Positions 1 through 64,000 of a stretch of 64,000 nucleotides of DNA are shown piece after piece. Origin of the DNA: an uncultured Fodinibius sp. (GTDB lineage: Bacteria > Bacteroidota > Rhodothermia > Balneolales > Balneolaceae). Location of the stretch: the NCBI GenBank assembly GCA_913056455.1, contig CAJXMJ010000001.1:992001-1056000 (forward strand). Direction: 5' to 3'. A model generated the notes under the pieces. The model did not search any database. It saw only the letters and a list, made by a program, of their open reading frames with translations, and was not told the origin of the DNA. Numbering within the stretch: the first letter of the stretch is position 1; each line of letters opens with the position of its first letter. Made by a program: the position numbers and the translations under genes.

Positions 1-268
1 GCGGACTGTAGAGGTGTGGAAATTTATCACCGGTATCTTCACTCTTTTCATATTTGATATCTTCGTGAAGCGTAGTAGCATCAATCACCAGCAGTAAAAT
101 TTCATCTTCTCCTGCAAAAAGTCTATTTGCAGTATCTTCAACCTGTTCACCGGTCGAACAATGGATAAATCCTTGACTTTCAAGGGATTCCGGCTCATAA
201 CTTCCACTGTTATTAAACTGTTTCCAATCCTCTTTAGTAGTTATATGAAATAAAAGATCGTCGCGCAT
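1..268 (-). CDS. DUF952 family protein, 3' part cut by window edge
   Basis: An open frame runs from an ATG at 268 leftward off the window, so the C-terminus is missing. The first 89 residues carry the hallmark DUF952 layout: an opening LLFHITTKEDW segment, then GFIHCST at residues 33-39, then a hydrophobic strand (LLLVID). The family is a small cytosolic fold of unknown biochemical role, sometimes labelled glutathione S-transferase-like. It lies 24 bp upstream of the AstE-like gene on the same strand, so this gene is downstream of the RimK cluster in transcription order and may share its transcript. The start is chosen because the family motif begins directly after it. Confidence 0.8.
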   Translation of the reverse strand, partial: MRDDLLFHITTKEDWKQFNNSGSYEPESLESQGFIHCSTGEQVEDTANRLFAGEDEILLLVIDATTLHEDIKYEKSEDTGDKFPHLYSP

Positions 269-292
269 AAATATATAAAGTGAATTTTAAAT

Positions 293-1237
293 TTATTCGT
301 AAGCTAAATGTAATAATGCATCCCCCTTGTGAACTACGGGAGCATAATTTAAGCCAATTACCTGTCCATCATGCGGACAAGTAAACTTAAATTGTTCATT
401 GCCATACGGGTCGTTGACATGCCCTAACACCTGGCGTTTCTTTACTTTATCACCGAGTTCAATTTGGGGGCGAAATAAACCGGCGTATTTTGCTCGAACC
501 CACGTTGTTTTTCGATATGTTTTTGTTTCCTGAATGGGTTGAGGTGCCCCCTCTTTCATCTCAAGGTATTTCATCAGGCGAAGTGTACCATTAATCCCCT
601 CCTGTATCCCAAACTCATCAAAACGGGTCGATTCACCGGACTCGTATACTAAAATATGTTTTCCTTTTTTATGTGCTGCTTTGCGAAAAGACTTTTCAAT
701 GAGCGAAGAGTGTACCACAATAGGCGCTCCAAAAGCTTCTCCAAGCTCCTTATTCTTTTCTACATCCAGCGTACATCGTATTTGGGGATAATTGGATCGG
801 GCAGCCCCGCCGGTATGAAAATCAATGCCATAATCTATTTGTGGAACGATCTCATTCATTAACGTATGAGCCAACAAGCGGGCCAGCGATCCACCTTTTA
901 CACCCGGAAAACTACGATTGATGTCTTTTCCATCCGGTAATCCACGTACATTTTGTATAAATCCGTATACGTTAACCAACGGAAGCGCAATGATACTTCC
1001 CTTTTTCGGCATTAATAGATCTTTGGCAATCATTCGCCGAATAATTTCAATACCGTTTAATTCATCCCCATGTAGCCCGCCTGTAAGTAATAAAGTGGGT
1101 CCATCCTCCTCAGAACGAAATACATGAACCGGAAGATCTATATTGGTGTAAGTTGGCAGCCGGGCTATATTAAGCTGTATCTCTTTGTGCTCTCCCGGCT
1201 CAATTTCGTAGTTGTTGATCGTAATAGTATCAGGCAT
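293..1237 (-). CDS. succinylglutamate desuccinylase/aspartoacylase family zinc hydrolase
   Basis: A zinc carboxypeptidase-fold (M14-like) hydrolase of the AstE/AspA group, 314 residues. Metal ligands are visible as H56 and E59 in GLHGDELNG and H141 in DFHTGG; the substrate-binding arginine sits in DINRSFPG (about 104-111) and the catalytic glutamate in LVYESGES (E199). Known relatives remove acyl groups from amino acids such as N-acetylaspartate or N-succinylglutamate. The C-terminal 70 residues form a beta-rich, biotinyl-like domain usual in this branch. The start overlaps the end of the RimK-like gene by 8 bp, showing translational coupling. The context suggests action on a RimK-made amino-acyl or peptide product, but the substrate is an inference. 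Confidence 0.85.
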
Positions 1238-2153
1238 TTCTGGTCAAATTCTGACTCTTCCGGGGACTATTCTTTATCTCTGTTGCCCTACGCTCAACGA
1301 ACGAAATAATACGTCCGGCAATATTTTTTCCGGTTGCCGATTCAATGCCTTCCAATCCGGGCGAAGAGTTCACTTCGAGCACCAGCGGACCTCGTTCCGA
1401 CTGCAGCATGTCTACCCCTGCAACCGATAAACCCATCGCACGAGCAGCAATGAGGGCCGCACGACGTTCTTCTTTGGTTAGCTTAATTAGCTCCCCACTT
1501 CCGCCACGGTGTATATTCGATCGAAATTCTCCCTCCACACCTTTCCTTTTCATAGCGCCAACGACTTTGCCGTCCACCACAAAGGCTCTGATATCCTCGC
1601 CTTTCGCCTCTTCGATAAATTCCTGAACAATTACCCGAGCCTTCATACTGTGAAATGCCTGGATAATCGATTCAGCTGCTTTAAAAGTCGGTGCTAAAAC
1701 CACACCAACGCCTTGTGTACCTTCCAGCAATTTAACGATGAGCGGTGGCCCCCCTACCGACTCAATAATTTTTCGCACCTCGGTAGAATAATTAGTAAAC
1801 ACCGTCTTGGGCATTCCAACACCGGCCCGTGCCATAATTTGCAGGCTTCTTAGTTTATCGCGAGACCGTACAAGGGCTTGGGATTCAACAGCTGTAAATA
1901 CTTTCATCATCTCAAACTGGCGAACTACTGCAGATCCATAAAACGTCACGGATGCACCAATACGAGGGATTACGGCATCAACCCCAGCCACTTTAGTGCC
2001 ACGATAATAAATACAGGGATTATCTTTTTCACTTACAATATCACATTTAAGATGATCTAAAACTGTAGCTTCGTGACCGGCTTCTTCAATAGCTTCGGTA
2101 AGGCGAGAGGTAGAATAAAGTTTAGAATTTCGGGATAAAACAACTATGTGCAT
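1230..2153 (-). CDS. rimK: RimK family ATP-grasp amino acid ligase
   Basis: A 307-residue ATP-grasp ligase of the RimK type, which adds glutamate to the C-terminus of ribosomal protein S6 in E. coli. Seen here: the N-terminal Rossmann-like half opening MHIVVLSRN, the nucleotide-binding loop [10 protein letters not shown] (about 142-151), [14 protein letters not shown] (176-189), the glycine-rich [11 protein letters not shown] segment, and the metal-binding EVNSSPG at 260-266. It lies 10 bp downstream of the RimB-like gene and overlaps the AstE-like gene, forming a three-gene operon. Family assignment is firm. S6 glutamylation itself is inferred, since RimK homologues also make other peptide bonds. 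Confidence 0.88.
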
Positions 2154-2163
2154 GTATAATTAA

Positions 2164-2622
2164 TTATGTCTGTTCTTTGATTTCTTTTTCCGATAGATAT
2201 TTTTGGGATACATCAACGAGAAACCTTCCGTTAATTAGTTTTCGTCCTACCAAGACCGGATAACGCATCTCGGAACGATCTGTAAGTGACAACTCAGCCG
2301 TTAAAAGTTTATCAAAAAGTTGAACCTTCGTTTTTACAACGAAACGCTCTTCCCTTGATCCGTTGGAGCTTTTAACCACCTTTTTACGGTGTATAGGTAA
2401 CTCAAAAAGCTTGTCGTTATAGGTTTCATGTGATGGATCCAACAAGTTGAACCGCACATACTCTCCATCCTCTTTCTGAACAGGCTTTATATGATGACAA
2501 TGCAAGCTGGAAGTATAAGCTCCGGTGTCAATTTTTGCATCGATCCCATATAAATCCCACTCGGGAAAATTGATTGGTTCTAATCTGCCAATAACCTTGA
2601 GTTCCTTTTTCTTAGCAGCCAT
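2164..2622 (-). CDS. rimB: ATP-dependent zinc protease, RimB-like
   Basis: A 152-residue protein of the retropepsin-like 'ATP-dependent zinc protease' family (DUF785/RimB). The aspartic-protease-like DTGA motif is at residues 32-35 inside GIDAKIDTGAYTSSLHC, and the family end block VLVGRKLINGRFLVD follows near residue 130. The frame opens 33 bp further upstream, but homology begins at MAAKKKELKV, so the start at 2622 is preferred. It is the first gene of the minus-strand trio with RimK and the AstE-like hydrolase. In gamma-proteobacteria RimB modulates RimK-dependent modification; a similar role here is likely but not shown. Confidence 0.85.
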   Translation of the reverse strand: MAAKKKELKVIGRLEPINFPEWDLYGIDAKIDTGAYTSSLHCHHIKPVQKEDGEYVRFNLLDPSHETYNDKLFELPIHRKKVVKSSNGSREERFVVKTKVQLFDKLLTAELSLTDRSEMRYPVLVGRKLINGRFLVDVSQKYLSEKEIKEQT

Positions 2623-2773
2623 TTTTACAATCACATTTATCGTTAATGAACCCACTCAAGTATACAAGTTATTCAGCATTGTATCATCTCCGAACTTTTA
2701 AATTCAATTCTTCGAAATTTACCTCTTTTTAATACCTTACGAATGTAAATTTTAACGAAACTAATTATTGATA

Positions 2774-3622
2774 ATGTTTCATTCCCTCCAGAAATTACCA
2801 TTGTGGATTATTTTAGCTGTTGGATTTCTTTTCTCCTCGTGCAGCAGTACCTCAACCTTACAACACCCCACCACTTCAGCTACACTCTGGACCCAAAATG
2901 CCGCTGAATATGATGCGTTAACAACGATGGTTTACCGAACAGCCACTTCTAATCTTGCAATGGCCATTGAGGATTCGTATTGGACAGCCTATCCCAATCA
3001 AGAAGATCAAGATATTCGCAGTCTCCCTCCTGCCATTATTTTAGATGTTGATGAAACAGTGCTCGATAATTCTCCCTTTCAGGCTCGGATGATTAAACAA
3101 AACAGCAGTTTTAATCTACAACAATGGAATGATTGGGTGATGGAAGCAAAAGCAAATCCGGTGCCCGGCGCAGTAAAATTTACGCAACGAGCAGCCAATC
3201 AAGGAGTTGCCATTTTTTATCTGACAAATCGCGAAGCCAAGGTGGAGGAAGGAACTCGTCAAAATTTGAAGGAGCTGGGATTTCCGCTTTCTGAAAATGA
3301 AGATCGTATTCTCAGCAATAATGAGCGAGAAAATTGGACATCAGCGAAAACAGAACGTCGTGCTTTTGTTGCACAAAGTCACCGTATTATTATGCTGTTT
3401 GGGGATGATCTCAATGATTTCGTATCAGCAAAGGACATCTCTCAAAAGGAACGGGCTCAGCTCGTCAAGAAAAATCAAGATAAATGGGGAAGATTTTGGT
3501 ATGTACTGCCTAATCCGGTTTATGGCTCTTGGGAAAGTGCGTTATACAATTTTGATGACAGTTTAAGTCCTGCCCAAATAGACAGTGCAAAAAAAGAGCG
3601 TCTTAATACTAAGAAAAATTAA
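2774..3622 (+). CDS. 5'-nucleotidase, lipoprotein e(P4) family (class C acid phosphatase)
   Basis: An HAD-superfamily acid phosphatase of the lipoprotein e(P4) type, 282 residues. A signal peptide ends in a lipobox with cysteine at residue 23 (FLFSSC), so it is membrane-anchored outside the cytoplasm. The catalytic DxDET block ILDVDETVLDN puts the nucleophile at D91 and acid/base at D93; FYLTNR (motif II) and MLFGDDLNDF (motif IV) follow. Relatives hydrolyse nucleotide monophosphates, including NMN, for uptake. A TTG lies 6 bp upstream in frame, but the ATG at 2774 gives a normal signal peptide. The small membrane protein gene follows after 6 bp. Confidence 0.9.
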   Translation: MFHSLQKLPLWIILAVGFLFSSCSSTSTLQHPTTSATLWTQNAAEYDALTTMVYRTATSNLAMAIEDSYWTAYPNQEDQDIRSLPPAIILDVDETVLDNSPFQARMIKQNSSFNLQQWNDWVMEAKANPVPGAVKFTQRAANQGVAIFYLTNREAKVEEGTRQNLKELGFPLSENEDRILSNNERENWTSAKTERRAFVAQSHRIIMLFGDDLNDFVSAKDISQKERAQLVKKNQDKWGRFWYVLPNPVYGSWESALYNFDDSLSPAQIDSAKKERLNTKKN

Positions 3623-3628
3623 CCTGCT

Positions 3629-4018
3629 ATGGCCAGCCAAAAAATTATTAAAGAATTTTTCAAAGAAGAGTTACAGACTACCAGTGGTTTCTCCATATTT
3701 ACCAGCATTTTTCTCTACAAAGACAAACAATTGCTAAAAGAAAACCGCTTAAAAGAATTTGCAGAGCGTCAAATCGATAAAGCGAAAAATATATTCTGGT
3801 CGGTCTCCTTCAGTATTATTATAGCAACCTGTTATGCTTTCTGGCATCTAATTGAATTTGGCCAATATTGGCATTGGAGTGATCTGACGATTGGAATAAC
3901 TTTATGGGCCGTGCTCATTTATACTCTAATTAAGGCCTGCAAAGAATATTATACCATAACCAGTTCGATGACTTTATTTATTAAATTATTGGATGAAAAA
4001 GAGAAGGATGAGAGTTAA
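3629..4018 (+). CDS. small two-pass membrane protein, unknown function
   Basis: A 129-residue protein that I do not recognise. It has an amphipathic, lysine-rich first 50 residues, two predicted membrane helices (about 55-74 and 84-103), and a charged tail ending LLDEKEKDES. It begins 6 bp after the acid phosphatase and is probably co-transcribed with it. No catalytic motif is visible. Coding is supported by tight spacing, clean length and normal composition. Confidence 0.65.
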   Translation: MASQKIIKEFFKEELQTTSGFSIFTSIFLYKDKQLLKENRLKEFAERQIDKAKNIFWSVSFSIIIATCYAFWHLIEFGQYWHWSDLTIGITLWAVLIYTLIKACKEYYTITSSMTLFIKLLDEKEKDES

Positions 4019-4035
4019 TATCCCTTTACTCTCAT

Positions 4036-4068
4036 TAAAAAAGGGATCCGTTTATATGACGGATCCCT
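4036..4068 (-). terminator. intrinsic terminator of the minus-strand envelope pair
   Basis: A perfect 9-bp stem (AGGGATCCG at 4042-4050 with CGGATCCCT at 4060-4068) and a 9-nt loop. Read on the minus strand, the hairpin is followed directly by a run of six T, about 40 bp after the stop of the gene ending at 4109. On the plus strand no T tract follows, so it mainly serves the minus strand. Confidence 0.85.
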
Positions 4069-4108
4069 CACATTAAAATCTATCAAATAGAATCAGTATC
4101 TCCGAATC

Positions 4109-5353
4109 TTAAGCTGAGCCGTTGGTTTTCTTCTCACGAATTAACATCACGCCTAATGCCACAGCCAGCAACACGCTACCACCAAGCAGATAAACAAGAA
4201 TATTGTTCGATCGTGGCTGTGCAATCTGAGTCCATTCATCCACTTTTTGGTTGAGCTTTGAAGTCTGATCCTGACTTAACACATTGGCCTGGGCCAAATT
4301 ACTTGTCCACTGTACTTCAACGCGATTCCAAAACTCTTTAAACTGTTGGAGATCGCTATAATTTTCTTCAGAACGATTGTCTCGGCTCTCTTTTATCTTT
4401 CGATCCAGGTATGAATGTAAGGCTTTATTAAATTCATCAGCTGATTCAAAAGCATTGGTTTCAATACCCTGTTGTGCAAAATAATCTTTCATTGCATCAA
4501 CTGTGTTGGTCTGCAATAAATTATTCCATTCCGTTAGATTTCCATTAATGTTCTCAGCCAGCATATCAGCATTGTTACCTTCATAGACCTCGTGAATTTT
4601 ATCACCCAGCCGACTCCACATAGCCTGGAATTGATGATTTACCTCAGCCATACGCATATAATCATCCACCTGCAATTTTGAGGCATTACGCTTTAGTATC
4701 TGGATGTTTTCCTCTGAAATATCATGAATCAGTTTAAGTGCATCATTGGTCTTAATTCGTGATGCTTTATCGTAATCCTCGATCTCTTGTAAGGCATCCA
4801 AATCCATATTTTGATAAGTTACCACCATAGAATCAATGAACGTCAAAATAAGCTCATCGCGCTTTTCTAAGTTTTGGCGATATTCACGAACCATATTAGA
4901 CAGCTCTTTTTCATTCTTGGCAGATTGACGGATAGCCGTTTTAAGCGAATCGGTCTGCTGATCAAGCTGATTTAAATCCTGCTCGTATGTTGCAAGCTGG
5001 TTCTCAAGCTTTTTGAGTTGCTTTTGCTGCTGTGTAATGGTCTCAACCTTATTAAGCGTACGGACAGATGACTTCTTAAGGCTTTCCATCTGCTCTTCAT
5101 AGGTATCCGGGTATAAGGCTTTATCAAGCAACTCTTTGTGCTCACTATAATTTTGATCAAATTGTTTGATGGACTTGATCAGTTTTTCTGCACTATCGGG
5201 TGCTGATACGTTCTCTACCTGTTGTTCGTAGTCAGCATATTGCTCCTTGAATGTTTGCTGTATCTCATAATCCGACTGTGCTTCTTGGGCATAAAGGGTC
5301 GATGAAAAAAGTCCGATTATGATTGCAATGAATATTGTTCTTTGAAGTTTCAT
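4109..5353 (-). CDS. exported coiled-coil protein with C-terminal membrane anchor, unknown function
   Basis: A 414-residue protein of no family I recognise. A Sec signal peptide spans about residues 1-22 (ending LYAQEA). Long glutamine- and lysine-rich helices follow, with heptad-like coiled coil around residues 90-190. Near the C-terminus one transmembrane helix (ILVYLLGGSVLLAVALGV) is followed by a short positive tail REKK. This layout predicts a periplasmic helical domain held in the inner membrane. The start at 5353 is preferred over the longer frame because it has a good Shine-Dalgarno (AGAGGTGAAC) and gives the signal peptide. It begins 2 bp after the lipoprotein gene, so the two form an operon. 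Confidence 0.7.
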   Translation of the reverse strand: MKLQRTIFIAIIIGLFSSTLYAQEAQSDYEIQQTFKEQYADYEQQVENVSAPDSAEKLIKSIKQFDQNYSEHKELLDKALYPDTYEEQMESLKKSSVRTLNKVETITQQQKQLKKLENQLATYEQDLNQLDQQTDSLKTAIRQSAKNEKELSNMVREYRQNLEKRDELILTFIDSMVVTYQNMDLDALQEIEDYDKASRIKTNDALKLIHDISEENIQILKRNASKLQVDDYMRMAEVNHQFQAMWSRLGDKIHEVYEGNNADMLAENINGNLTEWNNLLQTNTVDAMKDYFAQQGIETNAFESADEFNKALHSYLDRKIKESRDNRSEENYSDLQQFKEFWNRVEVQWTSNLAQANVLSQDQTSKLNQKVDEWTQIAQPRSNNILVYLLGGSVLLAVALGVMLIREKKTNGSA

Positions 5354-5355
5354 AG

Positions 5356-5853
5356 TTAGTTCACCTCTCGTTGGGCCATTTGCGATTCTTTCTTCTTGAT
5401 ATCTTCTGCAGTAACCTTCCAAACCTCTCCTGTCGAGCGATTGAGCAGCTGAATATGGGTCATTCGCTGGTTAAATGCAGGTTTTGTAATTCCATTATCG
5501 GTTACTTTCAATGTTTCTTTTAACACCAATTTCCCTTTCTCAGGAGCCATAACATATACATTCTTATAATCCGGAGCCGTTATATAGTAGTACCCTTCTT
5601 GTCCCCGGATATACCGCACCTGATTCGTAGTTACCGAAGAAGTATCTTGGGTCTCGGCATATTGAATAGGTTTGATATTAAATGTAATCCCGTGTTGCGG
5701 ATCTGTAACAGTGCCGTCGTCATCAGGCTGCAATACCGACTCAATTGATTGTGAATAGTCGACCTTGCTGATAACCATTGATTGCTTGCACCCTGTCAGA
5801 AGTACTGCTGCAACTACAGATATCACCGTAATTACTTGTATGAATGATTTCAT
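5356..5853 (-). CDS. lipoprotein, unknown function
   Basis: A 165-residue predicted lipoprotein: hydrophobic N-terminus and a lipobox VLLTGC with the cysteine near residue 22. The mature part is beta-rich, mentions no catalytic motif, and ends with basic, charged residues. The long frame starts at 5895, but the ATG at 5853 begins the signal peptide. It is the first gene of a two-gene operon with the coiled-coil membrane protein, so both may work at the same envelope site. No known family was recognised. Confidence 0.65.
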   Translation of the reverse strand: MKSFIQVITVISVVAAVLLTGCKQSMVISKVDYSQSIESVLQPDDDGTVTDPQHGITFNIKPIQYAETQDTSSVTTNQVRYIRGQEGYYYITAPDYKNVYVMAPEKGKLVLKETLKVTDNGITKPAFNQRMTHIQLLNRSTGEVWKVTAEDIKKKESQMAQREVN

Positions 5854-6012
5854 GATACCGTTATTTAGTAATTGAACGATTATATTTTTGCTCAATTACT
5901 TATAGAGGATATCACAAGCAAATGTTCCTCAAAAGAATTGCAACGCTCTCAGAAAGCAGTATTATTTAATATAAATTGGTGAAAAGAGTTATAAGAATAT
6001 CAACAAACTTCT

Positions 6013-6555
6013 TTATAAAGAGATAAGAATTTCTTTAGGAACATCCCCGGGAAGTTTATCACTTCCTTGAAGTGCTTCTAATTCAATAATAAAGGAATAT
6101 CCCACCACAACTCCTCCAAGCTCTTCAACTAAATGGGTCGCAGCCTCGGCGGATCCGCCTGTAGCAATCAAATCATCATGAATAAGAATGCGATCCCCCT
6201 CCGAAAAGGCATCATCATGCATTTCGATGGTGTCTTCACCATATTCAAGAGCATAGGTTGCAGAGATAGTATTGGCAGGGAGTTTGCCCGGTTTTCTGAT
6301 CGGAATAAAGCCGGCATGAAGATCTTGAGCAAGATTAGTCCCAAACAAAAAACCGCGGGATTCCAACCCTATCACATAATCAATATCCATATGACGAAAT
6401 GGACGAGCCAACACCTGGGAAGTCAGTTCCAATGTATCTGGATTCTGAAGCAGCGGAGTAATGTCCTTAAATTGAATTCCGGGTTTAGGAAAATCTGAAA
6501 TATTACGGATATTCTCTTTCAGTAACGCAATTATTTGTTGTTTAACACCGTCCAT
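6013..6555 (-). CDS. apt: adenine phosphoribosyltransferase
   Basis: 180 residues, the usual length of Apt, which converts adenine and PRPP to AMP for purine salvage. Seen: FPKPGIQFKDITPLL near the N-terminus, the ESRGFLFG flexible-loop segment, RKPGKLP, and the PRPP-binding block ILIHDDLIATGGSAEAA (about 126-142). It is divergent from tadA across a 68-bp gap that must hold both promoters. No neighbour on the same strand is close. Confidence 0.96.
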   Translation of the reverse strand: MDGVKQQIIALLKENIRNISDFPKPGIQFKDITPLLQNPDTLELTSQVLARPFRHMDIDYVIGLESRGFLFGTNLAQDLHAGFIPIRKPGKLPANTISATYALEYGEDTIEMHDDAFSEGDRILIHDDLIATGGSAEAATHLVEELGGVVVGYSFIIELEALQGSDKLPGDVPKEILISL

Positions 6556-6623
6556 TTACCGTATTTTCTGATTCAAATTGTCACGCTGATAATAGCTATT
6601 TGATCCCCAAGGAAGCAAATTAA

Positions 6624-7121
6624 ATGAACTCTGACATTTCCGGTACCCAAAAACATCTCCGATTTATGCAGCAGGCCTTTTTTCTGGCTGAACAGGCTTA
6701 TGAAGAAAAGGAAGTACCGGTTGGAGCTGTAGTAGTTAAAAATGACCATATTATTGGAAAGGGATACAATCAGACGGAACGATTAAACGATCCCACCGCC
6801 CATGCAGAGATGCTCGCAATCTCAGCGGCTTGCTCTACGCTTGGACAAAAATATCTTCAGGAATGTACGCTTTACGTGACTCTTGAACCCTGTCCTATGT
6901 GTGCAGGAGCTCTTGTCTGGTCCAAAATTGATCAAGTGGTAATTGGTGCCCTTGATGCTAAAGCAGGAAGCTGTGGGAGTGTTTACAACCTCGCATCAAG
7001 TGATAAGTTAAACCACCAAGTTGATGTAATGCATGGATTTATGGAGGACGACTGTGAGTGGATTCTAAAGCAGTTTTTCCAGGAACGTCGGTCGAAAGGA
7101 AATGGTCAACCTGACTTATGA
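6624..7121 (+). CDS. tadA: tRNA-specific adenosine deaminase
   Basis: A 165-residue cytidine/deoxycytidylate deaminase-fold enzyme that changes A34 to inosine in tRNA-Arg(ACG). The zinc site is visible: H60 and catalytic E62 in the TAHAEM segment, and C90/C93 in EPCPMC. PVGAVVV and the C-terminal GSVYNL block are typical of TadA rather than guanine deaminase. It is divergent from apt and its last 6 bp overlap the 3' end of the converging integrase-like gene. Confidence 0.94.
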   Translation: MNSDISGTQKHLRFMQQAFFLAEQAYEEKEVPVGAVVVKNDHIIGKGYNQTERLNDPTAHAEMLAISAACSTLGQKYLQECTLYVTLEPCPMCAGALVWSKIDQVVIGALDAKAGSCGSVYNLASSDKLNHQVDVMHGFMEDDCEWILKQFFQERRSKGNGQPDL

Positions 7122-7469
7122 CGCTGAAACCTGTTGTTTCCTATTGTGACCTCCCCACCGACAAATATAAAGAGGCTCTCCTTGTATAACACCCTTTAAC
7201 GACGGCAGTGGTTCTCTAATGATATAGCGATACAAAAATTCTATTGCTTGCCGGGCCTGGCTTTGAATAGAATCCGGAACCTCTCGAACTGTAACAAGAT
7301 AGTTTAAAAACCCTACCACTTCCTCTTCTCCCATATTCTTCGGATGCTCTAATTTATGATAGTAAATAAACCGGGTAATCCATCCGATATACGTTTGCTC
7401 GATGCGATAGCTCATTCCCTGTCTCCTTATCTCTGTACGAATCTTGCTAAGCAGTACCGATCTACCCAT
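7116..7469 (-). CDS. stand-alone integrase N-terminal SAM-like (core-binding) domain protein
   Basis: 117 residues matching only the arm/core-binding domain of integron-type tyrosine recombinases: the sequence pattern YRIEQTYIGWITRFIYYH, then HPKNMGEEEVVGFLNYL, then QARQAIEFLYR. The protein stops shortly after the interdomain linker (LPSLKGV), so the catalytic domain with the R-H-R-Y residues is absent. A strong Shine-Dalgarno (AAGGAGGG, about 7 nt before the ATG) argues that it is expressed and not a decayed fragment. Relatives annotated only by this domain occur in other genomes. A DNA-binding or recombinase-modulating role is an inference. Its end overlaps tadA by 6 bp. Confidence 0.75.
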   Translation of the reverse strand: MGRSVLLSKIRTEIRRQGMSYRIEQTYIGWITRFIYYHKLEHPKNMGEEEVVGFLNYLVTVREVPDSIQSQARQAIEFLYRYIIREPLPSLKGVIQGEPLYICRWGGHNRKQQVSAS

Positions 7470-7656
7470 ACTCTTCCCTCCTTTGTGTTGGCTTTATAAG
7501 TAAGACCGCAGAGAAGTCTGATCCTTACAATTTTTTTGGTCACGTATAGAACCAAAGCTGACTATATAGGCTTTTCGGAACACAATTTATTTACCTATAA
7601 TTGGACTGATCAATATAAATGACCAACAACTCTCATAGTTAAGTAATTCTTTTGTT

Positions 7657-8565
7657 ATGGCCGCTTCTTCAAAAAAAGTTATTTATGCTGCATTAATTGG
7701 GAATGGGCTTATTGCCATTACCAAATTTATAGCTTCAGTAATGACAGGCAGTTCAGCCATGATGTCCGAAGGGATACACTCTACGGTTGATACGGGGAAC
7801 CAGCTATTACTTTTACTAGGTTTAAAAAAAGCCAAAAAACCGGCTGATAAAGAGTTTCCATTTGGCCACGGCAAGGAAATATACTTTTGGAGCTTTATTG
7901 TGGCTATCATGATATTTGCCGTAGGAGCCGGCATTTCTATCTATGAAGGCATTCACAGCCTAATGGATCCCCACCCTGTTGAGAATCCCATGATCAATTA
8001 CATCGTATTGGGACTGGCGATGATATTTGAGGGTTTTGCCTTGTTTTTTGCCTGGAAAGAATTTGATAAGGCTCGTGGAAAACGGGGTTATTACGAAGCG
8101 GTTCGTAAAGAAAAAAATCCGACATTATTTGTCGTTTTATTTGAAGATTCCGCCGCAATGCTGGGATTAATTGTCGCATTTGTCGGTATAGCATTGGGAC
8201 AATACACCGGACTCCACATTTTTGATGGGATAGCTTCTATTGTAATTGGAATAATATTGGGAATTACAGCTGCATGGCTCGCTTATGAGACAAAAGGGTT
8301 ACTAATAGGTGAAAGCGCTGATCCCAAAATAGTAACCGGAATCACAACCTTAGCAAACAACTATAATTTCATATCTGACGTTAATGAAGTATTAACCATG
8401 CATATGGGACCGAATTATATACTTCTAAATCTAAGTGTGGATTTTAAAGACGAACTGGATGTGAAGAGTTTGGAGGAAAATATCACGACGTTGACCTCTC
8501 AAATTAAAAAAGAGTATCCTCTTGTAAAACGTGTATTTGTAGAAGCAGAAAACAGCCCCCTTTAA
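7657..8565 (+). CDS. cation diffusion facilitator family transporter
   Basis: A 302-residue CDF (ZnT/FieF-like) metal/proton antiporter. About six transmembrane helices fill residues 8-215. The metal-site pair in helix 2 is seen as H41 and D45 in SEGIHSTVDTGNQ, and the helix 5 acidic residue in LFEDSAAMLG. The FPFGHGKE loop between helices 2 and 3 is characteristic. A short cytoplasmic ferredoxin-like domain forms the last 80 residues. The H-x3-D pair is typical of zinc-selective members; iron or manganese remains possible. It stands alone on the plus strand with the PagL-like gene 50 bp downstream. Confidence 0.92.
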   Translation: MAASSKKVIYAALIGNGLIAITKFIASVMTGSSAMMSEGIHSTVDTGNQLLLLLGLKKAKKPADKEFPFGHGKEIYFWSFIVAIMIFAVGAGISIYEGIHSLMDPHPVENPMINYIVLGLAMIFEGFALFFAWKEFDKARGKRGYYEAVRKEKNPTLFVVLFEDSAAMLGLIVAFVGIALGQYTGLHIFDGIASIVIGIILGITAAWLAYETKGLLIGESADPKIVTGITTLANNYNFISDVNEVLTMHMGPNYILLNLSVDFKDELDVKSLEENITTLTSQIKKEYPLVKRVFVEAENSPL

Positions 8566-8614
8566 ATATTCTATAAAATACTTATAAAATATTGCATGTA
8601 AGGTAATTATAAGA

Positions 8615-9274
8615 ATGAATGATAAGATATTTATAACCTGTATAATTTTATTCTCTGTCTGTAGTACAGGGATAGCGCAAACTACAGATAATATCCAACC
8701 TCAAGAGTCTGATTCAAATTTTATTGATCGGCTTGCCTGGGTAAATAAAGAAAATGCCGACATCCACGAAATGAATTTTATTGTCGGATATTCCTTTGCT
8801 TCTACAAAGGGGTTCTGGGGTAAAATCCCCAAGGCTACCCTTAGTATCTATACTCTGCGGTATAACCGAAAACTAGTAACGTACAACAAGGAGCATCTGC
8901 TTGAATATACTGCTGAGACAAATTTAGCAGCAAATTATACCATCTCTAATACTATTAGATATCAAGCGGGTTCGTACAGTGGTTTTGGAATCGCCCCCCT
9001 GGGATTTCAATTCAATTTCAATCAACATGATGCTGTACAACTGTTTCTTAAGTCTTCAACAGGCTTTATGTATTTTAAAAAGCCCTTTCCTGATAACCGT
9101 GGTGTACAATTTAATTTCACGCTCGAACTAGGTGCGGGAGTGGAAATTATGGTATTAGATAATATCTCCCTTTCAGTGGGATACAAATATCATCACCTAT
9201 CTAACGGACAGCAAGGCGAAATTAATCCCGGCGTAGATTCTAATATTTTCTATACCGGAGTAACTATTTTTTGA
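8615..9274 (+). CDS. acyloxyacyl hydrolase / PagL-like lipid A deacylase
   Basis: A 219-residue outer-membrane beta-barrel candidate with a signal peptide ending near GIAQTT. Alternating amphipathic strands run to a C-terminal aromatic residue (VTIF). The PagL signature H-x-S-N is present as H194-L-S196-N in KYHHLSNG, and D208 shortly after could be the third catalytic-triad residue (glutamate in Pseudomonas PagL). PagL removes the 3-O acyl chain of lipid A. Bacteroidota-type genomes carry many distant members, so the exact substrate is uncertain. A perfect inverted repeat follows 7 bp after the stop. Confidence 0.75.
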   Translation: MNDKIFITCIILFSVCSTGIAQTTDNIQPQESDSNFIDRLAWVNKENADIHEMNFIVGYSFASTKGFWGKIPKATLSIYTLRYNRKLVTYNKEHLLEYTAETNLAANYTISNTIRYQAGSYSGFGIAPLGFQFNFNQHDAVQLFLKSSTGFMYFKKPFPDNRGVQFNFTLELGAGVEIMVLDNISLSVGYKYHHLSNGQQGEINPGVDSNIFYTGVTIF

Positions 9275-9280
9275 TTGGCG

Positions 9281-9321
9281 AATAACTAATTTATACCGAA
9301 TTAGTTATTCTATAACAATTT
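9281..9321 (+). terminator. AT-rich perfect hairpin, possible terminator
   Basis: AATAACTAATT (9281-9291) and AATTAGTTATT (9299-9309) form an 11-bp perfect stem with a 7-nt loop. A short T run (9319-9324 area) lies about 10 nt beyond it. It follows the PagL-like stop directly. The stem is almost pure A/T and the T run is displaced, so it may instead be a regulatory site. Confidence 0.45.
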
Positions 9322-9386
9322 TTGCTTGGTTTCGTAAATGAATTATGCCTTAGAATGCAAACAATATATTCTATTTATAGATACCA

Positions 9387-10649
9387 ATGCGTAACATTAC
9401 ATTTACCATAATAACCTTATTCGTCGCATTACTGATTTCTCCCTCCTCAATACAGGCTCAGGAAACTACCGATCATCATTGGGAAAATTACGAGCTTAAA
9501 TACCGTACCTATCGCCTAACCCTGGTTCCGGGCTTAAGTACAAATGGTATTGATGCTGTTGACTATGCCTCAAAATATTCTTTCAACATATTAGGCGGTT
9601 ACCATGGTGCTCTTCATAAAGGTTTTGAGTTTGGTACCTTGATTAATGCTAATAAATATTATGCATCCGGTATTCAAATAGCCGGTATCGGGAATTACTC
9701 AGGAAAACATACCTCAGGAGTACAACTTGCCGGAATTGCAAATTATAGCGGCAACAGCATGCAAGGAATACAGTTTTCAGGTATCGGTAACTGGGCATCA
9801 TCGGATATGCAGGGCCTTCAATTTAGTGGGATATTAAACTTATCGGGAGGAAATATTCAAGGTCTGCAAACTGCCGGTGCGTTTAACATAGCAAAAGATG
9901 ATATACAGGGGCTTTTACTCTCAGGGGTCGGTAACATTGCCGGTGGTAACATCCAAGGGTTGCTTCTAAGCGGGATTACCAATATTGCTCAACAGGATAT
10001 GCAGGGTATTATAGCATCAGGAGGAATAAACTATGCTAAAACTTTCCAGGGAATAAGCCTGAGCTCAGTAAATATTAGCCAGGACTTTCAGGGTATCCAA
10101 CTGGGGATAGCAAATATTGTGGATGACGGACAAGGTATACAGGCCGGGTTGGTTAATTATGGAAACAAATTTGAGGGCGTACCAGTCGGCCTTATAAGCT
10201 ACTATGGAAATGGGCGCAAAAACATGGATCTATGGACAACCGAAACCGGCTTTACCAATGTTGGGATCAAGCTGGGGACAGAACAAGTTTATAACATGCT
10301 TTCTGTCGGATTTAATCCTATTATAAATCGGGATGTTTGGCAGGTCGGGTGGAGTATCGGAAGGTTACATGAATACGAAAAATATGATCTGTATTCTGAC
10401 TTTTCTTTCTACAAAATCAATGAAGGTGGCTGGACCAACGATATAAACTCAATATTCAAGTATCGTCTTTTATTCGGAAAAAAGCTCAATAAACAATTCA
10501 AAGTTTATGGGGGCCCTACCCTAAATATGCTCATTTCCCGATTAGAGGAAAGCGATGATTATGCTCCCTATCGATTATTTGATATTAAAGCTAAGGGACG
10601 CCAATATGTTTTCTGGCTTGGAGTTACACTTGGGATAGAATTTTTTTAA
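9387..10649 (+). CDS. exported protein with 16-residue G-I-Q repeats (LA_2272-type surface repeat protein)
   Basis: 420 residues with a signal peptide cut near SIQAQE. From about residue 93 to 275 there are roughly twelve tandem repeats of a 16-residue unit with pattern QG-I/L-Q-x-S/A-G-I-x-N-x6; the last few units shrink to 14-15 residues. The remaining C-terminus looks like beta-barrel strands ending in an aromatic residue (GIEFF). The arrangement resembles the LA_2272 family of surface repeat proteins first named in Leptospira. A regular 16-residue period suggests a stacked beta solenoid or repeated barrel hairpins. Function is unknown. Confidence 0.7.
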   Translation: MRNITFTIITLFVALLISPSSIQAQETTDHHWENYELKYRTYRLTLVPGLSTNGIDAVDYASKYSFNILGGYHGALHKGFEFGTLINANKYYASGIQIAGIGNYSGKHTSGVQLAGIANYSGNSMQGIQFSGIGNWASSDMQGLQFSGILNLSGGNIQGLQTAGAFNIAKDDIQGLLLSGVGNIAGGNIQGLLLSGITNIAQQDMQGIIASGGINYAKTFQGISLSSVNISQDFQGIQLGIANIVDDGQGIQAGLVNYGNKFEGVPVGLISYYGNGRKNMDLWTTETGFTNVGIKLGTEQVYNMLSVGFNPIINRDVWQVGWSIGRLHEYEKYDLYSDFSFYKINEGGWTNDINSIFKYRLLFGKKLNKQFKVYGGPTLNMLISRLEESDDYAPYRLFDIKAKGRQYVFWLGVTLGIEFF

Positions 10650-10705
10650 CAAAAATTACCAAATGCATTATTTAAATAGGTTATACAACAACGAAAAACA
10701 TCATT

Positions 10706-11242
10706 ATGGCATCTAAAACAAAAGTATTACAGAAGGCAGAGTTTAATCCCAAAATAAAAAAGTATTTACTGATCTACGGGGTGCTCATCTCAATTGTCAC
10801 TATTGTCGGAATTCCCCTTCTACCCATATATCTTGTCGTGGCACCTATTTTAATAAACAAATATTTTGATCGACTTAGCGCCGAGTTGACAACTCGGGCT
10901 CTTCGTTTCGAAAAAGGGGTACTATTCCATGTTGAGCGTACTATCCCTCTCGATAAAATTCAGGACCTTACCTTTAAAGAAGGGCCACTGCTTAAGTATT
11001 TCGGGTTGAGTATCCTCAAGGTGGAAACGGCCGGCGGCAGTGGTCAGGGGCAAGCGGATCTTACGCTGATTGGTATCAGAGATGCCTCCGACTTTCGAAG
11101 TCGAGTGTTGGAGCAGCGTGATAACGTAACAGACAATAAATATTCATCCTCTTCAAGTGAAACTGAGGAATCTACGCTGGCTGTCCTCAAAGAAATTAGA
11201 GACTCGTTGAAATCCATAGACCAAAAAATGAACTCCAAATAG
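10706..11242 (+). CDS. bacterial PH-domain membrane protein (DUF304/bPH2)
   Basis: 178 residues. Two adjoining membrane helices at about 26-55 are followed by a bacterial PH domain (bPH2): the segment TTRALRFEKGVLFHVERTIPLDKIQDL is typical of YdbS/YdbT proteins, as is the later block around GPLLKYFGL. The tail (about 145-178) is serine/glutamate-rich and then helical. Relatives are membrane-linked proteins of unknown role, sometimes in bacteriocin resistance. It converges with the NSS transporter gene with only 3 bp between stops. Confidence 0.82.
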   Translation: MASKTKVLQKAEFNPKIKKYLLIYGVLISIVTIVGIPLLPIYLVVAPILINKYFDRLSAELTTRALRFEKGVLFHVERTIPLDKIQDLTFKEGPLLKYFGLSILKVETAGGSGQGQADLTLIGIRDASDFRSRVLEQRDNVTDNKYSSSSSETEESTLAVLKEIRDSLKSIDQKMNSK

Positions 11243-11245
11243 TTT

Positions 11246-12748
11246 TTAATCGGACTCTCGTACCGTACTGCCGGCAATTTTATCGTTATAGAAGTAAAAC
11301 AGCCCCATTGCAATACCCCACTGTACAGCTATGGTGGCCACAGAAAATGCGCTTAACGGATTGTACCAGCTGTCAGGAGCATATGATGTAATACTCAGAT
11401 ATATCCACCAGATAAGAAGAGAAATCACCTCTACCGGCACAACATATTTAATGATAACTGTCCACCACTTCCCTAAATCAAATCGTTGACTCCCTGTATT
11501 CACAATCGTTGATCGGAATTTTTCGGGATCAAACTTGATGATAGCAAAGGACATGAAAGCCCCTGAAACCATCAGTCCAACTGCCCATACGAAGTCCTGA
11601 TTGGCAAGGATATCTGTGGAGAGAGCAGAAGGTATACCCAGCAGAAAACCGGTTACACAGATGGCAATAGTAGCATTTCTTCGAGGGAATCCCATGTCCA
11701 CAAATACACGGCTGGCCAATTCAATCATGGAAATAAGTGAGCTAAAAGCTGCAAAGGTTAATCCCAAGAAAAACAGAATAGCAAATATCTTACCACCGGC
11801 CATTTCATTAAAAAGCTGGGGCATCCACATAAAAGTCAATCCCGTTGAGGCCGGTCCGGATGTTTTCATAATATCCAGGATTTCACTGTTGCCCATACTA
11901 CTGCCGAGCGTCCCAAATACCGTGGCGAAAATCGTCATAGCAGCCAGAAGTGATACTATATTATTTCCGATTCCCGTTTGGAATGCACTGATGGTAATAT
12001 CATCCTTGGTACGCATATAGGCCCCATAGGTTAGGATAAGTCCCCATGCAGCCCCAGTATCCCATGCATTTTGTGTAAGAGCTTCGAGCCACAAACTGGG
12101 TTGCGCCAGCGTAGCCCAATCGGGAGTAAAAAGGTATTCAAGTCCCTGGAAACTGCCGGGAAGAGTAACGGCTCGTATCAACGAAATTACCACGACCAGC
12201 AGCAGTGATGGGATGAGCACCTTGTTAATCCGTTCAATAGATGAAATTCCTTTTACAACAATAAGGCCCCCGAGGCCAATCATTACTGCATGGAAAACCG
12301 AAGGCCACATAGAGCCCTGGAAGCTGTACCAAATAGTTTCGGCCTGCCCCATATTTGCAGGCAGACTTGAAAAGATAGATTCTATCAAATAATACAGACA
12401 CCAGCCCGCCACTACGCTATAGTAAAACATGATGGCCGTAGCTACAAAACCAACAAAGCTACCCATCCAGGCATATTTTTTACCAACTAAATTTATGAAG
12501 GAACCAATAACGCCCTTTCGGCCGTGCCTTCCAATGCCGTATTCAGCTATTATTAAAGGAATCGAAAACAGAAAAAGACAGGTGATCCAAGCAATAAGAA
12601 AGGCCCCAGCTCCCTCCTGTCCTCCATTTTGTGCGGCAATACGTGGAAACCGCCAAATATTCCCCGTCCCTACAGCAATACCCAGCACGCTTAAAATAAG
12701 CCCTAATTTCGTCGAAAAGAGATCCCCTGATCCATTTTTATCGCTCAT
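11246..12748 (-). CDS. sodium-dependent transporter, neurotransmitter:sodium symporter (NSS) family
   Basis: 500 residues with about 12 membrane helices, the LeuT fold. The N-terminal block LGLILSVLGIAVGTGNIWRFPR holds the unwound helix 1 that binds Na+ and the amino-acid substrate; GAGAFL, the IAEYGIGR segment and DTGAAWGL (helix 6 region) are also characteristic. Family members import amino acids using the Na+ gradient, which suits a salt-adapted organism. The substrate cannot be told from sequence. Single gene, with a 251-bp upstream gap to the divergent DUF2723 gene. Confidence 0.93.
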   Translation of the reverse strand: MSDKNGSGDLFSTKLGLILSVLGIAVGTGNIWRFPRIAAQNGGQEGAGAFLIAWITCLFLFSIPLIIAEYGIGRHGRKGVIGSFINLVGKKYAWMGSFVGFVATAIMFYYSVVAGWCLYYLIESIFSSLPANMGQAETIWYSFQGSMWPSVFHAVMIGLGGLIVVKGISSIERINKVLIPSLLLVVVISLIRAVTLPGSFQGLEYLFTPDWATLAQPSLWLEALTQNAWDTGAAWGLILTYGAYMRTKDDITISAFQTGIGNNIVSLLAAMTIFATVFGTLGSSMGNSEILDIMKTSGPASTGLTFMWMPQLFNEMAGGKIFAILFFLGLTFAAFSSLISMIELASRVFVDMGFPRRNATIAICVTGFLLGIPSALSTDILANQDFVWAVGLMVSGAFMSFAIIKFDPEKFRSTIVNTGSQRFDLGKWWTVIIKYVVPVEVISLLIWWIYLSITSYAPDSWYNPLSAFSVATIAVQWGIAMGLFYFYNDKIAGSTVRESD

Positions 12749-12999
12749 ACAGCGTATTCCTCATTTTTAATAGTTTCAAAATTTCCAGCGTCTATTTTTA
12801 ATGATTTTTTTGCGAAGTGGCAACCTGCACCAACAATTGTTACTACTTTTAAAAGAATATTGCCAATAAATAGTCGTTAAAAAATCTTTTTCAATAGTCA
12901 AGCAAGGCTACATTATCATTTTGATTCTATCATGCCTATGACTATTATTGCCTGCTAAAGAAATCCATACTAAACAGCATTTTAAAGTACCAGGTACGA

Positions 13000-15975
13000 A
13001 TGTTTTCGAATCATAAGACGACCAACCGTACGTTAGCTTTAATTATATTTTTCGCCTCTCTTGTTTTGTATTTTCTTACGATGGCTCCCACAGCCAGCTT
13101 TTGGGATGCCGGCGAATTTATTGCCGTTGGTCACGGCCTACAGGTTAACCACCCTCCCGGAGCACCATTCTACTCTCTGCTGGGGCGTATCTTTTCCATG
13201 TTTATGCCAACAGCTTATGTGGCAGCCAGCATAAACTTTATCAGTGTCCTGAGTTCTGCTCTTACCATCATGCTGTTATACCTGATTATCGTGCGGTTGG
13301 TCAGAGAATGGAAAGGTGCTCCTGACAACATGCTAACCATTGATAAAATAGGCATGTACGGGGGAGCAATACTCGGAGCCGCCACTTTTGCTGTTACTGA
13401 TACGTTTTGGTTTAGCGCTGTTGAAGCTGAGGTCTATGCCCTGTCCATGCTATTTACGGCTATGGTTGTTTGGCTGGCTCTGGTTTGGGCTGAAAATCAT
13501 GATGAGCCTTACAATGAACGCTGGATAATCCTCATTGCATATCTTTTTGGCATTGCATTGGGAATTCACCTGCTTAACCTCCTTGCCCTGTTCTTTGTTG
13601 CACTGATTATCTATTTCAAAAAATACGAGTTCAATTACAAGTCTTTTGCCGTACTCATGGCGGTATCGGCCGGGTCATTTCTGCTGATTTATCCCGGTAC
13701 TATTCAAGGGTTTCCGAGCTTAATGGAATGGGTCATGAATGCCAGTTATGGCCTGATTGGTCCGCTGACCTTTATAATTATGGTTGTCCTGGCAATGACA
13801 TATGGACTTTACTACACCCATAAGAATGGGCATCGCATAGCAAATATTGTATTGCTTTGCTACACGATGATCTTGATCGGCTATTCCTCGTATTCCCTTA
13901 TTTTTATTCGGTCAATTGCCGATCCTCCTATCGATGAAAATGATCCTGAAACGGTAGAAGCCTTTATTGATTATTTGGAACGCGAACAGTATGGCCAAAC
14001 GCCCCTGCTTACGGGTCACACTTTTGATAATAGTCAGGGAAGAGTTAATCGAGACCAGGAGACCTTCTTCCCTCGTCGATACTCTACAAGTCCGCAGCAT
14101 ATGCGGCAGTATGCGCAATATTCGAGCGACTTAGACTTCTTTCTTCGATACCAGGTAAATCATATGTACTGGCGTTATTTTGCATGGAATTTTATTGGTC
14201 GTGACGCCGATATACAGGATGCAGGATGGCAGGCTGGTTTTACTGATACCGAACATGAAGACAATCCGGCACATAACAGTTACTTCTATATACCGTTTTT
14301 GATCGGGTTGTTTGGGATGCTATTCCACTTTCAAAATGATTGGAAGCGAGCTCTTACAGTACTGGCTCTATTTGTCTTTACCGGGCTGGCCATTATCTTT
14401 TATCTCAATCAGACTCCCATGCAGCCGCGTGAGCGGGACTATGCCTATGTAGGATCTTTCTTTGCATTTGCCATATGGATTGGTATGGGTGGCATAGGAT
14501 TAGTTGAATTAGTTAAAGACTATTTAAAGTCAAGTAAGGTCGTTTCCTATGCTATTCTGGTAATACTGTTTTTAGCTGCGCCGGTATGGATGGGTATGGA
14601 GAATTTCCATGATCATGATCGCGGTGACCGATATGTTGCCCCGGATTATGCCTATAACCTTCTAAATTCAACAGCACCTAACTCTATCCTATTTACCAAT
14701 GGTGATAACGACACCTTCCCCCTTTGGTACTTACAAGAAGTTGAAGGCATACGAACTGATGTACGTATAGTCTGCCTAAGTTTACTTAATACCGATTGGT
14801 ACATCAAACAGCTGAGGGATCAGTGGTCTCATGAATCTGCTCCACTCCCTATCTCTTTTGATGATGAGAAGGTTGAACAACTGACCAGCGGACTCTCTAT
14901 GCACAATCCGGATACGCTGCGAATACCGGTAGACAAAGGCATGCTAGAAAATACATTTAGCAGCATGAAAAACTATAAAAAAGCCATGGGTGTTGATCCC
15001 AGCAAAAATCTTGGGTTTGATTTATCAAAGATACATTTCCAGATACCCATAGATTCTCTAGATAATGAAGTGGCTTGGTATTATGATGGACGTTCGGCCG
15101 GACAAGACCGCCAGGGAAATAAGCGATACTATACCCAAGTACAGGATGAAGTTATTTTAAATCTACTCCGAAATAATGATTGGATCCGTCCAATATATTT
15201 TGCAAATACGGTTTCCACTGAGAGTCAGATGAACCTGCAGCCCTACTTCCGTTTCGAAGGAAAGGCGTTCCGGGTTGTCCCCCAACGACGACAGGCTAAG
15301 GGTTATGGCTGGATGGATGCCAGTATTCACGCAAAACGGCTTTCAAACTTCCGTTTTAGAGAATGGAGCAATCCTGATAATTACTTTGATGAAAATATCC
15401 GTCGCATGTTGGGTAATTATCGCTTTAGCATTACCGAGTTGGCGAATAAATACAGTGAAATGGGGATGCCCGACAGCGCCAGCTACTGGCTGGAATGGGG
15501 TGAGGAAAAGCTGCCGTTTAGGATCAACGATAATAACATCAACTCTACAATACTTTATGCTTACAGTTATGCAGATGTAGGTGACACCCAAAATGCCGTA
15601 GAGTTAGCCCGTCAGCTTGAAGAAGGAGTATTGGAAAATATCGAAAGCACTATTGCTGAATACGATGAAATACAAAACGAACTTTCTCAACTTAGTCAAG
15701 AGGCTGAACAGGCACGTAACAATGCGAATATGGATACCCAGCGGCGCTTAAAACAGCGTATGCAGAGCATCAGCTCTGAACGCCAGCAAATTGCCCGTGA
15801 TATTTCGAGATCAATAAGCCACCTAACCATCATCCAGCGTATTTACTTTATGAATGGTGATGATGAAGAAGCGAAGGGGCTACATGAGCGCGTTAACGAG
15901 ATCACCGGTAATCGTATTTCAGTTCCGGCTACAAAAGAAGAAAACAAAAAAGAATTCGATAGGTTTCAATTGTAA
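13000..15975 (+). CDS. DUF2723 membrane protein, GT-C-like glycosyltransferase candidate
   Basis: A 991-residue protein of the DUF2723 family, common in Bacteroidota and relatives. The N-terminus carries the family signature in a loop after helix 1: ASFWDAGEFIAVGHGLQ then NHPPGAPFY (residues about 34-60), resembling the acidic catalytic loop of GT-C glycosyltransferases. About 12 membrane helices fill residues 10-540; the rest is a soluble domain with a TPR-like/coiled region around 850-960. Human TMEM260, an O-mannosyltransferase, shares this family, so protein O-glycosylation is plausible. That role is inferred for this protein. Alone on the plus strand. Confidence 0.88.
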   Translation: MFSNHKTTNRTLALIIFFASLVLYFLTMAPTASFWDAGEFIAVGHGLQVNHPPGAPFYSLLGRIFSMFMPTAYVAASINFISVLSSALTIMLLYLIIVRLVREWKGAPDNMLTIDKIGMYGGAILGAATFAVTDTFWFSAVEAEVYALSMLFTAMVVWLALVWAENHDEPYNERWIILIAYLFGIALGIHLLNLLALFFVALIIYFKKYEFNYKSFAVLMAVSAGSFLLIYPGTIQGFPSLMEWVMNASYGLIGPLTFIIMVVLAMTYGLYYTHKNGHRIANIVLLCYTMILIGYSSYSLIFIRSIADPPIDENDPETVEAFIDYLEREQYGQTPLLTGHTFDNSQGRVNRDQETFFPRRYSTSPQHMRQYAQYSSDLDFFLRYQVNHMYWRYFAWNFIGRDADIQDAGWQAGFTDTEHEDNPAHNSYFYIPFLIGLFGMLFHFQNDWKRALTVLALFVFTGLAIIFYLNQTPMQPRERDYAYVGSFFAFAIWIGMGGIGLVELVKDYLKSSKVVSYAILVILFLAAPVWMGMENFHDHDRGDRYVAPDYAYNLLNSTAPNSILFTNGDNDTFPLWYLQEVEGIRTDVRIVCLSLLNTDWYIKQLRDQWSHESAPLPISFDDEKVEQLTSGLSMHNPDTLRIPVDKGMLENTFSSMKNYKKAMGVDPSKNLGFDLSKIHFQIPIDSLDNEVAWYYDGRSAGQDRQGNKRYYTQVQDEVILNLLRNNDWIRPIYFANTVSTESQMNLQPYFRFEGKAFRVVPQRRQAKGYGWMDASIHAKRLSNFRFREWSNPDNYFDENIRRMLGNYRFSITELANKYSEMGMPDSASYWLEWGEEKLPFRINDNNINSTILYAYSYADVGDTQNAVELARQLEEGVLENIESTIAEYDEIQNELSQLSQEAEQARNNANMDTQRRLKQRMQSISSERQQIARDISRSISHLTIIQRIYFMNGDDEEAKGLHERVNEITGNRISVPATKEENKKEFDRFQL

Positions 15976-16081
15976 AACTTCTAACTTGTGATAGGAATGA
16001 CACAGCCAAAATTTCTAATTTAAAGCTGTGAATGGTATATTCCATATAAATAAAATAATGATTCTATAAGATCGCGAGCCA

Positions 16082-16540
16082 ATGGTTCATCAGTTTACAA
16101 AAGAAAATATTGATGCTATTGCTAATGTACTGGAAACAGAGGCCAAGCCTCTTGGAAACGATGTATTTCGCTTTGAAGTAACCAACGAAGAGGAAAAACG
16201 ACGCCTCGCACTGGAAATACACTTGGGGCTCGAGGTAAAAGGAGAGAACTCAAATATGGTTTCGGTATATGCCCAGAATACATTTTTGCAGCTACATAAC
16301 TGCACAGCCTTTATTGCCAGCGATATGCTCCAACAGGTTACTTTCTTTGGACGTCAAAATGAACGTACTTCAGGTCTTATTGTCGAAACGGGAGCCGGTT
16401 GCAGCTTATATGCCAATGTGAGCGAAACAATATTGAACAGCGATTTTACTCAGCTCCCGGAAGATCTGATGATGTGTGCCATTGCCCTATCCCTCACCGA
16501 ATCAGTTGATCTTGACAACTTCTCTTTTGATGAAGATTAG
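16082..16540 (+). CDS. conserved-looking cytosolic protein upstream of ybeY, unknown function
   Basis: 152 residues, no signal peptide, no membrane helix. Mixed alpha/beta with an N-terminal helix, a strand-rich middle (SMVSVYAQNTFLQLHNC region), and an acidic C-terminus DNFSFDED. I do not recognise the family. The stop is 5 bp before the ybeY start, so the two are surely co-transcribed, which hints at a link to ribosome or RNA metabolism. The antisense frame is shorter and less plausible. Confidence 0.7.
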   Translation: MVHQFTKENIDAIANVLETEAKPLGNDVFRFEVTNEEEKRRLALEIHLGLEVKGENSNMVSVYAQNTFLQLHNCTAFIASDMLQQVTFFGRQNERTSGLIVETGAGCSLYANVSETILNSDFTQLPEDLMMCAIALSLTESVDLDNFSFDED

Positions 16541-16545
16541 GATCA

Positions 16546-16992
16546 ATGGCTGAAGAACTTCCTGATATTCAACTCTACAATCAGACGAGCCTTTCTATCC
16601 CTCTCGATCAATCCTTTTGTCAAGCAGTAGTGACCCAGCTTTCTGACAAAGAAGAGTGTAGCTTTAACTTTGTTGAGGTTGTCTTTGTTAATGAAGATAA
16701 GATTGTACAGATCAACAGCGAACATCTTGATCGGGATTATGTAACCGATATAATAACCTTTCGATATGATGATTCTGATAGCAAAAATGATATCGAAGGC
16801 ACTATGTTTTGTTGTGCTCCTCGAATTATAGAACAGGCCCAAGAATTTAACGAGTCCACAGAAAGGGAGTTTTTACGGATCTATATTCATGGGTTACTAC
16901 ATTTGGCAGGTTACGAAGATCAAACTGCAGAGGAAAAAGAGCACATGACGAACAAGGAAGAGTTTTATCTAAATATGGCTGAAAAACGGTGA
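16546..16992 (+). CDS. ybeY: rRNA maturation RNase YbeY
   Basis: 148 residues, the family's usual length. YbeY is a single-strand endoribonuclease needed for 16S rRNA 3'-end maturation and ribosome quality control. Seen: the core segment INSEHLDRDYVTDIITF and the zinc motif HGLLHLAGYED (about 116-126). The third histidine of the classic H-x3-H-x5-H motif is aspartate here, as is common in Bacteroidota YbeY, so I do not read this as inactivation. Follows the unknown 152-residue gene by 5 bp. Confidence 0.92.
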   Translation: MAEELPDIQLYNQTSLSIPLDQSFCQAVVTQLSDKEECSFNFVEVVFVNEDKIVQINSEHLDRDYVTDIITFRYDDSDSKNDIEGTMFCCAPRIIEQAQEFNESTEREFLRIYIHGLLHLAGYEDQTAEEKEHMTNKEEFYLNMAEKR

Positions 16993-17080
16993 GAGTACAT
17001 TCCGTTTTACAGATCCTAACCTACTTACCCATATTTACGTACAGCTTTCCGTCAACAGTTCATTAAATGTGATATAAGTA

Positions 17081-18250
17081 ATGAGTATAGAACAACTACC
17101 TGACGATAACTCGGACGGAGCGCTGAATGCTGCTAAAAAAAAGACGCGTGAACATGCTCTAAGTCTATGGAGTATTATCAGGCGCTATACCCGTATTAAG
17201 GAAATAACCAAACCAAAATCACAATCCCGAAAGTACCCCGAGCGTAAACAGTTCTACAGCAATACTTTTATTTCAGTCTTATCGGTTATTCCCTATCTGT
17301 TGGTACTTATCTTTGGGGGCTCTTTTTTCTGGGATTTTGACGGTTTGTCCGGGACAATCTGGGGGCATACCCTTCAATTTGAGGGACTCCTGAAAATTCT
17401 AAGCGTCAGTGGTTTAATTGGATTTTTAACAAACTGGCTGGCCATTACCATGCTTTTTAAGCCCGCTAAAAAACGTCCCATTCTTGGTCACGGGTTGATC
17501 CCAGCACAAAAAAACCGCATTGCCTACCGACTGGCACAGGCTGTCTCTGAGGATTTAATTAACCCTGAAATCATCAAGAAAAAAATTACAGAATCAAATA
17601 TAATCGGTCGGTATCGCCAACTCTCAACAAGATATATCAAAAACATCATCGATGATCCCGCATTCAGAAGTGATATAAAACAGTGGGTTGTAGCATACGT
17701 TGATGAAATGATAGCTGATCCGGAAATCAGGGCAGCTCTTGCTAAACGCATTCTCACCCAGATCGAAGAGGCCTTGCACAACAAATCATTCGAAAAAATT
17801 GCACTCAAAACCTATACCTTTGTCAAAGGACAGGAAATGCAGGCTATTATCGAAGAGGCTTTGGTACAAATACCAACCTCGGTAGAAAGCGGACTGGATA
17901 AAATAGATGATTTATTGGACCAGCTTCCCCAAAAAATTGACAAAAATAGTGATGCTATCGAAGATATTGTTACTACACTGCTTTACAAGCTCATTAATCA
18001 ACTAAATGTACATGCCTTAGTAGAGGAAAACCTGCGGAGTTACGATGAACAGCATATTTCGAACATCATCCGGTCGGCAACGAATGAGCAGCTGCGCTAT
18101 ATCCAATATCTTGGAGCGGTGTTAGGTGTTATTGGTGGATTTGTGATCTGGGAACCACTATTAAGCATTATCATACTCACAAGTCTCTCCTTTGTTATTC
18201 TACTTTTAGATCAGCTGCTTTACCAATACAGTACAGACTCTGCAGGATAA
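17081..18250 (+). CDS. DUF445 family membrane protein
   Basis: 389 residues. Membrane segments lie at about 68-90 and 108-128, and a hydrophobic hairpin at about 343-380; the rest is a long helical, charged middle. The family signature is clear in NWLAITMLFKPAKKRP followed by GHGLIPAQKNRIA. DUF445 proteins (YheB-like) are widespread membrane proteins of unknown activity. It is 88 bp downstream of ybeY and converges with the nitrilase gene, with 3 bp between stops. Confidence 0.87.
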   Translation: MSIEQLPDDNSDGALNAAKKKTREHALSLWSIIRRYTRIKEITKPKSQSRKYPERKQFYSNTFISVLSVIPYLLVLIFGGSFFWDFDGLSGTIWGHTLQFEGLLKILSVSGLIGFLTNWLAITMLFKPAKKRPILGHGLIPAQKNRIAYRLAQAVSEDLINPEIIKKKITESNIIGRYRQLSTRYIKNIIDDPAFRSDIKQWVVAYVDEMIADPEIRAALAKRILTQIEEALHNKSFEKIALKTYTFVKGQEMQAIIEEALVQIPTSVESGLDKIDDLLDQLPQKIDKNSDAIEDIVTTLLYKLINQLNVHALVEENLRSYDEQHISNIIRSATNEQLRYIQYLGAVLGVIGGFVIWEPLLSIIILTSLSFVILLLDQLLYQYSTDSAG

Positions 18251-18253
18251 AAT

Positions 18254-19069
18254 TTATATTCTACGGTGTTTAAGAGAAGGAATCTGACTACGCACCTTCT
18301 TAATGTTATTAGGATCTATCTCCGCCACAGCAATACTCGGTTCTTCCCCCGCATCAGCCAGAACCCTTCCCCACGGATCGATGATCATTGCATGCCCCCA
18401 TGTCCTTCTGTTTTTCCCATGTAATCCAGTTTGTGCAGGTGCAAAAACATAGCATGTATTCTCGATAGCACGAGCTCTCAATAATGAACGCCAGTGATCC
18501 TGTCCTGTGGTATATGTAAAGGCAGAAGGAATGGACAATATCTCTGCCCCACCAGCAACCAGCTTGCGATATAGCTCCGGGAAACGAAGATCATAACAAA
18601 CCGAAAGTCCCCAATTGCCTATTTCTTCGTTTTTACAAACAACCGCCTTGGCATCTCCCGCCTGCACATAATCTGATTCCCGGTACGACTCATCACCATC
18701 CAGGTCGACATCAAAAAGATGAATCTTGTTATAACTTTTCATCTCTTTTCCATCGGGCGCGTAAAGCGGCGAATGATTGTAAACTTTTCCTCCATCAGCC
18801 GGAACAGGATAGCTACCACCCATTATATAAACCTCAAACTCCTTTGCTGTATCAGCAAGGAAATTTGGCACTTCTTCAGCAATTTTATCTGCTTTCTTCA
18901 TTCGCATCGACAATCCACCTAAAAAGGAGAAATTCTCGGGAAGCCCCACTACTTTTACTCCTTGTTCTACAGATTCTTTGATGCGTTTATAAGCAGAGTC
19001 CAAGTTCGCCTGCAAATCCTTTTTGCTGTTCATCTGTATGACCGACGCTTTGTATGGCTCAGAAAACAT
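18254..19069 (-). CDS. carbon-nitrogen hydrolase (nitrilase superfamily, Nit1/Nit2-like)
   Basis: 271 residues. The catalytic triad is visible: glutamate E45 in GLPENFSF, lysine K115 in SYNKIHLFD, and cysteine C158 in LSVCYDLRFPELYR. These flanking sequences are closest to the Nit branch, whose members hydrolyse deaminated glutathione to 2-oxoglutarate and Cys-Gly (a repair reaction). The frame is open to 19132, but that start would lie inside the terminator hairpin of the upstream operon and adds a non-homologous leader; MFSEPYKASVIQM at 19069 matches the family start. Confidence 0.9.
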   Translation of the reverse strand: MFSEPYKASVIQMNSKKDLQANLDSAYKRIKESVEQGVKVVGLPENFSFLGGLSMRMKKADKIAEEVPNFLADTAKEFEVYIMGGSYPVPADGGKVYNHSPLYAPDGKEMKSYNKIHLFDVDLDGDESYRESDYVQAGDAKAVVCKNEEIGNWGLSVCYDLRFPELYRKLVAGGAEILSIPSAFTYTTGQDHWRSLLRARAIENTCYVFAPAQTGLHGKNRRTWGHAMIIDPWGRVLADAGEEPSIAVAEIDPNNIKKVRSQIPSLKHRRI

Positions 19070-19109
19070 ATATGAAAATGTAATTGTTGATATGACTAAC
19101 AAACCATCT

Positions 19110-19149
19110 TTAAAATAAAAAAGGTGCGACACTATTCATGCCGCACCTT
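19110..19149 (-). terminator. intrinsic terminator after the amidohydrolase operon
   Basis: AAGGTGCG (19121-19128) pairs with CGCACCTT (19142-19149) in an 8-bp stem with a 13-nt loop. On the minus strand it is followed by TTTTTTATTTT. It lies 20 bp beyond the stop of the amidohydrolase gene ending at 19170 and separates that operon from the nitrilase gene. Confidence 0.85.
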
Positions 19150-19169
19150 AATAAATTTCAGAAAGTATA

Positions 19170-20486
19170 TTAGTTCGTTTTTGCCCCCCTATCCAAATAT
19201 TGCTGATAGAGCTGTATGTGCCGACTCACCATCGGAATTTTATTGCCACGGATAAAAACATCTGTAATGTGGTTCATCGGCTCAAAAGGATCACCGTCTG
19301 CTATAAACAGATTCGCTTGCTTTCCTTTTTCTATACTGCCAAGCTTGTCATCCACACCAAATATTTCAGCGGCATTTATGGTAATAGCTTTTAGCGCTTC
19401 TTGTTTCCCAAGCCCATAACTGGCTGCAAAACCTGCGTGATATGGAGCGTTTCGCACATTTTCGACCTCTCCGGTAGCAATAGCTACTTTTACACCTGCT
19501 GCATGCAACTTCCCGGGATTTTGATATGGACGCTGGTAATTATCATAGTCACGTTCAGGGGTATACAGCGTAGAAACCAGGCAGGGAAGACCTGCTTCTG
19601 CAATTTCATCGGCTACACGCCAGCCATCCCTTACTCCGGCCAGCACGAACTGCATATCGGGATAATTCTCAGTCCATTCGATAACATCCAAAATATCACT
19701 TTTAGCATCTACCGAGATAATAACCGGTATCTCTCCATTGACAACTTCACGCATTGCCTGCATCTTTTTATTCATATCAGGCTGCTGTTTGTCATTTGGA
19801 TTACGTTCAAAATCCGTCATCATCTTGTCATAAAACTGCGCCTCAGAAAGAAAATCGCTAAGCTCTTTCAGATCTTTCTTGTACTCTTTTTCGACTTCAT
19901 CATCTGATCGGTCATCCCACCAACCTCCTTTTTTGGAAGTTGGCCAGTTTAAATGGAGACCGGCATTGGGGCTAACCGCCATCGAATCAGGAGAGTAACC
20001 ATAGAGATCTATCAGGGTAGCTTTGCCTGCTAATCGTCCGGATACGGGCATAGAGATCACGTGCGTTATACCATTAACCCTGGTCACAGGAATATTCACG
20101 CTGCTTGGATTAATAGCAGTAAAGGCTCGAACATGGGGATTAAAATCGCCAAGCTCAGCCTGATCGTTGGTGACGGCTACGGCCCCAATTTCTTGGAGTC
20201 CGAGTTGCGTACCCGCATCAAAAAATCCAGGGTACACGTGTTTACCGGAAGCATTGATCTCTTCAAAATCAGATGGGATGTTTACATCGGCGCCAACATC
20301 AATAATTTGCTCATTCTCAATTAATACCGTCCCATTTTCAATTACACCATTAGTGACGGTATGGATAGTGCCATTGGTAATAGCAAACTTACCGAATTCC
20401 GCCTTTTTTGTAATTTGGGCTTCTGCGCTCATCCCCAATAAGAGTACCAAGAGACAAGCTGATATTGTGCTTTTTAAATACGTCAT
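19170..20486 (-). CDS. exported amidohydrolase-family protein lacking the HxH metal motif
   Basis: 438 residues with a signal peptide (about 1-22, ending AEAQ). The fold is amidohydrolase-like: an N-terminal beta-sandwich (FAITNGTIHTVTNGVIENGTVLIEN), the YPGFFDAGTQLG segment, and a C-terminal KLGSIEKGKQANLFIADGDPF. Where active members have the HxH pair after PGxxDA, this one reads AGTQLG, so the first two metal ligands are missing. The true substrate is unknown. It is the last of three tandem amidohydrolase genes and follows the middle one by 29 bp. The start at 20486 gives the signal peptide. Confidence 0.85.
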   Translation of the reverse strand: MTYLKSTISACLLVLLLGMSAEAQITKKAEFGKFAITNGTIHTVTNGVIENGTVLIENEQIIDVGADVNIPSDFEEINASGKHVYPGFFDAGTQLGLQEIGAVAVTNDQAELGDFNPHVRAFTAINPSSVNIPVTRVNGITHVISMPVSGRLAGKATLIDLYGYSPDSMAVSPNAGLHLNWPTSKKGGWWDDRSDDEVEKEYKKDLKELSDFLSEAQFYDKMMTDFERNPNDKQQPDMNKKMQAMREVVNGEIPVIISVDAKSDILDVIEWTENYPDMQFVLAGVRDGWRVADEIAEAGLPCLVSTLYTPERDYDNYQRPYQNPGKLHAAGVKVAIATGEVENVRNAPYHAGFAASYGLGKQEALKAITINAAEIFGVDDKLGSIEKGKQANLFIADGDPFEPMNHITDVFIRGNKIPMVSRHIQLYQQYLDRGAKTN

Positions 20487-20515
20487 AATAATTTCTGTGT
20501 CTTTGGTCATTTAAA

Positions 20516-21919
20516 TTAATTGCCTTGAAGTTTCATCCCTTGCTTGCTGAAACGTATTTCTGCTCCTCTCAAACATGTTTCTGAGTGCCGGCCGTTTTCG
20601 TTGTACCATCTGCCGGACGCCTCATCAAAATCCTGTTCAGCATCAACCTTCAAGCGCATGTCATCGGCATCTTCGGCCCGGTCAAAATATTTCTTGCCGT
20701 CTACGTAGGTTTTCAGGGTTTTGCTGTAAATACTTAACGGATGGCCGTCCCAGATGGCCACATCTCCATGCTTACCCACTTCCAGGCTGCCCACCTTTTC
20801 GTCTATTCCCAACTGGGTTGCGGGATTGATGGTAATCATCTTCAGGGCATCCTGCTTGGATGTATTGCCGTAATGAACGGCTTTTGCTGCCTCATGATTG
20901 AGGTGACGAATCAGCTCTCCACTATCGGAATTAATGCTGTTTTTAACCCCATTCGCATTTAAGATTGAAGCGTTATAGGCCGTCGAATAATAAACCTCAA
21001 ACTTGTAGGCCCACCAATCAGCGAAGACTGAAGTATATGCCCCATTTTTCTTAAGTTCCGGAGCTACTTTAAATGCTTCATTTGCGTGCTGGAACGTATA
21101 GTCTTCAATCCCGTAATCATTGAAAACGCGCATCAGCATAGTAATTTCATCGGCCCGGTATGAGTGCGTATGGACAAGCACTTCTCCCTCCAAAATATCT
21201 ACCAACACTTCGAGTCGCTCATTCTTGGCAACCGGTACGGGGGGTGTGGAGCGATTTCCATTGTCATAAGCCTCTTTGGCATCTAAGTATTCCCGGCGAT
21301 TACGCTGGTAATCGATGGCCGCATCAAAATGATCACGAATAACTTGTTCAACCCCCATTCGGGTCCGCGGCTGTACGTCAAATCCCTGCCCATGGACGCG
21401 AGTGGGATTTTCACCGAGAGCAAATTTGATCGTCCGGGGAGCATCCTCAAAACGCAGGCCATCCATATCCGATCCATAGCGGAGTTTTAGCGTCTCATTC
21501 TGTCCGCCTATTACATTGGCAGATCCGTGCATTAAATGAATAGATGTTACACCGCCGGCCAACGCCCAATAAATATTGATATCATTGGGATTGATGGACT
21601 CCTCCATCGTAACCTCGGCCGTAACAGGATTGGTCCACTCATTGATATCGACTCCTGATATATGCGAGTGGGCATCAATGATACCCGGCATGACATATTT
21701 TCCAGACGCATCAACGGTTTCTACACCACGGGGAGCAGTAATATCATTCCCAATTTGGGTGATAACCCCATCTTCAATTAAAAGATCGGTATTAGGCATA
21801 TTACCATTGGTGATGGTGATCAGATTACCATCTTTAATAAGTACTGACCCCTTCTCTTGGGCAAAGCCCGTTGTTAGAGTAAAGCAAAACGCAAATAATA
21901 GTAAAAGTAATTTCTTCAT
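20516..21919 (-). CDS. exported amidohydrolase (imidazolonepropionase-like) with intact metal site
   Basis: 467 residues. Signal peptide 1-20 (MKKLLLLLFAFCF...GFAQ). The metal-binding HxH is present as HSH in MPGIIDAHSHISG, with further ligands likely in VLVHTHSYRADE and the aspartate in NSDSGE. The end block KVGSLEVGKHGDVAIWDGHPLS is typical of cyclic amidohydrolases. It probably hydrolyses an amide or dipeptide in the periplasm. The frame is open upstream to 22072, but the ATG at 21919 begins the signal peptide, 4 bp after the previous gene's stop. Only this member of the trio looks catalytically complete. Confidence 0.88.
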   Translation of the reverse strand: MKKLLLLLFAFCFTLTTGFAQEKGSVLIKDGNLITITNGNMPNTDLLIEDGVITQIGNDITAPRGVETVDASGKYVMPGIIDAHSHISGVDINEWTNPVTAEVTMEESINPNDINIYWALAGGVTSIHLMHGSANVIGGQNETLKLRYGSDMDGLRFEDAPRTIKFALGENPTRVHGQGFDVQPRTRMGVEQVIRDHFDAAIDYQRNRREYLDAKEAYDNGNRSTPPVPVAKNERLEVLVDILEGEVLVHTHSYRADEITMLMRVFNDYGIEDYTFQHANEAFKVAPELKKNGAYTSVFADWWAYKFEVYYSTAYNASILNANGVKNSINSDSGELIRHLNHEAAKAVHYGNTSKQDALKMITINPATQLGIDEKVGSLEVGKHGDVAIWDGHPLSIYSKTLKTYVDGKKYFDRAEDADDMRLKVDAEQDFDEASGRWYNENGRHSETCLRGAEIRFSKQGMKLQGN

Positions 21920-21923
21920 GGTG

Positions 21924-23252
21924 CTATTCCTCGGAAGATTCTTGTTCAAATTCGATAAGATTTCCATCCGTAACAGAGTAAAGTGCCTGAGCTTTCTCCT
22001 CGATAAATGGCTTGCTAAATATGGTAAAACTGGCGATACGGCCTTCAGTGATATTTCCAAGCTGGTTTCCATATCCCAGGATATCAGCTGTCGATTGAGT
22101 CAACATTTGCAAAATATGTTCATCTTTAAGATCGCCCTCCTCTTTTAAAACCGTAAGGTTTTTTCCGAAATCAGCAAGATCCAGTCCGTTCGAAGCGAAA
22201 CCAACTTTTACTCCACTATCAATCATCTTTGCAATATTCTGAATATCTGCTTTGTACGCTTCCTCCTGCCTATCTCTGAAGATGCGCATTTCCTCGGTTA
22301 TCTCCGGATGATCTTCATCCTCCTTTTCTGATCGCCATTTTGGTTCTTCGGGCAGATCAATACTTGCTAAAACCGGAATATTACGCTCTTTCAACTCCTC
22401 GGCTTGTTTATAGGCTTCTTTACCGGATACAATAACCACTTCAAAACCGAGCTCATCCTGCAGCATAAATATGCGCTCAATATTTTCTTCGGTATCTACC
22501 ACAAAATAGATCGGCTGCTGTTTATCCATCACCGGATACAGTGCTTCGAGCACCTTATTTTGCTTTGGGGCAGGATAGTTCGACGAAACGGAAGCAAAAT
22601 ACTGCTCTTGTTGCTGTAGGGCTTTAGCATCATTAAAAAGCTGCCTAAACCGACTCATTATACCCATTGTTGTTGAGGGATATGCTTGTCCCTGTGCTTC
22701 TTCGAACTGGGCCGTTATTCCTACTCCCTGTTCTAAAAGCAGATTCTCAGTATTTTTTCCATTAATAAAAAATAGATCAATCTGTCCGGGAAGCATCTGT
22801 CCCTTTAGTCCCAATGCAGCTGTTGTAAAACCATGTTTTGGGGCCTCAACAAGAGACTTACTTTCTGTTTGCAAAAGCTCTGAGGCTTTTCGGTCAGGCT
22901 GAATTCCCGCACGTACATATCCCGGATTTCCGGGTTCATCCGGGGTTTCAACGTCTTCATCAATGTCGGGACTCCCCCAGAGTGCATGACCATCAATAAA
23001 TCCCGGATATACATGCAAACTATCCCCTCCGTCACGAACATAGGCATCAAAGGGAATGTCAATATTTTTACCAACGTTAGTAATGATCCCATTCCTCCAA
23101 ACAATGGCCCCACTTTTAATGGTTTTTCCATCAGCAGTATGGATCGTTACATTTTTAAAGGCCTCAGCCGGGGACGACTGTGACCATCCTTGTGATGCAA
23201 ACATCAGCAAGAAAGCGAAACAAAGAACAGTAATATGAGCTGTTTTCTTCAT
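21924..23252 (-). CDS. exported amidohydrolase-family protein with degenerate metal motif
   Basis: 442 residues with a signal peptide cut near SQGWSQSS. Amidohydrolase features: VYPGFIDGHALWG, where only one histidine of the HxH pair remains, and the C-terminal QLGNITEGRIASFTIFSKPF. The middle holds FVVDTEEN and IPVLASIDLPEEP, as in the gene at 19170. First gene of the three-gene operon, just 4 bp upstream of the intact member. It may act as a structural partner of the intact enzyme; that is an inference. Confidence 0.83.
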   Translation of the reverse strand: MKKTAHITVLCFAFLLMFASQGWSQSSPAEAFKNVTIHTADGKTIKSGAIVWRNGIITNVGKNIDIPFDAYVRDGGDSLHVYPGFIDGHALWGSPDIDEDVETPDEPGNPGYVRAGIQPDRKASELLQTESKSLVEAPKHGFTTAALGLKGQMLPGQIDLFFINGKNTENLLLEQGVGITAQFEEAQGQAYPSTTMGIMSRFRQLFNDAKALQQQEQYFASVSSNYPAPKQNKVLEALYPVMDKQQPIYFVVDTEENIERIFMLQDELGFEVVIVSGKEAYKQAEELKERNIPVLASIDLPEEPKWRSEKEDEDHPEITEEMRIFRDRQEEAYKADIQNIAKMIDSGVKVGFASNGLDLADFGKNLTVLKEEGDLKDEHILQMLTQSTADILGYGNQLGNITEGRIASFTIFSKPFIEEKAQALYSVTDGNLIEFEQESSEE

Positions 23253-23564
23253 AAAAGTTTGTTTTTGTGCAAATTAAAACCAATTTGAATATATCATTAT
23301 GAAGGTTATTTGAAAGTTTCGAAAAGAAAAAAGATGTAAAGCGACTATGTGCGATTTGGAATAGTTTGATTTGGACCCACAGGCATACATCTTTAGTATT
23401 GCGAACAAGCAGTTACCTGCCATGTTGAATTTTCTTGATCATTAATGATGTATAAAGGATAAATACTATAGAATAGAATTTGTTGCACAGTTCTAAGGAT
23501 TGTAACTTTGCTGTTTCAAATTTTTGAGTACAGAACCTATTTATAACGGAAAAGAAATACCCCA
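23253..23564. other. 312-bp divergent intergenic region
   Basis: Lies between the divergent amidohydrolase operon and malic enzyme gene. It is A/T-rich, with no ORF of note. A Bacteroidota-type promoter for malic enzyme is visible near its right end. I see no repeat or RNA gene in it. Confidence 0.6.
23479..23510 (+). promoter_or_regulatory. Bacteroidota-type promoter for malic enzyme
   Basis: The -7 element TAACTTTG (23503-23510) matches TAnnTTTG, and a TTG at 23483-23485 lies 17 nt before it (TTTG at 23479 is the alternative, 20 nt). This is the primary-sigma promoter form known from Bacteroidota. The gene start is 55 bp downstream. Confidence 0.5.
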
Positions 23565-24983
23565 ATGAGTGAAGTACAACCGAGTGTCAGCTATAGTTTT
23601 ACCATGCGTTTATATATTAAAAATAAACCAGGTATGCTGGCCAAGATTTTAAGTGAAATTGCAGATCATAAAGCAGATCCCGGGGCGGTTGATGTCGTCG
23701 AGGTAGAAGGAGAATATAAAGTTCGGGATCTGACCGTAAGTGCCCGCGATGAGGAACACTCGAAGGCTATTGTTGAAGCTGTTAAATCAATTGATGGCGT
23801 CAAGGTTCGAAATGTATCTGATCGCGTATTTCTACTCCACCTCGGAGGAAAGATCCGGATTGAAAACAAAGTACCTGTCGATACTCGTGATTCCCTTTCA
23901 ATGGCTTATACCCCGGGTGTAGGACGTGTATGTGAAGCTATCGCTAAAGAAAAGGAGAAGGTTCACTCCCTGACGATCAAAGAAAATTCTGTAGCCGTAG
24001 TTAGCGATGGGTCTGCGGTATTAGGATTAGGTGATATTGGTCCTGAAGCCGCCATGCCGGTGATGGAAGGAAAAGCCATGCTGTTTAAAGAATTTGCTGA
24101 TGTCGATGCCTATCCGATATGCCTGCAGACTCAAGAGGTCGATGAGATAGTCAATGCTGTTAAATGGATGTCTCCCGGTTTTGGTGGGATTAATCTTGAA
24201 GATATTGGAGCCCCTCGCTGTTTTGAAATCGAAGAAAAGCTTAAAAAGGAGCTGGATATCCCTGTCTTTCATGACGACCAACACGGAACTGCTGTTGTAG
24301 CCTTGGCTGCTACCATCAATGCACTTAAGGTTGTTGATAAAGACCTCTCGGATCTTCGTACGGTGATTGTTGGCGTTGGAGCAGCCGGTGTAGCTATTAC
24401 CAAAATATTATTGGAAGCTGGTGCAGAAGAAATCCTATGCTGCGACAGAAGTGGTATCATCAATCGGGACAACCTTGATGAGCTCAATTCAAGTAAACGA
24501 TGGGTGGCGGAGAACACCAACCCTCAAAATCTATCGGGTTCCCTATTAGAGGCCACCCAAAATGCCGATCTCCTTATTGGCGTAAGCGGACCGGGCACGG
24601 TACCCATTGAAGCAGTTGAACAGATGGCTGATGATCCGATCGTTTTTGCGCTGGCAAATCCTGTCCCTGAAATTATGCCTGAAGAAATTCAGGGAATTGC
24701 CCGAATTATTGCTACCGGACGCAGCGATTATCCGAATCAGATAAACAACGTGTTAGCATTCCCGGGACTATTCCGCGGTGCGTTGGATGCGCGTTCCACC
24801 GACATTAATGAGGAAATGAAGCTGGCTGCGGCCCATGCTATTGCAGAATGCATCGACGAAGAAGGACTGAGCGAAGAATACATTGTACCCAGCGTATTTA
24901 ACAAGGAAGTGGTACGAAGAGTGTCAGAAGAGGTTAAAAACGCTGCCCATGAAAGCGGAGTAGCCCAACGGCCTCAACCTTAA
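23565..24983 (+). CDS. NAD-dependent malic enzyme with N-terminal ACT domain
   Basis: 472 residues. An ACT-like regulatory domain fills about residues 8-85 ([16 protein letters not shown] opening). The malic enzyme core follows: [11 protein letters not shown]-type block (here [14 protein letters not shown]), [24 protein letters not shown], the catalytic [20 protein letters not shown], and the Rossmann VGVGAAGVA. It decarboxylates malate to pyruvate. The short form without a PTA domain is typical of NAD-dependent MaeB-like bacterial enzymes. The ACT domain suggests allosteric control by a small metabolite. Transcribed alone from its own promoter and ended by a strong terminator. Confidence 0.93.
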
Positions 24984-25013
24984 GCTTTAGGTTGAAATCC
25001 CAATTCTTTTTAT

Positions 25014-25040
25014 GGCCGGAATGTTTACCGGCCTTTTTTT
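25014..25040 (+). terminator. intrinsic terminator of malic enzyme gene
   Basis: GGCCGG (25014-25019) pairs with CCGGCC (25028-25033), followed by seven T (25034-25040). It lies 31 bp after the stop. The T tract touches the 3' end of the converging SDR gene. Confidence 0.88.
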
Positions 25041-25761
25041 ACATCGGTGGCACGCGTCCGTGTTGAGGTTTTATCAATATTTCTTCTACAACTGTGCGTG
25101 GTGAGAGCTGAGTTAAATTCAGGATGATTCTTGCAACATCATCGGGATTAATTAAGAGGTCACGATCAATAAGTGATCCTTCCCACGATGTAGATTGCGT
25201 TTGTCCAAGGTTGATAGCAGTCACTCCTACTTTGGTTTCTATCAGTTCTTTGCGTAGAGAGCGCGTATATCCCAACAACGCATGTTTTGAGGCGGAATAA
25301 GCCCCACTGTCTTCGAGTCCTTCAACCGCACCTACCGAACAAATATTGATAACCAAGGCATTCGACTTGTCTTTAAGATTATCCAAAAACCGATTGGTTA
25401 TATTTACTGCCGAATAAAGGTTGGCCTGCATTTGTTGAACAAACTCTTCATGGGTCGTTTTTTGCAACGGCTTTAGTAAAAATGACCCGGCATTATTGAT
25501 GATGATTTTTGGCGTGGGAAAATCTTCCGGCAATTTAAGCTTTTGTACAGCCTTGTCATTCGCAGCATCCAAATCAGCGGTAACTACATGGTTATCCCCT
25601 ATATTCCGACAAATCGTTTGAGTATCTTTTAAATCGGACTTCGTCCGAGCAATAAGCAGTAGACCATAATCTGTCTCTCGTACAAATGCCTGAGCAATAC
25701 GTCGACCAATACCTCGACTGGCACCGGTGATAACTACAGAATGACTTTGCTGGTCGGTCAC
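25039..25761 (-). CDS. short-chain dehydrogenase/reductase (SDR family)
   Basis: 240 residues of a classical SDR. Cofactor motif TGASRGIG at about 12-19, NNAG near residue 90, catalytic serine in NICSVGA, and YSASKHA (Tyr and Lys). The GTG start at 25761 follows the queE TAA directly (TAAGTG), so it is the third gene of the queD-queE operon. In other organisms sepiapterin reductase-like SDRs sit near pterin genes, and this one resembles that group in its length and motifs; a role in pterin chemistry is possible but not shown. Confidence 0.88.
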   Translation of the reverse strand: MTDQQSHSVVITGASRGIGRRIAQAFVRETDYGLLLIARTKSDLKDTQTICRNIGDNHVVTADLDAANDKAVQKLKLPEDFPTPKIIINNAGSFLLKPLQKTTHEEFVQQMQANLYSAVNITNRFLDNLKDKSNALVINICSVGAVEGLEDSGAYSASKHALLGYTRSLRKELIETKVGVTAINLGQTQSTSWEGSLIDRDLLINPDDVARIILNLTQLSPRTVVEEILIKPQHGRVPPM

Positions 25762-26418
25762 TTATCTGACCCCCATAAACTTATGAGTCTGTAGGCTAAT
25801 GCCCCATTGTGGATTTTTCTTCACGTAATCTATAATCAAATCTACCGCTCCCTCCTTTTCCCATTCGGGTTGCAGCAAAAGCTGTGTGCTGTCGGGGCAT
25901 TTTGCTGCATTTTTCTCTGCCCATTCTAAGTCTTTATTGGTTAGTACAACCACTTTCAATTCATCAACATAGGGAAAAATATCATCCAACGGCTCTTTAA
26001 AACGTTTGGGAGAAAGTGTAATCCAATCTAAATAGCCCGAGATAGGTGAAGAGCCGCTTGTTTCAATATGTACCTCAATACCGGCCTGCTTCAATTGAAA
26101 AGTGAGAGGATCGAGATCATGCAACAGCGGTTCTCCACCGGTGATAACGGCAAACTCGGCACCACTGTCTTTTGCCCCCTGCACAATTTCTTCAACTGTT
26201 TTAGGAGGATGTTCCTCTTCATCCCAACTTTCCTTAACATCGCACCACCAACAGTTTACGTCACAGCCCGCGGTACGGATAAAATACGCCGGACGTCCGC
26301 TGTGAGCACCTTCGCCCTGAATAGTATAGAAATCCTCTACCAGCGGATATTCCACCGACCTCATTTCATCCTGATCGATGAGTCCTTCTAATTTTTCCTG
26401 ATCAAATTCGTTAAACAT
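25762..26418 (-). CDS. queE: 7-carboxy-7-deazaguanine synthase
   Basis: 218 residues. A radical SAM enzyme that converts 6-carboxytetrahydropterin to CDG in the preQ0/queuosine pathway. The unusual cysteine spacing of short QueE proteins is seen as C52-x3-C56-x2-C59 in GCDVNCWWC, after the FYTIQGEGAHSGRPAYFIR signature. ITGGEPLL and the ETSGS segment are also typical. The frame opens at 26469, but the ATG at 26418 fits the family and overlaps queD by 8 bp. Operon queD-queE-SDR. Confidence 0.94.
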   Translation of the reverse strand: MFNEFDQEKLEGLIDQDEMRSVEYPLVEDFYTIQGEGAHSGRPAYFIRTAGCDVNCWWCDVKESWDEEEHPPKTVEEIVQGAKDSGAEFAVITGGEPLLHDLDPLTFQLKQAGIEVHIETSGSSPISGYLDWITLSPKRFKEPLDDIFPYVDELKVVVLTNKDLEWAEKNAAKCPDSTQLLLQPEWEKEGAVDLIIDYVKKNPQWGISLQTHKFMGVR

Positions 26419-26800
26419 GGTTCTCTGTGTATTCAACCCAACTATTCTCGGTTTCCCAAACGGTGACATTCAGTTCAATATCATCTGGAATACGCTGCTG
26501 GGTTTCCTTGTAAATAAATTCTGCTATGCGTTCTGCAGTGGGATTCACCGGCATCTCTTCATTCAGTACGGAGTGATCCAACCCTCCTTTTTCTGCTCCC
26601 TTCGCCGCCCACTTTAATTCCTTGAAGTCACAGACCATATCATCGGTATCAAGGTATTTCGAGGGATTCAATTTATGAGACTTTGCAGAAATATGCACTT
26701 TGTAGCTGTGACCGTGCATACGACCGCATTTTCCGTCGTAGCCCTCAATCAAATGAGCAGCATCAAATTTAAATTCTGTATGTAACGTCCAAGTGGGCAT
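26411..26800 (-). CDS. queD: 6-carboxy-5,6,7,8-tetrahydropterin synthase
   Basis: 129 residues of the QueD/PTPS family, which makes 6-carboxytetrahydropterin from dihydroneopterin triphosphate. Zinc ligands H16 (FDAAH), H29 and H31 (RMHGHSY) and the catalytic C25 (GKCGRMHGH) are all visible. The C-terminal ETENSWVEY block holds the substrate-binding glutamate. First gene of the queuosine operon; queG lies separately at 41.4 kb. Confidence 0.95.
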   Translation of the reverse strand: MPTWTLHTEFKFDAAHLIEGYDGKCGRMHGHSYKVHISAKSHKLNPSKYLDTDDMVCDFKELKWAAKGAEKGGLDHSVLNEEMPVNPTAERIAEFIYKETQQRIPDDIELNVTVWETENSWVEYTENHV

Positions 26801-26820
26801 TTGTCGTTTTTATTCTGTTC

Positions 26821-26854
26821 CAAAAGAAAAGGCTTACCGTCACTGGTAAGCCTT
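26821..26854 (-). terminator. intrinsic terminator after the thioredoxin-family gene
   Basis: A perfect 10-bp stem (AAGGCTTACC at 26829-26838, GGTAAGCCTT at 26845-26854) with a 6-nt loop. On the minus strand it is followed by TTCTTTTG. It separates the PPTase-to-thioredoxin run from the queD operon, although leaky readthrough into queD is possible. Confidence 0.85.
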
Positions 26855-26886
26855 CGAAAATAAGGAAATATTGAGACAATTAGGAA

Positions 26887-27513
26887 TTACTTGGGCCACT
26901 TAATAGTGCATCCGAGTGCTTTGGTCGTCTTGGGGTCGATTCCCTTGCCTGAAACCAAGTTTTTGATTGCATTTTTTAAGAACGGCTGCTCAACTTCCTC
27001 AGCAGCTTTAGCATTATCATCAATGGCACCTGTATATACCAGTTCCATACTGCTGTTAAAGAGAAATACATCAGGAGTGCGTGTAGCTCCGAAAGCTTCC
27101 GCCAGCTTTGCTCCCTCATCTAACGCATAATAAAAATCGTAACCGCTCGATTTCGCCCTGGCTTGCATATCCTTCATTGACTCCCCATCGTCACGAATAG
27201 CCGCATTGGGATTTAACATTATAACTCCTATGTCGTTTTCTTCGGCCAGCTTAGAAATAGGATTGTAGCGATCTTCCCACGCTTCAACCCACGGGCAAGT
27301 ATTACACGAAAAGTTAACAAGCAATCCGTTTTTATCGGCCACTTCTTCAAGGGTCAGCACTTCGCCCGACACATCTGTAACTTTTACATCGGTAAGCGGT
27401 GCTTTAGAACCAATCTCTAACCGATCCGAAATCTTATCTTCTACCGGCAAAAAAGCCAGCAATCCAACCCCTAAAAGAATAGGTAACACATAAAGTAATT
27501 TATATAATCTCAT
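26887..27513 (-). CDS. membrane-anchored thioredoxin-family protein (redoxin)
   Basis: 208 residues. An N-terminal hydrophobic segment (about 5-23) serves as signal or anchor. The thioredoxin fold follows, with the redox pair C70 and C73 in NFSCNTCPW, then EAWEDRYN and later RTPDVFLFN (the cis-proline loop). This branch is usually called 'thioredoxin family protein' or redoxin in Bacteroidota-type genomes and acts in the periplasm; its substrate is unknown. It begins 5 bp after the TlpA-like gene, so the two thiol proteins are co-expressed. Confidence 0.87.
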   Translation of the reverse strand: MRLYKLLYVLPILLGVGLLAFLPVEDKISDRLEIGSKAPLTDVKVTDVSGEVLTLEEVADKNGLLVNFSCNTCPWVEAWEDRYNPISKLAEENDIGVIMLNPNAAIRDDGESMKDMQARAKSSGYDFYYALDEGAKLAEAFGATRTPDVFLFNSSMELVYTGAIDDNAKAAEEVEQPFLKNAIKNLVSGKGIDPKTTKALGCTIKWPK

Positions 27514-27518
27514 GGTAT

Positions 27519-28037
27519 TCAGTTATTTATTGCTTTTTTAATGTAACGTTCAAACTTTTCGTATTCGGCCCCTTGCTCCCAGCTGGCAATAATTTCTCCA
27601 TCCTTATTTAAGACTTTTGTAAATGGCAATGCACCGCTCCAATCACTGGATAATGCTTCAATAAAGGCCTGATCTTTTCCTGTTTTAAAATAGGTGGTCC
27701 AATTTACATTTTGCTCTTGTAAGAACTCCAAAGCTTTACTGCGTTGTCCTGGAAAATCAGCAGAGATAAATACAACATGTAGCTCCTCTTCATATTTTTT
27801 CTGTAGATCTACAATATAGGGAAACTCTTCGATACAAGGTGCACACCACGTTGCCCACACATTAACCAGCACGGCCTTGTCCCCTTGATAGGAACTGATG
27901 ATTTCCTGCAGCTCTTTACCAGAGGCATCTTTTAATAACTCTTTATCTGAACCAGTCTGTCCTGCTGATTCATTAATCGAACCAACCATAAATAGAACAA
28001 AACAGATAAAAAATGCTGCGTATTTAGAATTCCTCAT
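27519..28037 (-). CDS. TlpA-type thiol:disulfide oxidoreductase
   Basis: 172 residues with a signal peptide to about residue 26 (ESAGQ). The active site is C65-A-P-C68 in VNVWATWCAPC, and the cis-proline region reads ALPFTKV. TlpA/ResA-like proteins keep thiols reduced in the periplasm, for example for cytochrome c maturation. It lies between the alkyltransferase-like gene (11 bp) and the second thioredoxin gene (5 bp). Confidence 0.9.
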   Translation of the reverse strand: MRNSKYAAFFICFVLFMVGSINESAGQTGSDKELLKDASGKELQEIISSYQGDKAVLVNVWATWCAPCIEEFPYIVDLQKKYEEELHVVFISADFPGQRSKALEFLQEQNVNWTTYFKTGKDQAFIEALSSDWSGALPFTKVLNKDGEIIASWEQGAEYEKFERYIKKAINN

Positions 28038-28048
28038 ATTTCCATTAA

Positions 28049-28366
28049 TTATTCTATTTCTTCGTTAGGATCCCATAAATGCCGCTCAATATCTACTTGA
28101 AACTCATCCACAAATCTAATGTTTTCCTGTTCCAGACGTTCGCGCATGGTATCATCCGGAAAATGAGAGCGCCCTGTAAGTTCGCCATTCCTATTAACAA
28201 CACGGTGAGCAGGAATGTTCGTTTCCGCTGCTTGATTAAGCGCATACCCTACCATACGAGCGCCGGATGCAATACCAAGGTATCGAGCAATGCTGCCATA
28301 AGTTGTGACTCTGCCAACAGGAATCTGTTCCACAACCTTATAAACGCGCTGATAATAATCATCCAT
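28049..28366 (-). CDS. alkyltransferase-like protein (MGMT DNA-binding domain without active cysteine)
   Basis: 105 residues forming only the C-terminal DNA-binding/active-site domain of O6-alkylguanine-DNA alkyltransferases. Seen: VGRVTTYGSIARYLG, GYALNQAAE, and the motif IPAHRVVN, in which alanine at residue 53 replaces the acceptor cysteine of PCHRV. Such ATL proteins cannot transfer alkyl groups; known ones bind O6-alkylguanine and pass it to nucleotide excision repair. Function here is inferred from that. It is embedded in a minus-strand run 6 bp from the DUF2520 gene. Confidence 0.9.
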   Translation of the reverse strand: MDDYYQRVYKVVEQIPVGRVTTYGSIARYLGIASGARMVGYALNQAAETNIPAHRVVNRNGELTGRSHFPDDTMRERLEQENIRFVDEFQVDIERHLWDPNEEIE

Positions 28367-28372
28367 GGTATA

Positions 28373-29239
28373 TCATTCCAACATCTTGGATATTTTCTGA
28401 GCCGTATCTTGGTCTATACTTTGGGATTTTCTTGCCATATGAACAGTCCGCTGCCCCAATATCCGGTATATTGCTAATAATTCAGACTGACCTTCCAGTA
28501 GATCTAAATGCTGCTTTACTGTCTGTATATCCCCACGGTTAATAGGCCCACTCAGAGCTTCCTCAAAAGATTGCTCCTCAACATTTTTCAGGGTGGTCTT
28601 TACCAGCGGCATGAGTGCTTTTTTGGTCTCTTCCGGAGTAAGATCACTGACCGAAGCTGTTTTAACCGCTGCATCCAATAGTGTATTCAGATAATTCGAT
28701 GCCAGTACTGCTGCGGCATGTAAATGGGATTTTTGATCTTCAGTAACCTCTAACGTATTTGCTTCCAACTTTTCTGCGATTTGTTCAAGTTTGGGAAAGG
28801 CAGATCTATTTCCCTGCAGGCTAAAGTAGATATCCTCAAAATCTGAAGGGGCCGGATATCCTGTAAAAGTCTGCAACGGATGAAAAGAAGCGATGCTCCC
28901 CCCTTTAGACTTAAGGACTTCGAGAAGGCTTGCCGATGCATTCCCGGAACAATGCACAATAGTTTTTGTACTAAAATCATCCGTAACCTCAGCAAGCCGG
29001 CGGGCTACAGGTTCAATAGCCGAATCTGAAACGGTAATAAAAATGAGATCTCCCAGTTCGAAATCATCCGACGGAAAATTACCCGAGATATTGACATTGA
29101 GATCAGCAGCAAGGTTATGGGCTTGATCAGCCGTACGATTAAAAATACTCTTGACAGGTACATCTGCTGCAGACAATGCCCTTGCTAAAGAATTGCCTAA
29201 TCTGCCCACACCAATTATTGTAATCTCTGGCGTTGGCAT
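28373..29239 (-). CDS. Rossmann-fold DUF2520 protein
   Basis: 288 residues. An N-terminal NAD(P)-binding domain (ITIIGVGRLGNSLARAL) is followed by LIFITVSDSAIEPVA, HCSGNAS and the ASFHPLQTFTG signature typical of the Rossmann-like/DUF2520 pair. The C-terminal helical domain is as in ketopantoate reductase-like dehydrogenases. The reaction is unknown. It starts 6 bp after the Memo-like gene. Confidence 0.88.
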   Translation of the reverse strand: MPTPEITIIGVGRLGNSLARALSAADVPVKSIFNRTADQAHNLAADLNVNISGNFPSDDFELGDLIFITVSDSAIEPVARRLAEVTDDFSTKTIVHCSGNASASLLEVLKSKGGSIASFHPLQTFTGYPAPSDFEDIYFSLQGNRSAFPKLEQIAEKLEANTLEVTEDQKSHLHAAAVLASNYLNTLLDAAVKTASVSDLTPEETKKALMPLVKTTLKNVEEQSFEEALSGPINRGDIQTVKQHLDLLEGQSELLAIYRILGQRTVHMARKSQSIDQDTAQKISKMLE

Positions 29240-29245
29240 GATAAC

Positions 29246-30010
29246 CTATGAAAAAATTACCTTTTGGTGATCGGCATACCCGGTTAACAGACTTCCACTG
29301 TAGTCATCATATTTGCCTCTTAGGAAGTGAAGATCAAGTTTCCATTTATTTGCAACTATAATCCCTGCGATAAAAGCAGTCGTTCCTTTGATTTGTGACT
29401 CTCCACTATTTAAATAATTCATAAGTCCCGATTCGTTCTGGGATTCAACCATCTCAACGACCTTTTTAAACTCTTCTTTACGTTCATTGGCAAGTTCACA
29501 ACTAAATATGAGTAGCGCACTCCGTGAGGCAAGTACTTCCTCAAGCACGTATCCTATTTCCTTTACAATAGCGGGATCCGGATCAGCAATTTGAACGCTC
29601 AAGGCTTCAAAATCATCCGAAAGCGTTTGCAAAAACATCAACTGTTGAAAGAGACTGATATTCTTGGTAAAAGCCTCGTCATGAATAAAAAAGTCGTCAT
29701 CTTCATCACAAAACTCGTTACGCATATAATCATTGACAGGAACTTTACCGAGCGGTGTTTCAAAGAACGAATTGGACGCCATGGGCAACTTTTTATCCAG
29801 CTTCTCGTCGTATGATTCCACGATTATCACGGTATCATAATTCGACATATCCAATCGGCTATAAATGTCACAGGCCCGTTCAAAATTATCCTCATTAATC
29901 TCTTCAGGTGCAAAAAGTAAACGGATATGATCATTTACTCCTTCATGGCGCTCCCGCGCTTTATCAAGACCTTCCTGAATCTGTTCACGGGAATACGAAG
30001 TGATATTCAT
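29246..30010 (-). CDS. divergent Memo-like (AmmeMemoRadiSam B) protein
   Basis: 254 residues. The pattern FFETPLGKVPVND, followed 30 residues later by a helix HDEAFTKNISLFQQLMFLQ, matches the Memo fold segments 'TPLG.LPVD' and 'EHSIEVQLPFLQ', so I read this as a distant Memo homologue. The conserved histidines that bind metal in Memo are not kept in these places. The call is tentative. It could equally be annotated as hypothetical. It sits 24 bp after the PPTase gene and 6 bp before DUF2520. Confidence 0.55.
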   Translation of the reverse strand: MNITSYSREQIQEGLDKARERHEGVNDHIRLLFAPEEINEDNFERACDIYSRLDMSNYDTVIIVESYDEKLDKKLPMASNSFFETPLGKVPVNDYMRNEFCDEDDDFFIHDEAFTKNISLFQQLMFLQTLSDDFEALSVQIADPDPAIVKEIGYVLEEVLASRSALLIFSCELANERKEEFKKVVEMVESQNESGLMNYLNSGESQIKGTTAFIAGIIVANKWKLDLHFLRGKYDDYSGSLLTGYADHQKVIFS

Positions 30011-30034
30011 AAAAACGGTTCTACTGAATTATAA

Positions 30035-30655
30035 TTATTGATAATATGCGACTGCTAACCAGTTATTTTCCATTCGGAAACTACAAATTTTAGCTCTTTT
30101 GTCATTATTTATTTTAGCAAATATCTGGTCTGATTCTCGCCTTATTTGTACCTCATTCATATTCATGCGCAATCCTTGTCCCCGGAGCTTTATATAGGCC
30201 TCCTTGATAGTCCACAAGCGAATCAACGGTATATCACTGACAACATTGCTTTCTTTGGGATGAGAAATGCGCTGCTTGAGTCTGTCAGGGACTGTTCGGT
30301 CAGCTGGTTCCAAATCAACTCCGATGGGAGAATTTGGTGATAATCCGCAAAGTACGAAATCATCCGTATGGGCAATACTGATAAAAAACTTTTGTGTATC
30401 TGTTTTTCCGAAAGGCTGTCCGAGATCATCCTTAAGAACTTCAAACTTATGTTCATCCCCGGCCAGCTCCTTCAAAATAATGCGAGAAGTCACAAACTCT
30501 CGCTGTCGTTTGAGACTTTTGCACGTCTCAAGTTCCCTTTTTTCTTCAGTGCTCAGCTTATTTATTGCTTCCGAATAAACCGAACCAATCTCCGACAGAG
30601 AAAATACAGCCTCAAACGGTAACAACTCCTGAATTGCTGAAAATGGATTACTCAT
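30035..30655 (-). CDS. 4'-phosphopantetheinyl transferase (Sfp-type)
   Basis: 206 residues. Transfers phosphopantetheine from CoA to a carrier-protein serine. The magnesium motif IGVDLE (D114, E116) and the WTIKEAYIKLRGQGL block (148-162) are the two family hallmarks; SIAHTDDFVLC precedes them. No NRPS or PKS gene is near, so the partner may be the fatty-acid ACP or a distant cluster. First gene of the minus-strand run that continues to the thioredoxin gene. The structured element at 30837-30932 lies 180 bp upstream. Confidence 0.9.
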   Translation of the reverse strand: MSNPFSAIQELLPFEAVFSLSEIGSVYSEAINKLSTEEKRELETCKSLKRQREFVTSRIILKELAGDEHKFEVLKDDLGQPFGKTDTQKFFISIAHTDDFVLCGLSPNSPIGVDLEPADRTVPDRLKQRISHPKESNVVSDIPLIRLWTIKEAYIKLRGQGLRMNMNEVQIRRESDQIFAKINNDKRAKICSFRMENNWLAVAYYQ

Positions 30656-30836
30656 TACATTCTATTATTCAATCTAAAACAACTGAAAATCTTTAATTTT
30701 ATACTCTTCTGAAACTATTAATGTCCTAAAACCAAAAGAAATGCTATGTATTTTTATCGAGTTCTCTCTAACTCATACTAACTACAATAGACACTAAGGA
30801 TAGATTATCATCCCATCAAGAGAATTTTGAGCGCAT

Positions 30837-30932
30837 AAAAAATGCCGGGTCCTTAGTCAGGAACCCGGCACTGTTCTTTACCTGCTTCTCACAGGACAAC
30901 CCCTTGACCTGTTTATACCAGAAGAAGCAGGT
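30837..30932 (-). ncRNA. candidate small RNA or leader: two stem-loops ending in a T6 terminator
   Basis: On the minus strand, a first domain is closed by a 10-bp perfect stem (30923-30932 with 30880-30889) and contains an inner hairpin ACAGG/CCTGT plus CAA/TTG around a GGGG loop. Ten bases later a second hairpin (TGCCGGG...CCCGGCA, 30870-30843) carries a one-base bulge and is followed by six T (30842-30837). No gene ends just upstream of it, so it is not simply a gene terminator. It could be a free small RNA or a regulated leader of the PPTase gene. No known Rfam family recognised. Confidence 0.5.
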
Positions 30933-31140
30933 ACTTTTAAATAATGATCATTTTATTATCCTTGTTTTAAAGTAAGACCTACAATCGGACCATTCCTTAC
31001 AGTTTATTATAATTTTAATTTTTCATTCACTGTTTTAAGTAATATGATGAGTACAAATAGCGTCCAATTGATTAATTCTTAAGTTTCTGAAACCTACCAG
31101 ATGAAATTAATTTATCCTTCGATCACCTATTCTTATGGGT

Positions 31141-31172
31141 TCTATTTCTAAATCAGGGTATTTAGAAATAGA
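31141..31172. repeat. perfect 13-bp inverted repeat with 6-nt spacer
   Basis: TCTATTTCTAAAT (31141-31153) and ATTTAGAAATAGA (31160-31172) are exact reverse complements around CAGGGT. A T6 run (31181-31186 area) comes 9 nt later on the plus strand. It could be an operator, a terminator, or part of an RNA. It lies in a gene-free stretch 139 bp beyond the stop of the 80-residue gene. Confidence 0.7.
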
Positions 31173-31310
31173 TTCGTTGCCTTTTTTACTATAAAATATT
31201 GAAGTGGAATTAATCTAACAGAATACTAAAAACAACACTACCCTCTCATGCCTAGAGCATGAATTAGAAATAAAGGGTTTGCCTAACAAAACTTACATCC
31301 CCGAACTTAT

Positions 31311-31553
31311 CTATTTTGTAGAGTGCATAAGACCCTGCAACAAATCCTGGTAAGACTCTATATCTTTATTTTTTTGTTGCGTTTTAAGCTTTATTGAGCC
31401 ATTGAGAACCAACTCGCATTGTTGCCCCTTATAATTGAATTCAAGGATTTCTAATTCATTTGGGGCATCGTAATACGGCTCACTAACATCTGTAACGAAA
31501 AAGACCTCATATTTTAACTGCTGTGCCAACGAATGAAATAAACGCTTATTCAT
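31311..31553 (-). CDS. small hypothetical protein, 80 residues
   Basis: An 80-residue soluble protein of no known family, beginning MNKRLFHSLAQQLKYEVFFV. It has an N-terminal helix, a few strands (LEILEFNYKGQQCELVLNG) and a charged C-terminal helix. The Shine-Dalgarno GGGAG 6 nt upstream of the ATG supports real translation. It is isolated in the gene-poor stretch. Function unknown. Confidence 0.6.
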   Translation of the reverse strand: MNKRLFHSLAQQLKYEVFFVTDVSEPYYDAPNELEILEFNYKGQQCELVLNGSIKLKTQQKNKDIESYQDLLQGLMHSTK

Positions 31554-31974
31554 AACTACTCCCGTTTTTTTAACTCTCTGCTTCGTTCTCTTTTAGATAA
31601 AACCCTATGTCATCATCTCTGGATTAACAACTTTAATAATAAGCGAACAAAATCCCAATTTTTAAAGAGATTTTAATACAGTTTATTAAATTGTAATCCA
31701 AGCCTTATCAAATTGCGGCATATTTCTATTACTTACCTGCTTTAAAAGTCGCATGAAGAATTAAGAAGAGAGAACTATAAGTCAAGAATTAAAACAAAAT
31801 TTGAGTAGCCCCCTACAACTCGGGGTGTTAGAGACCATCTTCTGATATTTTAATTCCCATTCAGGATTGAAGCTACTTCTATACTGTTTTGCATTGCTTA
31901 GATGTAAATAGTAGTATCTGATATGTTGATTAAAAGTTTAAACCAAATACTATAAAATCAGAGAGCAATTTATT
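31554..31974. other. 421-bp divergent non-coding stretch
   Basis: Between two divergent small genes. A/T-rich, without ORFs. One possible closed RNA structure at 31803-31878 is the only pattern I can point to. Promoters for both small genes should lie here, but no clear TAnnTTTG copy was found. Confidence 0.5.
31803..31878 (+). ncRNA. possible structured leader closed by a 7-bp stem
   Basis: GAGTAGC (31803-31809) pairs with GCTACTT (31872-31878, one G-U), enclosing a CCCC/GGGG hairpin and short internal stems. It lies about 100 bp before the glycine-rich small gene. Evidence is pairing only; no known riboswitch core was seen. Confidence 0.25.
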
Positions 31975-32193
31975 ATGTCTGAACAACAAAAGGAATCAAG
32001 AACCAACGGCAAATCATATATAGGTATTGGAATTGCTATAGGTGTGGGAGTCAGTTCTGCTGTTGGGGTTGCCATTTATAATTTGGCAATGGGAATTGGG
32101 ATCGGGGTTGCCATGGGAACGGCTTTAGGAGCAGGATTGGGGACACCAAAAAACAATCATAATGGCAACATCGATACACAGAAGTCTAAATAA
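31975..32193 (+). CDS. small glycine-rich hydrophobic protein (glycine-zipper-like)
   Basis: 72 residues: a hydrophilic start, then about 45 residues of repeated G-I-G-I/A-x motifs from residue 17 to 60 (YIGIGIAIGVGV, AMGIGIGVAMG, LGAGLG), and a polar tail. This glycine-zipper pattern would let two short helices pack in a membrane. Similar tiny proteins occur in many Bacteroidota-type genomes with no assigned function. Its isolation between structured non-coding stretches is notable. Confidence 0.7.
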   Translation: MSEQQKESRTNGKSYIGIGIAIGVGVSSAVGVAIYNLAMGIGIGVAMGTALGAGLGTPKNNHNGNIDTQKSK

Positions 32194-32521
32194 ACTATTA
32201 TTTTAAGATGATATCCCTTATTTCAACTCCGTGTTAATGCTGTTGAAATACTATATATCACCCAACAATCGAATAAGGACACTTCCTACTTTTTGGGAGT
32301 AATAGGGATAACTTCTGCAGAAATTTTTACTTCAAAAAATCTCTGCCTACTTAAAATTTATTGTCACCTTTTAAGCAATATCCCAAGGATCACACCTGCC
32401 ATCTCAATCCAAATTAAAACAACTAATTACGATTAAGAAAAAAATCACACTTTTGTCATGAATTCTTTATTTTTAGCGACTTAATAAATCATAGTACAAA
32501 CGAAACAAATACGACTTTCTC
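32194..32521. other. 328-bp non-coding stretch before lysS
   Basis: No ORF. An extended inverted-repeat region occupies 32212-32310, and A/T-rich DNA with the lysS promoter should fill the rest. No confident promoter match. Confidence 0.5.
32212..32310 (+). repeat. nested inverted repeats
   Basis: Outer arms TATCCCT (32212-32218) and AGGGATA (32304-32310). Inside, TATTTCAAC (32219-32227) and GTTGAAATA (32242-32250) form a perfect 9-bp stem with a 14-nt loop, and a weak TACT/AGTA hairpin lies near 32286-32301. Could be the 3' end of the small gene's transcript or an independent RNA. Confidence 0.4.
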
Positions 32522-34054
32522 ATGAGCAATACTGAGTCCTCAGTAAGCGAACAACACGAAATCCGTCTGGAAAAATTAGAAGAACTCCGGGAAATGGGTT
32601 ATGACCCCTATCCTTATAACTTTGAGGTAACCCATAAGAGTAAAGAGATTTTAGATCGGCCAGAGCTTATTAAACAGGACGACCAGGATGAAGAAGATGT
32701 TGAGAAAGTATCTGTGGCCGGTCGGGTAATGACCCGACGAATCATGGGCGGATCTACATTTTTCAATTTGCAGGACTCCGAAGGACAGATCCAGGTATAT
32801 ATCCGCAAAAATGATGTCGGCAAAGAAGAATACAACGAAGTATTCAAGCGACTGACTGACATCGGAGATATAGTTGGTATTAAGGGGCACGTATTTAAAA
32901 CCGGTACCGGCGAAACCACCGTTTACGCCAAAGGGTTTGTACTTCTTAGCAAAACACTCCGTCCCATCCCCCTTCCCAAAGAAGTTGAGGAAGATGGTGA
33001 AACAAAAATCTATGATGCATTTACTGATAAAGAGCAGCGCTATCGCCAGCGTTACCTCGATCTGATTGTAAATCCTGAAGTACGTGACGTATTTCAAAAG
33101 CGAACGGATATGGTCCAAGCGATGCGTGACTATATGAATGATAAGGGTTATATGGAGGTTGAAACGCCAATCCTGCAACCTATTTACGGCGGGGCATCCG
33201 CAGAACCTTTTGTAACCCATCACAATGCCTTGGACATGAAACTGTACCTGCGTATTGCCAATGAATTATATCTAAAGCGCCTTATTGTGGGCGGATATGA
33301 CGGGGTCTACGAATTTTCTAAAGACTTCCGTAACGAGGGACTTTCTCGATTCCACAATCCCGAATTCACCCAGGTAGAGCTCTATGTCGCCTACAAAGAT
33401 TACAACTGGATGATGGAATTTGTGGAGAATATGGTTGAATCAGTAGCAAAAGCACTGCATGGTTCGGCCACTGTGACCGTTGACGATAATCAAATTGACT
33501 TCTCTGCCCCCTGGCCTCGTATTCCAATGTTTGAAGCCATTGAAAATGAAACAGGTAAAGACCTTTATGGCAAAGACTTAGAAGAACTTAAGAAAATTGC
33601 CGAAGAGTTGGATATTGAACTCGAAGACAGTTTTGGGAAAGGCAAGATTATCGATGAAATCTTTGGCGAATATGTTGAACCTAAACTCATACAACCTACC
33701 TTTATTACGGACTATCCTATTGAAATGAGTCCGCTCGCTAAAAAGCATCGGGAAAAGGAAGGGCTTGTTGAACGATTTGAATGTATCTGCAACGGTAAAG
33801 AAATTGCCAATGCATTTTCCGAGCTCAATGATCCGGTAGATCAGCGTGAGCGTTTCGAAGAACAAGCACGATTGCGGGCTGAAGGTGATGAAGAAGCAAT
33901 GACCATCGATGAGGACTTCCTACAGGCCCTTGAATACGGCATGCCTCCCACCGCAGGGCTTGGCATCGGTATCGACCGTTTAGCCATGATTATGACGGAT
34001 TCTGAATCCATCAGAGATGTGCTGTTCTTTCCCCAGATGAAACCAGAAAAGTAG
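32522..34054 (+). CDS. lysS: lysine--tRNA ligase (class II)
   Basis: 510 residues, usual length. An N-terminal OB-fold anticodon-binding domain ([23 protein letters not shown], about 60-82) is followed by the class II core: [15 protein letters not shown] (motif 1 region), [16 protein letters not shown] (motif 2), and [14 protein letters not shown] (motif 3) near the C-terminus. It charges tRNA-Lys. It is 81 bp upstream of the LolC/E-like gene. Confidence 0.97.
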
Positions 34055-34065
34055 TTTAAAGTTAT

Positions 34066-34109
34066 AGTTATCGGGTATCGGGTATTCAGTAACCGGTAGC
34101 CGAATAACT
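34066..34109. repeat. imperfect hairpin after lysS, REP-like
   Basis: AGTTATCGG (34066-34074) pairs with CCG-A-ATAACT (34100-34109) with one bulge, with further TA/TA and GGT/ACC pairs inside. No T tract follows. The sequence repeats a GGTATCGGGTATTCAG phrase and looks like a dispersed palindromic element, but no second copy is in the window. Confidence 0.4.
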
Positions 34110-34134
34110 TATGACCCTTAATCAATAAAAACAG

Positions 34135-35361
34135 ATGAACTTCGAGTGGTATTTAGCCAAACGATACTTTAAGGGTAAACGGAAAGGATCCCGTTTCTTA
34201 TCCTTTATTAAAATGATGGCTATTACCGGCGTAGCTGTCGGTTCGGCCGGTCTGCTTATTGCATTATCGGTTGTTCACGGTTTTAAATCCGTCATTGATA
34301 ATAAAGTTCTCGGCTTCGCTCCACATGTCACGGTAACCTCATTTGGAGGGAGAGCTATAGAACGGGCTGACACCCTTTTAAAAGAGCTGGACAACTATCC
34401 GGAAATCAGCAATGCCCAAGCAGTTGTCAATGGTCAAACTATGATTCAGGGGGCTGATAACGTTACAGGCACTTTATTAAAAGGAGTAGATAAACAAGGA
34501 GACGTAACGGATATCAGAAATTATATCACGAGGGGTACCTATGATCTAAGTACTGACAGTGCCGGCCGGCCGGGAATAGTTGTTGGCTCGAAATTGGCTC
34601 AAACTCTTAACGTAGGCATAAATTCAACCCTGACGGCGTACACCGTTGATGGATTACCCTCACCTCTAAGTTCTCCTGAAATTGAACAGTTCCGGTTATC
34701 AGGCATATATCAAACGGGCATAGGTCAGTTCGATGATGTTTTAGCATTAGCAGCCCGACCTTATGTTCAAAAGTTTTTTCTAAAATCACCAAATGAGGCC
34801 TCTGCGATAGAAATTAGTCTTAAAAATAAGTCTCAAATAGAAACCTTCGGCGAAAAACTGGACAGTGAACTTAGCTATCCTTACTTCTCAGAAACAATTT
34901 ACGAACGCTACAGCAATATCTTTGCGTGGGTAGACCTACAGGAACAGACCATTCCATTTGTAATAGCAGTAATGATTATTGTAGCGGCCTTCAACCTGAT
35001 TGGCACTGTTTTGATGATGGTGCTCGAGAGAACACGTGATATCGGCATTCTAAAAACTATTGGCGCCAGTGATAAAAGTATCAGAGGTATCTTTTTATTG
35101 GAAGGATTATTCGTGGCTGTAGTTGGCTTAGTAATAGGCATTTCCCTTTCTCTGGCTTTTGCTTGGCTCCAGTCAACCTATCACATTATCCCGCTTTCCG
35201 AACAAAATTATTATATGGCCTATGCCCCTGTTGAGCCACACATGCTCGACTTCGTATTGGTAACAGGTGTCACGCTATTTCTCTGTGCTCTTGCCTCCTG
35301 GCTTCCGGCTCGTATTGCAGCCAAGACCGATCCACTTAAGGTTATTGCTTACGGCCGATAG
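34135..35361 (+). CDS. FtsX-like permease, LolC/LolE-type lipoprotein-releasing transporter
   Basis: 408 residues with the ABC3/FtsX-like layout: helix 1 at about 24-48, a large periplasmic domain (49-265), then three helices at about 270-290, 320-345 and 375-395. The N-terminal LAKRYFKGKRKGSRFLSFI and the C-terminal RIAAKTDPLKVIAYGR are typical of LolC/E permeases. With an ATPase LolD they release lipoproteins from the inner membrane. No LolD gene is adjacent. Confident family call; the lipoprotein-specific role is inferred. Confidence 0.88.
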   Translation: MNFEWYLAKRYFKGKRKGSRFLSFIKMMAITGVAVGSAGLLIALSVVHGFKSVIDNKVLGFAPHVTVTSFGGRAIERADTLLKELDNYPEISNAQAVVNGQTMIQGADNVTGTLLKGVDKQGDVTDIRNYITRGTYDLSTDSAGRPGIVVGSKLAQTLNVGINSTLTAYTVDGLPSPLSSPEIEQFRLSGIYQTGIGQFDDVLALAARPYVQKFFLKSPNEASAIEISLKNKSQIETFGEKLDSELSYPYFSETIYERYSNIFAWVDLQEQTIPFVIAVMIIVAAFNLIGTVLMMVLERTRDIGILKTIGASDKSIRGIFLLEGLFVAVVGLVIGISLSLAFAWLQSTYHIIPLSEQNYYMAYAPVEPHMLDFVLVTGVTLFLCALASWLPARIAAKTDPLKVIAYGR

Positions 35362-35500
35362 GTTGTATTCAGCAATAGAGCAATATGAAATGTTTACATC
35401 AATAAAGCAGTCACTAATCCCAAGATTACGAATAACTCTTTTCCTTAACTGATGCTATTTATCGTATAGTGCGATAGCACGACAAAAGTTCGTTTTTTTA

Positions 35501-37135
35501 TTATACCTGCATTACGCCTGTTTTAAACTCTCCGATATCGGGATTATGGTCCGCACATTTTATGGCATGTGAAATACGGTCGCGAGTTTCTACGGGATTA
35601 ATGATCCCATCCACCCAAAGGCGAGCAGCAGCATAACGAACATCCGTCTGTTCTTCATAACGTTCGCCGATCTCCTTCATAATTTCCTGCTCCTCCTCTT
35701 CGGTGATCTCTTTACCCTTCTTCTCTAAGGCAGAAACACGAATTTGGGTCAATACTTTGGCAGCTTGGGTTCCTCCCATCACTGCAATATGGGCCGATGG
35801 CCAAGCGTACATAAACCGCGGATCATAAGCACGTCCACACATGGCATAATTTCCTGCACCATAACTATTCCCAACCACAATTGTAATTTTAGGCACCGTA
35901 CTGTTGGATACCGCATTCACCATCTTGGCACCATCCTTAATGATACCTCCATGTTCTGCCCGCTTTCCAATCATAAATCCGGATACATCCTGTAAAAAGA
36001 CAATTGGTATCTTCTTTTGATTGCAATTCATGATAAATCGGGCGGCTTTATCGGCAGAGTCAGAATAGATGACACCCCCTACCTGCATTTCGCCCTGCTT
36101 CGTACGCGTCACCTTACGCTGGTTCGCCACAATACCCACACTCCATCCGTCCACTCGAGCAAAACCGGTAATGAGCGTTTGTCCATATCCTTTCTTGAAC
36201 TCGGTAAAGGAATCCTCATCTACAATGCATTCCAGAACTTTATTCATATCATACGGCTTCGTACGGTCATCGGGAAAAACATCAAATATTTCGGTTACAT
36301 CACGAGCCGGTTCAACGGGATCTTTTCGGTTGAATCCGGCTTTATCAAACGGTCCAAGTTTATCTACCAGGTCGCGAACGGTTGAAAGGCATTCTTCATC
36401 GTCTTCCATCTTATAATCTGTCACACCGCTAATTTCGGTATGCGTCGTTGCCCCACCCAGAGTTTCATTATCCACCTCTTCACCAATAGCCGCTTTCACC
36501 AGATAGCTGCCCGCTAAAAAGACACTTCCGGTTCCATCTACAATAAGCGCCTCATCACTCATAATAGGTAGATATGCTCCACCGGCCACGCAGCTACCCA
36601 TAATAGCTGCAATCTGTGGAATACCTTCGGCACTTAACCGGGCGTTGTTGCGAAAAATACGTCCAAAGTGCTCCTTGTCGGGGAAAATCTCATCCTGCAT
36701 AGGCAGGTAAACACCTGCCGAGTCCACCAAATAGAGTATGGGGAGATTATTTTCAAGCGCTATCTCCTGGGCTCTCAAATTCTTTTTTGCAGTAATGGGA
36801 AACCATGCCCCCGCTTTCACCGTAGCATCATTGGCTACAATCACACAGTCACGTCCGGATACCGTTCCAATTCCGGTCACAACTCCGCCTGAAGGACATC
36901 CGCCCTCATCTTCATACATCTCATAACCGGCCCATAATCCCAACTCATAGAGGCGGGTATCGTCATCGATCAGCATATCGATACGCTCACGGGCGGTGAG
37001 CTTTCCTTTGTCATGCTGTTTGTTGATCCGCTTTTCTCCGCCTCCCTTTTTAATCTCTTCCTCGGTTTCATTGATCTCTTGAATAAATGATTTTAAATCC
37101 TTCGGAGATGTACCGGTTGAATCTTGGGAACTCAT
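35501..37135 (-). CDS. acyl-CoA carboxylase carboxyltransferase (beta) subunit
   Basis: 544 residues, a biotin-dependent carboxyltransferase. Crotonase-like N and C halves are visible: CVIVANDATVKAGAW, DSAGVYLPMQDEIFPDKEHFGRIF and MGSCVAGGAYLP in the N half; VGNSYGAGNYAM-type oxyanion loop and YAWPSAHIAVMGG in the C half. The block DEIFPDKEHFGRIF is closest to methylcrotonyl-CoA carboxylase beta, while propionyl-CoA carboxylase is the other option. No biotin carboxylase subunit lies in the neighbourhood. Convergent with the LolC/E gene. Confidence 0.88.
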   Translation of the reverse strand: MSSQDSTGTSPKDLKSFIQEINETEEEIKKGGGEKRINKQHDKGKLTARERIDMLIDDDTRLYELGLWAGYEMYEDEGGCPSGGVVTGIGTVSGRDCVIVANDATVKAGAWFPITAKKNLRAQEIALENNLPILYLVDSAGVYLPMQDEIFPDKEHFGRIFRNNARLSAEGIPQIAAIMGSCVAGGAYLPIMSDEALIVDGTGSVFLAGSYLVKAAIGEEVDNETLGGATTHTEISGVTDYKMEDDEECLSTVRDLVDKLGPFDKAGFNRKDPVEPARDVTEIFDVFPDDRTKPYDMNKVLECIVDEDSFTEFKKGYGQTLITGFARVDGWSVGIVANQRKVTRTKQGEMQVGGVIYSDSADKAARFIMNCNQKKIPIVFLQDVSGFMIGKRAEHGGIIKDGAKMVNAVSNSTVPKITIVVGNSYGAGNYAMCGRAYDPRFMYAWPSAHIAVMGGTQAAKVLTQIRVSALEKKGKEITEEEEQEIMKEIGERYEEQTDVRYAAARLWVDGIINPVETRDRISHAIKCADHNPDIGEFKTGVMQV

Positions 37136-37290
37136 AGATGCAATTTATTATTTTAGATAATAGTTGTATTCATTGAAGCGTTTCAAAAATAACGAAATTT
37201 AGCAATCTCGAAAGTATTGTTTCTATCTATTCCACCAAAAGTTCTTTAGTTTCCTTTTTGAGATAAAACCCATTAAAAATTTATTAGCTT

Positions 37291-38703
37291 GTGAAAACTT
37301 CCAAAAAGTATCTGGCTGCCCTATTCATTACTATATTCTCAATTGCGTCGGTTTCTGAGCTATATGGTCAGCGTAATATCAGTTATCAAGAATTAGCCAT
37401 GCGCCAGCAACAGCAGCAGGCATCATTTAACTACATGACCCTGCCGGGAAATGATAACGAAGCTGTTCAATTCGTCGTCACATTCCATATACCATACAGC
37501 TCGCTTCCTTTTAAGAAAAATAAAGACCGATCATCGGGCAATGAATATTTCAGCACCATGGACTTGATGCTGGAAGTATTTAAAGCAGAAGATGCCAATT
37601 TTAACAAGAGAAAAGATGAAGACCTTACCATAGAGGGATTGGAACCTGCGGGACGTGCTTTTTGGGCTGATACCGTTTATGCAAAAAACTATGAAAGAAG
37701 TCAATCTGATGATCAGTTTTTAAGCGGCTATATCAAAGTAAATCTTAATCCAGGTTCATATAACTACATATTACAAATAAAGCGGGGGGAACAAACCGAT
37801 AGCCGAATTTCCAGGACACGAAAAATCCATATAACACCTTACAGTCAAAAAAAAGCCGGAAATATTCTTGTCAGTCCAACTTATATCGAAAAGCCTGAGT
37901 CTTCACGCTTCATCCTAAACACGTCTGGAAATACTGTTGAATATGCGAAAAATTTCTACGCTTTAGCATACCTGCCCCAATATGAGGAAACAGAATCATA
38001 TACTGTTGAGATTACTAAACTCAGCACTACGCAGGAAGATACTACCCAACAAAATAATGTGTTTTCAAAGAAGCTAACCGGCGAACACATTAAAACTGAT
38101 ATCCAGCCCCAATTGCTGTATAACGAAGGGAAACCCTACTTAAATCTCAATACTACGGATAATGGCTATGCGTATGCTATCATTGAGGTACCCAACAGTG
38201 AGTTCGAAAACTCATTATACCAATTTAGGGTGAAAAACAGTGCCGGAGATGTTGTTGCCCGGGATAACTTTCGTTCCAAATGGGAAGATATGCCAACAAG
38301 TTTATTAAATTTGGATACTGCCATAGAGATGCTTCGATTTATAGCTGATAAAGAAACTATCAGAAAAATTGACAGCGGGAACCCGGCAGAACGCGAAAGA
38401 AAATTCCGTTCATTCTGGAAAGAGCGGGATCCTACGCCTAAGACCGAGTTCAATGAACTAATGGCTGAGTATTACCGGCGTATCGACCATACTTATAAAA
38501 AATTCACTACTGAAAATACCATCGGTTTTAATAGTGATCGAGGAGAAATATATATCAAATATGGTCCGCCAAATGATATCAACCGCAAGTTTCCCAAAAA
38601 TGGAGCTACAACAGAAATATGGACATACCCTGACCGTAAATTTGTTTTTAAGGCCACTACTGGCTTTGGGGATTTTAAACTTATTTCCAATCAGTCAAAA
38701 TAA
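37291..38703 (+). CDS. GWxTD domain-containing exported protein
   Basis: 470 residues from a GTG start, with a signal peptide ending near ELYGQ. The C-terminal third has the GWxTD-domain signature: FRSFWKERDPTPKTEFNEL, YYRRIDHT, and GEIYIKYGPPNDI...EIWTYP. The middle is beta-rich, as expected. This domain is found in Bacteroidota and Acidobacteria secreted proteins of unknown function. It lies 15 bp upstream of pdxA, so it is likely co-transcribed. Confidence 0.88.
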   Translation: MKTSKKYLAALFITIFSIASVSELYGQRNISYQELAMRQQQQQASFNYMTLPGNDNEAVQFVVTFHIPYSSLPFKKNKDRSSGNEYFSTMDLMLEVFKAEDANFNKRKDEDLTIEGLEPAGRAFWADTVYAKNYERSQSDDQFLSGYIKVNLNPGSYNYILQIKRGEQTDSRISRTRKIHITPYSQKKAGNILVSPTYIEKPESSRFILNTSGNTVEYAKNFYALAYLPQYEETESYTVEITKLSTTQEDTTQQNNVFSKKLTGEHIKTDIQPQLLYNEGKPYLNLNTTDNGYAYAIIEVPNSEFENSLYQFRVKNSAGDVVARDNFRSKWEDMPTSLLNLDTAIEMLRFIADKETIRKIDSGNPAERERKFRSFWKERDPTPKTEFNELMAEYYRRIDHTYKKFTTENTIGFNSDRGEIYIKYGPPNDINRKFPKNGATTEIWTYPDRKFVFKATTGFGDFKLISNQSK

Positions 38704-38718
38704 ATGCATTAAATCTAT

Positions 38719-39723
38719 ATGCAGAAGCGCATCGTCATAAGCATTGGAGATATAAACGGGATTGGCCCGGAAGTAGTGATTAAATCACTGCGTAAGCTTC
38801 CATTAACAGAGGTAACTCCCATCATCCTGAGTTCAAAAGAAGTATTGGACTTCTGGCTTGATTCCCTCTCTGAACCAATGAGTTACCATCATGCACAATC
38901 TATCGGTGAAGTTAAGAAGCAACAAATCAATCTTCTACAAACCTATACTGATAAACATCTTACAGTTAATCCAGGACACTTTTCCAAGCAATCCGGAAAG
39001 TATGCGATGTTGTCTGTCGAAAAAGGCATTGCATTATGTAAGTCAGAGCAAGCCGATGCCCTGGTTACTGCTCCCATATCAAAAGAAGCTGTAAATTTGG
39101 CCGGATATAATATACCCGGTCATACCGAATTCCTGGCAGAGAAAACCAACACCTCTGATTTTATGATGATGTTGGTACACAAAGACTTACGGGTGGGACT
39201 TGTAACCGGGCACATCCCTATTTCTGAAGTTGCTTCTACCCTCTCGACTGATTCGATTAAAAAATATATCAGAGTGATGCATAGTGCTTTGCAGGATGAT
39301 TTCAATATTCCTACGCCAAGTATCGCAGTGCTTGGCCTCAATCCTCATGCCGGAGACGGGGGTATCATCGGCTCCGAAGAACAGCACATTATCACACCGG
39401 CAATCAAAGATCTCCGAGCTGAAGGGCTATCGGTTTCGGGTCCCCATCCTGCTGATGGATTTTTTGGAAACAGTAAATATGAACAATTCGACGGCATCGT
39501 AGCCATGTATCACGATCAGGGGTTGATTCCCTTTAAAACCCTTTCTTTTGGTGGAGGGGTTAATTTTACAGCCGGGCTCCCAATCATTCGCACCTCTCCG
39601 GATCACGGTACGGCCTTTGATATTGCCGGACAAAACAAGGCAAATCCATCATCATTTGCTGAAGCTTTTAAACTGGCTACGGAACTTATTACCCATAGAA
39701 CTGAACAAGTAGCAAACGGATGA
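38719..39723 (+). CDS. pdxA: 4-hydroxythreonine-4-phosphate dehydrogenase
   Basis: 334 residues. Oxidises 4-(phosphohydroxy)-L-threonine in the DXP-dependent pyridoxal phosphate pathway. Seen: GDINGIGPEVVIKS at the N-terminus, the APISKEA segment, PGHTEFLAE with a metal histidine, GLNPHAGDGG with another, and MYHDQGLIPFK. All are standard. The stop overlaps the methyltransferase start by 4 bp (ATGA). Confidence 0.96.
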   Translation: MQKRIVISIGDINGIGPEVVIKSLRKLPLTEVTPIILSSKEVLDFWLDSLSEPMSYHHAQSIGEVKKQQINLLQTYTDKHLTVNPGHFSKQSGKYAMLSVEKGIALCKSEQADALVTAPISKEAVNLAGYNIPGHTEFLAEKTNTSDFMMMLVHKDLRVGLVTGHIPISEVASTLSTDSIKKYIRVMHSALQDDFNIPTPSIAVLGLNPHAGDGGIIGSEEQHIITPAIKDLRAEGLSVSGPHPADGFFGNSKYEQFDGIVAMYHDQGLIPFKTLSFGGGVNFTAGLPIIRTSPDHGTAFDIAGQNKANPSSFAEAFKLATELITHRTEQVANG

Positions 39724-40514
39724 AGTCCAATAATCCCAAACAACAACCGGAATACTCTAAGCTGGCTGACATCTATGATGCAGTGATGGAGGATGTTGAT
39801 TACGAGTTTTGGGCAGATTTCATTGACGCTATTATGCTTAAACACCATCCCAATCCCGTAGATGTTCTGGAACTGGCCTGTGGCACGGGTTCTGTTTCCC
39901 TTTTTCTTGATGAGCTGGAGTGCTATAATGTTATGGGAACCGATAAATCCTCACAGATGATTCAAAAAGCTCGTCAAAAGAATGAAGAAATGCTTTGCAA
40001 TGTTCAGTTTGAGGTTATGGATTTCCTCGATCTGCAACTAAATAGTACCTTTGATGTTGCATTCAGTGTTTTTGACAGTATCAACTACCTGCAAAACGCC
40101 GAAGAAGTTCTCGTCTTTTTAAATGAGGTTGAATCAGTATTGCGACCCGGAGGCCTTCTTATTTTTGATTTTACAACCCCTAAAAATTCTATACATGCTA
40201 TTGAATATTTAAATAACGAAGAGGGGTACGCCAATGATAACTATCGCTATTTTAGAAAAAGCAGTTACGATGCCGATAACCAGCTACATGAAAATACATT
40301 CCGTATAGAAAAGCTTGCCAACGACCAGGAGACTGTTTTACAGGAATTCAGCGAAGTTCATCAACAACGCATTTATACTCTGCAACAAATGCTTGATATT
40401 ATCGATCAAACAGCGTATAACATACGAGCAAAATACAGCGGCTTTGACTTTGATAAAGCCGATGACCATAGTTTACGAATCACAATGGTATTACAATGTC
40501 CCAGCAATCAGTAA
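39720..40514 (+). CDS. class I SAM-dependent methyltransferase
   Basis: 264 residues. Motif I is DVLELACGTGSVSLFL (about 44-59), and a later acidic motif reads TDKSSQMIQ; FDVAFSVFDSINYL and RPGGLLIFDF are typical of the Methyltransf_25-type fold. The substrate is unknown. It overlaps pdxA at the 5' end and ftsE by 19 bp at the 3' end, suggesting tight translational coupling in a three-gene group. Confidence 0.86.
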   Translation: MKSNNPKQQPEYSKLADIYDAVMEDVDYEFWADFIDAIMLKHHPNPVDVLELACGTGSVSLFLDELECYNVMGTDKSSQMIQKARQKNEEMLCNVQFEVMDFLDLQLNSTFDVAFSVFDSINYLQNAEEVLVFLNEVESVLRPGGLLIFDFTTPKNSIHAIEYLNNEEGYANDNYRYFRKSSYDADNQLHENTFRIEKLANDQETVLQEFSEVHQQRIYTLQQMLDIIDQTAYNIRAKYSGFDFDKADDHSLRITMVLQCPSNQ

Positions 40515-41179
40515 TTGAATTTTCAGATGTAACTGTATCGTTCGATCACGAGCCGGTGATCGACAATATCAACTTTTCACTTGAAAACGGGGAGTTCACA
40601 TACTTAATCGGCCAAACGGGAGCCGGAAAAAGCTCTTTCCTCAGACTAATTTACCGCGACCTGCTTCCCGATTCCGGCCATGTCCGGGTTGCCGACCTGG
40701 ATGTCACCTCACTTCCCGATAAAGAAGTCCCCTACCTTCGTCGCAGGCTTGGCATTGTTTTTCAGGATTTCCAACTGCTACCCGACCGTTCGGTATATGA
40801 TAATGTTGCCTTTTCGCTACAGGTAACCGGCGAAAAGAAAAGCTATATTAAACAACGGGTGCTCGAGGTGTTGGGAATGGTTGGATTAAGTCACAAACGT
40901 AAAAACATGCCTAATGATCTATCAGGCGGTGAAAAACAGCGTGTTGTTATTGCCCGAGCCTTAGCCAACGAGCCGCGTATTATGCTGGCCGATGAGCCTA
41001 CCGGTAACCTTGACCCCGAAGCTTCAGCTTCCATTATGGAACTTCTCAAACAGATTAATAACCGAGGAATGGCCGTACTTATGGTCACCCATGATTATGA
41101 TACTGTTAAGCAGTATCCCTTTCGTACTTTGAAATTGGAAAACGGAAAGATTGAAGACATATCAGCTGATAAGCTATAA
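40496..41179 (+). CDS. ftsE: cell division ATP-binding protein FtsE
   Basis: 227 residues of an ABC ATPase. Walker [10 protein letters not shown] (39-47), Q-loop in [21 protein letters not shown], signature LSGGEKQR, Walker [14 protein letters not shown] and H-loop MVTHD. The DFQLLPDR...VYDNVAF block and short length are those of FtsE, which pairs with FtsX to control peptidoglycan hydrolases in division. No ftsX is next to it; the FtsX-like gene at 34 kb is a different type. A LolD-like role is the alternative. Confidence 0.85.
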
Positions 41180-41377
41180 CACCATTTGTTATCGGCCATC
41201 AATAGATCCTATAAGTTATAATTAGCAGTAGTACAAATAGGACTGCTGAATCATATCATGTTGAATTCAATAATATTAGAAAGCTAAAATTCTCTTTTCC
41301 TACAGAAAACTGTTAAACATTTCTTTGTAAATACGTTACCTTTCAGTGAACCAACAGCATCAAACCCATTCACTAAA

Positions 41378-42331
41378 ATGAATCTCCGTGAGCGTACACA
41401 AAAAGTACGAGAATATGCCCTTCGATTAGGATTTAACGCCTGCGGATTTGCCAAAGCCGGTCGACTCGAAAAGGAAGAACGACGCCTGCGAGAATGGCTC
41501 AACCAAGACCGGCACGGTACTATGGGTTGGATAGAAAATCACTTCGAAAAAAGAGTTGATCCTACAAAGCTCGTTCCCGGCTCCAAATCTGTTGTTTCGG
41601 TTGTTGGAAGTTATTTTCATCCCGATCATAAACGTCAAATGCAACAGGATGATAAACCCAAAATTGCCAAATATGCTCAGGGGCGAGACTATCATAAAGT
41701 ATATAAGAAAAAGCTCAAGAAGCTGTTCGCTCAAACACGAGAGCTACTGGGTGGTCTCGAAGGTCGCGTTTTTGTGGATTCTGCTCCGGTATTAGACAAA
41801 GCCTGGGCCGTAAAGTCAGGGCTTGGATGGATGGGGAAAAACTCAAACATCCTGAATAAGAATTTGGGCTCTTTCTTCTTTATCGGGGAAATGATCGTAG
41901 ACGCTGAATTTTCTTATGACACTCCCGTAACTGATCACTGCGGTAGTTGTACTCGCTGTATTGATGCTTGCCCCACCAACGCCATCTATGAGCCATACAG
42001 GGTGGATGCAACCAAGTGTATCTCTTACCTAACCATCGAACTAAAAGATGAGATCCCGGAAGAACACCGTAATGATCTCGAAGGATGGATGTTTGGTTGT
42101 GATATCTGTCAGGATGTTTGTCCTTGGAATCGTGATGCTAAATACGGTGAGATGGAGGATCTGTTTCCACGGGAAAAAATATTGGATCATGACATCAATT
42201 ATTGGGAAGAACTGGATATCCCTCAATACGATGCCCTTTTTGAAGGAAGTGCTATAAGACGTGCAAAATTCGAAAAATATAAAGACAATGTAGCCGCTGC
42301 TGCTCAAAGTCTGCAAGACAAGAAAAAATAA
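41378..42331 (+). CDS. queG: epoxyqueuosine reductase
   Basis: 317 residues. Reduces epoxyqueuosine to queuosine in tRNA using cobalamin and two [4Fe-4S] clusters. Cluster cysteines are in CGSCTRCIDACPTNAI and CDICQDVCPWN. The N-terminal half is the cobalamin-binding domain with WAVKSGLGWMGKN. It completes the pathway whose earlier steps (queD, queE) lie at 26 kb. A 2-bp gap to the converging sigma factor gene. Confidence 0.96.
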   Translation: MNLRERTQKVREYALRLGFNACGFAKAGRLEKEERRLREWLNQDRHGTMGWIENHFEKRVDPTKLVPGSKSVVSVVGSYFHPDHKRQMQQDDKPKIAKYAQGRDYHKVYKKKLKKLFAQTRELLGGLEGRVFVDSAPVLDKAWAVKSGLGWMGKNSNILNKNLGSFFFIGEMIVDAEFSYDTPVTDHCGSCTRCIDACPTNAIYEPYRVDATKCISYLTIELKDEIPEEHRNDLEGWMFGCDICQDVCPWNRDAKYGEMEDLFPREKILDHDINYWEELDIPQYDALFEGSAIRRAKFEKYKDNVAAAAQSLQDKKK

Positions 42332-42333
42332 TT

Positions 42334-42972
42334 TTAGAAGCGATGCCGCTTATCTTTCAGCGCCTTATATAGCAACTCCCGGGCTCTAAATATATGAGCT
42401 TTTACTGTTCCCAAAGGCTTATCAAGGATATTCGATATCTCTTTGTAGCTTTTCTCCTCCATATGGCGTAGCTGAATAACCTTCCGATATTTCTTAGGAA
42501 GATCATCAATGGCATTTTGCACAATTTTTTTGCGCTGCTTTTTAATGATATCCCGATCGGTGCTGGCCGACTCGTCGGGAAGCTGCATCTCCATCTCCCC
42601 GTCCTTGGTTTTCATCGGTTTATCGATGGAGAGCGTATTTAGTTTCTTTTTACGCAGATAATCGATCGTATTATTGGTTGCGATACGATATAACCACGTC
42701 GAAAAAGCATAATTCGTACTGTAGGTATTTAAGTTATCAAATGCCTTTACAAACGCCTCTTGTACAAGGTCTTCGACCTGTTCACGATCTTTCACCATCT
42801 TCAGGATATGGAAATAGAGGGCACGCTCATACTTATCAACAAGCTTCTTGTAGGCTTTTTCATCCCCTCCTTTAGCTTTTTTGACGAGAACATCATCCTC
42901 AAGACTGCTTTCAGAAGCATTTTCTCGAGGAGAATCAGATGTATGTGAGTTCGAAGCGTTTGAATCGGACAT
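42334..42972 (-). CDS. RNA polymerase sigma factor, ECF (sigma-70 family)
   Basis: 212 residues with region 2 (DLVQEAFVKAFDNLNTYS, then FSTWLYRIATNNTIDYLRK) and region 4 (DLPKKYRKVIQLRHMEEKSYKEISNILDKPLGTVKAHIFRAREL). The N-terminal 35 residues are serine- and aspartate-rich and unrelated. It resembles RpoE/SigW-like ECF factors. No anti-sigma gene is adjacent. The long frame would start with GTG at 42978; the ATG at 42972 is preferred. The 3' ends of this gene and queG nearly touch. Confidence 0.9.
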   Translation of the reverse strand: MSDSNASNSHTSDSPRENASESSLEDDVLVKKAKGGDEKAYKKLVDKYERALYFHILKMVKDREQVEDLVQEAFVKAFDNLNTYSTNYAFSTWLYRIATNNTIDYLRKKKLNTLSIDKPMKTKDGEMEMQLPDESASTDRDIIKKQRKKIVQNAIDDLPKKYRKVIQLRHMEEKSYKEISNILDKPLGTVKAHIFRARELLYKALKDKRHRF

Positions 42973-43377
42973 TCCCACTTAAGACAGGAAAATATTTACT
43001 TTGATTATTTTCGGTTCAAACTTAGTAAAAGTGTCACTTTATTCCCACTTAATTATAAAGGCTTTAAAACATCTTAAGAAAAGTTGTAAGGTTTCTCTCA
43101 CTAAACGGTCATATATAACTAAGATCACATGCATGATATGTAAACCTAAAAAGAATAACAGCTTTTAATATCAGTACGGATTTTGTGATGTCATAGAACT
43201 TAATTACCTATTCTGGACTTCATTGGTCGTCAAAGAGATTTTAGAGCATGTAACCCATGAATTTGGTAATATAAGTTTGATTCAATTATTTTGATACAAA
43301 TTCCAGAGGGATTACGTATACAATAAGCAACCCAGAAAGGGGATACTAATCGTAAATAAAAACAACTAAATAATACT
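42973..43377. other. 405-bp divergent intergenic region
   Basis: Between the sigma factor and the barrel gene. A/T-rich. TAAGTTTG at about 43272-43279 matches the -7 element of a Bacteroidota promoter, without a well-placed -33 box. Nothing else stands out. Confidence 0.4.
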
Positions 43378-43854
43378 ATGAAGAGAACAATTAAATTAGC
43401 ATTATTACTTTTCGGATTAATCTTCGCTTACAACACCAGTGCTCAAGCTCAAGATATTAAAGCGGGGGGCGGTTTGGCATATGGAAGTGAAGTAGAAGCC
43501 ATAGGCATTCAAGTCAGTGGAGTTTATGATATAACCGAAGAAGTTAGTGGTGCCGCAGATTTTATCATATTCTTTCCTGACAACTATGATTGGTGGGAAT
43601 TGAACTTAAATGCACACTATGGCTTCTATGCTGAAGATAATGTCCGGGTATATGGTTTGGCCGGTTTAAATTATGCGACTGTGGAAGTAGACTTAGGACA
43701 ATTTGGATCCAGTTCTGATTCAGAACTCGGTCTAAACCTTGGCGGTGGTGCAGAGTTCGGTCTGGATTTCGCTAATTTATATACAGAACTAAAATATGTT
43801 TTAGGTGACGCAGATCAACTTGCTATTTCTGCTGGTCTGAGATTCCCTTTCTAA
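43378..43854 (+). CDS. small outer-membrane beta-barrel protein
   Basis: 158 residues with a signal peptide to about residue 24 (SAQAQ). The mature part has alternating strands: IKAGGGLAYGSEVEAIGIQVSGVYDI, DWWELNLNAHYGFY, VRVYGLAGLNYATV, and ends with LAISAGLRFPF, whose final phenylalanine is typical of barrel proteins. It belongs to the OmpX/OmpW-like 'outer membrane beta-barrel' group. Its function is unknown. Ended by a strong terminator. The neighbouring sigma factor might control it; that is a guess from position. Confidence 0.82.
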   Translation: MKRTIKLALLLFGLIFAYNTSAQAQDIKAGGGLAYGSEVEAIGIQVSGVYDITEEVSGAADFIIFFPDNYDWWELNLNAHYGFYAEDNVRVYGLAGLNYATVEVDLGQFGSSSDSELGLNLGGGAEFGLDFANLYTELKYVLGDADQLAISAGLRFPF

Positions 43855-43877
43855 GCACTTTTGAACAAAATAATTCG

Positions 43878-43910
43878 GGGCACTCTTTACGGAGTGCCCT
43901 TTTTATTTTT
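43878..43910 (+). terminator. intrinsic terminator after the barrel gene
   Basis: GGGCACTC (43878-43885) pairs with GAGTGCCC (43892-43899), a 6-nt loop, then TTTTTATTTTT. The T tract overlaps the stop of the converging ppx gene. Confidence 0.9.
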
Positions 43911-44817
43911 CCGTATTGATATTTAACGTCCCGTGGCGTATCCCACCGGTTGAAGTAATTAAGTGCTCAAAACTATACTCCTGCATAAATCCCTCCAGGA
44001 TAAGAAGACCCGCTAAAAAAATATCTCCTCTGCCCTTCATCACGGTCGGATATTCTTGTTCAATTCTATTCGAATTGAAGTCACAAAAACGTTCAATATG
44101 CTCTTTAAGACCGTCCTTGGTAATGATATGACCAGATAAAGCTTTGGGATCATAAGCACTTAGTCCTAAATCAATAAAGGCAAGCGAGGTCACTGTTCCA
44201 GCCACGCCAACCAGTGTTGTTTGATCTGCAATATCGAATCCGTACTCGGCCAAAACACTTTTAATTGCACCTCGACACTGCTCAATTTGTGTATTCGTAG
44301 GCGAATCATCTTTCAAAAACCGTTCAGTAAAACGAACGCAACCCATATCATATGAATAGCGATCTTGTAGCTGTTCATCTCCATACGCTATCTCAGTACT
44401 ACCACCACCGATATCAATGATCATTTTAGGACCAGCAATATCATCCAGCATACTTTGCGCTCCCAAAAACGTATATTGTGCCTCCTCATCTCCGCTTAAT
44501 AGCTGAATTTGCAGGCCCGTTTCTTGTTCTACTAAATCAATAAACGTAGCCCTGTTGTTAGCATCACGGACTGCGCTGGTAGCAGTCACAAAAATATTAT
44601 CAACCTCGGGATACTTATTATTGATGATCTTCAGAAATTCCTTTAGCGACGCTATAACTCGCTTCATTGCCTTTTTTGAAAGCACTTTACTCTCATCAAC
44701 GCCGGCTCCCAAACGCGGCGTTTGTTGTTGCGACTCAAGAATTTTTAACGACTGGCCATCATTAGCAGCAACTAACAAAAGAGTAGTATTTGTCCCAATA
44801 TCTATAGCAGCTTTCAC
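43903..44817 (-). CDS. ppx: exopolyphosphatase / pppGpp phosphohydrolase family protein
   Basis: 304 residues of the Ppx/GppA family, with the ASKHA fold. Seen: AAIDIGTNTTLLLVA at the N-terminus (phosphate loop 1), ATSAVRDANN, and IDIGGGSTEIAYG (phosphate loop 2). It lacks the C-terminal HD domain of long Ppx, so it is the short form. The frame extends to 44850, but the GTG at 44817, which overlaps the prmA stop as GTGA, begins the conserved domain directly and gives normal coupling. Last gene of the tatA operon. Confidence 0.88.
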   Translation of the reverse strand: MKAAIDIGTNTTLLLVAANDGQSLKILESQQQTPRLGAGVDESKVLSKKAMKRVIASLKEFLKIINNKYPEVDNIFVTATSAVRDANNRATFIDLVEQETGLQIQLLSGDEEAQYTFLGAQSMLDDIAGPKMIIDIGGGSTEIAYGDEQLQDRYSYDMGCVRFTERFLKDDSPTNTQIEQCRGAIKSVLAEYGFDIADQTTLVGVAGTVTSLAFIDLGLSAYDPKALSGHIITKDGLKEHIERFCDFNSNRIEQEYPTVMKGRGDIFLAGLLILEGFMQEYSFEHLITSTGGIRHGTLNINTEK

Positions 44818-45656
44818 TGAATACCCTTTTTGGCTTGAATAGCAATCCATTCATTTTCTTGTGGAATGTCAACAATTTGGTATTTATCTCCGAGAATAGA
44901 CACGATAGAGGATTTATCTTTCTCAAGTAATCCCGAAAGCACCATCATCCCTCCTTTTTTTAATGCAGCATCCAGATCAGGAAAAAGCTCAATGATGGTA
45001 TTGCGTTCAATATTTGCTATCACCACATCTGCCTTACTTTTTTGTGAAAGCACTTCGGAAGAACCTTCTTCCACAGCAATACTTTCACCCACTTCATTAA
45101 GTAAAATATTTTCTTTTGTGTTAGATATACTCCACTCATCAATATCAAAAGCAAAAGCATGGCGTGCACCCAGCTTTATAGCTGCAATTGAGAGAATACC
45201 CGTTCCAGTACCTGCATCAATCGCAAAGTCATTATCAGCGATAACGTCGGGTAACAACTTTAAGATCAGGCGTGTTGTTTCATGATATCCCGTACCGAAT
45301 GACATCTTGGGATCGATTTCAAGAAGGATTTTATCTTGGGGAACGGATTCTTGAGACCAGGTGGGCTTGATAAAAAAGCTACCCACCGTCTGCGCCTTAA
45401 TAGTCTCTTCCCATTGCTGGTTCCAGTTTTGATCGGCGACCACTTCTTCAGACTCAATGAATCCACCGTCCGGATAGGCTGCAAGCAACATATCAATGCG
45501 TTCCCTGTCGCTAATTCCAAAATTCTCTTTTTGGACATAGGTAATAATCTGATCATCGCGTTGTTCAAACCCATCAAACCCCATATCGAATAGTTCTGCA
45601 ATCAGGGGTTCTTGATACTTATTGGCAATTTGTATGACCAGTTTTAAATACTTCAT
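44814..45656 (-). CDS. prmA: ribosomal protein L11 methyltransferase
   Basis: 280 residues. Trimethylates L11. The N-terminal substrate-binding domain (MKYLKLVIQIANKYQEPLIAELF) is followed by the methyltransferase core: IDPKMSFGTGYHETTRL, IDAGTGTGILSIAAIKLGA, and VVIANIERNTII. The start at 45656 is chosen because the family begins there; the frame opens 18 bp earlier. The stop overlaps the ppx start. Confidence 0.93.
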   Translation of the reverse strand: MKYLKLVIQIANKYQEPLIAELFDMGFDGFEQRDDQIITYVQKENFGISDRERIDMLLAAYPDGGFIESEEVVADQNWNQQWEETIKAQTVGSFFIKPTWSQESVPQDKILLEIDPKMSFGTGYHETTRLILKLLPDVIADNDFAIDAGTGTGILSIAAIKLGARHAFAFDIDEWSISNTKENILLNEVGESIAVEEGSSEVLSQKSKADVVIANIERNTIIELFPDLDAALKKGGMMVLSGLLEKDKSSIVSILGDKYQIVDIPQENEWIAIQAKKGIQ

Positions 45657-45676
45657 GTTAAAAGATTTCACCAAAT

Positions 45677-46663
45677 CTAATCGGCAATGTTCACTCGATT
45701 GTATATTAGTTCCAGTACGGTTTTCCCTACTCCATCCAATGTTTTCTTACTGATGATAGATAAGTCATCATCATGAGTATGCCAATATGGAGCAAATTGA
45801 GAGCCTTTTGAGTCCGGATTGTATCGAATAATATCAATTGTCGGGATGCCGAGTATGCGATTAATTACGACATGATCATCTGAAATTTTATTACCTCTCT
45901 TTGGTATAAATAAGTCGCCAAAGCCTTTTTCGTCTGCAATAGACCAAACCTCATTTACGAGTCCCGGGGCAAACTGCATCGAATATCCTTCTTTGGGAAA
46001 CTGCGCATTCTGACCACCGACCATATCCAACAAAATACTGAATCTCGGGGAATACCCTTCAACAGGCGGATTATTGGCCCAATGCCGTGACCCTAAAAAG
46101 TATTTCGATAGTTCTCCTTCTTTACCATAATCTTCACCGTCAAATAACACAATATCCACACCAATAGGCGGCGGATGTTTTTCAAACAGTCGGGCAAATT
46201 CCAACAAAACCGCTACCCCACTTGCACCATCATCAGCTCCGGGAATAGGCTTATCCTGATTAGCAGAATCTCGGTCAGCACGGGGACGCGTATCCCAATG
46301 AGCGCAAAGCATAATCCGGTCACTGCTTTGAGGATTAAAAGAAGCGATAATATTTGAAAGTGCCAGCGTATCCCCATCATATCCTTTGGCAGTAAAATCC
46401 TGGGCATACACATAACGCGGGCCGGCATATTTTTTTAAGGTATTTAAAAAATATGTCTTGGCCTGTTGATGTCCAGTTGAATTTGGATTACGCGGCCCAA
46501 AACGTAACTGACGCTCTACAAATTGGTAGGCACTGTCGGCATTAAATTCCGGGACTTCACGACCCTGCTCCTCAAAATTTAATCGCTCCACCTCTTCCCC
46601 ACTACAGGACAAAAAGATAAATACAGTGCCCAGAATAAATAATAAAAAACGATAATTAATCAT
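45677..46663 (-). CDS. lipoprotein M28 family zinc peptidase, glutaminyl cyclase-like
   Basis: 328 residues. A signal peptide ends with the lipobox FIFLSC. Zinc ligands are visible: histidine in CAHWDTRP, aspartate in PGADDGASG, glutamate in VLFDGEDYG, and histidine in DDHVVINRI. The order and the FGPRNPNSTGHQQA block are those of bacterial glutaminyl-peptide cyclotransferases rather than aminopeptidases, so it may form N-terminal pyroglutamate on exported proteins. The ATG at 46663 overlaps the SDR stop by 8 bp. Confidence 0.87.
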   Translation of the reverse strand: MINYRFLLFILGTVFIFLSCSGEEVERLNFEEQGREVPEFNADSAYQFVERQLRFGPRNPNSTGHQQAKTYFLNTLKKYAGPRYVYAQDFTAKGYDGDTLALSNIIASFNPQSSDRIMLCAHWDTRPRADRDSANQDKPIPGADDGASGVAVLLEFARLFEKHPPPIGVDIVLFDGEDYGKEGELSKYFLGSRHWANNPPVEGYSPRFSILLDMVGGQNAQFPKEGYSMQFAPGLVNEVWSIADEKGFGDLFIPKRGNKISDDHVVINRILGIPTIDIIRYNPDSKGSQFAPYWHTHDDDLSIISKKTLDGVGKTVLELIYNRVNIAD

Positions 46664-47435
46664 TTTCTCGATGAACCATCGTTGATGATGATTGATCAAC
46701 GGGAAAGACGATCGTATCCATAATATTTACATGTGGTGGTCTATTAGCTATAAAATGGACAATTTCAGCTATATCTTGAGCTACCAAGGGCTCTATATCG
46801 TCATAAACTTGATCTGCCCGATCTTTATCTCCTTTGAAACGCACCTCGCTAAATTCTGTTTCTACTAAGCCCGGAGATACCATACTTACCCGTATGTTGG
46901 TACCGTGCAGATCCTTTTTAGTAGCTTCGGTAAATCCCTTAATGGCATGTTTGGTGGCACAGTAAACCGAACCACCCGGATAGCTTTCGTGTCCGGCAAT
47001 AGAACCAATATTAATAATATGTCCGCTGTTACGTTCCTTCATCTGGGGTGAAATCAGTCGAGTCATATTTAACACTCCCTTGATATTGGTATCAACCATT
47101 GAATCCCAATCTTCGTGATCGGCATCAAAAACAGCGTCAACTCCTCTGGCAAGACCGGCATTATTAACTAAAATATCGATTGGCTCTGAGAAATCATTTA
47201 AAAACTGCTCCGCCACGTTACGATCTCTTACATCAAACGAGGCCAAAGCAATAGTAATATCATAATGCTTCTCCAGCTGTAGTTTTAATTTCTCAAGGCG
47301 ATTTTCACGACGCCCGTTTAATACAAGGTTACTGCCTGCCTCAGCAAATAGTTTTGCTATCGCTTTTCCTATTCCGGCTGTAGCACCCGTTATAAATGTC
47401 CATTTTCCCTCAATCCGATTTTGCATAAGGCTCAT
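46656..47435 (-). CDS. short-chain dehydrogenase/reductase, YdfG-like
   Basis: 259 residues. Cofactor motif ITGATAGIG, then NNAG(LARG), the catalytic serine in GSIAGHESY, and YCATKHAIKGF (Tyr and Lys). The VSPGLVETEFSEVRFKGD block resembles YdfG, an NADP serine/3-hydroxypropionate dehydrogenase. The substrate is not certain. Possible second start at 47426. Sits 11 bp downstream of gatA. Confidence 0.9.
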   Translation of the reverse strand: MSLMQNRIEGKWTFITGATAGIGKAIAKLFAEAGSNLVLNGRRENRLEKLKLQLEKHYDITIALASFDVRDRNVAEQFLNDFSEPIDILVNNAGLARGVDAVFDADHEDWDSMVDTNIKGVLNMTRLISPQMKERNSGHIINIGSIAGHESYPGGSVYCATKHAIKGFTEATKKDLHGTNIRVSMVSPGLVETEFSEVRFKGDKDRADQVYDDIEPLVAQDIAEIVHFIANRPPHVNIMDTIVFPVDQSSSTMVHREND

Positions 47436-47446
47436 ATTTCAGAATA

Positions 47447-48979
47447 TTAATCTAACTGTTCAACCAATTTGGCCGCATTAAACAACTTACCCTCTTCGAA
47501 TGCATTGGCCATTAGTTGCATACCGTATGGCAACCCATTAGAATGCGTACCCGCGGGAACATTAATTCCACAAATACCAGCCAGGTTGGCCGAAGTAGTA
47601 TAAATATCATTTAGATACATCTGCACCGGGTTATCTTGGTTAGAGCCCAGATCAAAGGCTGTTGTCGGCGCCGTTGGTGATACAATGACATCGATCTCCT
47701 CAAAAGCTTTGGTAAAATCCTGTTTAATCAAGCGACGTACTTTCTGTGCTTTTGCATAGTACTCATCATAATAGCCTGCACTAAGCACATAGGTACCCAA
47801 CATAATTCTACGTTTAACTTCAGGGCCAAAGCCCTCCGTCCGGCTTTTCTTGTATAACCTGATCAGCGGTGAATCCATCTCGTTAAGCTGGTCAACCAAT
47901 TTCTGTTTTTCATGACCTTTAGCCTGTTTGATTTGCTCCTCTAAAGCTTCTTGTTCTTCCTTAAGATCTTTTTCAACATCTTCGATATCAGCACGGTTAC
48001 CATAACGTATGCCGTCGTAACGCGCTAAATTGCTGGATGCTTCAGCCGTAGCCAAAATATAATATGTGGCTATGCTGTATTTCATGTGTGGCAGGTGGAT
48101 GGGAACCAATTCAGCACCAGACTCTTCGAGTTCAGTGAGCTTACTTTTGATCCCTTTACGAATTTCATCGTCCAACCCTTCCCCAAAATATTCATCGGGT
48201 ACTCCAATTTTAATATTAGAGTCAAGATCCTCAGTAAACTTTGTATAGTTGGGCACTGTTCGGCTTGAGGAAGTATTATCATTAGGATCAGGACCGGCAA
48301 TAACTTCAAGAATACGAGCGGCATCATCAACAGAATGTGTTAGCGGACCGATGCAATCAAATGAGGAAGCAAAAGCAACTAATCCGTGACGTGATACTCT
48401 GCCATAGGTGGGTTTTAATCCAACCACACCGCAATAAGAAGCCGGCTGCCGGATAGAACCTCCTGTATCAGAACCGAGTGATGCTGTACAGAATTCAGCT
48501 GCTACTGCTGCTGCACTACCGCCTGAAGATCCTCCCGGAACTTTGGATGTATCGATGGGATTTTTGGTAGGCCCGTAGATAGAATTTTCCGTAGAGGATC
48601 CCATGGCAAACTCATCCATGTTCAAGCGTCCCAATAGAATAGCATCTTCATTTCGCAATCGTTCTATAACCGTTGCATCATAAACGCTTTCAAAATTGGA
48701 CAGTATATTTGATGCACAGGTAACTTCTTTATCCTTCTCGCAAATAAGGTCTTTAACGCCGATAACCATGCCGGCTAATTTACCGGCTGATCCGTCCTCA
48801 ATACGTTTCTGAATTCTCTCAGCTCTTTCGAAAGCCCCTTCCCTATCAATGCTAATTACCGCATTAATTTCGTCGTTTTTTTCTTCAATATTATCGATGT
48901 AAGATTGTACAATATCAGAAAGCGAAACATCTCCAGATTTAATTGACTGTTGAATCTGGCTAAAATTTGTAAAACTCAA
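47447..48979 (-). CDS. gatA: Asp-tRNA(Asn)/Glu-tRNA(Gln) amidotransferase subunit A
   Basis: 510 residues of the amidase-signature family. The Ser-cisSer-Lys triad is in GVKDLICEK (Lys), PGGSSGGSAAA, and SLGSDTGGSIRQPA. It releases ammonia from glutamine for amidation of mischarged tRNA. It begins with TTG at 48979, the only start that gives the full N-terminus (the next ATG is near residue 70). gatB and gatC are not adjacent. 26 bp after tatA. Confidence 0.95.
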   Translation of the reverse strand: MSFTNFSQIQQSIKSGDVSLSDIVQSYIDNIEEKNDEINAVISIDREGAFERAERIQKRIEDGSAGKLAGMVIGVKDLICEKDKEVTCASNILSNFESVYDATVIERLRNEDAILLGRLNMDEFAMGSSTENSIYGPTKNPIDTSKVPGGSSGGSAAAVAAEFCTASLGSDTGGSIRQPASYCGVVGLKPTYGRVSRHGLVAFASSFDCIGPLTHSVDDAARILEVIAGPDPNDNTSSSRTVPNYTKFTEDLDSNIKIGVPDEYFGEGLDDEIRKGIKSKLTELEESGAELVPIHLPHMKYSIATYYILATAEASSNLARYDGIRYGNRADIEDVEKDLKEEQEALEEQIKQAKGHEKQKLVDQLNEMDSPLIRLYKKSRTEGFGPEVKRRIMLGTYVLSAGYYDEYYAKAQKVRRLIKQDFTKAFEEIDVIVSPTAPTTAFDLGSNQDNPVQMYLNDIYTTSANLAGICGINVPAGTHSNGLPYGMQLMANAFEEGKLFNAAKLVEQLD

Positions 48980-49005
48980 TGGATTAGAAATGGATTTGGT
49001 TAATC

Positions 49006-49224
49006 TTACTGCTTTTTCTTTGTATTTTCATCGGAATTGGAATTAGAACCCATACCTTCTTTTTGTCCCTCTTCCAGCTCCCTTTTTATTTCGTTGGATG
49101 CTTTTTTGAATTCCTTCATTCCCTGGCCAAGTCCCCGGGCCAGTTCGGGAATTCGTTTGGCACCAAAGAAAAGAAGAATAGCAAGGCCGATAATAAGAAT
49201 CTCCATTCCGCCAAAACTTCCCAT
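49006..49224 (-). CDS. tatA: twin-arginine translocase subunit TatA/TatE
   Basis: 72 residues: a single N-terminal membrane helix (MEILIIGLAILLFFGAKRIPEL), an amphipathic helix (ARGLGQGMKEFKKASNEIK) and a charged tail. This is the minimal TatA form, which forms the pore for folded proteins. A Shine-Dalgarno AAAGGAAA lies upstream. First gene of the operon tatA-gatA-SDR-M28-prmA-ppx. Confidence 0.93.
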   Translation of the reverse strand: MGSFGGMEILIIGLAILLFFGAKRIPELARGLGQGMKEFKKASNEIKRELEEGQKEGMGSNSNSDENTKKKQ

Positions 49225-49418
49225 AATAATTTCCTTTGTTTTTGGTTTACAATTGTGATTCAGGAAGATAACAATAATTTATTAGACCTTTGAGTTATAA
49301 AAAGGAAAAAATAATTGCATTTTCCTTAAAAATTGACTTGAATTTAATGTGTCGAACCTTTTTATAGGTAGGTAAAATTTTATTTGAACTTTAAAAAACA
49401 AAACTGAAGTATATTTTT

Positions 49419-49673
49419 ATGATTTGGACTGTTGAATTAGCAGCCGTTTTAGACGAGGCACCCTTTCCCGCAACGCGAGATGAGCTCATTGAATGGGCCG
49501 AGCGCAATGGGAGTCCTCAACAAGTGCTCGATAACTTATATGAACTCGAAGAAATTGAACAAGGTGAAGATGTTGTGTATGAAGGTATAGAGGATATTTG
49601 GCCAGACTATATCGGAAAAGAAGATTTCTTCCATAATGAAGATGACGAAGGCTTCAACTATGATGATGTTTAA
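49419..49673 (+). CDS. DUF2795 domain protein
   Basis: 84 residues. The DUF2795 core is clear: LDEAPFPATRDELIEWAERNG and then VLDNLYELEE, a small helical domain; the last 30 residues are very acidic (EDDEGFNYDD). The family's role is unknown; some members interact with DNA or other proteins. Divergent from tatA, ended by a strong terminator. Confidence 0.85.
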   Translation: MIWTVELAAVLDEAPFPATRDELIEWAERNGSPQQVLDNLYELEEIEQGEDVVYEGIEDIWPDYIGKEDFFHNEDDEGFNYDDV

Positions 49674-49700
49674 AAGTTGATCTGGAAAGAACGTATTTTT

Positions 49701-49736
49701 CGGTTGCATGGAGTATTTCATGCAACCGTTTTTTTT
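49701..49736 (+). terminator. strong intrinsic terminator between DUF2795 and the BamA-family gene
   Basis: A perfect 10-bp stem CGGTTGCATG (49701-49710) with CATGCAACCG (49719-49728), an 8-nt loop and eight T (49729-49736). The T tract ends 2 nt before the first ATG of the next gene. Confidence 0.9.
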
Positions 49737-49738
49737 GA

Positions 49739-52186
49739 ATGATACAAGCCCAAAATCTCTTGAAAGCTTTTTTCTCGCGTGCTCTAATAGGCTCTCTACT
49801 GCTCGGCGGCATTCTACTGCTCTGTTCGGAGAAAGGTACATCCCAAAATTTAACTATCGAGGATGACACTACCGATAATGTCGTTCGCATTGTCCGTTTT
49901 GTAGGTAACGACAATATCAAGGACAATACGCTTGAAACATTAATTCGGACCCAGACTAACCGTGAATTTTTAGGTATTCCACGTTTTACTCCATGGTATT
50001 TTATTTGGCAACTCACTAACAGCTGGGGAGAATCACCGTCATATCTTAATCGTGCTACGGTAGCCAACGATATAGAACGCATCAAACAATATTATAAGAC
50101 TGTTGGTTTTTTAGAGGCGTCCGTAGATACCAACATTGTTGAATTTAAAAAAGACAGGGTCGAGGTTTCTTTTTTAATTGAAGAAGGCCCTGCGTTTACA
50201 ATTGAAACATTAGGATATACCGGGTTACCTGATTTCGAAGACCCCAGAAAGGTAAACCGATTTTTACATGAGAGTTCGTTAACCGACCAGCAGCTGAATG
50301 ACTCCACGTTTACCGTAAATGAACGATATTCTGAGAACGAGCTTAATGCAGAGCGTAACAGGATCATTAACTTTCTCAAAAACAATGGGTACGCCGCAGT
50401 TCAACGCGATTCGGTAAACTTGCTGATTAAAAGAGATACAACCAAACCCAACCAGCTTGATGCCCTTTTCACTATCAATCCGGGCAAAAAATATCGGTTT
50501 GGGGATCTTCATATCAGCCTCAGTGGTCCGGGAGACACCTTGCATTACAATCAGTACGATACCCTCCGAAAGTCCACTTTTACCATTAACAACAAATCTA
50601 TTTTTCTTAAAAAGGGAGAATCTTCTCAAACGGATTTTGGGTTATTAACTAACCAGGTATTATTTAAACCCGGAGACGTCTTTAACCAGTCGCTTTATAT
50701 TCGTACGGTTAATGAATTTCAAAACCTGGGGATGCTCAATATACGTCAGTTTGGATTGAGTGAAGACGGTTCACTTCCCGACTACTCTAAGGATGAGATT
50801 CCTGTCATGTTCTCCCTGCAAACACTTCCCAAGCATTCCGTAAATGTAAACCTGTTTGGAATGAGACGATACGGGTTTGGATCAGGAGCCGGCGTTACCT
50901 ATACCAATAACAATCTCTTTGGTAAAGCAGAGAACTTTCAGATTGGTGTCAACGGCAGCTTCGAATATGTTCGTTCCGAAACCATGCGTGATATTGCTAC
51001 AGAGGCCGATACCAGCTTCCAATCGTTCGATGGGCGATTTTTTCAAAGTTTTGAGACTCGTGTAGAATACTCTCTACCTCGATTAATTTTCCCCTTCTCT
51101 TCACTTGATGACAATATATTTTTCTCAAACGGACGTACAAGATATTCGCTTTCTTTTTCACGTTCGAACCAACTGCTTTTCGATATCAACTCTGATATCA
51201 GGTTTAATCTTCGCTATGAAGTACAGCATAATCAACGATTTTCCAGTTTTTTAGATCTCATCGAACTGGATTTGCTTGATACCGATCCTTCACCTGAATT
51301 TAGTGCAGCGCTCCGAAATCGTTTTGGCGAAAACTCTTTTCAGCTACGTCAAATTGAAGAAGATTTTCGACCACAGATTTCATCCATTCTTAGATATACA
51401 TTTCGCAGTCAGCGAACCGATTTAATCAAAAGAGACCACGGCTATTTCAGTGAATACTCTATTGCTTCGGGAGGCAATATTCCCTATCTGACAGATCACC
51501 TAATTGTTACTCCAGATACCCTTGAAGGTAATTTGCCGGCCATTTTCCCCGGCAGCCAAAATAGCTTGGCCTACAGCAGATTTGTAAAAGGAACAGCTGA
51601 CTACCGACGTTATATCCCATTATCTAACAACGCAGTTTTGGGATATCGGGGATTTTTAGGATTAGCCCTCCCCTATGGGCAAAGTAATACCATCCCGTTA
51701 AACCAGCGATTTTATGCCGGTGGTGCCAATGACATTCGTGGATGGGATATCTATAGTTTAGGGCCGGGTAGTATTCCGCTGGACGACGTAACTATTAACG
51801 GAGGACAAATAAAAATACTTTCACAGATGGAAATCCGACAACAAATTATCGGAAATTTTTTATCTGCTGATTGGATTGCGGCTTGGTTCACGGATGCCGG
51901 CAATGTTTGGTATGGACCAAGAACGAATTTATTCTCCGGCGATCAATCAAATGTAGGCCAACAACAGATCTCTGATAATAACAGGGAACAATTATTAGAA
52001 TTAGGAAAGTTTCGTTTTGATAATTTCTATAATCAAATTGCTGTAGGATCAGGATTGGGTCTTCGATTGGATTGGGAATATGTGATTATTCGATTTGATT
52101 TTGCATTTCGAATCCATGATTTGCAACGAGGATGGTTTAAAGATAAAACTCCCTATTTCACCTTTGGCATCGGTCATTCTTTTTAG
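49739..52186 (+). CDS. BamA/TamA-family outer membrane protein (surface antigen, Omp85)
   Basis: 815 residues. A signal peptide (about 8-36) precedes several POTRA-like domains (about 50-360: VRFVGNDNIKDNTLETLI and repeats) and a C-terminal 16-strand barrel ending YFTFGIGHSF. RGWDIYSLGPGS is the conserved loop motif of the barrel. Omp85 proteins insert outer-membrane proteins or move other cargo; this one resembles TamA-like members more than the essential BamA. The ATG at 49739 sits just after the terminator T tract; a TTG at 49760 is an alternative start. Confidence 0.88.
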   Translation: MIQAQNLLKAFFSRALIGSLLLGGILLLCSEKGTSQNLTIEDDTTDNVVRIVRFVGNDNIKDNTLETLIRTQTNREFLGIPRFTPWYFIWQLTNSWGESPSYLNRATVANDIERIKQYYKTVGFLEASVDTNIVEFKKDRVEVSFLIEEGPAFTIETLGYTGLPDFEDPRKVNRFLHESSLTDQQLNDSTFTVNERYSENELNAERNRIINFLKNNGYAAVQRDSVNLLIKRDTTKPNQLDALFTINPGKKYRFGDLHISLSGPGDTLHYNQYDTLRKSTFTINNKSIFLKKGESSQTDFGLLTNQVLFKPGDVFNQSLYIRTVNEFQNLGMLNIRQFGLSEDGSLPDYSKDEIPVMFSLQTLPKHSVNVNLFGMRRYGFGSGAGVTYTNNNLFGKAENFQIGVNGSFEYVRSETMRDIATEADTSFQSFDGRFFQSFETRVEYSLPRLIFPFSSLDDNIFFSNGRTRYSLSFSRSNQLLFDINSDIRFNLRYEVQHNQRFSSFLDLIELDLLDTDPSPEFSAALRNRFGENSFQLRQIEEDFRPQISSILRYTFRSQRTDLIKRDHGYFSEYSIASGGNIPYLTDHLIVTPDTLEGNLPAIFPGSQNSLAYSRFVKGTADYRRYIPLSNNAVLGYRGFLGLALPYGQSNTIPLNQRFYAGGANDIRGWDIYSLGPGSIPLDDVTINGGQIKILSQMEIRQQIIGNFLSADWIAAWFTDAGNVWYGPRTNLFSGDQSNVGQQQISDNNREQLLELGKFRFDNFYNQIAVGSGLGLRLDWEYVIIRFDFAFRIHDLQRGWFKDKTPYFTFGIGHSF

Positions 52187-52287
52187 CAATATCAATTGTT
52201 ACCATCCGTATTGCTTAGTAGATTATAGTTCCATCAAACTTCTAAACAAATTCATAAGGCATGTTTGGTTCCAAGCAGTTCAACAAT

Positions 52288-52803
52288 ATGAAAAATAAGA
52301 GCGATCTCATCTTCCAATCTCGCTTTTTAAAAAATCTGACGATGCTTGAGCGATCAGAGTTTTTGCAATATTGTCACCGCCGACAATACAAGGAGAACGA
52401 ATATATTTATTATCAGGGAGATCCGGGTACCGGCATGTACTTTGTTGAGGATGGCAAAGTAGAACTCATTGTTGAGCCTGAACCCGGCACCCAGGATGAA
52501 GAGACACACAGCTATGTTATTAAATCTCCGGAAAGCTTTGGAGCCCTTTCCATCGGCTACGAGCTACGTCGTATTTCAAGTGCTAAATGTCTTACTGACT
52601 GCACCCTGCTTGGTTTCTTTAAGCCGGACTTTGAAACGCTCAAAAAACGACATCCAACCATCGCTGTTAAGTTTATGGAAACACTTGCAATGATTGCGAT
52701 GAAACAGCTTGAGATTACCACGAAAGAACTCAAAAAGGCAAGTTCAGCCGAACGTGCCTTTTCCTTGCAGTTCCAAACTTATATGGAACCTGAACAAGAA
52801 TAA
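52288..52803 (+). CDS. cyclic nucleotide-binding domain protein
   Basis: 171 residues. A single cNMP-binding domain: YKENEYIYYQGDPGTGMYFVEDGKVELIVE (about 27-57), then SFGALSIGYELRRISSAKCLTD. There is no helix-turn-helix after it, so it is not a Crp-like regulator as seen. The arginine of the phosphate-binding cassette is not in its classic place, so cNMP binding is uncertain. It precedes rlmD by 31 bp. The start at 52288 is favoured over 52261. Confidence 0.82.
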   Translation: MKNKSDLIFQSRFLKNLTMLERSEFLQYCHRRQYKENEYIYYQGDPGTGMYFVEDGKVELIVEPEPGTQDEETHSYVIKSPESFGALSIGYELRRISSAKCLTDCTLLGFFKPDFETLKKRHPTIAVKFMETLAMIAMKQLEITTKELKKASSAERAFSLQFQTYMEPEQE

Positions 52804-52834
52804 AATTAATTTTTAGATTACTGCAGTATAGAAT

Positions 52835-54244
52835 ATGGCTATAAAAAAAGGGGATGACGTTGAGCTTACCATTGATTCCGCAGCCTACAAAGGCAAAGGA
52901 ATTGGAAAAATTGATGGATTGGCAATTTTTGTACCGAATACGGCACCCGGTGATCGAGTAAAAGCTCGCATTATTAAAAAGAAAAAGAGTTATCGCGAAG
53001 CCAAACTTCTCGAAGTTCTTGAACCCGGCCCAAACCGCATTGATCCCAAATGTCAGCATGCCAAAAACTGCGGTGGATGTAATTGGCAGCATGTTTCCTA
53101 TGAAAAACAACTGCTCTTTAAACGCGATCAAGTTGAGGATCACATGCATCGCATTGGTGACCTAACGCATCTTGAAGTAAATCCAACCATTGGCTGTGAT
53201 CAAGAATTTTACTATCGCAACAAGATGGAGTATTCAATGGGTCACAAGCGATGGTTAAGTCAAGAAGAAATTAACCGCGACGAATTTGTCAGTGACCGCT
53301 GTTTCGCGGCAGGATTACATGCCCCCGGTCGTTTTGACAAAATCCTAAACCTCAACGAATGCCACCTGCAGGATCCTGTATCCTACAAAATTTTAGATTT
53401 TGTTCGTACTTGGTGTATCGAATATGATATTAAACCATATAATCGTATTGACCATGAGGGCTTTATGCGAAATCTGGTTATTCGAAAATCCCATCATACC
53501 GACGATCTAATGGTCAATGTGGTAACATATAAAGACGATCAAGATGTTGTTGAGGCCCTTGCCCATGCCCTGCTCGATGAGTTCCCGGAAATTACGACTA
53601 TCGTTAATAATGTGAATGATACCCGTTCTCCTACGGCCGAGGGACGCTATGAAAAGGTCCTCCATGGCCCCGGATATATCATCGATCATATTGGCCCCTA
53701 TCACTTTACCATTGATGCCAATGCTTTTTTCCAAACAAATACTGCCCAAGCCGAACGACTTTACGAAGTTGCCAAATCATTTGCAGATATCAGTAAAGGT
53801 GATATTCTATATGATCTTTACTGTGGAGTTGGAACACTTAGCCTTTTTTTAAGTGAATACTGCAAACATGTTGTAGGCATTGAATTAGAAGAAGTAACTA
53901 TTAACAATGCCAAGAAAAATGCCCGAGAGAATGATGTTTCAAATGTATCTTTTATTGAAGGGGATATGAAGGATGTATTTACCGAAGAGGTCACAGAAAA
54001 ATATGGTGAACCAGATTGCCTTATTACTGATCCTCCACGAGCGGGCATGCATCCCGATGTGGTTAAACGACTCAAGGAATTAAAAGTCCCTAAACTAGTG
54101 TACGTGAGCTGTAACAGTTCAACCATGGCTCGTGATTTAAAAGAGCTCAATGAAGTATATGATATTCAAGAAGTACAACCAGTCGACATGTTCCCCCAGA
54201 CCTATCACATTGAAACCGTAGCCAAGCTTCGCTTGAAAATCTAA
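52835..54244 (+). CDS. rlmD: 23S rRNA (uracil-5-)-methyltransferase RumA/RlmD
   Basis: 469 residues. An N-terminal TRAM domain (KKGDDVELTIDSAAYKGKGIGK) is followed by iron-sulfur cysteines in CQHAKNCGGCNW and one later, and a methyltransferase core with YDLYCGVGTLSLFLS, TDPPRAGMHP and the catalytic-cysteine block YVSCNSSTMARDL. It methylates U1939-type positions of 23S rRNA. The last four bases overlap the converging S10 remnant. Confidence 0.93.
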   Translation: MAIKKGDDVELTIDSAAYKGKGIGKIDGLAIFVPNTAPGDRVKARIIKKKKSYREAKLLEVLEPGPNRIDPKCQHAKNCGGCNWQHVSYEKQLLFKRDQVEDHMHRIGDLTHLEVNPTIGCDQEFYYRNKMEYSMGHKRWLSQEEINRDEFVSDRCFAAGLHAPGRFDKILNLNECHLQDPVSYKILDFVRTWCIEYDIKPYNRIDHEGFMRNLVIRKSHHTDDLMVNVVTYKDDQDVVEALAHALLDEFPEITTIVNNVNDTRSPTAEGRYEKVLHGPGYIIDHIGPYHFTIDANAFFQTNTAQAERLYEVAKSFADISKGDILYDLYCGVGTLSLFLSEYCKHVVGIELEEVTINNAKKNARENDVSNVSFIEGDMKDVFTEEVTEKYGEPDCLITDPPRAGMHPDVVKRLKELKVPKLVYVSCNSSTMARDLKELNEVYDIQEVQPVDMFPQTYHIETVAKLRLKI

Positions 54245-54687
54245 TAGTCCTGTGTCTTTATTTTATACTTAATACTTGCCAGGAGTGCCTTATTCGGGAA
54301 TAGATTCACGAATAAACTGTCGGATGTCTTCAAATCTTCTTTTCGCAAATACATCATATGCCCGCTTCGGTATCCTTTGAACGATATACGATCTTGTAGC
54401 TTACCACTGGGATCCATATTCCAGATGGTATAATTGGTATCAAAATACGGGGTTCCTCCATCGTAATACCCTGACTGGACCAGTACATTTAGGTACGAAT
54501 TCTCGGCCATAGCCGATCGTAGATTTTCGGTCGTATTATTTCGATCACGGTCCCAGGAATTCACCGGATCAAACATCCAGTATTGCAGATCCGTCTCATA
54601 TCCCAAGCTGTTGCGTAAATAATCATCCTTGTTATAACGTGAAATATTGTTAAAATCTCCAACAGAACGATATGTATTAAAAAACAA
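54241..54687 (-). pseudogene. 5'-truncated peptidase S10 (serine carboxypeptidase) remnant
   Basis: 148 residues matching only the C-terminal third of bacterial S10 carboxypeptidases. The catalytic aspartate (SGYYDGGTPYFDTNY) and histidine (RSGHMMYL) regions are kept; the N-terminal part with the catalytic serine is absent. Upstream DNA gives no further homology in any frame before the carotenoid gene begins at 54727, so the missing part was deleted or replaced. The residue order is intact, with no frameshift inside the fragment, so loss may be recent. A short ORF product is unlikely to be an active peptidase. Confidence 0.8.
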
Positions 54688-54726
54688 TAGTTACAATTGC
54701 CCTTATAATTCGTATAATCAAGAGAT

Positions 54727-56199
54727 ATGGACATTAAAATTATCGGCGCCGGTCTGGGTGGGCTTGCGGTCTCTTGCCTCTTGGCCCACAAAGGTCATGA
54801 TGTAACAATCTTAGAAAAGAACAGCACCCCGGGCGGAAAAATAAACGAGATATCAGCTCAAGGCTTTCGTTTTGATACCGGTCCCTCCCTACTTACCATG
54901 CCGTTCATCCTCGAAAAACTGTTTGAGTATTGTGATGCAGAGATATCTGATTTCTTGGATATCCAACCGATAGATCCCATTTGTCGATATTTCTATCCCA
55001 ACGGTATACAGTTCGATTGTTACCAGGACACCTGCCTAAATACTGCTCAAATCCAAGAATTTGCTCCGGATGATGTTCAAGCGTATAAAAAATTCATCAC
55101 TTACACTGAGCAACTTTATGAACGAACCAAAGATGCTTTTCTCTATAATCCACTGTATGGTCTTTCGGATCTGGGAAACTTAAACTTTACCGATTTTTTA
55201 AAAATAAATGCCTTCCAGACCGTCTCCGATCGAATAGACAAACAATTTAAATCTACAGAGCTTCAACAATTTTTTAAGCGCTTTACAACCTATAACGGTT
55301 CATCGCCTTATCAAGCCCCAGCCACCCTCAATGTTATTCCATATGTCGAGTTGTCCTTAGGCGGGTACTATCTCAATGGAGGTATGTACTCCCTTATTAA
55401 AGCCCTCACAACTCTTGCAGAAAACAAAGGCGTACACATCCAATATGATGCTGAGATAACAAAAATTAATACTACTGATAATAAAATTGCAGGCGTAACT
55501 GATATTGATGGTAATTTCCACCCTGCCGATATTGTTGTTTCTAACTCTGATGCTTCTGATACCTATCTTCATTTGGCTAATAAAGAAGACATTTCTCTGC
55601 TAAAAAGAAAAAGGGTAGCTAACGTAGAACCATCCTGCTCCGGTTTTGTGCTCATGCTGGGTATTGACAAAGTCTACAATGCCCTGACCCATCACAACAT
55701 TTTCTTTTCAAAGGATTATAAACGGGAGTTTAAACAGATCTTTGAAGAGAAGATAATGCCCAAAGATCCCACAATATATATCGCCAACACTTCCCACACG
55801 AATCCACAAGATGCCCCTGAAGGCGGTTCTAATTTATTTGTATTAGTGAACGCTCCCTACCTGAACAACAATATAGATTGGGACAATGAAGAAAAACGCT
55901 ATAAAAAACTGATCATCCGAAAACTCCAAGAGCACGGGTTAACTGATCTGAGTGATCATATTGAATATTCAAATACTATTACTCCCAAAGACTTTTATCA
56001 AAAGTATCGAAGTAACAAAGGAAGCATCTACGGGACCTCATCAAACAGCAAGCTGGCTGCTTTTATGCGCCCTAAGAATAAAAGTCGTTCTATAAAGGGT
56101 TTGTATCTTGTGGGCGGAAGTACACACCCGGGCGGCGGAATACCCTTAGTGACACTGTCGGCATTTCATGCTGAAACCCTTATCAATAGATACGAGTGA
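54727..56199 (+). CDS. phytoene desaturase-family carotenoid oxidoreductase (CrtI/CrtD-like)
   Basis: 490 residues. The FAD-binding motif KIIGAGLGGLAVSCLLAHKGHDVTILEKN (about 4-32) is followed by PGGKINE and FDTGPSLLTMP; the C-terminus has GGSTHPGGGIPLVTLSA, the carotenoid desaturase signature. The DTGPSLLTMP and GGSTHPGGGIPL forms are nearer CrtD (3,4-desaturase) than CrtI. No other carotenoid gene is adjacent. It starts 39 bp after the S10 fragment on the other strand. Confidence 0.88.
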   Translation: MDIKIIGAGLGGLAVSCLLAHKGHDVTILEKNSTPGGKINEISAQGFRFDTGPSLLTMPFILEKLFEYCDAEISDFLDIQPIDPICRYFYPNGIQFDCYQDTCLNTAQIQEFAPDDVQAYKKFITYTEQLYERTKDAFLYNPLYGLSDLGNLNFTDFLKINAFQTVSDRIDKQFKSTELQQFFKRFTTYNGSSPYQAPATLNVIPYVELSLGGYYLNGGMYSLIKALTTLAENKGVHIQYDAEITKINTTDNKIAGVTDIDGNFHPADIVVSNSDASDTYLHLANKEDISLLKRKRVANVEPSCSGFVLMLGIDKVYNALTHHNIFFSKDYKREFKQIFEEKIMPKDPTIYIANTSHTNPQDAPEGGSNLFVLVNAPYLNNNIDWDNEEKRYKKLIIRKLQEHGLTDLSDHIEYSNTITPKDFYQKYRSNKGSIYGTSSNSKLAAFMRPKNKSRSIKGLYLVGGSTHPGGGIPLVTLSAFHAETLINRYE

Positions 56200-56345
56200 G
56201 AGAAGTCAGGACACAATAATTAACATTGACTTTATAAGTTATTTTTATTATAAGTCCATAAGAGCAGAGGGAAAAGTACCCCACAAAGCTCTAAAGAGAG
56301 ATCCCAAACCACTTCTTAAAAACTTAAAAAAGAGAGAGCCGTATT

Positions 56346-58514
56346 ATGAAAGAACAAAACATCAATTTACACATATCTGGAACTGAAGACTTTGATGGTG
56401 ATCTTGCTGTATTTACGTACGACAAGCAAGGAAATCTTCTTGACCAAAATCCGGTTAAGGAAGGAAAAGCGAAGTTAAATATATCACAAAAACAAGCCCT
56501 GAAAGGTAGGGTTTTTATTGCTCCTCAATTATCCGAAGAAGAGGAACCTTCTCTAAAAGTAATGGAGCGTATTAACGCTTACGAACCCGTGTTAAAACCC
56601 GGTCTGCAAGCCGATATTCAGGAAAAAATCCGTATCCCGCAAAACATCATAGATTACTGGGATATTTGCTTCTGCTGGATTAAAGGACGGGTTTTAAAAG
56701 ATCCGGAAGATCTCCCTGTTTGTGGAGCAAGAGTACATATTTGTGAGGTTGACCGACTTCCCCGATTTATCATAGAGTTGCCCGAATCTGATATTTTCCG
56801 GTTTCGTGATGATCTGCTTCGGGAATTGCTTGAACAACCACGACGTATTCCTGAAACTCCCCGACCACTGCCTGATCCTTCTCCATTCGAACCTGTTAGT
56901 CCAAGCGATATTAATCAATTTCGTATAAAGACAAAGTCAGAGGAAGTATCATCGAGCAACCGACTCAAGGAAAAGGATCTTCCCACCTCCATTGACGGAC
57001 AACTTATGAACAGGCTGACTTCTAACTCAGCCACTGTTGTTCGCAGCGCTTTACTTGATAATATCGATCTTATATATCCCTACTTTTGCCTTTGGCCCTG
57101 GTGGTGGCGTTTAAGTTGTGATGAAATACAAGTGCTGGAAACGGATTCCAACGGACGTTTTGAATCCAGTTTAATCTATTCTTGTAGCGGAGATAAACCT
57201 GATCTTTATTTCTGGGTTGAATACAATGTTAACGGCCATTGGGAGACCGTCTATAAACCGACAATGGCCTGTAATACGTATTGGAACTATAGTTGTGGTA
57301 CGGAAGTTAACATCCGTATTTCCGATGAACGAGTCGTAGCTTGCAACCCGGAAGGAGAACCCCCAACCTGTGGCGTGCAAATTATGTCTATAGGACGTAA
57401 CGTTAGTATATCAGAAATACAGGGGCCTAGTCATCCTACTTCAGAACAAGGATTAACCACTGGTGGTAATCCTTTCGGTGGAAAATTAGAACCACGTGTC
57501 TGGTTTAGTCGAAATTGCCTCAGAGAAGAAAAAGACATCCACTATTATCGCTGGTCGTTCCGACAAATAAGTCAGGGAGATGGCTCCAGCATTTCCTCCC
57601 CGGGACCATGGATCCCCTTCAGCAGAACCGTAGTACGCCATTATGCAAAACCCCTCTCAGGAGGAGGTGTAGTGCATGAACCGGTCGTAATGGGACCCAA
57701 AACCGTAGGCAGTGAATCAAATCTCTTCGAAATTCGGCCAGAGGATGTCCCTACTGGTGGAATTGAATGGACTGTTGTAGATGAACGTGAAGACCTTGCC
57801 AGTGGGCACTTCCTTACTTCACAACTGGGCACCGGAGATAATCGTAGCGAGAAAGCTGCAGATGCAGCCGGACGTTATGAGTTAAAACTTGAGCTATTTG
57901 ACAAGGATGGAAACCTGATAAATTGGACAGATGCAGATATAGATGCATATATCACAAATGAACCTGCCCCGTTTGGTACCGACCCGGTTACTCCCAAACT
58001 TGTCAACGACAATTACTACAAACACACAAATGCTGACGGTGACATGATCGGCTTCAGAATGGTCCTTCGCATTGATAATAATTCATGTGAAGCTGACATA
58101 AAACCAATATCAGGTACCGGTATCACTACTTCATCCTGTGGTTTTGTAGAATTTGATCCGGGAGCTACGGTTGATTTGGCCTTTGAAGCAAGTCATCCAA
58201 ATGACTTTGCTACTCTTCAATTCAATCTCACTCGTGGAGTCTCAGATAATGTGTCAGCTGCAAGTGCTTCAGGAAGAGTAGGAGCAGGTACAACACCTTA
58301 TTCATACTCTTCACCCAATGATTACAAGGAAACCTTCGCAGTAACAGACCTTTTAGGAACTTGTGATCGGGCAGCATTTGCTGAAAACCTACACGTGCGA
58401 ACATTAGCTCAAAACGGTTATCACAGACTTTCCGGATTGGATCGTCATGATGCGGCAGGATTTGCCCTTACCGAGCCTTGTCCAGAATGCGAATGTGAAG
58501 AGGAAGGAAACTAA
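56346..58514 (+). CDS. 722-residue protein of unknown function, cysteine-rich
   Basis: Without a signal peptide or membrane helix. Residues 1-100 form a beta-rich domain (ISGTEDFDGDLAVFTYD). A second block has WDICFCWIKGRVLKDPEDLPVCGARVHICEVDR, resembling a carboxypeptidase-regulatory or transthyretin-like fold interrupted by a helical insert; VLETDSNGRFESSL (about 266) is another strand pattern of that type. The middle is Trp- and Cys-rich (LWPWWWRLSC), the later part Ig-like, and the protein ends with CPECECEEEGN. No family recognised. It stands alone between the desaturase gene and a terminator. Confidence 0.75.
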   Translation: MKEQNINLHISGTEDFDGDLAVFTYDKQGNLLDQNPVKEGKAKLNISQKQALKGRVFIAPQLSEEEEPSLKVMERINAYEPVLKPGLQADIQEKIRIPQNIIDYWDICFCWIKGRVLKDPEDLPVCGARVHICEVDRLPRFIIELPESDIFRFRDDLLRELLEQPRRIPETPRPLPDPSPFEPVSPSDINQFRIKTKSEEVSSSNRLKEKDLPTSIDGQLMNRLTSNSATVVRSALLDNIDLIYPYFCLWPWWWRLSCDEIQVLETDSNGRFESSLIYSCSGDKPDLYFWVEYNVNGHWETVYKPTMACNTYWNYSCGTEVNIRISDERVVACNPEGEPPTCGVQIMSIGRNVSISEIQGPSHPTSEQGLTTGGNPFGGKLEPRVWFSRNCLREEKDIHYYRWSFRQISQGDGSSISSPGPWIPFSRTVVRHYAKPLSGGGVVHEPVVMGPKTVGSESNLFEIRPEDVPTGGIEWTVVDEREDLASGHFLTSQLGTGDNRSEKAADAAGRYELKLELFDKDGNLINWTDADIDAYITNEPAPFGTDPVTPKLVNDNYYKHTNADGDMIGFRMVLRIDNNSCEADIKPISGTGITTSSCGFVEFDPGATVDLAFEASHPNDFATLQFNLTRGVSDNVSAASASGRVGAGTTPYSYSSPNDYKETFAVTDLLGTCDRAAFAENLHVRTLAQNGYHRLSGLDRHDAAGFALTEPCPECECEEEGN

Positions 58515-58540
58515 TACTAAATCACTACTTTTAATAACAA

Positions 58541-58576
58541 AACGGGTAGTCCTATCACAGGGGCTATCCGTTTTTA
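58541..58576. terminator. bidirectional-type intrinsic terminator
   Basis: An 11- to 12-bp imperfect stem (58542-58552 with 58561-58571, two G-U pairs) followed by TTTTT on the plus strand, and by a T-rich stretch on the minus strand. It lies between the orphan gene and the converging phosphodiesterase stop at 58574. Confidence 0.8.
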
Positions 58577-59071
58577 TTTTTGACCTAAATTAATCACTTC
58601 TACATCTTGGATTTTTCCTTCATTAATTGAAAACCGGACACAGGTTCGATACACCTGGAACCCGTACCGTCCCGCTGCACCCGGATTGATGAAAAGCATC
58701 TTGTCTTTTTCCTGATCGCGACCAATTTTAAGAATGTGAGAATGTCCGCAGATAAATACATCCGGTGGGTTTTTCTCCATCTCCTCCCTTATCGGGATAC
58801 AATAGCGTCCCATAGTACCCCCGATGTGGGTCATCCAGAAGTCGATACCGTCACGCGAAAAACGTTGATGTAACGGATATTCCTGGCGTATATCTTGCCC
58901 ATCAATATTGCCATAGACCCCCGTTAATGGAGCAATATCACTTAGAGTATCAGCAATTTTTAACGTACCAAAATCACCTGCGTGCCAAATTTCATCTCTA
59001 TCCTCAAAATAATCCAACACCTGTGGATCGAGGTACGAATGGGTATCTGAAATTAATCCAACTTTGATCAT
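58574..59071 (-). CDS. metallophosphoesterase, YfcE/MJ0936 family
   Basis: 165 residues. Phosphodiesterase motifs are seen: GLISDTHS (Asp, His), HAGDFG, YGNID, and the C-terminal CGHSHILKIG, ending with INPGAAGRYG. It likely hydrolyses cyclic nucleotides or bis-phosphates with Mn2+; the substrate is unclear. The ATG at 59071 starts the domain; the frame opens 6 bp earlier at a TTG. Monocistronic. Confidence 0.9.
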   Translation of the reverse strand: MIKVGLISDTHSYLDPQVLDYFEDRDEIWHAGDFGTLKIADTLSDIAPLTGVYGNIDGQDIRQEYPLHQRFSRDGIDFWMTHIGGTMGRYCIPIREEMEKNPPDVFICGHSHILKIGRDQEKDKMLFINPGAAGRYGFQVYRTCVRFSINEGKIQDVEVINLGQK

Positions 59072-59178
59072 AGTCAATTCTTTATCATCTTCTGCTCCGT
59101 AATAACGCTTTTTCTTGCCTTTTTATGATAGCAGGAAAGCATTAAGAAAAACAATTTCTCGGTCATTAAAAATCGAAT

Positions 59179-60204
59179 ATGCCCTTTTTTAGCATCATCA
59201 TTGTCTCTTGGAATGCGCTACATCATCTGAAGACTTATTTCCCGAGCGTAGCCTCCACTGAGTACCCCTATTACGAAATCATTCTGGCTGATAACGCCTC
59301 AACGGATGGATCCAAACAATGGATAAAAGAGCATTATCCAGATGTGAAAATTGCTGAATTCGACAATAACTATGGATACTGCGGGGGCAATAACAGGGCT
59401 GTTCCTCATGCCGAGGGTGATATTCTTATTTTTCTAAATAATGATGTTCGGGTTGAACCGAACTGGCTAAATGGTCTTGCACACTGTTTCCAAAAAGATG
59501 ACGATATTGCCGCAGTACAACCTAAAATGCTTTGGGATGAAAATAACGATTATTTTGAGTATGCCGGAGCTGCGGGCGGATTTCTGGATCAGTTCGGGTA
59601 CCCGTTTTGTCGCGGACGCATCTTTGATACCCTGGAAAAGGATAAGGGACAATACGATTATGAATCCGATATCTTCTGGGCCAGCGGTGCGGCATTAGCT
59701 GTTCGTAAGGAATTATTTGAAGAGTACGGACCCTTTGATGAGGATTTTGAATTTCACATGGAAGAAATTGATCTCTGCTGGCGTCTCTGGAATATGGGTT
59801 ACCGAGTCCGGTATTGCCCAGAAAGTACTGTTTATCACCTTGGAGGTGGATCACTGCCCATGGACTCCCCGCGCAAGCTATACTACAATTATCGTAATAA
59901 CCTCAGAATGATCTGGAAAAATAGCAGTTCCAGCTCTATTTTTTGGCAATTTACGGGACGATATCTACTCGATATAGCAGCGGCATCTAAAACATTGATA
60001 GATAGAGACACCGAATCATTTAAAGCTATCTGCTGTGCTCATCGCGATTTCTGGAAAGAATTCCATAACACTTATGAAAAACGTCATGTGTTGCAACAAA
60101 GGCGTAACATTCAAGAAAATCCTCCCGTAATGAGCAATAGGACAATCGTTTGGGAATATTTTATAAAAGGGAAACAAAAATTCAGCGAAATATTTAACCG
60201 GTGA
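59179..60204 (+). CDS. glycosyltransferase family 2 (rhamnosyltransferase-like)
   Basis: 341 residues. A GT-A fold with FSIIIVSWNA at the N-terminus, NASTDGS, the DxD-type FLNNDVRVEPNWL, and HMEEIDLCWRLWNMGYRV, the acceptor-binding block of WbbL-like enzymes. No N-terminal membrane helix. Probably builds a surface polysaccharide. The stop overlaps the next gene's GTG by 4 bp, so the two are co-translated. Confidence 0.9.
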   Translation: MPFFSIIIVSWNALHHLKTYFPSVASTEYPYYEIILADNASTDGSKQWIKEHYPDVKIAEFDNNYGYCGGNNRAVPHAEGDILIFLNNDVRVEPNWLNGLAHCFQKDDDIAAVQPKMLWDENNDYFEYAGAAGGFLDQFGYPFCRGRIFDTLEKDKGQYDYESDIFWASGAALAVRKELFEEYGPFDEDFEFHMEEIDLCWRLWNMGYRVRYCPESTVYHLGGGSLPMDSPRKLYYNYRNNLRMIWKNSSSSSIFWQFTGRYLLDIAAASKTLIDRDTESFKAICCAHRDFWKEFHNTYEKRHVLQQRRNIQENPPVMSNRTIVWEYFIKGKQKFSEIFNR

Positions 60205-60791
60205 CTGATTCTGATCAAATTAAAAAACAAGCCATTTCTTTTTTAAAAAAATGGTGGGCTTCCCTACTGATGCTGCCATTCATCTTCTATTCCCTGCATC
60301 AAATTTACTGGGCTCTAAACTATAACATTTTCTTTGCCGTAAATTACAGCTATCCCTTCCCCCTCGATATTGTTTACCTGTTTGTTGATACCTTCCTGCT
60401 AATCGTCCACGAAGCCGGTCACACCTTTTTTGGGATGCTTGGTTTTCGTTTCCTCACTATTCTCGGCGGTTCTCTCCTCCAAATTCTGCTACCGCTGGCG
60501 ATTCTTGGATTTTGCTGGATCAATCGAAAATATATTGGACTGCAATTTTCTTATCTCTTAGTCGGATTCAGCTGGCTTGATGTTGCCACCTATGCCGCTG
60601 ACGGAAGCGCCCGACAATTACCTCTTATCGGGGGACTTGGAAAAGAGTCGCACGACTGGTACAATTTGCTGGTTCGCATGAATGCACTGGAATACGACCT
60701 TACCATTGGCATCTCTTTTGTTTTGATTGGTATTCTTTGTTACCTGATAGCTCTCTTTATCCCAGTGCTTTATCAAAACACAAGCAGGTAG
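60201..60791 (+). CDS. membrane protein with HExxH motif, putative intramembrane metalloprotease
   Basis: 196 residues, four or five membrane helices, starting with GTG inside the glycosyltransferase stop (GTGA). A zinc-type motif HEAGHTFFG lies in a helix at about residue 70-78. A downstream block WLDVATYAADGSARQLPLIGG, then SHDWYNLL, may supply the third ligand. This pattern is seen in an uncharacterised M50-like membrane family of Bacteroidota and others. The protease activity is inferred from the motif. Confidence 0.75.
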   Translation: MTDSDQIKKQAISFLKKWWASLLMLPFIFYSLHQIYWALNYNIFFAVNYSYPFPLDIVYLFVDTFLLIVHEAGHTFFGMLGFRFLTILGGSLLQILLPLAILGFCWINRKYIGLQFSYLLVGFSWLDVATYAADGSARQLPLIGGLGKESHDWYNLLVRMNALEYDLTIGISFVLIGILCYLIALFIPVLYQNTSR

Positions 60792-60908
60792 ATCTCGATT
60801 TATCATTGGATTGAGCCTATCAGTAAACCGAGCATTAATAAACGCTTCTATATTTTTTTCTGTTTAAAATGTTCAATGTAATTCAGCAAGTATATTTAAA
60901 TTTGAATT

Positions 60909-61835
60909 ATGAGTAACTGGCTACACTATTTGATCGTCTTCTTTGCAATTTTATTGTTGTTTTCTGCCAATAGCTGCAGTTCCACCGATAAACAAAGTGA
61001 AACAGCATACGCTAAACAAGTTAACGACTGGCATCAAGATCGTATTGATAACCTTTTAGGGCCCGAAGACTGGCTAAAGCTGGCCGGTTTATTTAAGCTG
61101 GAAGAAGGCCAACATAGTTTTGGCTCTGATTCAACGAATGATCTCGTATTTCCTCCCAAAGCCGCTCCTACTATTGGAACTGTTACCAAAGAAGATACAA
61201 CTGTTGCAGTGCAAATAAATAATGGCGTGGTCGTTACCCACAATCAGGATACGGTCTCAGAAGCTACTATGATCCCCGGTAATGCCAGATCGGGGACCGT
61301 ACTTAAACACAGGTCACTGGTTTGGTATCTTCTGGATCGCAGAGGCGATTACTATATTCGTCTCGTTGATGAGCAACACCCGAATCTGGCTGCTTTTGAC
61401 GGTATAGAGCGCTTTCCTATCAATCAGAAATGGAATATAAAAGCGGAGTTTAAACCATTTAATAAACCAAAGCCTATTACAGTACCCGATGTTTTAAACG
61501 AAGGCATGCAGGATACTCTTTACGGTATGCTCGAATTTTCTATTGAAGGTAAAGAGTATCGCCTGGCGCCATTAAACCATCCTGCAAAAGATGATAAATT
61601 CTTCATTATTTTCGGGGATCAAACCAATGGCGAATCAACGTACGGTGGCGGTCGTTATATTTACATTCCCACCCCCAATGAGGATAATATCACCAATATC
61701 GATTTCAACAAATCGTATAATCCGCCCTGCGTATTTACGGAATATGCGACTTGTCCACTGCCACCAGCTCAAAACAAACTGAATATAGCAATCCCCGCCG
61801 GTGAAAAAATGTTTAAAGACGAACAGACGTATTAA
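60909..61835 (+). CDS. DUF1684 lipoprotein
   Basis: 308 residues. A signal peptide ends with a lipobox (FSANSC). The DUF1684 pattern is clear: DWLKLAGLFKLEEGQHSFGSD, the central PFNKPKPITVP, then FFIIFGDQTNGESTYGGGRYIY and NPPCVFTEYATCPLPPAQNKL. The family has unknown function; many members are secreted. 1 bp upstream of the methyltransferase gene, likely co-transcribed. Confidence 0.9.
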   Translation: MSNWLHYLIVFFAILLLFSANSCSSTDKQSETAYAKQVNDWHQDRIDNLLGPEDWLKLAGLFKLEEGQHSFGSDSTNDLVFPPKAAPTIGTVTKEDTTVAVQINNGVVVTHNQDTVSEATMIPGNARSGTVLKHRSLVWYLLDRRGDYYIRLVDEQHPNLAAFDGIERFPINQKWNIKAEFKPFNKPKPITVPDVLNEGMQDTLYGMLEFSIEGKEYRLAPLNHPAKDDKFFIIFGDQTNGESTYGGGRYIYIPTPNEDNITNIDFNKSYNPPCVFTEYATCPLPPAQNKLNIAIPAGEKMFKDEQTY

Positions 61836-61836
61836 T

Positions 61837-62580
61837 ATGTGTCCATCCCAAAGGAGGTTTTCTAAACAAGCGGATCTGTATGCAAAATGCCGCCCTAACT
61901 ATCCCGAAGAGATGTATAGCTTCATCTTTGAGCATCTTGATCAACAAAATGTAGCATGGGACTGTGCCACCGGTTCAGGGCAAGTGGCCGGATATTTGGC
62001 CGATCATTTTAATCAGGTTTATGCCAACGATATCAGTGAAGAACAGCTCAAACATGCTCCGGATAAATCTAATATTACCTACTTAAATACTCCTGCAGAA
62101 CAACCAGAGGTCCCTGATAATGCTTTTGATCTTATAACAATTGCTCAGGCTATTCACTGGCTCGATTTCGACCAATTTTATGACGTTGTCCGCGAAAAAG
62201 CTCATAACAAATCGATATTGGCCATTATTGGATATGGGATGATTCGAATCAATGATAAACTAAATCCCATTATTGATGATTTATACGAAGAATCTTTTAG
62301 TCAATATTTCAACAATAACCGGAAATATTTGGATCAAGAGTATCAAACTATTCCGTTACCCTTCGAGGAAATTCCAACACCTGCCTTTAAAATTACCTAT
62401 AAATGGGACATTAATCACCTGGAGGGTTATTTCAATAGCTGGTCAGCCATCCAAAAAATAAAATCAGAACAAGGCTATAATCCGGCAGATAGTACAGTCG
62501 CAAAAATAAAATATGAAGTGAGCAATTCCGAGACTTTGAAGGTCAGATTCCCAATTTTCTTGCGCCTGGCAAAGATTTAA
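61837..62580 (+). CDS. class I SAM-dependent methyltransferase
   Basis: 247 residues. Motif I is WDCATGSGQVAGYLADHF, and the later AIHWLDFDQFYDVVR and YLNTPAEQPEVPD are typical of the UbiE/Methyltransf_11 group, annotated as trans-aconitate-like or sterol-like methyltransferases without certain substrate. The frame extends upstream into the DUF1684 gene; the ATG at 61837 lies 1 bp after that stop and is preferred. Its stop touches the stop of the small membrane gene converging from the right. Confidence 0.85.
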   Translation: MCPSQRRFSKQADLYAKCRPNYPEEMYSFIFEHLDQQNVAWDCATGSGQVAGYLADHFNQVYANDISEEQLKHAPDKSNITYLNTPAEQPEVPDNAFDLITIAQAIHWLDFDQFYDVVREKAHNKSILAIIGYGMIRINDKLNPIIDDLYEESFSQYFNNNRKYLDQEYQTIPLPFEEIPTPAFKITYKWDINHLEGYFNSWSAIQKIKSEQGYNPADSTVAKIKYEVSNSETLKVRFPIFLRLAKI

Positions 62581-62730
62581 TTACTTATCTAACTCAATTT
62601 TTTTATCTCGAGGCACATCTTGTTCTTCACCGCTGTACATCTCTTTAAACTCTATGACTGTATGGAAAACCCCGATTGCAAATAGTATAAATACGAAAAT
62701 ACCAATTATAAAAATATTTATATCATCCAT
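62581..62730 (-). CDS. tiny membrane protein, 49 residues
   Basis: A short ORF of 49 residues: one membrane helix at about residues 5-27 (NIFIIGIFVFILFAIGVF) and a charged tail ending KKIELDK. It has one of the best Shine-Dalgarno sites in the window (GGGAGG, about 8 nt upstream). Its start lies inside the end of the preceding small gene (ATGGATGA), so translation is coupled. Family unknown; size and topology recall small accessory subunits of transporters or oxidases, but that is speculation. Confidence 0.65.
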   Translation of the reverse strand: MDDINIFIIGIFVFILFAIGVFHTVIEFKEMYSGEEQDVPRDKKIELDK

Positions 62731-62902
62731 GGTTGTTGCCTCCCGAAATAACTTTTAGGTATATCCCTAACCCTATGATTGATGGAACCCATAGCCCTAC
62801 AAATAATCCTGTATCCTTATTTCCGGTAAACCATAGCGCTATTGATAAAATGAGCGAAATAATTGCGGCAGAAAGGATATAATAATCTGATTTCTTAAAC
62901 AT
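62723..62902 (-). CDS. tiny two-helix membrane protein, 59 residues
   Basis: 59 residues with two hydrophobic segments (about 7-26 and 31-50) separated by WFTGNKDTG. A GGTGAT site lies before the ATG. The last 8 bp overlap the next small gene. It follows nfo after a 99-bp gap on the same strand. Function unknown. Confidence 0.6.
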   Translation of the reverse strand: MFKKSDYYILSAAIISLILSIALWFTGNKDTGLFVGLWVPSIIGLGIYLKVISGGNNHG

Positions 62903-63001
62903 TTATCACCAGTATTTATTAAAGAGATTGTAAAGTCTGCTATTGTAAGGGGATTCGAATAGAAATAATTCCAAGAATTGAAAATTATCTCCAATGTGTT
63001 G

Positions 63002-63844
63002 TCAGTCAACCAGATCGTAGAGAAGTTCAATCTCTTCCGGCCAGCGTTCGGTATTAGGTGTTTCCAAAATCATTGGTATATCATTTAGCCGTTTATCCTT
63101 CATCAACAGCTCAAATCCCTTGATCCCAATTTTACCTTCCCCAATATTATCATGTCGGTCAACTCTGCTCCCACATTCCTTTTTGGAATCATTCAGATGC
63201 ATACCCTTGAGATATTCAAAACCGATTAGCGCCTCGAATTGGTTCCACATTTTATGGTATCCCTTTTCTGTTGATAGGTCATAACCTGCTGCAAAAGCAT
63301 GACAGGTATCGATACATACCCCCACCCTGCTTTTATCATCAACGCCATCAATAATGCGAGCCAAATATTCGAACTTATATCCAACACTGGTGCCCTGACC
63401 AGCCGTATTCTCAATAACTGCTGTCACCCCGTTGGTTTTCTCCAGCGCCCAATTCAGGGATTCCGCATTTCGGTCGAGGCATTCTTCAACGCTTATTTTA
63501 TTTAGATGGTTACCCGGATGAAAGTTCAAAAGCTTTATACCCAACTGCTCGCAGCGTTGTATTTCATCCAAAAAAGCATTTCGGGACTTCTGCAACTGTT
63601 GTTCCTCTGGATGTCCAAGATTAATTAGATAGCTGTCATGCGGCATCACCTGGCCCATTGAATACCCCAAGTCTTGACAACTATTTTTGAACCCCTTGAT
63701 ATTTTCTTTCGTGAGCGGCGGACCTTCCCATCTGCGCTGATTTTTCGTAAATAAAGCAAAGGCTTTAGCTCCTATCTCGTGAGCGCGCTCCGGGACATTT
63801 TCAACACCGCCCGCAGCACTGACATGGGCACCAATATATTTCAT
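63002..63844 (-). CDS. nfo: deoxyribonuclease IV (endonuclease IV)
   Basis: 280 residues, the family length. A zinc-dependent AP endonuclease of base excision repair. Seen: [17 protein letters not shown] at the N-terminus, the metal residues in [44 protein letters not shown] (as [25 protein letters not shown]), and ILETPN at the end. All ligands are present. The small membrane genes lie downstream. Confidence 0.95.
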
Positions 63845-63914
63845 CGTAGCTACTTATTGATTATAAGATTACGTAAAAGAGTGCTAAATAATCTAAAAAG
63901 GCAGGCAAATTCAA

Positions 63915-64000
63915 ATGAAGATGAGCTACTTATCAGCTCGAAAAGTTGAATTACATTATACATTCCTGAACCAGATCAGCTCTACAGATATTTTGACAGT
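63915..64000 (+). CDS. start of an unidentified ORF, cut by window edge
   Basis: From an ATG at 63915 a frame stays open to the end of the window (28 codons, beginning MKMSYLSARKV). Too short to recognise, and the ATG has only a weak upstream AGGCAGG. It may be real or chance. Confidence 0.3.
   Translation, partial: MKMSYLSARKVELHYTFLNQISSTDILT

Follow-up and report, generated by a model that had tools for sequence, protein, structure and literature searches.

A stand-alone integron integrase core-binding domain gene of Balneolaceae shares an upstream promoter-like box with intI and with DNA-uptake and recombination genes

Comparative analysis of the window, i.e. the whole 64,000-nucleotide stretch of DNA under study, assigns a stand-alone gene for the core-binding domain of an integron integrase, together with the full-length integrase gene intI, to a DNA-uptake and recombination gene set that is defined at the sequence level by one shared box. 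The main clue, which the earlier note on this DNA had missed, is that this box is common to the gene, to intI and to competence and recombination genes. The stand-alone gene itself is real, conserved and under purifying selection, and is not a chance open reading frame. We tentatively read its product as a non-catalytic core-binding domain that would have been exapted from an integron integrase, would be co-expressed with the integrase and the DNA-uptake genes and would bind the DNA of IntI, a reading which we consider quite possible.

The gene lies at window positions 7116..7469 on the minus strand, starts with ATG and encodes 117 aa, the stop codon being included in the coordinates. The PF13495 core-binding (SAM-like) domain was located by profile search at residues 6-88 (7206..7454, minus strand; E 3.4e-20, profile positions 1-83 of 85), and the integron integrase model TIGR02249 covers only model positions 1-91 of 315, with 71.1 bits against a cut-off of 265. 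The previous description of an intact, integron-type core-binding domain after which the protein ends is thereby borne out. The PDB structure of IntI4 (2a3v) matches residues 5-89, and the domain is 46% identical to the N-domain of the IntI encoded in the same genome. Four helices are predicted by AlphaFold2 at residues 5-17, 21-37, 48-60 and 66-84 (pLDDT 70, alignment of nine rows), and the best PDB fold matches of this model are the three IntI4 chains of 2a3v, those beyond 2a3v being weak. The C-terminal tail, residues 93-117 (7119..7193, minus strand), has a pLDDT below 50 and is probably disordered. The stand-alone domains of the window genus carry a mean net charge of 2.3 versus 6.5 for IntI, a difference that does not favour tight DNA binding.

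The catalytic half is absent beside the gene, as had been reported: none of the 11 PF00589 catalytic-domain matches of the genome lies at this locus, and counting of full-length integrases, which the earlier note had proposed, gave a single TIGR02249 intI, at C1:598106, about 400 kb away. As the protein lacks a catalytic domain, site-specific recombination at attI/attC is not expected of it. The ribosome-binding site described previously, AAGGAGGG (7476..7483, minus strand; read from the sequence), is indeed present 6 nt ahead of the ATG, but the orthologs do not retain it as such.

Further upstream, at 7499..7529 (minus strand), stands the promoter-like box TGTAAGG-N15-GGTCTTACT. The upstream regions of the stand-alone and intI genes share this one element, made up of TGTAAGG, 15 bases and GGTCTTACT or a variant of it, and the pattern TGTAAGG-N15-GNTCWTAC is present ahead of the stand-alone gene in the right orientation. 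The box was scored on 14 positions within 130 bp upstream, stand-alone genes needing at least 60 bp of upstream sequence (G055, with 53 bp, was left out of the count). It was found in 28/28 stand-alone genes (22 at 14/14, four at 13, one at 12 and one at 11) and in all 31 intI genes (29 at 13 or 14, one at 12 and one at 11), 11-39 nt ahead of the start codon in both kinds of gene, while the best score among 1180 shuffled upstream regions was 11/14, reached 15 times. Since the consensus was drawn from the same genes, counting over whole genomes provides a better control. With up to 2 mismatches allowed, the genome of the window contains 16 box sites versus 2 for the reversed pattern, and at up to 1 mismatch the 12 genomes of the genus contain 180 boxes versus 4. 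The variant of the box follows lineage, GTTCATAC being the form in genus g11, alike for the competence/recombination and the stand-alone genes. The variant pattern occurs at 61 sites versus 1 reversed in G065, G041, G043 and G003; G041 contributes two of these, its only exact variant boxes genome-wide, and the box of its own stand-alone gene scores only 11/14. The box is also retained by three short intI-like frames outside these counts, so that its presence alone is no proof of use.

With reference to the genes downstream of the box, the targets in the genome of the window include intI, the stand-alone gene, comM (PF01078), comEC (PF03772), radC (PF04002), recA (PF00154), a gene for a ComEA-like helix-hairpin-helix protein (PF12836) and a RecN-like gene (AAA_23/SMC_N; recN by eye). 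The box also precedes a 23S-IVP gene (PF05635), an anti-sigma/TPR-like gene followed by ruvB, and genes with no obvious link, namely those of a Big_5 secreted protein and a lipoprotein; 3 of 15 boxes have no labelled gene. In the other genomes read, the box precedes comEA, comEC, comM, recA, recN and radC in G014 (22/22 boxes read), comM, recA, recN and radC in G009 (16/17), comEA, a comF-like gene, comM and recN in G013 (12/14), comEC, comM and radC in G011 (5/6), and comEC, comM, recA, intI and the stand-alone gene in G043 (27/27). In G065, which is without intI, 24 of 25 boxes were read and lead to comEC, comM, recA and radC, the box of its stand-alone gene having been read separately. Genes for SSB (PF00436), a ComF-like phosphoribosyltransferase, IS200- and RAYT-type Y1 transposases (PF01797) and GIY-YIG, PD-(D/E)XK and HU-like proteins are found among the targets as well. 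Of the 128 boxes read altogether, 89 are followed by a reference-set gene and 39 are not, and a single such gene, lexA in G000 (the genome of the window), stands on the opposite side of a box; the count of 89 versus 1 is biased, as the reference set was itself drawn from downstream genes. None of the 128 boxes has a competence or recombination reference gene on that opposite side.

The box halves appear similar to the -35 and -10 elements that ECF sigma factors recognize. Fixed spacing, orientation towards the gene and the short distance to many starts fit a core promoter. For the majority of comM, comEA, radC, intI and small mobile genes this distance is about 18-45 nt, and for most anti-sigma genes of the window genus 57-72 nt; it is not uniform, reaching about 130-180 nt for recA and 210-260 nt for recN. 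The box of the anti-sigma/TPR gene is immediately preceded by an ECF sigma gene (TIGR02937) in 11/11 loci and 9/9 genomes checked, e.g. in the order sigma gene, box, anti-sigma/TPR-like gene and ruvB at L138:955-3030, and the order in G065 is box, radC, sigma, box and anti-sigma. Since it adjoins the box in every one of these loci, this ECF sigma gene is a candidate for the factor that would recognize the box, and we infer that the box is an ECF-sigma-type promoter.

The presence of recA, recN, radC, ruvB-linked and ssb genes among the targets, and the LexA control of intI described for many Proteobacteria (PMC3108266), would suit a DNA-damage (SOS/LexA) operator in place of an ECF promoter, in which case the stand-alone gene would be an SOS gene. 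We consider this decidedly unlikely, as com genes are among the targets and the published LexA motif of Balneolaeota is a direct repeat, TTACACATATTTTWTACATA, unlike the box (PMC7739468). Moreover, across loci L133-L286 lexA adjoins a box in G000 alone, and there on the wrong side. A scan with the LexA motif gave a best site of 14/20 upstream of the stand-alone gene, a score reached by 22/200 shuffles; as even lexA itself was not singled out, the scan does not speak against LexA control in this genus.

The stand-alone gene is convergent with tadA (6624..7121, plus strand), overlapping its end by 6 bp, and divergent from a czcD-type cation transporter gene (7657..8565, plus strand), both neighbours being named by eye and serving as syntenic markers. 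Among 92 Balneolaceae genomes, orthologs in the same tadA-gene-czcD setting occur in G019, G014 and G009, at 79, 68 and 63% identity. With G000 they form a clade of 100/100 support, the window clade, in which the gene has been inherited vertically at one fixed chromosomal place. The gene order in G013 is tadA, stand-alone gene and full-length intI; in G018 intI lies near tadA and the stand-alone gene was not found there. Genus-wide, the gene is carried by 9 of 12 genomes, all nine of which also have intI, and among the three others G017 and G018 have intI, and in G011 intI is reduced to a degenerate remnant. In G013, G015 and G010 the stand-alone gene follows intI on its 3' side, on the same strand and no more than about 0.5 kb away; the two are separated in G010 by a small ORF that looks GIY-YIG-like by eye.

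Comparison of dN/dS, as suggested in the earlier note, gave pairwise omega values of 0.150, 0.140, 0.093, 0.117 and 0.079 in the window clade, the sixth pair being saturated, and omega = 1 was rejected in all six pairs (2dlnL 43.7-75.8). Among stand-alone genes, omega was measured within the window clade, between G010 and G015, and in five pairs of the second clade described below. The two marker genes are under tighter constraint (TadA 0.004-0.050, CzcD 0.029-0.042), as is IntI (0.040-0.042, three pairs), and two other neighbours evolve about like the stand-alone gene (0.024-0.116 and 0.042-0.119). Intact orthologs between tadA and czcD in three genomes, the tadA-adjacent gene of G013 and omega well below 1 together speak against a chance ORF. 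Purifying selection and conserved synteny also uphold the earlier suggestion that the gene is in use. A recent pseudogene is ruled out for the window clade by the orthologs and omega; where a full-length integrase broken by a stop or deletion had been envisaged in relatives, G013 carries intI beside a separate, intact stand-alone gene.

Four genomes share a conserved block (window positions 7577-7605, CCAATTATAGGTAAATAAAT) that lies about 52 bp ahead of czcD; a longer form of it, searched with up to 3 mismatches, has a single site in the genome. The block was considered as a regulatory site of the stand-alone gene and rejected, as its spacing is preserved relative to czcD (in both G000 and G009, about 52 bp) and not relative to the gene; judged by this spacing, it is probably a czcD regulatory site.

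A second clade of stand-alone genes is present in 20 of the 92 Balneolaceae genomes, one copy each, in genera g11, g13 and g17 (the g11-type clade). Its proteins are about 104-123 aa long; those of 16 of the 20 genomes matched the window protein over most of the domain at 24-31% identity, and 16 of 17 aligned members matched both PF13495 and the IntI model. Their C-terminal end reads FRIT followed by A or G in 10/17, a close variant in 5/17 and neither in 2/17. Placement of the gene is conserved within subgroups: a hotdog-type thioesterase gene (assigned by eye) converges on it in at least eight loci, and the gene cluster spans nine. Four of five pairs have omega values of 0.039-0.067, and the remaining pair is saturated. 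The model of this clade (pLDDT 81) aligns to 2a3v with rmsd 1.9 over 85 residues and a Z of 12.4, a level at which, according to the fold-search tool, matches among helical bundles may be commonplace. A profile of the clade searched over 395 genomes of the phylum gave at least 131 bits for the clade and at most 62 bits for everything else, and the weakest member within the family scored 112 bits.

A tree of 60 N-domains over 92 columns gives 100/100 support to each of three groups, namely the four-member window clade, G010 with G015, and the g11 clade; the stand-alone domains of G013, G012 and G016 are placed among IntI N-domains. This placement makes several origins of the stand-alone genes from intI possible, though a tree constrained to hold all nine genus members together was not rejected (p-AU 0.151). 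The same placement of three of the nine genus members, and the real truncation with its catalytic end still downstream in G091, would also be compatible with a decaying fragment of a duplicated intI. We regard decay as highly improbable, given the intact frames, promoter-like box and omega well below 1 of the window clade and the new tail shared by most of the g11 clade.

The stand-alone counts exclude three short intI-like frames: L036:5915-6310 (G091), the truncation just mentioned, with a box of 14/14, and L042:5846-6151 (G080) and L065:592-888 (G074), with boxes of 14/14 and 12/14 and no catalytic remainder found in 12 kb and 6 kb respectively. Additional broken fragments occur in G060, G061, G069 and G065. 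A crude attC scan gave attC-like pairs near intI in L048, L050, L051 and L040, and none passing the filter in 16 kb around intI in the genome of the window. In a protein search of plasmids, all 15 matches listed are intI2-type or unannotated.

The gene being preceded by the same box as intI and the DNA-uptake and recombination genes, its product probably helps to handle incoming DNA, and the shared box likewise suggests that it is probably made together with IntI and this machinery. During transformation DNA enters as single strands, and the attC sites that IntI recombines are single strands in folded form. By the proposed mechanism, the protein would be made from the ECF-sigma-type promoter when the cell takes up or recombines DNA, and its four-helix domain would bind the DNA that IntI binds, either attI or attC-type hairpins of the incoming single strands. 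Binding without cutting, the simplest role for a core-binding domain that lacks catalysis, might then moderate cassette recombination, or shield the folded single strands during uptake.

An effect through protein contacts is also conceivable, in which the domain joins IntI complexes on attI/attC via core-domain contacts and lowers cassette recombination as a dominant-negative partner of IntI only. The presence of intI in 9/9 genus genomes that carry the gene, its closeness to intI in three of them and the common box would agree with such a partner. We nevertheless think it unlikely, since the g11-type clade persists in 8/20 genomes in which intI was undetected; several of these eight are incomplete, and G065 is 99% complete in about 10 contigs. 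The second-clade gene does not track intI, given that these 8 of 20 carriers are without it (12/20 having it) and that, outside the window genus, 27 of 60 genomes without the second-clade gene possess intI. A purely anti-IntI role cannot hold for the second clade, and its survival without intI indicates that the role is not only anti-IntI.

Likewise improbable, to about the same degree, is a transcription factor with the integrase DNA-binding fold, e.g. an autoregulator at the box or at attI that tunes intI and the other box genes. A stand-alone DNA-binding fold, the same box ahead of its own gene and of intI, and the inverted arms GTAAG/CTTAC of the box would be in keeping with a regulator, whereas the box and several of its targets occur in genomes in which the stand-alone gene was not found (e.g. 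G003 and G011), and fixed spacing and the short distance to many starts suit a core promoter better than an operator.

Our preferred reading, a non-catalytic binder of IntI's DNA, can be extended to a Balneolaceae programme on one ECF-type box, an extension which is more speculative and somewhat doubtful. Such a programme would combine uptake (ComEA, ComEC, ComF and ComM), single-strand handling (SSB, RecA, RecN and RadC) and enzymes of folded single strands (IntI and the IS200/RAYT HUH transposases), with the orphan domain as a non-cutting binder that outlasts intI.

Among titles and opening portions of abstracts listed from the open-access literature on stand-alone integrase domains, integrases and competence, the box and Balneolota integrons, no description of such a gene was found. 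The closest known protein is IntI itself (TIGR02249; 2a3v), with the same N-terminal core-binding domain and, in Balneolaceae, the same upstream box; the stand-alone protein differs in being without the catalytic domain, in a separate gene and with its own tail. TnsF of Tn6022 is described as a non-catalytic tyrosine-recombinase relative likewise co-opted for DNA recognition, but it works for a transposon and, at about 500 aa, combines zinc fingers with two core-binding-like domains and part of a catalytic region (PMC10293859). The Crypton-derived DUF3504 genes of animals are similarly reported as conserved host genes from a tyrosine recombinase with most catalytic residues lost, but are eukaryotic, lie inside larger genes and in many cases have extra DNA-binding domains (PMC3212892). 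In Vibrio cholerae, incoming cassettes are reported to be captured during transformation after intIA induction, so that integrase expression is likewise tied to transformation; the link described there runs via the SOS response (PMC8191803), in contrast to a promoter-like box common to com genes and an orphan domain here. The published Balneolaeota LexA regulon belongs to the same phylum and includes recA, but has a direct-repeat motif, and the main text of that report does not contain the word integrase (PMC7739468).

If the proposed reading is true, control of the integron integrase would be tied to natural transformation by a shared promoter and not by SOS, and the DNA-gripping half of a recombinase would be able to turn into a separate conserved bacterial gene. 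The box would also offer a handle on a competence-like regulon of a phylum in which little experimental work exists.

Small scattered families are repeatedly found with the box, namely 23S-IVP, GxxExxY PD-(D/E)XK, GIY-YIG, IS200/RAYT transposases and DUF559 (L185, L189, L192, L194, L249, L251, L253, L271 and others). In the window, a weaker copy with 3 mismatches (43086-43115, plus strand; near 42334..42978) precedes 43378..43854, the gene of a predicted secreted/outer-membrane protein, and diverges from a gene judged by eye to be ECF-sigma-like. A perfect copy at 30971-31001 (minus strand) has no ORF directly downstream of it. The transcript would span about 30845-30968, where a strong hairpin is followed by a second one that carries a T run and resembles a terminator (z-score of folding -4.6 excluding the T run), and no RNA family match was obtained within the window at the gathering threshold. 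This box is a candidate for driving a small RNA under the same promoter, and similar short terminator-bearing stretches were seen by eye downstream of boxes in L204, L219 and L243.

What the first reader, a model, noticed from the sequence alone, without database searches (positions are those of the whole stretch)
30837..30932. Candidate small RNA with two stable hairpins and a T6 end
On the minus strand a 10-bp-closed domain with an inner GGGG-loop hairpin is followed by a GC-rich terminator hairpin and six T. No gene stops just upstream, and the nearest downstream gene (PPTase) is 180 bp away. This is how free-standing small RNAs and regulated leaders look. It resembles no RNA family I know (6S, SRP, TPP, THF and fluoride cores were considered).
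Basis: seen in the sequence. Interest (0 to 1): 0.6.

Follow-up and report, generated by a model that had tools for sequence, protein, structure and literature searches.

The report
Competence-regulon small RNA, ORF-less unit
In a salt-loving Balneolota bacterium, a short structured RNA with no gene inside it sits behind the same switch-like promoter that controls the cell's DNA-uptake and DNA-recombination genes, so it is probably a small RNA made when those genes are turned on, although its own job is unproven.

Summary
The hairpin pair and T6 end are real (z = -5.9 to -6.7; no Rfam match). This motif occurs 3-29 times per genome in the genus Fodinibius (pattern read backwards: 0). It lies 3 nt after the stop of an ECF sigma-factor gene, before a putative anti-sigma gene, in several genomes. 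It precedes recA, radC, recN, comM, comEA, comEC, comF, ssb, an integron integrase and several ORF-less short transcripts. So the window feature is most likely a ~128-nt RNA of an ECF-sigma competence/recombination regulon. The same promoter block and the same 3' composite hairpin plus terminator enclose a HU/DUF4469 gene in two related species, at unrelated positions. The window copy has both ends but lacks the ~1 kb interior. In the composite hairpin 7 of 18 pairs show compensatory change among the three sequences. Transcription, sigma dependence and function are inferred; a transcribed relic of a lost HU unit is the main rival. The regulon with its non-coding arm is the more interesting discovery; I found no report of it in the papers searched.

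The parts
30971..31001 (-). ECF-type promoter TGTAAGGAAT-N15-CTTACT (-35 TGTAAGGAAT, -10 GGTCTTACT), preceded by AATAAAC shared with G002/G003
   Evidence: PWM score 33.8 vs max 0.5 in five shuffled 64-kb windows scanned on one strand
30837..30965 (-). predicted transcript, ~128 nt (start inferred 5-8 nt after the -10 element)
   Evidence: inference from the promoter and the T run; no RNA data
30934..30970 (-). A/U-rich 5' tail; holds a 4-codon AUG AUC AUU AUU UAA after AAGGA, possibly chance
   Evidence: sequence
30879..30933 (-). composite hairpin: outer stem, 9-nt 5' bulge CTGGTATAA, inner GGGG-loop hairpin
   Evidence: conserved with compensatory changes in G002 and G003
30837..30872 (-). 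intrinsic terminator with T6, conserved in G002/G003 (89-91% identity)
30035..30655 (-). downstream gene, 4'-phosphopantetheinyl transferase; probably a separate unit with its own conserved 5' block

Best explanation
Window 30965-30837 (minus) is a ~128-nt ORF-less RNA transcribed from a promoter of the ECF sigma factor that controls DNA-uptake and recombination genes in Fodinibius/Balneolaceae, and ended by its own intrinsic terminator. By descent it is a short version of the HU/DUF4469 transcription unit of this regulon: promoter and 3' composite hairpin are kept, the HU gene and its leader are absent. Most likely mechanism: when the anti-sigma releases the sigma factor, the RNA accumulates with recA, comEA, comM and the rest; its two hairpins protect it from exonucleases, and it acts in trans through its unpaired 5' tail, bulge or GGGG loop, as sigma-E-dependent sRNAs do elsewhere. 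Shown here by computation: promoter, regulon membership, structure, homology. Inferred: sigma dependence, transcription and RNA stability. Speculative: base-pairing targets.
For: Promoter: TGTAAGGAWT-N15-CTTACT has 3-29 sites per genome in 12 Fodinibius genomes, 0 for the pattern read backwards, and is present in 12 of 21 genera of the family sampled. It lies 3 nt after the stop of an ECF sigma gene (TIGR02937, 57 bits, cut-off 42.9), before a TM/TPR putative anti-sigma gene, in G000, G002, G003, G004, G005 and G007, and close by in G060 and G068. Targets among 127 sites: recA 8, radC 8, comM 10, comEA 7, recN 6, integron integrase 6, HU/DUF4469 12, plus comEC, comF, ssb, with ruvB downstream of the anti-sigma gene. 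Other ORF-less transcripts follow the same promoter. The window site scores 33.8, inside the range of known sites and far above shuffles. Structure: z -5.9/-6.7. Homology: both ends match the HU units of G002/G003; R1 scores 105.6, 105.3 and 89.1 bits, against at most 38 bits elsewhere in 92 genomes. 7 pairs with two-sided change, 0 of 500 shuffles.
Against: No RNA data. The element is in 3 of 12 genus genomes, and only the window copy lacks the gene, so conservation as a free RNA is not shown. Three sequences are few for covariation. Target search with the unpaired segments gave nothing above background. Sigma-promoter pairing rests on adjacency, not on a binding test. The sigma protein falls just below the Pfam region-2 cut-off (20.5 vs 24 bits) though above the NCBIfam ECF cut-off. 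The anti-sigma call rests on position, a TM segment and a weak match to one anti-sigma model (21.8 bits, cut-off 200).
Confidence: 0.55

Rival explanations
1. A transcribed relic: a HU/DUF4469 unit that lost its gene. The RNA is made but does nothing; the hairpins are inherited 3'-UTR structure that once protected the HU mRNA.
For: Both ends are homologous to HU units in G002 and G003 while the interior is missing. G000 has no HU/DUF4469 gene at all. The locus lies in a variable intergenic stretch absent at this place in relatives. No target found.
Against: The outer stem is perfect and longer than in the relatives, although the hairpin sequence has diverged widely. The promoter consensus and the terminator are intact. 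Other ORF-less transcripts of the regulon are strongly conserved, so ORF-less output is normal for it.
Confidence: 0.33
2. A 5' leader or attenuator of the PPTase gene (perhaps through the small Ile-codon leader peptide) that controls read-through at the terminator.
For: PPTase is the next gene on the strand, 181 nt away; a 4-codon Met-Ile-Ile-Ile ORF precedes the hairpins.
Against: The two hairpins do not overlap, so no obvious antiterminator exists. Relatives keep the 5' block of PPTase without this RNA. The terminator is strong, and the promoter belongs to DNA-uptake genes.
Confidence: 0.07
3. The motif at 31001-30971 is an operator of a repressor (SOS-like) rather than an ECF promoter; the RNA is then a DNA-damage RNA under a housekeeping promoter. 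(This rival concerns the promoter reading and overlaps with the RNA readings above.)
For: The motif is an imperfect inverted repeat GTAAG..CTTAC, and a variant class changes both halves together (GTAAC..CTTGT). Targets include recA, recN and ruvB.
Against: Nearly invariant spacing, A/T-rich stretch upstream, start codons as close as 5 nt after the motif, and fixed adjacency to an ECF sigma/anti-sigma pair.
Confidence: 0.12

Closest known systems
ECF sigma-E-dependent sRNAs (RybB/MicA of E. coli, from general knowledge; FoxI/FoxJ of Fusobacterium nucleatum, PMC11005410)
   Same: Short ORF-less RNA from an ECF-type promoter, intrinsic terminator, part of a sigma-factor regulon with a coding and a non-coding arm
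   Different: The regulon is DNA uptake and recombination, not envelope stress; no sequence similarity claimed; promoter motif TGTAAGGAWT/GGTCTTACT; targets unknown; origin from a HU/DUF4469 unit
Pneumococcal csRNAs and competence-linked sRNAs (e.g. PMC7196914)
   Same: Small RNAs tied to competence
   Different: Those belong to Gram-positive competence control; here an ECF sigma promoter in Balneolota; no sequence relation tested
3'-UTR-derived sRNAs (general knowledge)
   Same: The relatives' homologue is the structured 3' UTR and terminator of an mRNA
   Different: Here the coding part is gone and the 3' end sits directly behind the promoter

Membership tests
ECF-sigma-dependent sRNA | promoter of a defined ECF regulon immediately upstream | tested here: met
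   motif, spacing, sigma adjacency and PWM score; that this sigma reads the motif is inferred
ECF-sigma-dependent sRNA | loss of expression without the sigma factor | not testable with these tools
   needs RNA from a sigma deletion strain
ECF-sigma-dependent sRNA | no ORF, own Rho-independent terminator | tested here: met
   only a 4-codon AUG ORF is present
ECF-sigma-dependent sRNA | trans base-pairing with target mRNAs | tested here: inconclusive
Any Rfam family (6S, SRP, riboswitches and others) | covariance-model match at gathering score | tested here: not met
HU/DUF4469 transcription unit | homologous promoter block and 3' hairpin/terminator | tested here: met
HU/DUF4469 transcription unit | HU-DNA_bdg + DUF4469 coding sequence | tested here: not met
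   none in the window locus or in the whole assembly
cis-regulatory leader of PPTase | kept upstream of PPTase orthologues | tested here: not met
   12 of 12 genus genomes have the PPTase; only the window carries the element, and no strong R1 hit lies near any other PPTase

The most novel reading that the evidence does not exclude
Balneolaceae run natural competence and recombination (including an integron integrase) from one ECF sigma/anti-sigma pair with a non-coding arm: several families of small RNAs, some conserved across the genus and some, like this one, born by loss of the HU/DUF4469 gene between a regulon promoter and a structured 3' UTR.
Probability: 0.4. Interest if true: 0.78.

Novelty: new variant of a known kind. 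Interest (0 to 1): 0.58.

Why it matters
Control of natural competence and recombination is little known in this phylum. The motif gives a genome-wide handle on a regulon that joins DNA uptake, recombination and integron integration under one ECF sigma factor, with ORF-less RNAs in it. The window RNA also shows a possible route by which a small RNA can arise: a promoter and a structured 3' UTR joined after loss of the gene. All of it is testable in cultured Fodinibius strains.

Tried and rejected
Rfam on the window, on the locus at E up to 10, on relatives and on the other ORF-less transcripts: nothing. A resemblance to the SRP RNA core, noted by eye, was not borne out by cmscan. Wider search with the covariance model in 92 family genomes: only the three known copies score high; the weak genus hits that I inspected are ordinary terminators. 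Exact-terminator scan of GTDB contigs: only Fodinibius salipaludis. Syntenic conservation: none; relatives have other sequence between lysS and PPTase. Residual 3'-UTR homology in the 5' tail: not above shuffles. Target prediction: no signal. Palindrome arrays as found behind HU genes: absent at the window locus. Literature: no report of an ECF-controlled competence regulon in Balneolota found in the held library; that library lacks most subscription journals.

Full report
WHAT IS THERE. On the minus strand of 30837-30934 two hairpins stand in a row. The first is a composite: an outer stem (ACCTGCTTCT/AGAAGCAGGT, 12 pairs in the fold), a 9-nt bulge on the 5' side only (CTGGTATAA), and an inner hairpin with a GGGG loop. 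The second is a terminator ending in T6. The fold is far more stable than shuffles (z -5.9 for 126 nt; z -6.7 for 98 nt). Rfam has no match.

THE PROMOTER. A BLAST of the 261-nt region against relatives gave two short matches in each of two species of the genus, both in the same order as in the window but about 1 kb apart. One match is the terminator. The other is the stretch 31008-30971, AATAAACTGTAAGGAATGG..GGTCTTACT. The pattern TGTAAGGAWT-N(8-20)-CTTACT was then searched in 12 genomes of the genus: 3-29 sites per genome, almost all with a 15-nt spacer, and none for the pattern read backwards. In a broader sample of the family, 34 of 58 genomes and 12 of 21 genera have it. Aligned sites show an A/T-rich stretch just upstream, the invariant TGTAAGGAWT, and GGTCTTACTWA. 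A PWM built without the window site gives it 33.8; five shuffled 64-kb windows, scanned on one strand, reach at most 0.5.

THE REGULON. Among 127 distinct sites in the genus the genes behind the motif are recA, radC, recN, comM (YifB), comEA-like, comEC, comF, ssb, an integron integrase (TIGR02249, 433.8 bits, cut-off 265), GIY-YIG and PD-(D/E)XK nucleases, LTD proteins, HU/DUF4469 proteins, and a putative anti-sigma gene followed by ruvB. Directly before that anti-sigma gene lies an ECF sigma gene (TIGR02937 above cut-off; Pfam region 2 just below cut-off). The promoter starts 3 nt after the sigma stop codon in G000, G002, G003, G004, G005 and G007, and close to it in G060 and G068 (coordinates). 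Autoregulation of a sigma/anti-sigma pair is a hallmark of ECF systems (established knowledge), so this sigma factor is the likely reader of the motif. That step is inferred. The word competence here rests on the gene content; no transformation assay of these organisms was found.

ORF-LESS MEMBERS. Several sites have no gene but a terminator soon after the promoter. One family, '..AAGCCGTTGAAATAGAGAGCAATATCAAATGTCCTTCCGGGG..', is nearly invariant at eight loci from eight genomes, with changing but still paired terminator stems. Another precedes recN. A third is seen in L102, L111 and L118. None matches Rfam. The window RNA is thus one of several ORF-less transcripts of this regulon.

ORIGIN OF THE WINDOW COPY. 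In G003 (Fodinibius salipaludis) and G002 the same left block (AATAAACTGTAAGGAWTG..GGTCTTACT..AAAC) and the same right end (composite hairpin, TGCCGGGTTC..GGACCCGGCATTTTTTATG) enclose a ~250-nt leader and a gene for a HU-DNA_bdg + DUF4469 protein. The neighbouring genes differ in the three genomes, so the unit has moved or been transferred. HU/DUF4469 genes are multi-copy in some Fodinibius and absent from the window's genome. Aligning the three 3' ends gives the same architecture: outer stem, a long bulge on the 5' side, inner hairpin, terminator. 7 of 31 pairs change on both sides and stay paired, all of them in the 18 pairs of the composite hairpin; no shuffle of 500 reaches this and sliding the structure abolishes most of it. 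With three sequences this is good but not overwhelming. The covariance model finds no further strong copy in 92 family genomes.

HOW IT PROBABLY WORKS. Shown: promoter, regulon, structure, homology. Inferred: an RNA of about 128 nt is made with the DNA-uptake genes and is protected by its two hairpins. Speculative: it regulates mRNAs by base pairing. The pairing test on regulon and window genes gave nothing. ECF-dependent sRNAs as the non-coding arm of a sigma response are known from Proteobacteria and from Fusobacterium (FoxI, FoxJ; PMC11005410). The main rival is a transcribed relic of a lost HU gene; I cannot exclude it, because the window is the only gene-less copy available.

NOT A PPTase LEADER. 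The relatives' sequence before PPTase matches the window only from about 30720-30750 downward; the region above it, with this RNA, is absent there. No antiterminator is apparent.

VERDICT. A real and well-structured element with a clear place in a regulon for which I found no earlier report in the held library. As an sRNA it is a new variant of a known kind. The regulon and its conserved ORF-less transcripts deserve more attention than this single member.

Noticed in passing
window 7499-7529 (-) and ORF 7116-7469 (-): Second promoter of the same regulon (PWM 37.5) before a 117-aa ORF whose orthologues in G003/G008 sit behind the same promoter and cluster with full-length integron integrases; the ORF corresponds only to the N-terminal part, so it is a truncated or stand-alone domain.
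   Followed up: partly
L109, L119, L137, L182, L185, L194, L213, L230 directly after the promoter: Strongly conserved ORF-less RNA (AAGCCGTTGAAATAGAGAGCAATATCAAATGTCCTTCC plus a terminator with changing but paired stem) ahead of LTD-protein genes; no Rfam match. Probably a better sRNA candidate than the window one.
   Followed up: partly
L079, L082, L106, L136, L190, L202 upstream of recN: Conserved short transcript with terminator between the ECF promoter and recN (CTGTTCATTAAG..CTCCCG..CGGGGGCC T-run): attenuator or sRNA.
   Followed up: no
L054:2286-2423, L062:1318-1432, also L046, L047, L052, L056, L058, L060, L063: Behind many HU/DUF4469 genes lie arrays of short palindromes, spaced exactly 23 nt in the two loci measured, with a different palindrome sequence at each locus. 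Possible locus-specific binding arrays of the HU protein.
   Followed up: partly
L051, L053, L054, L058 upstream of the HU gene: Variant promoter GTAACAAATC..CTCTTGTATAG in which both halves change together; perhaps read by a second sigma paralogue (two ECF homologues in most genomes).
   Followed up: no
window 31141-31172: Perfect 13-nt inverted repeat (TCTATTTCTAAAT/ATTTAGAAATAGA, 6-nt loop) upstream of the promoter, unexplained.
   Followed up: no
window 30720-32432: About 1.7 kb between lysS and PPTase that several relatives lack; holds an 80-aa ORF (31311-31553, -) found at this place only in G008 among those compared, without a Pfam match.
   Followed up: partly
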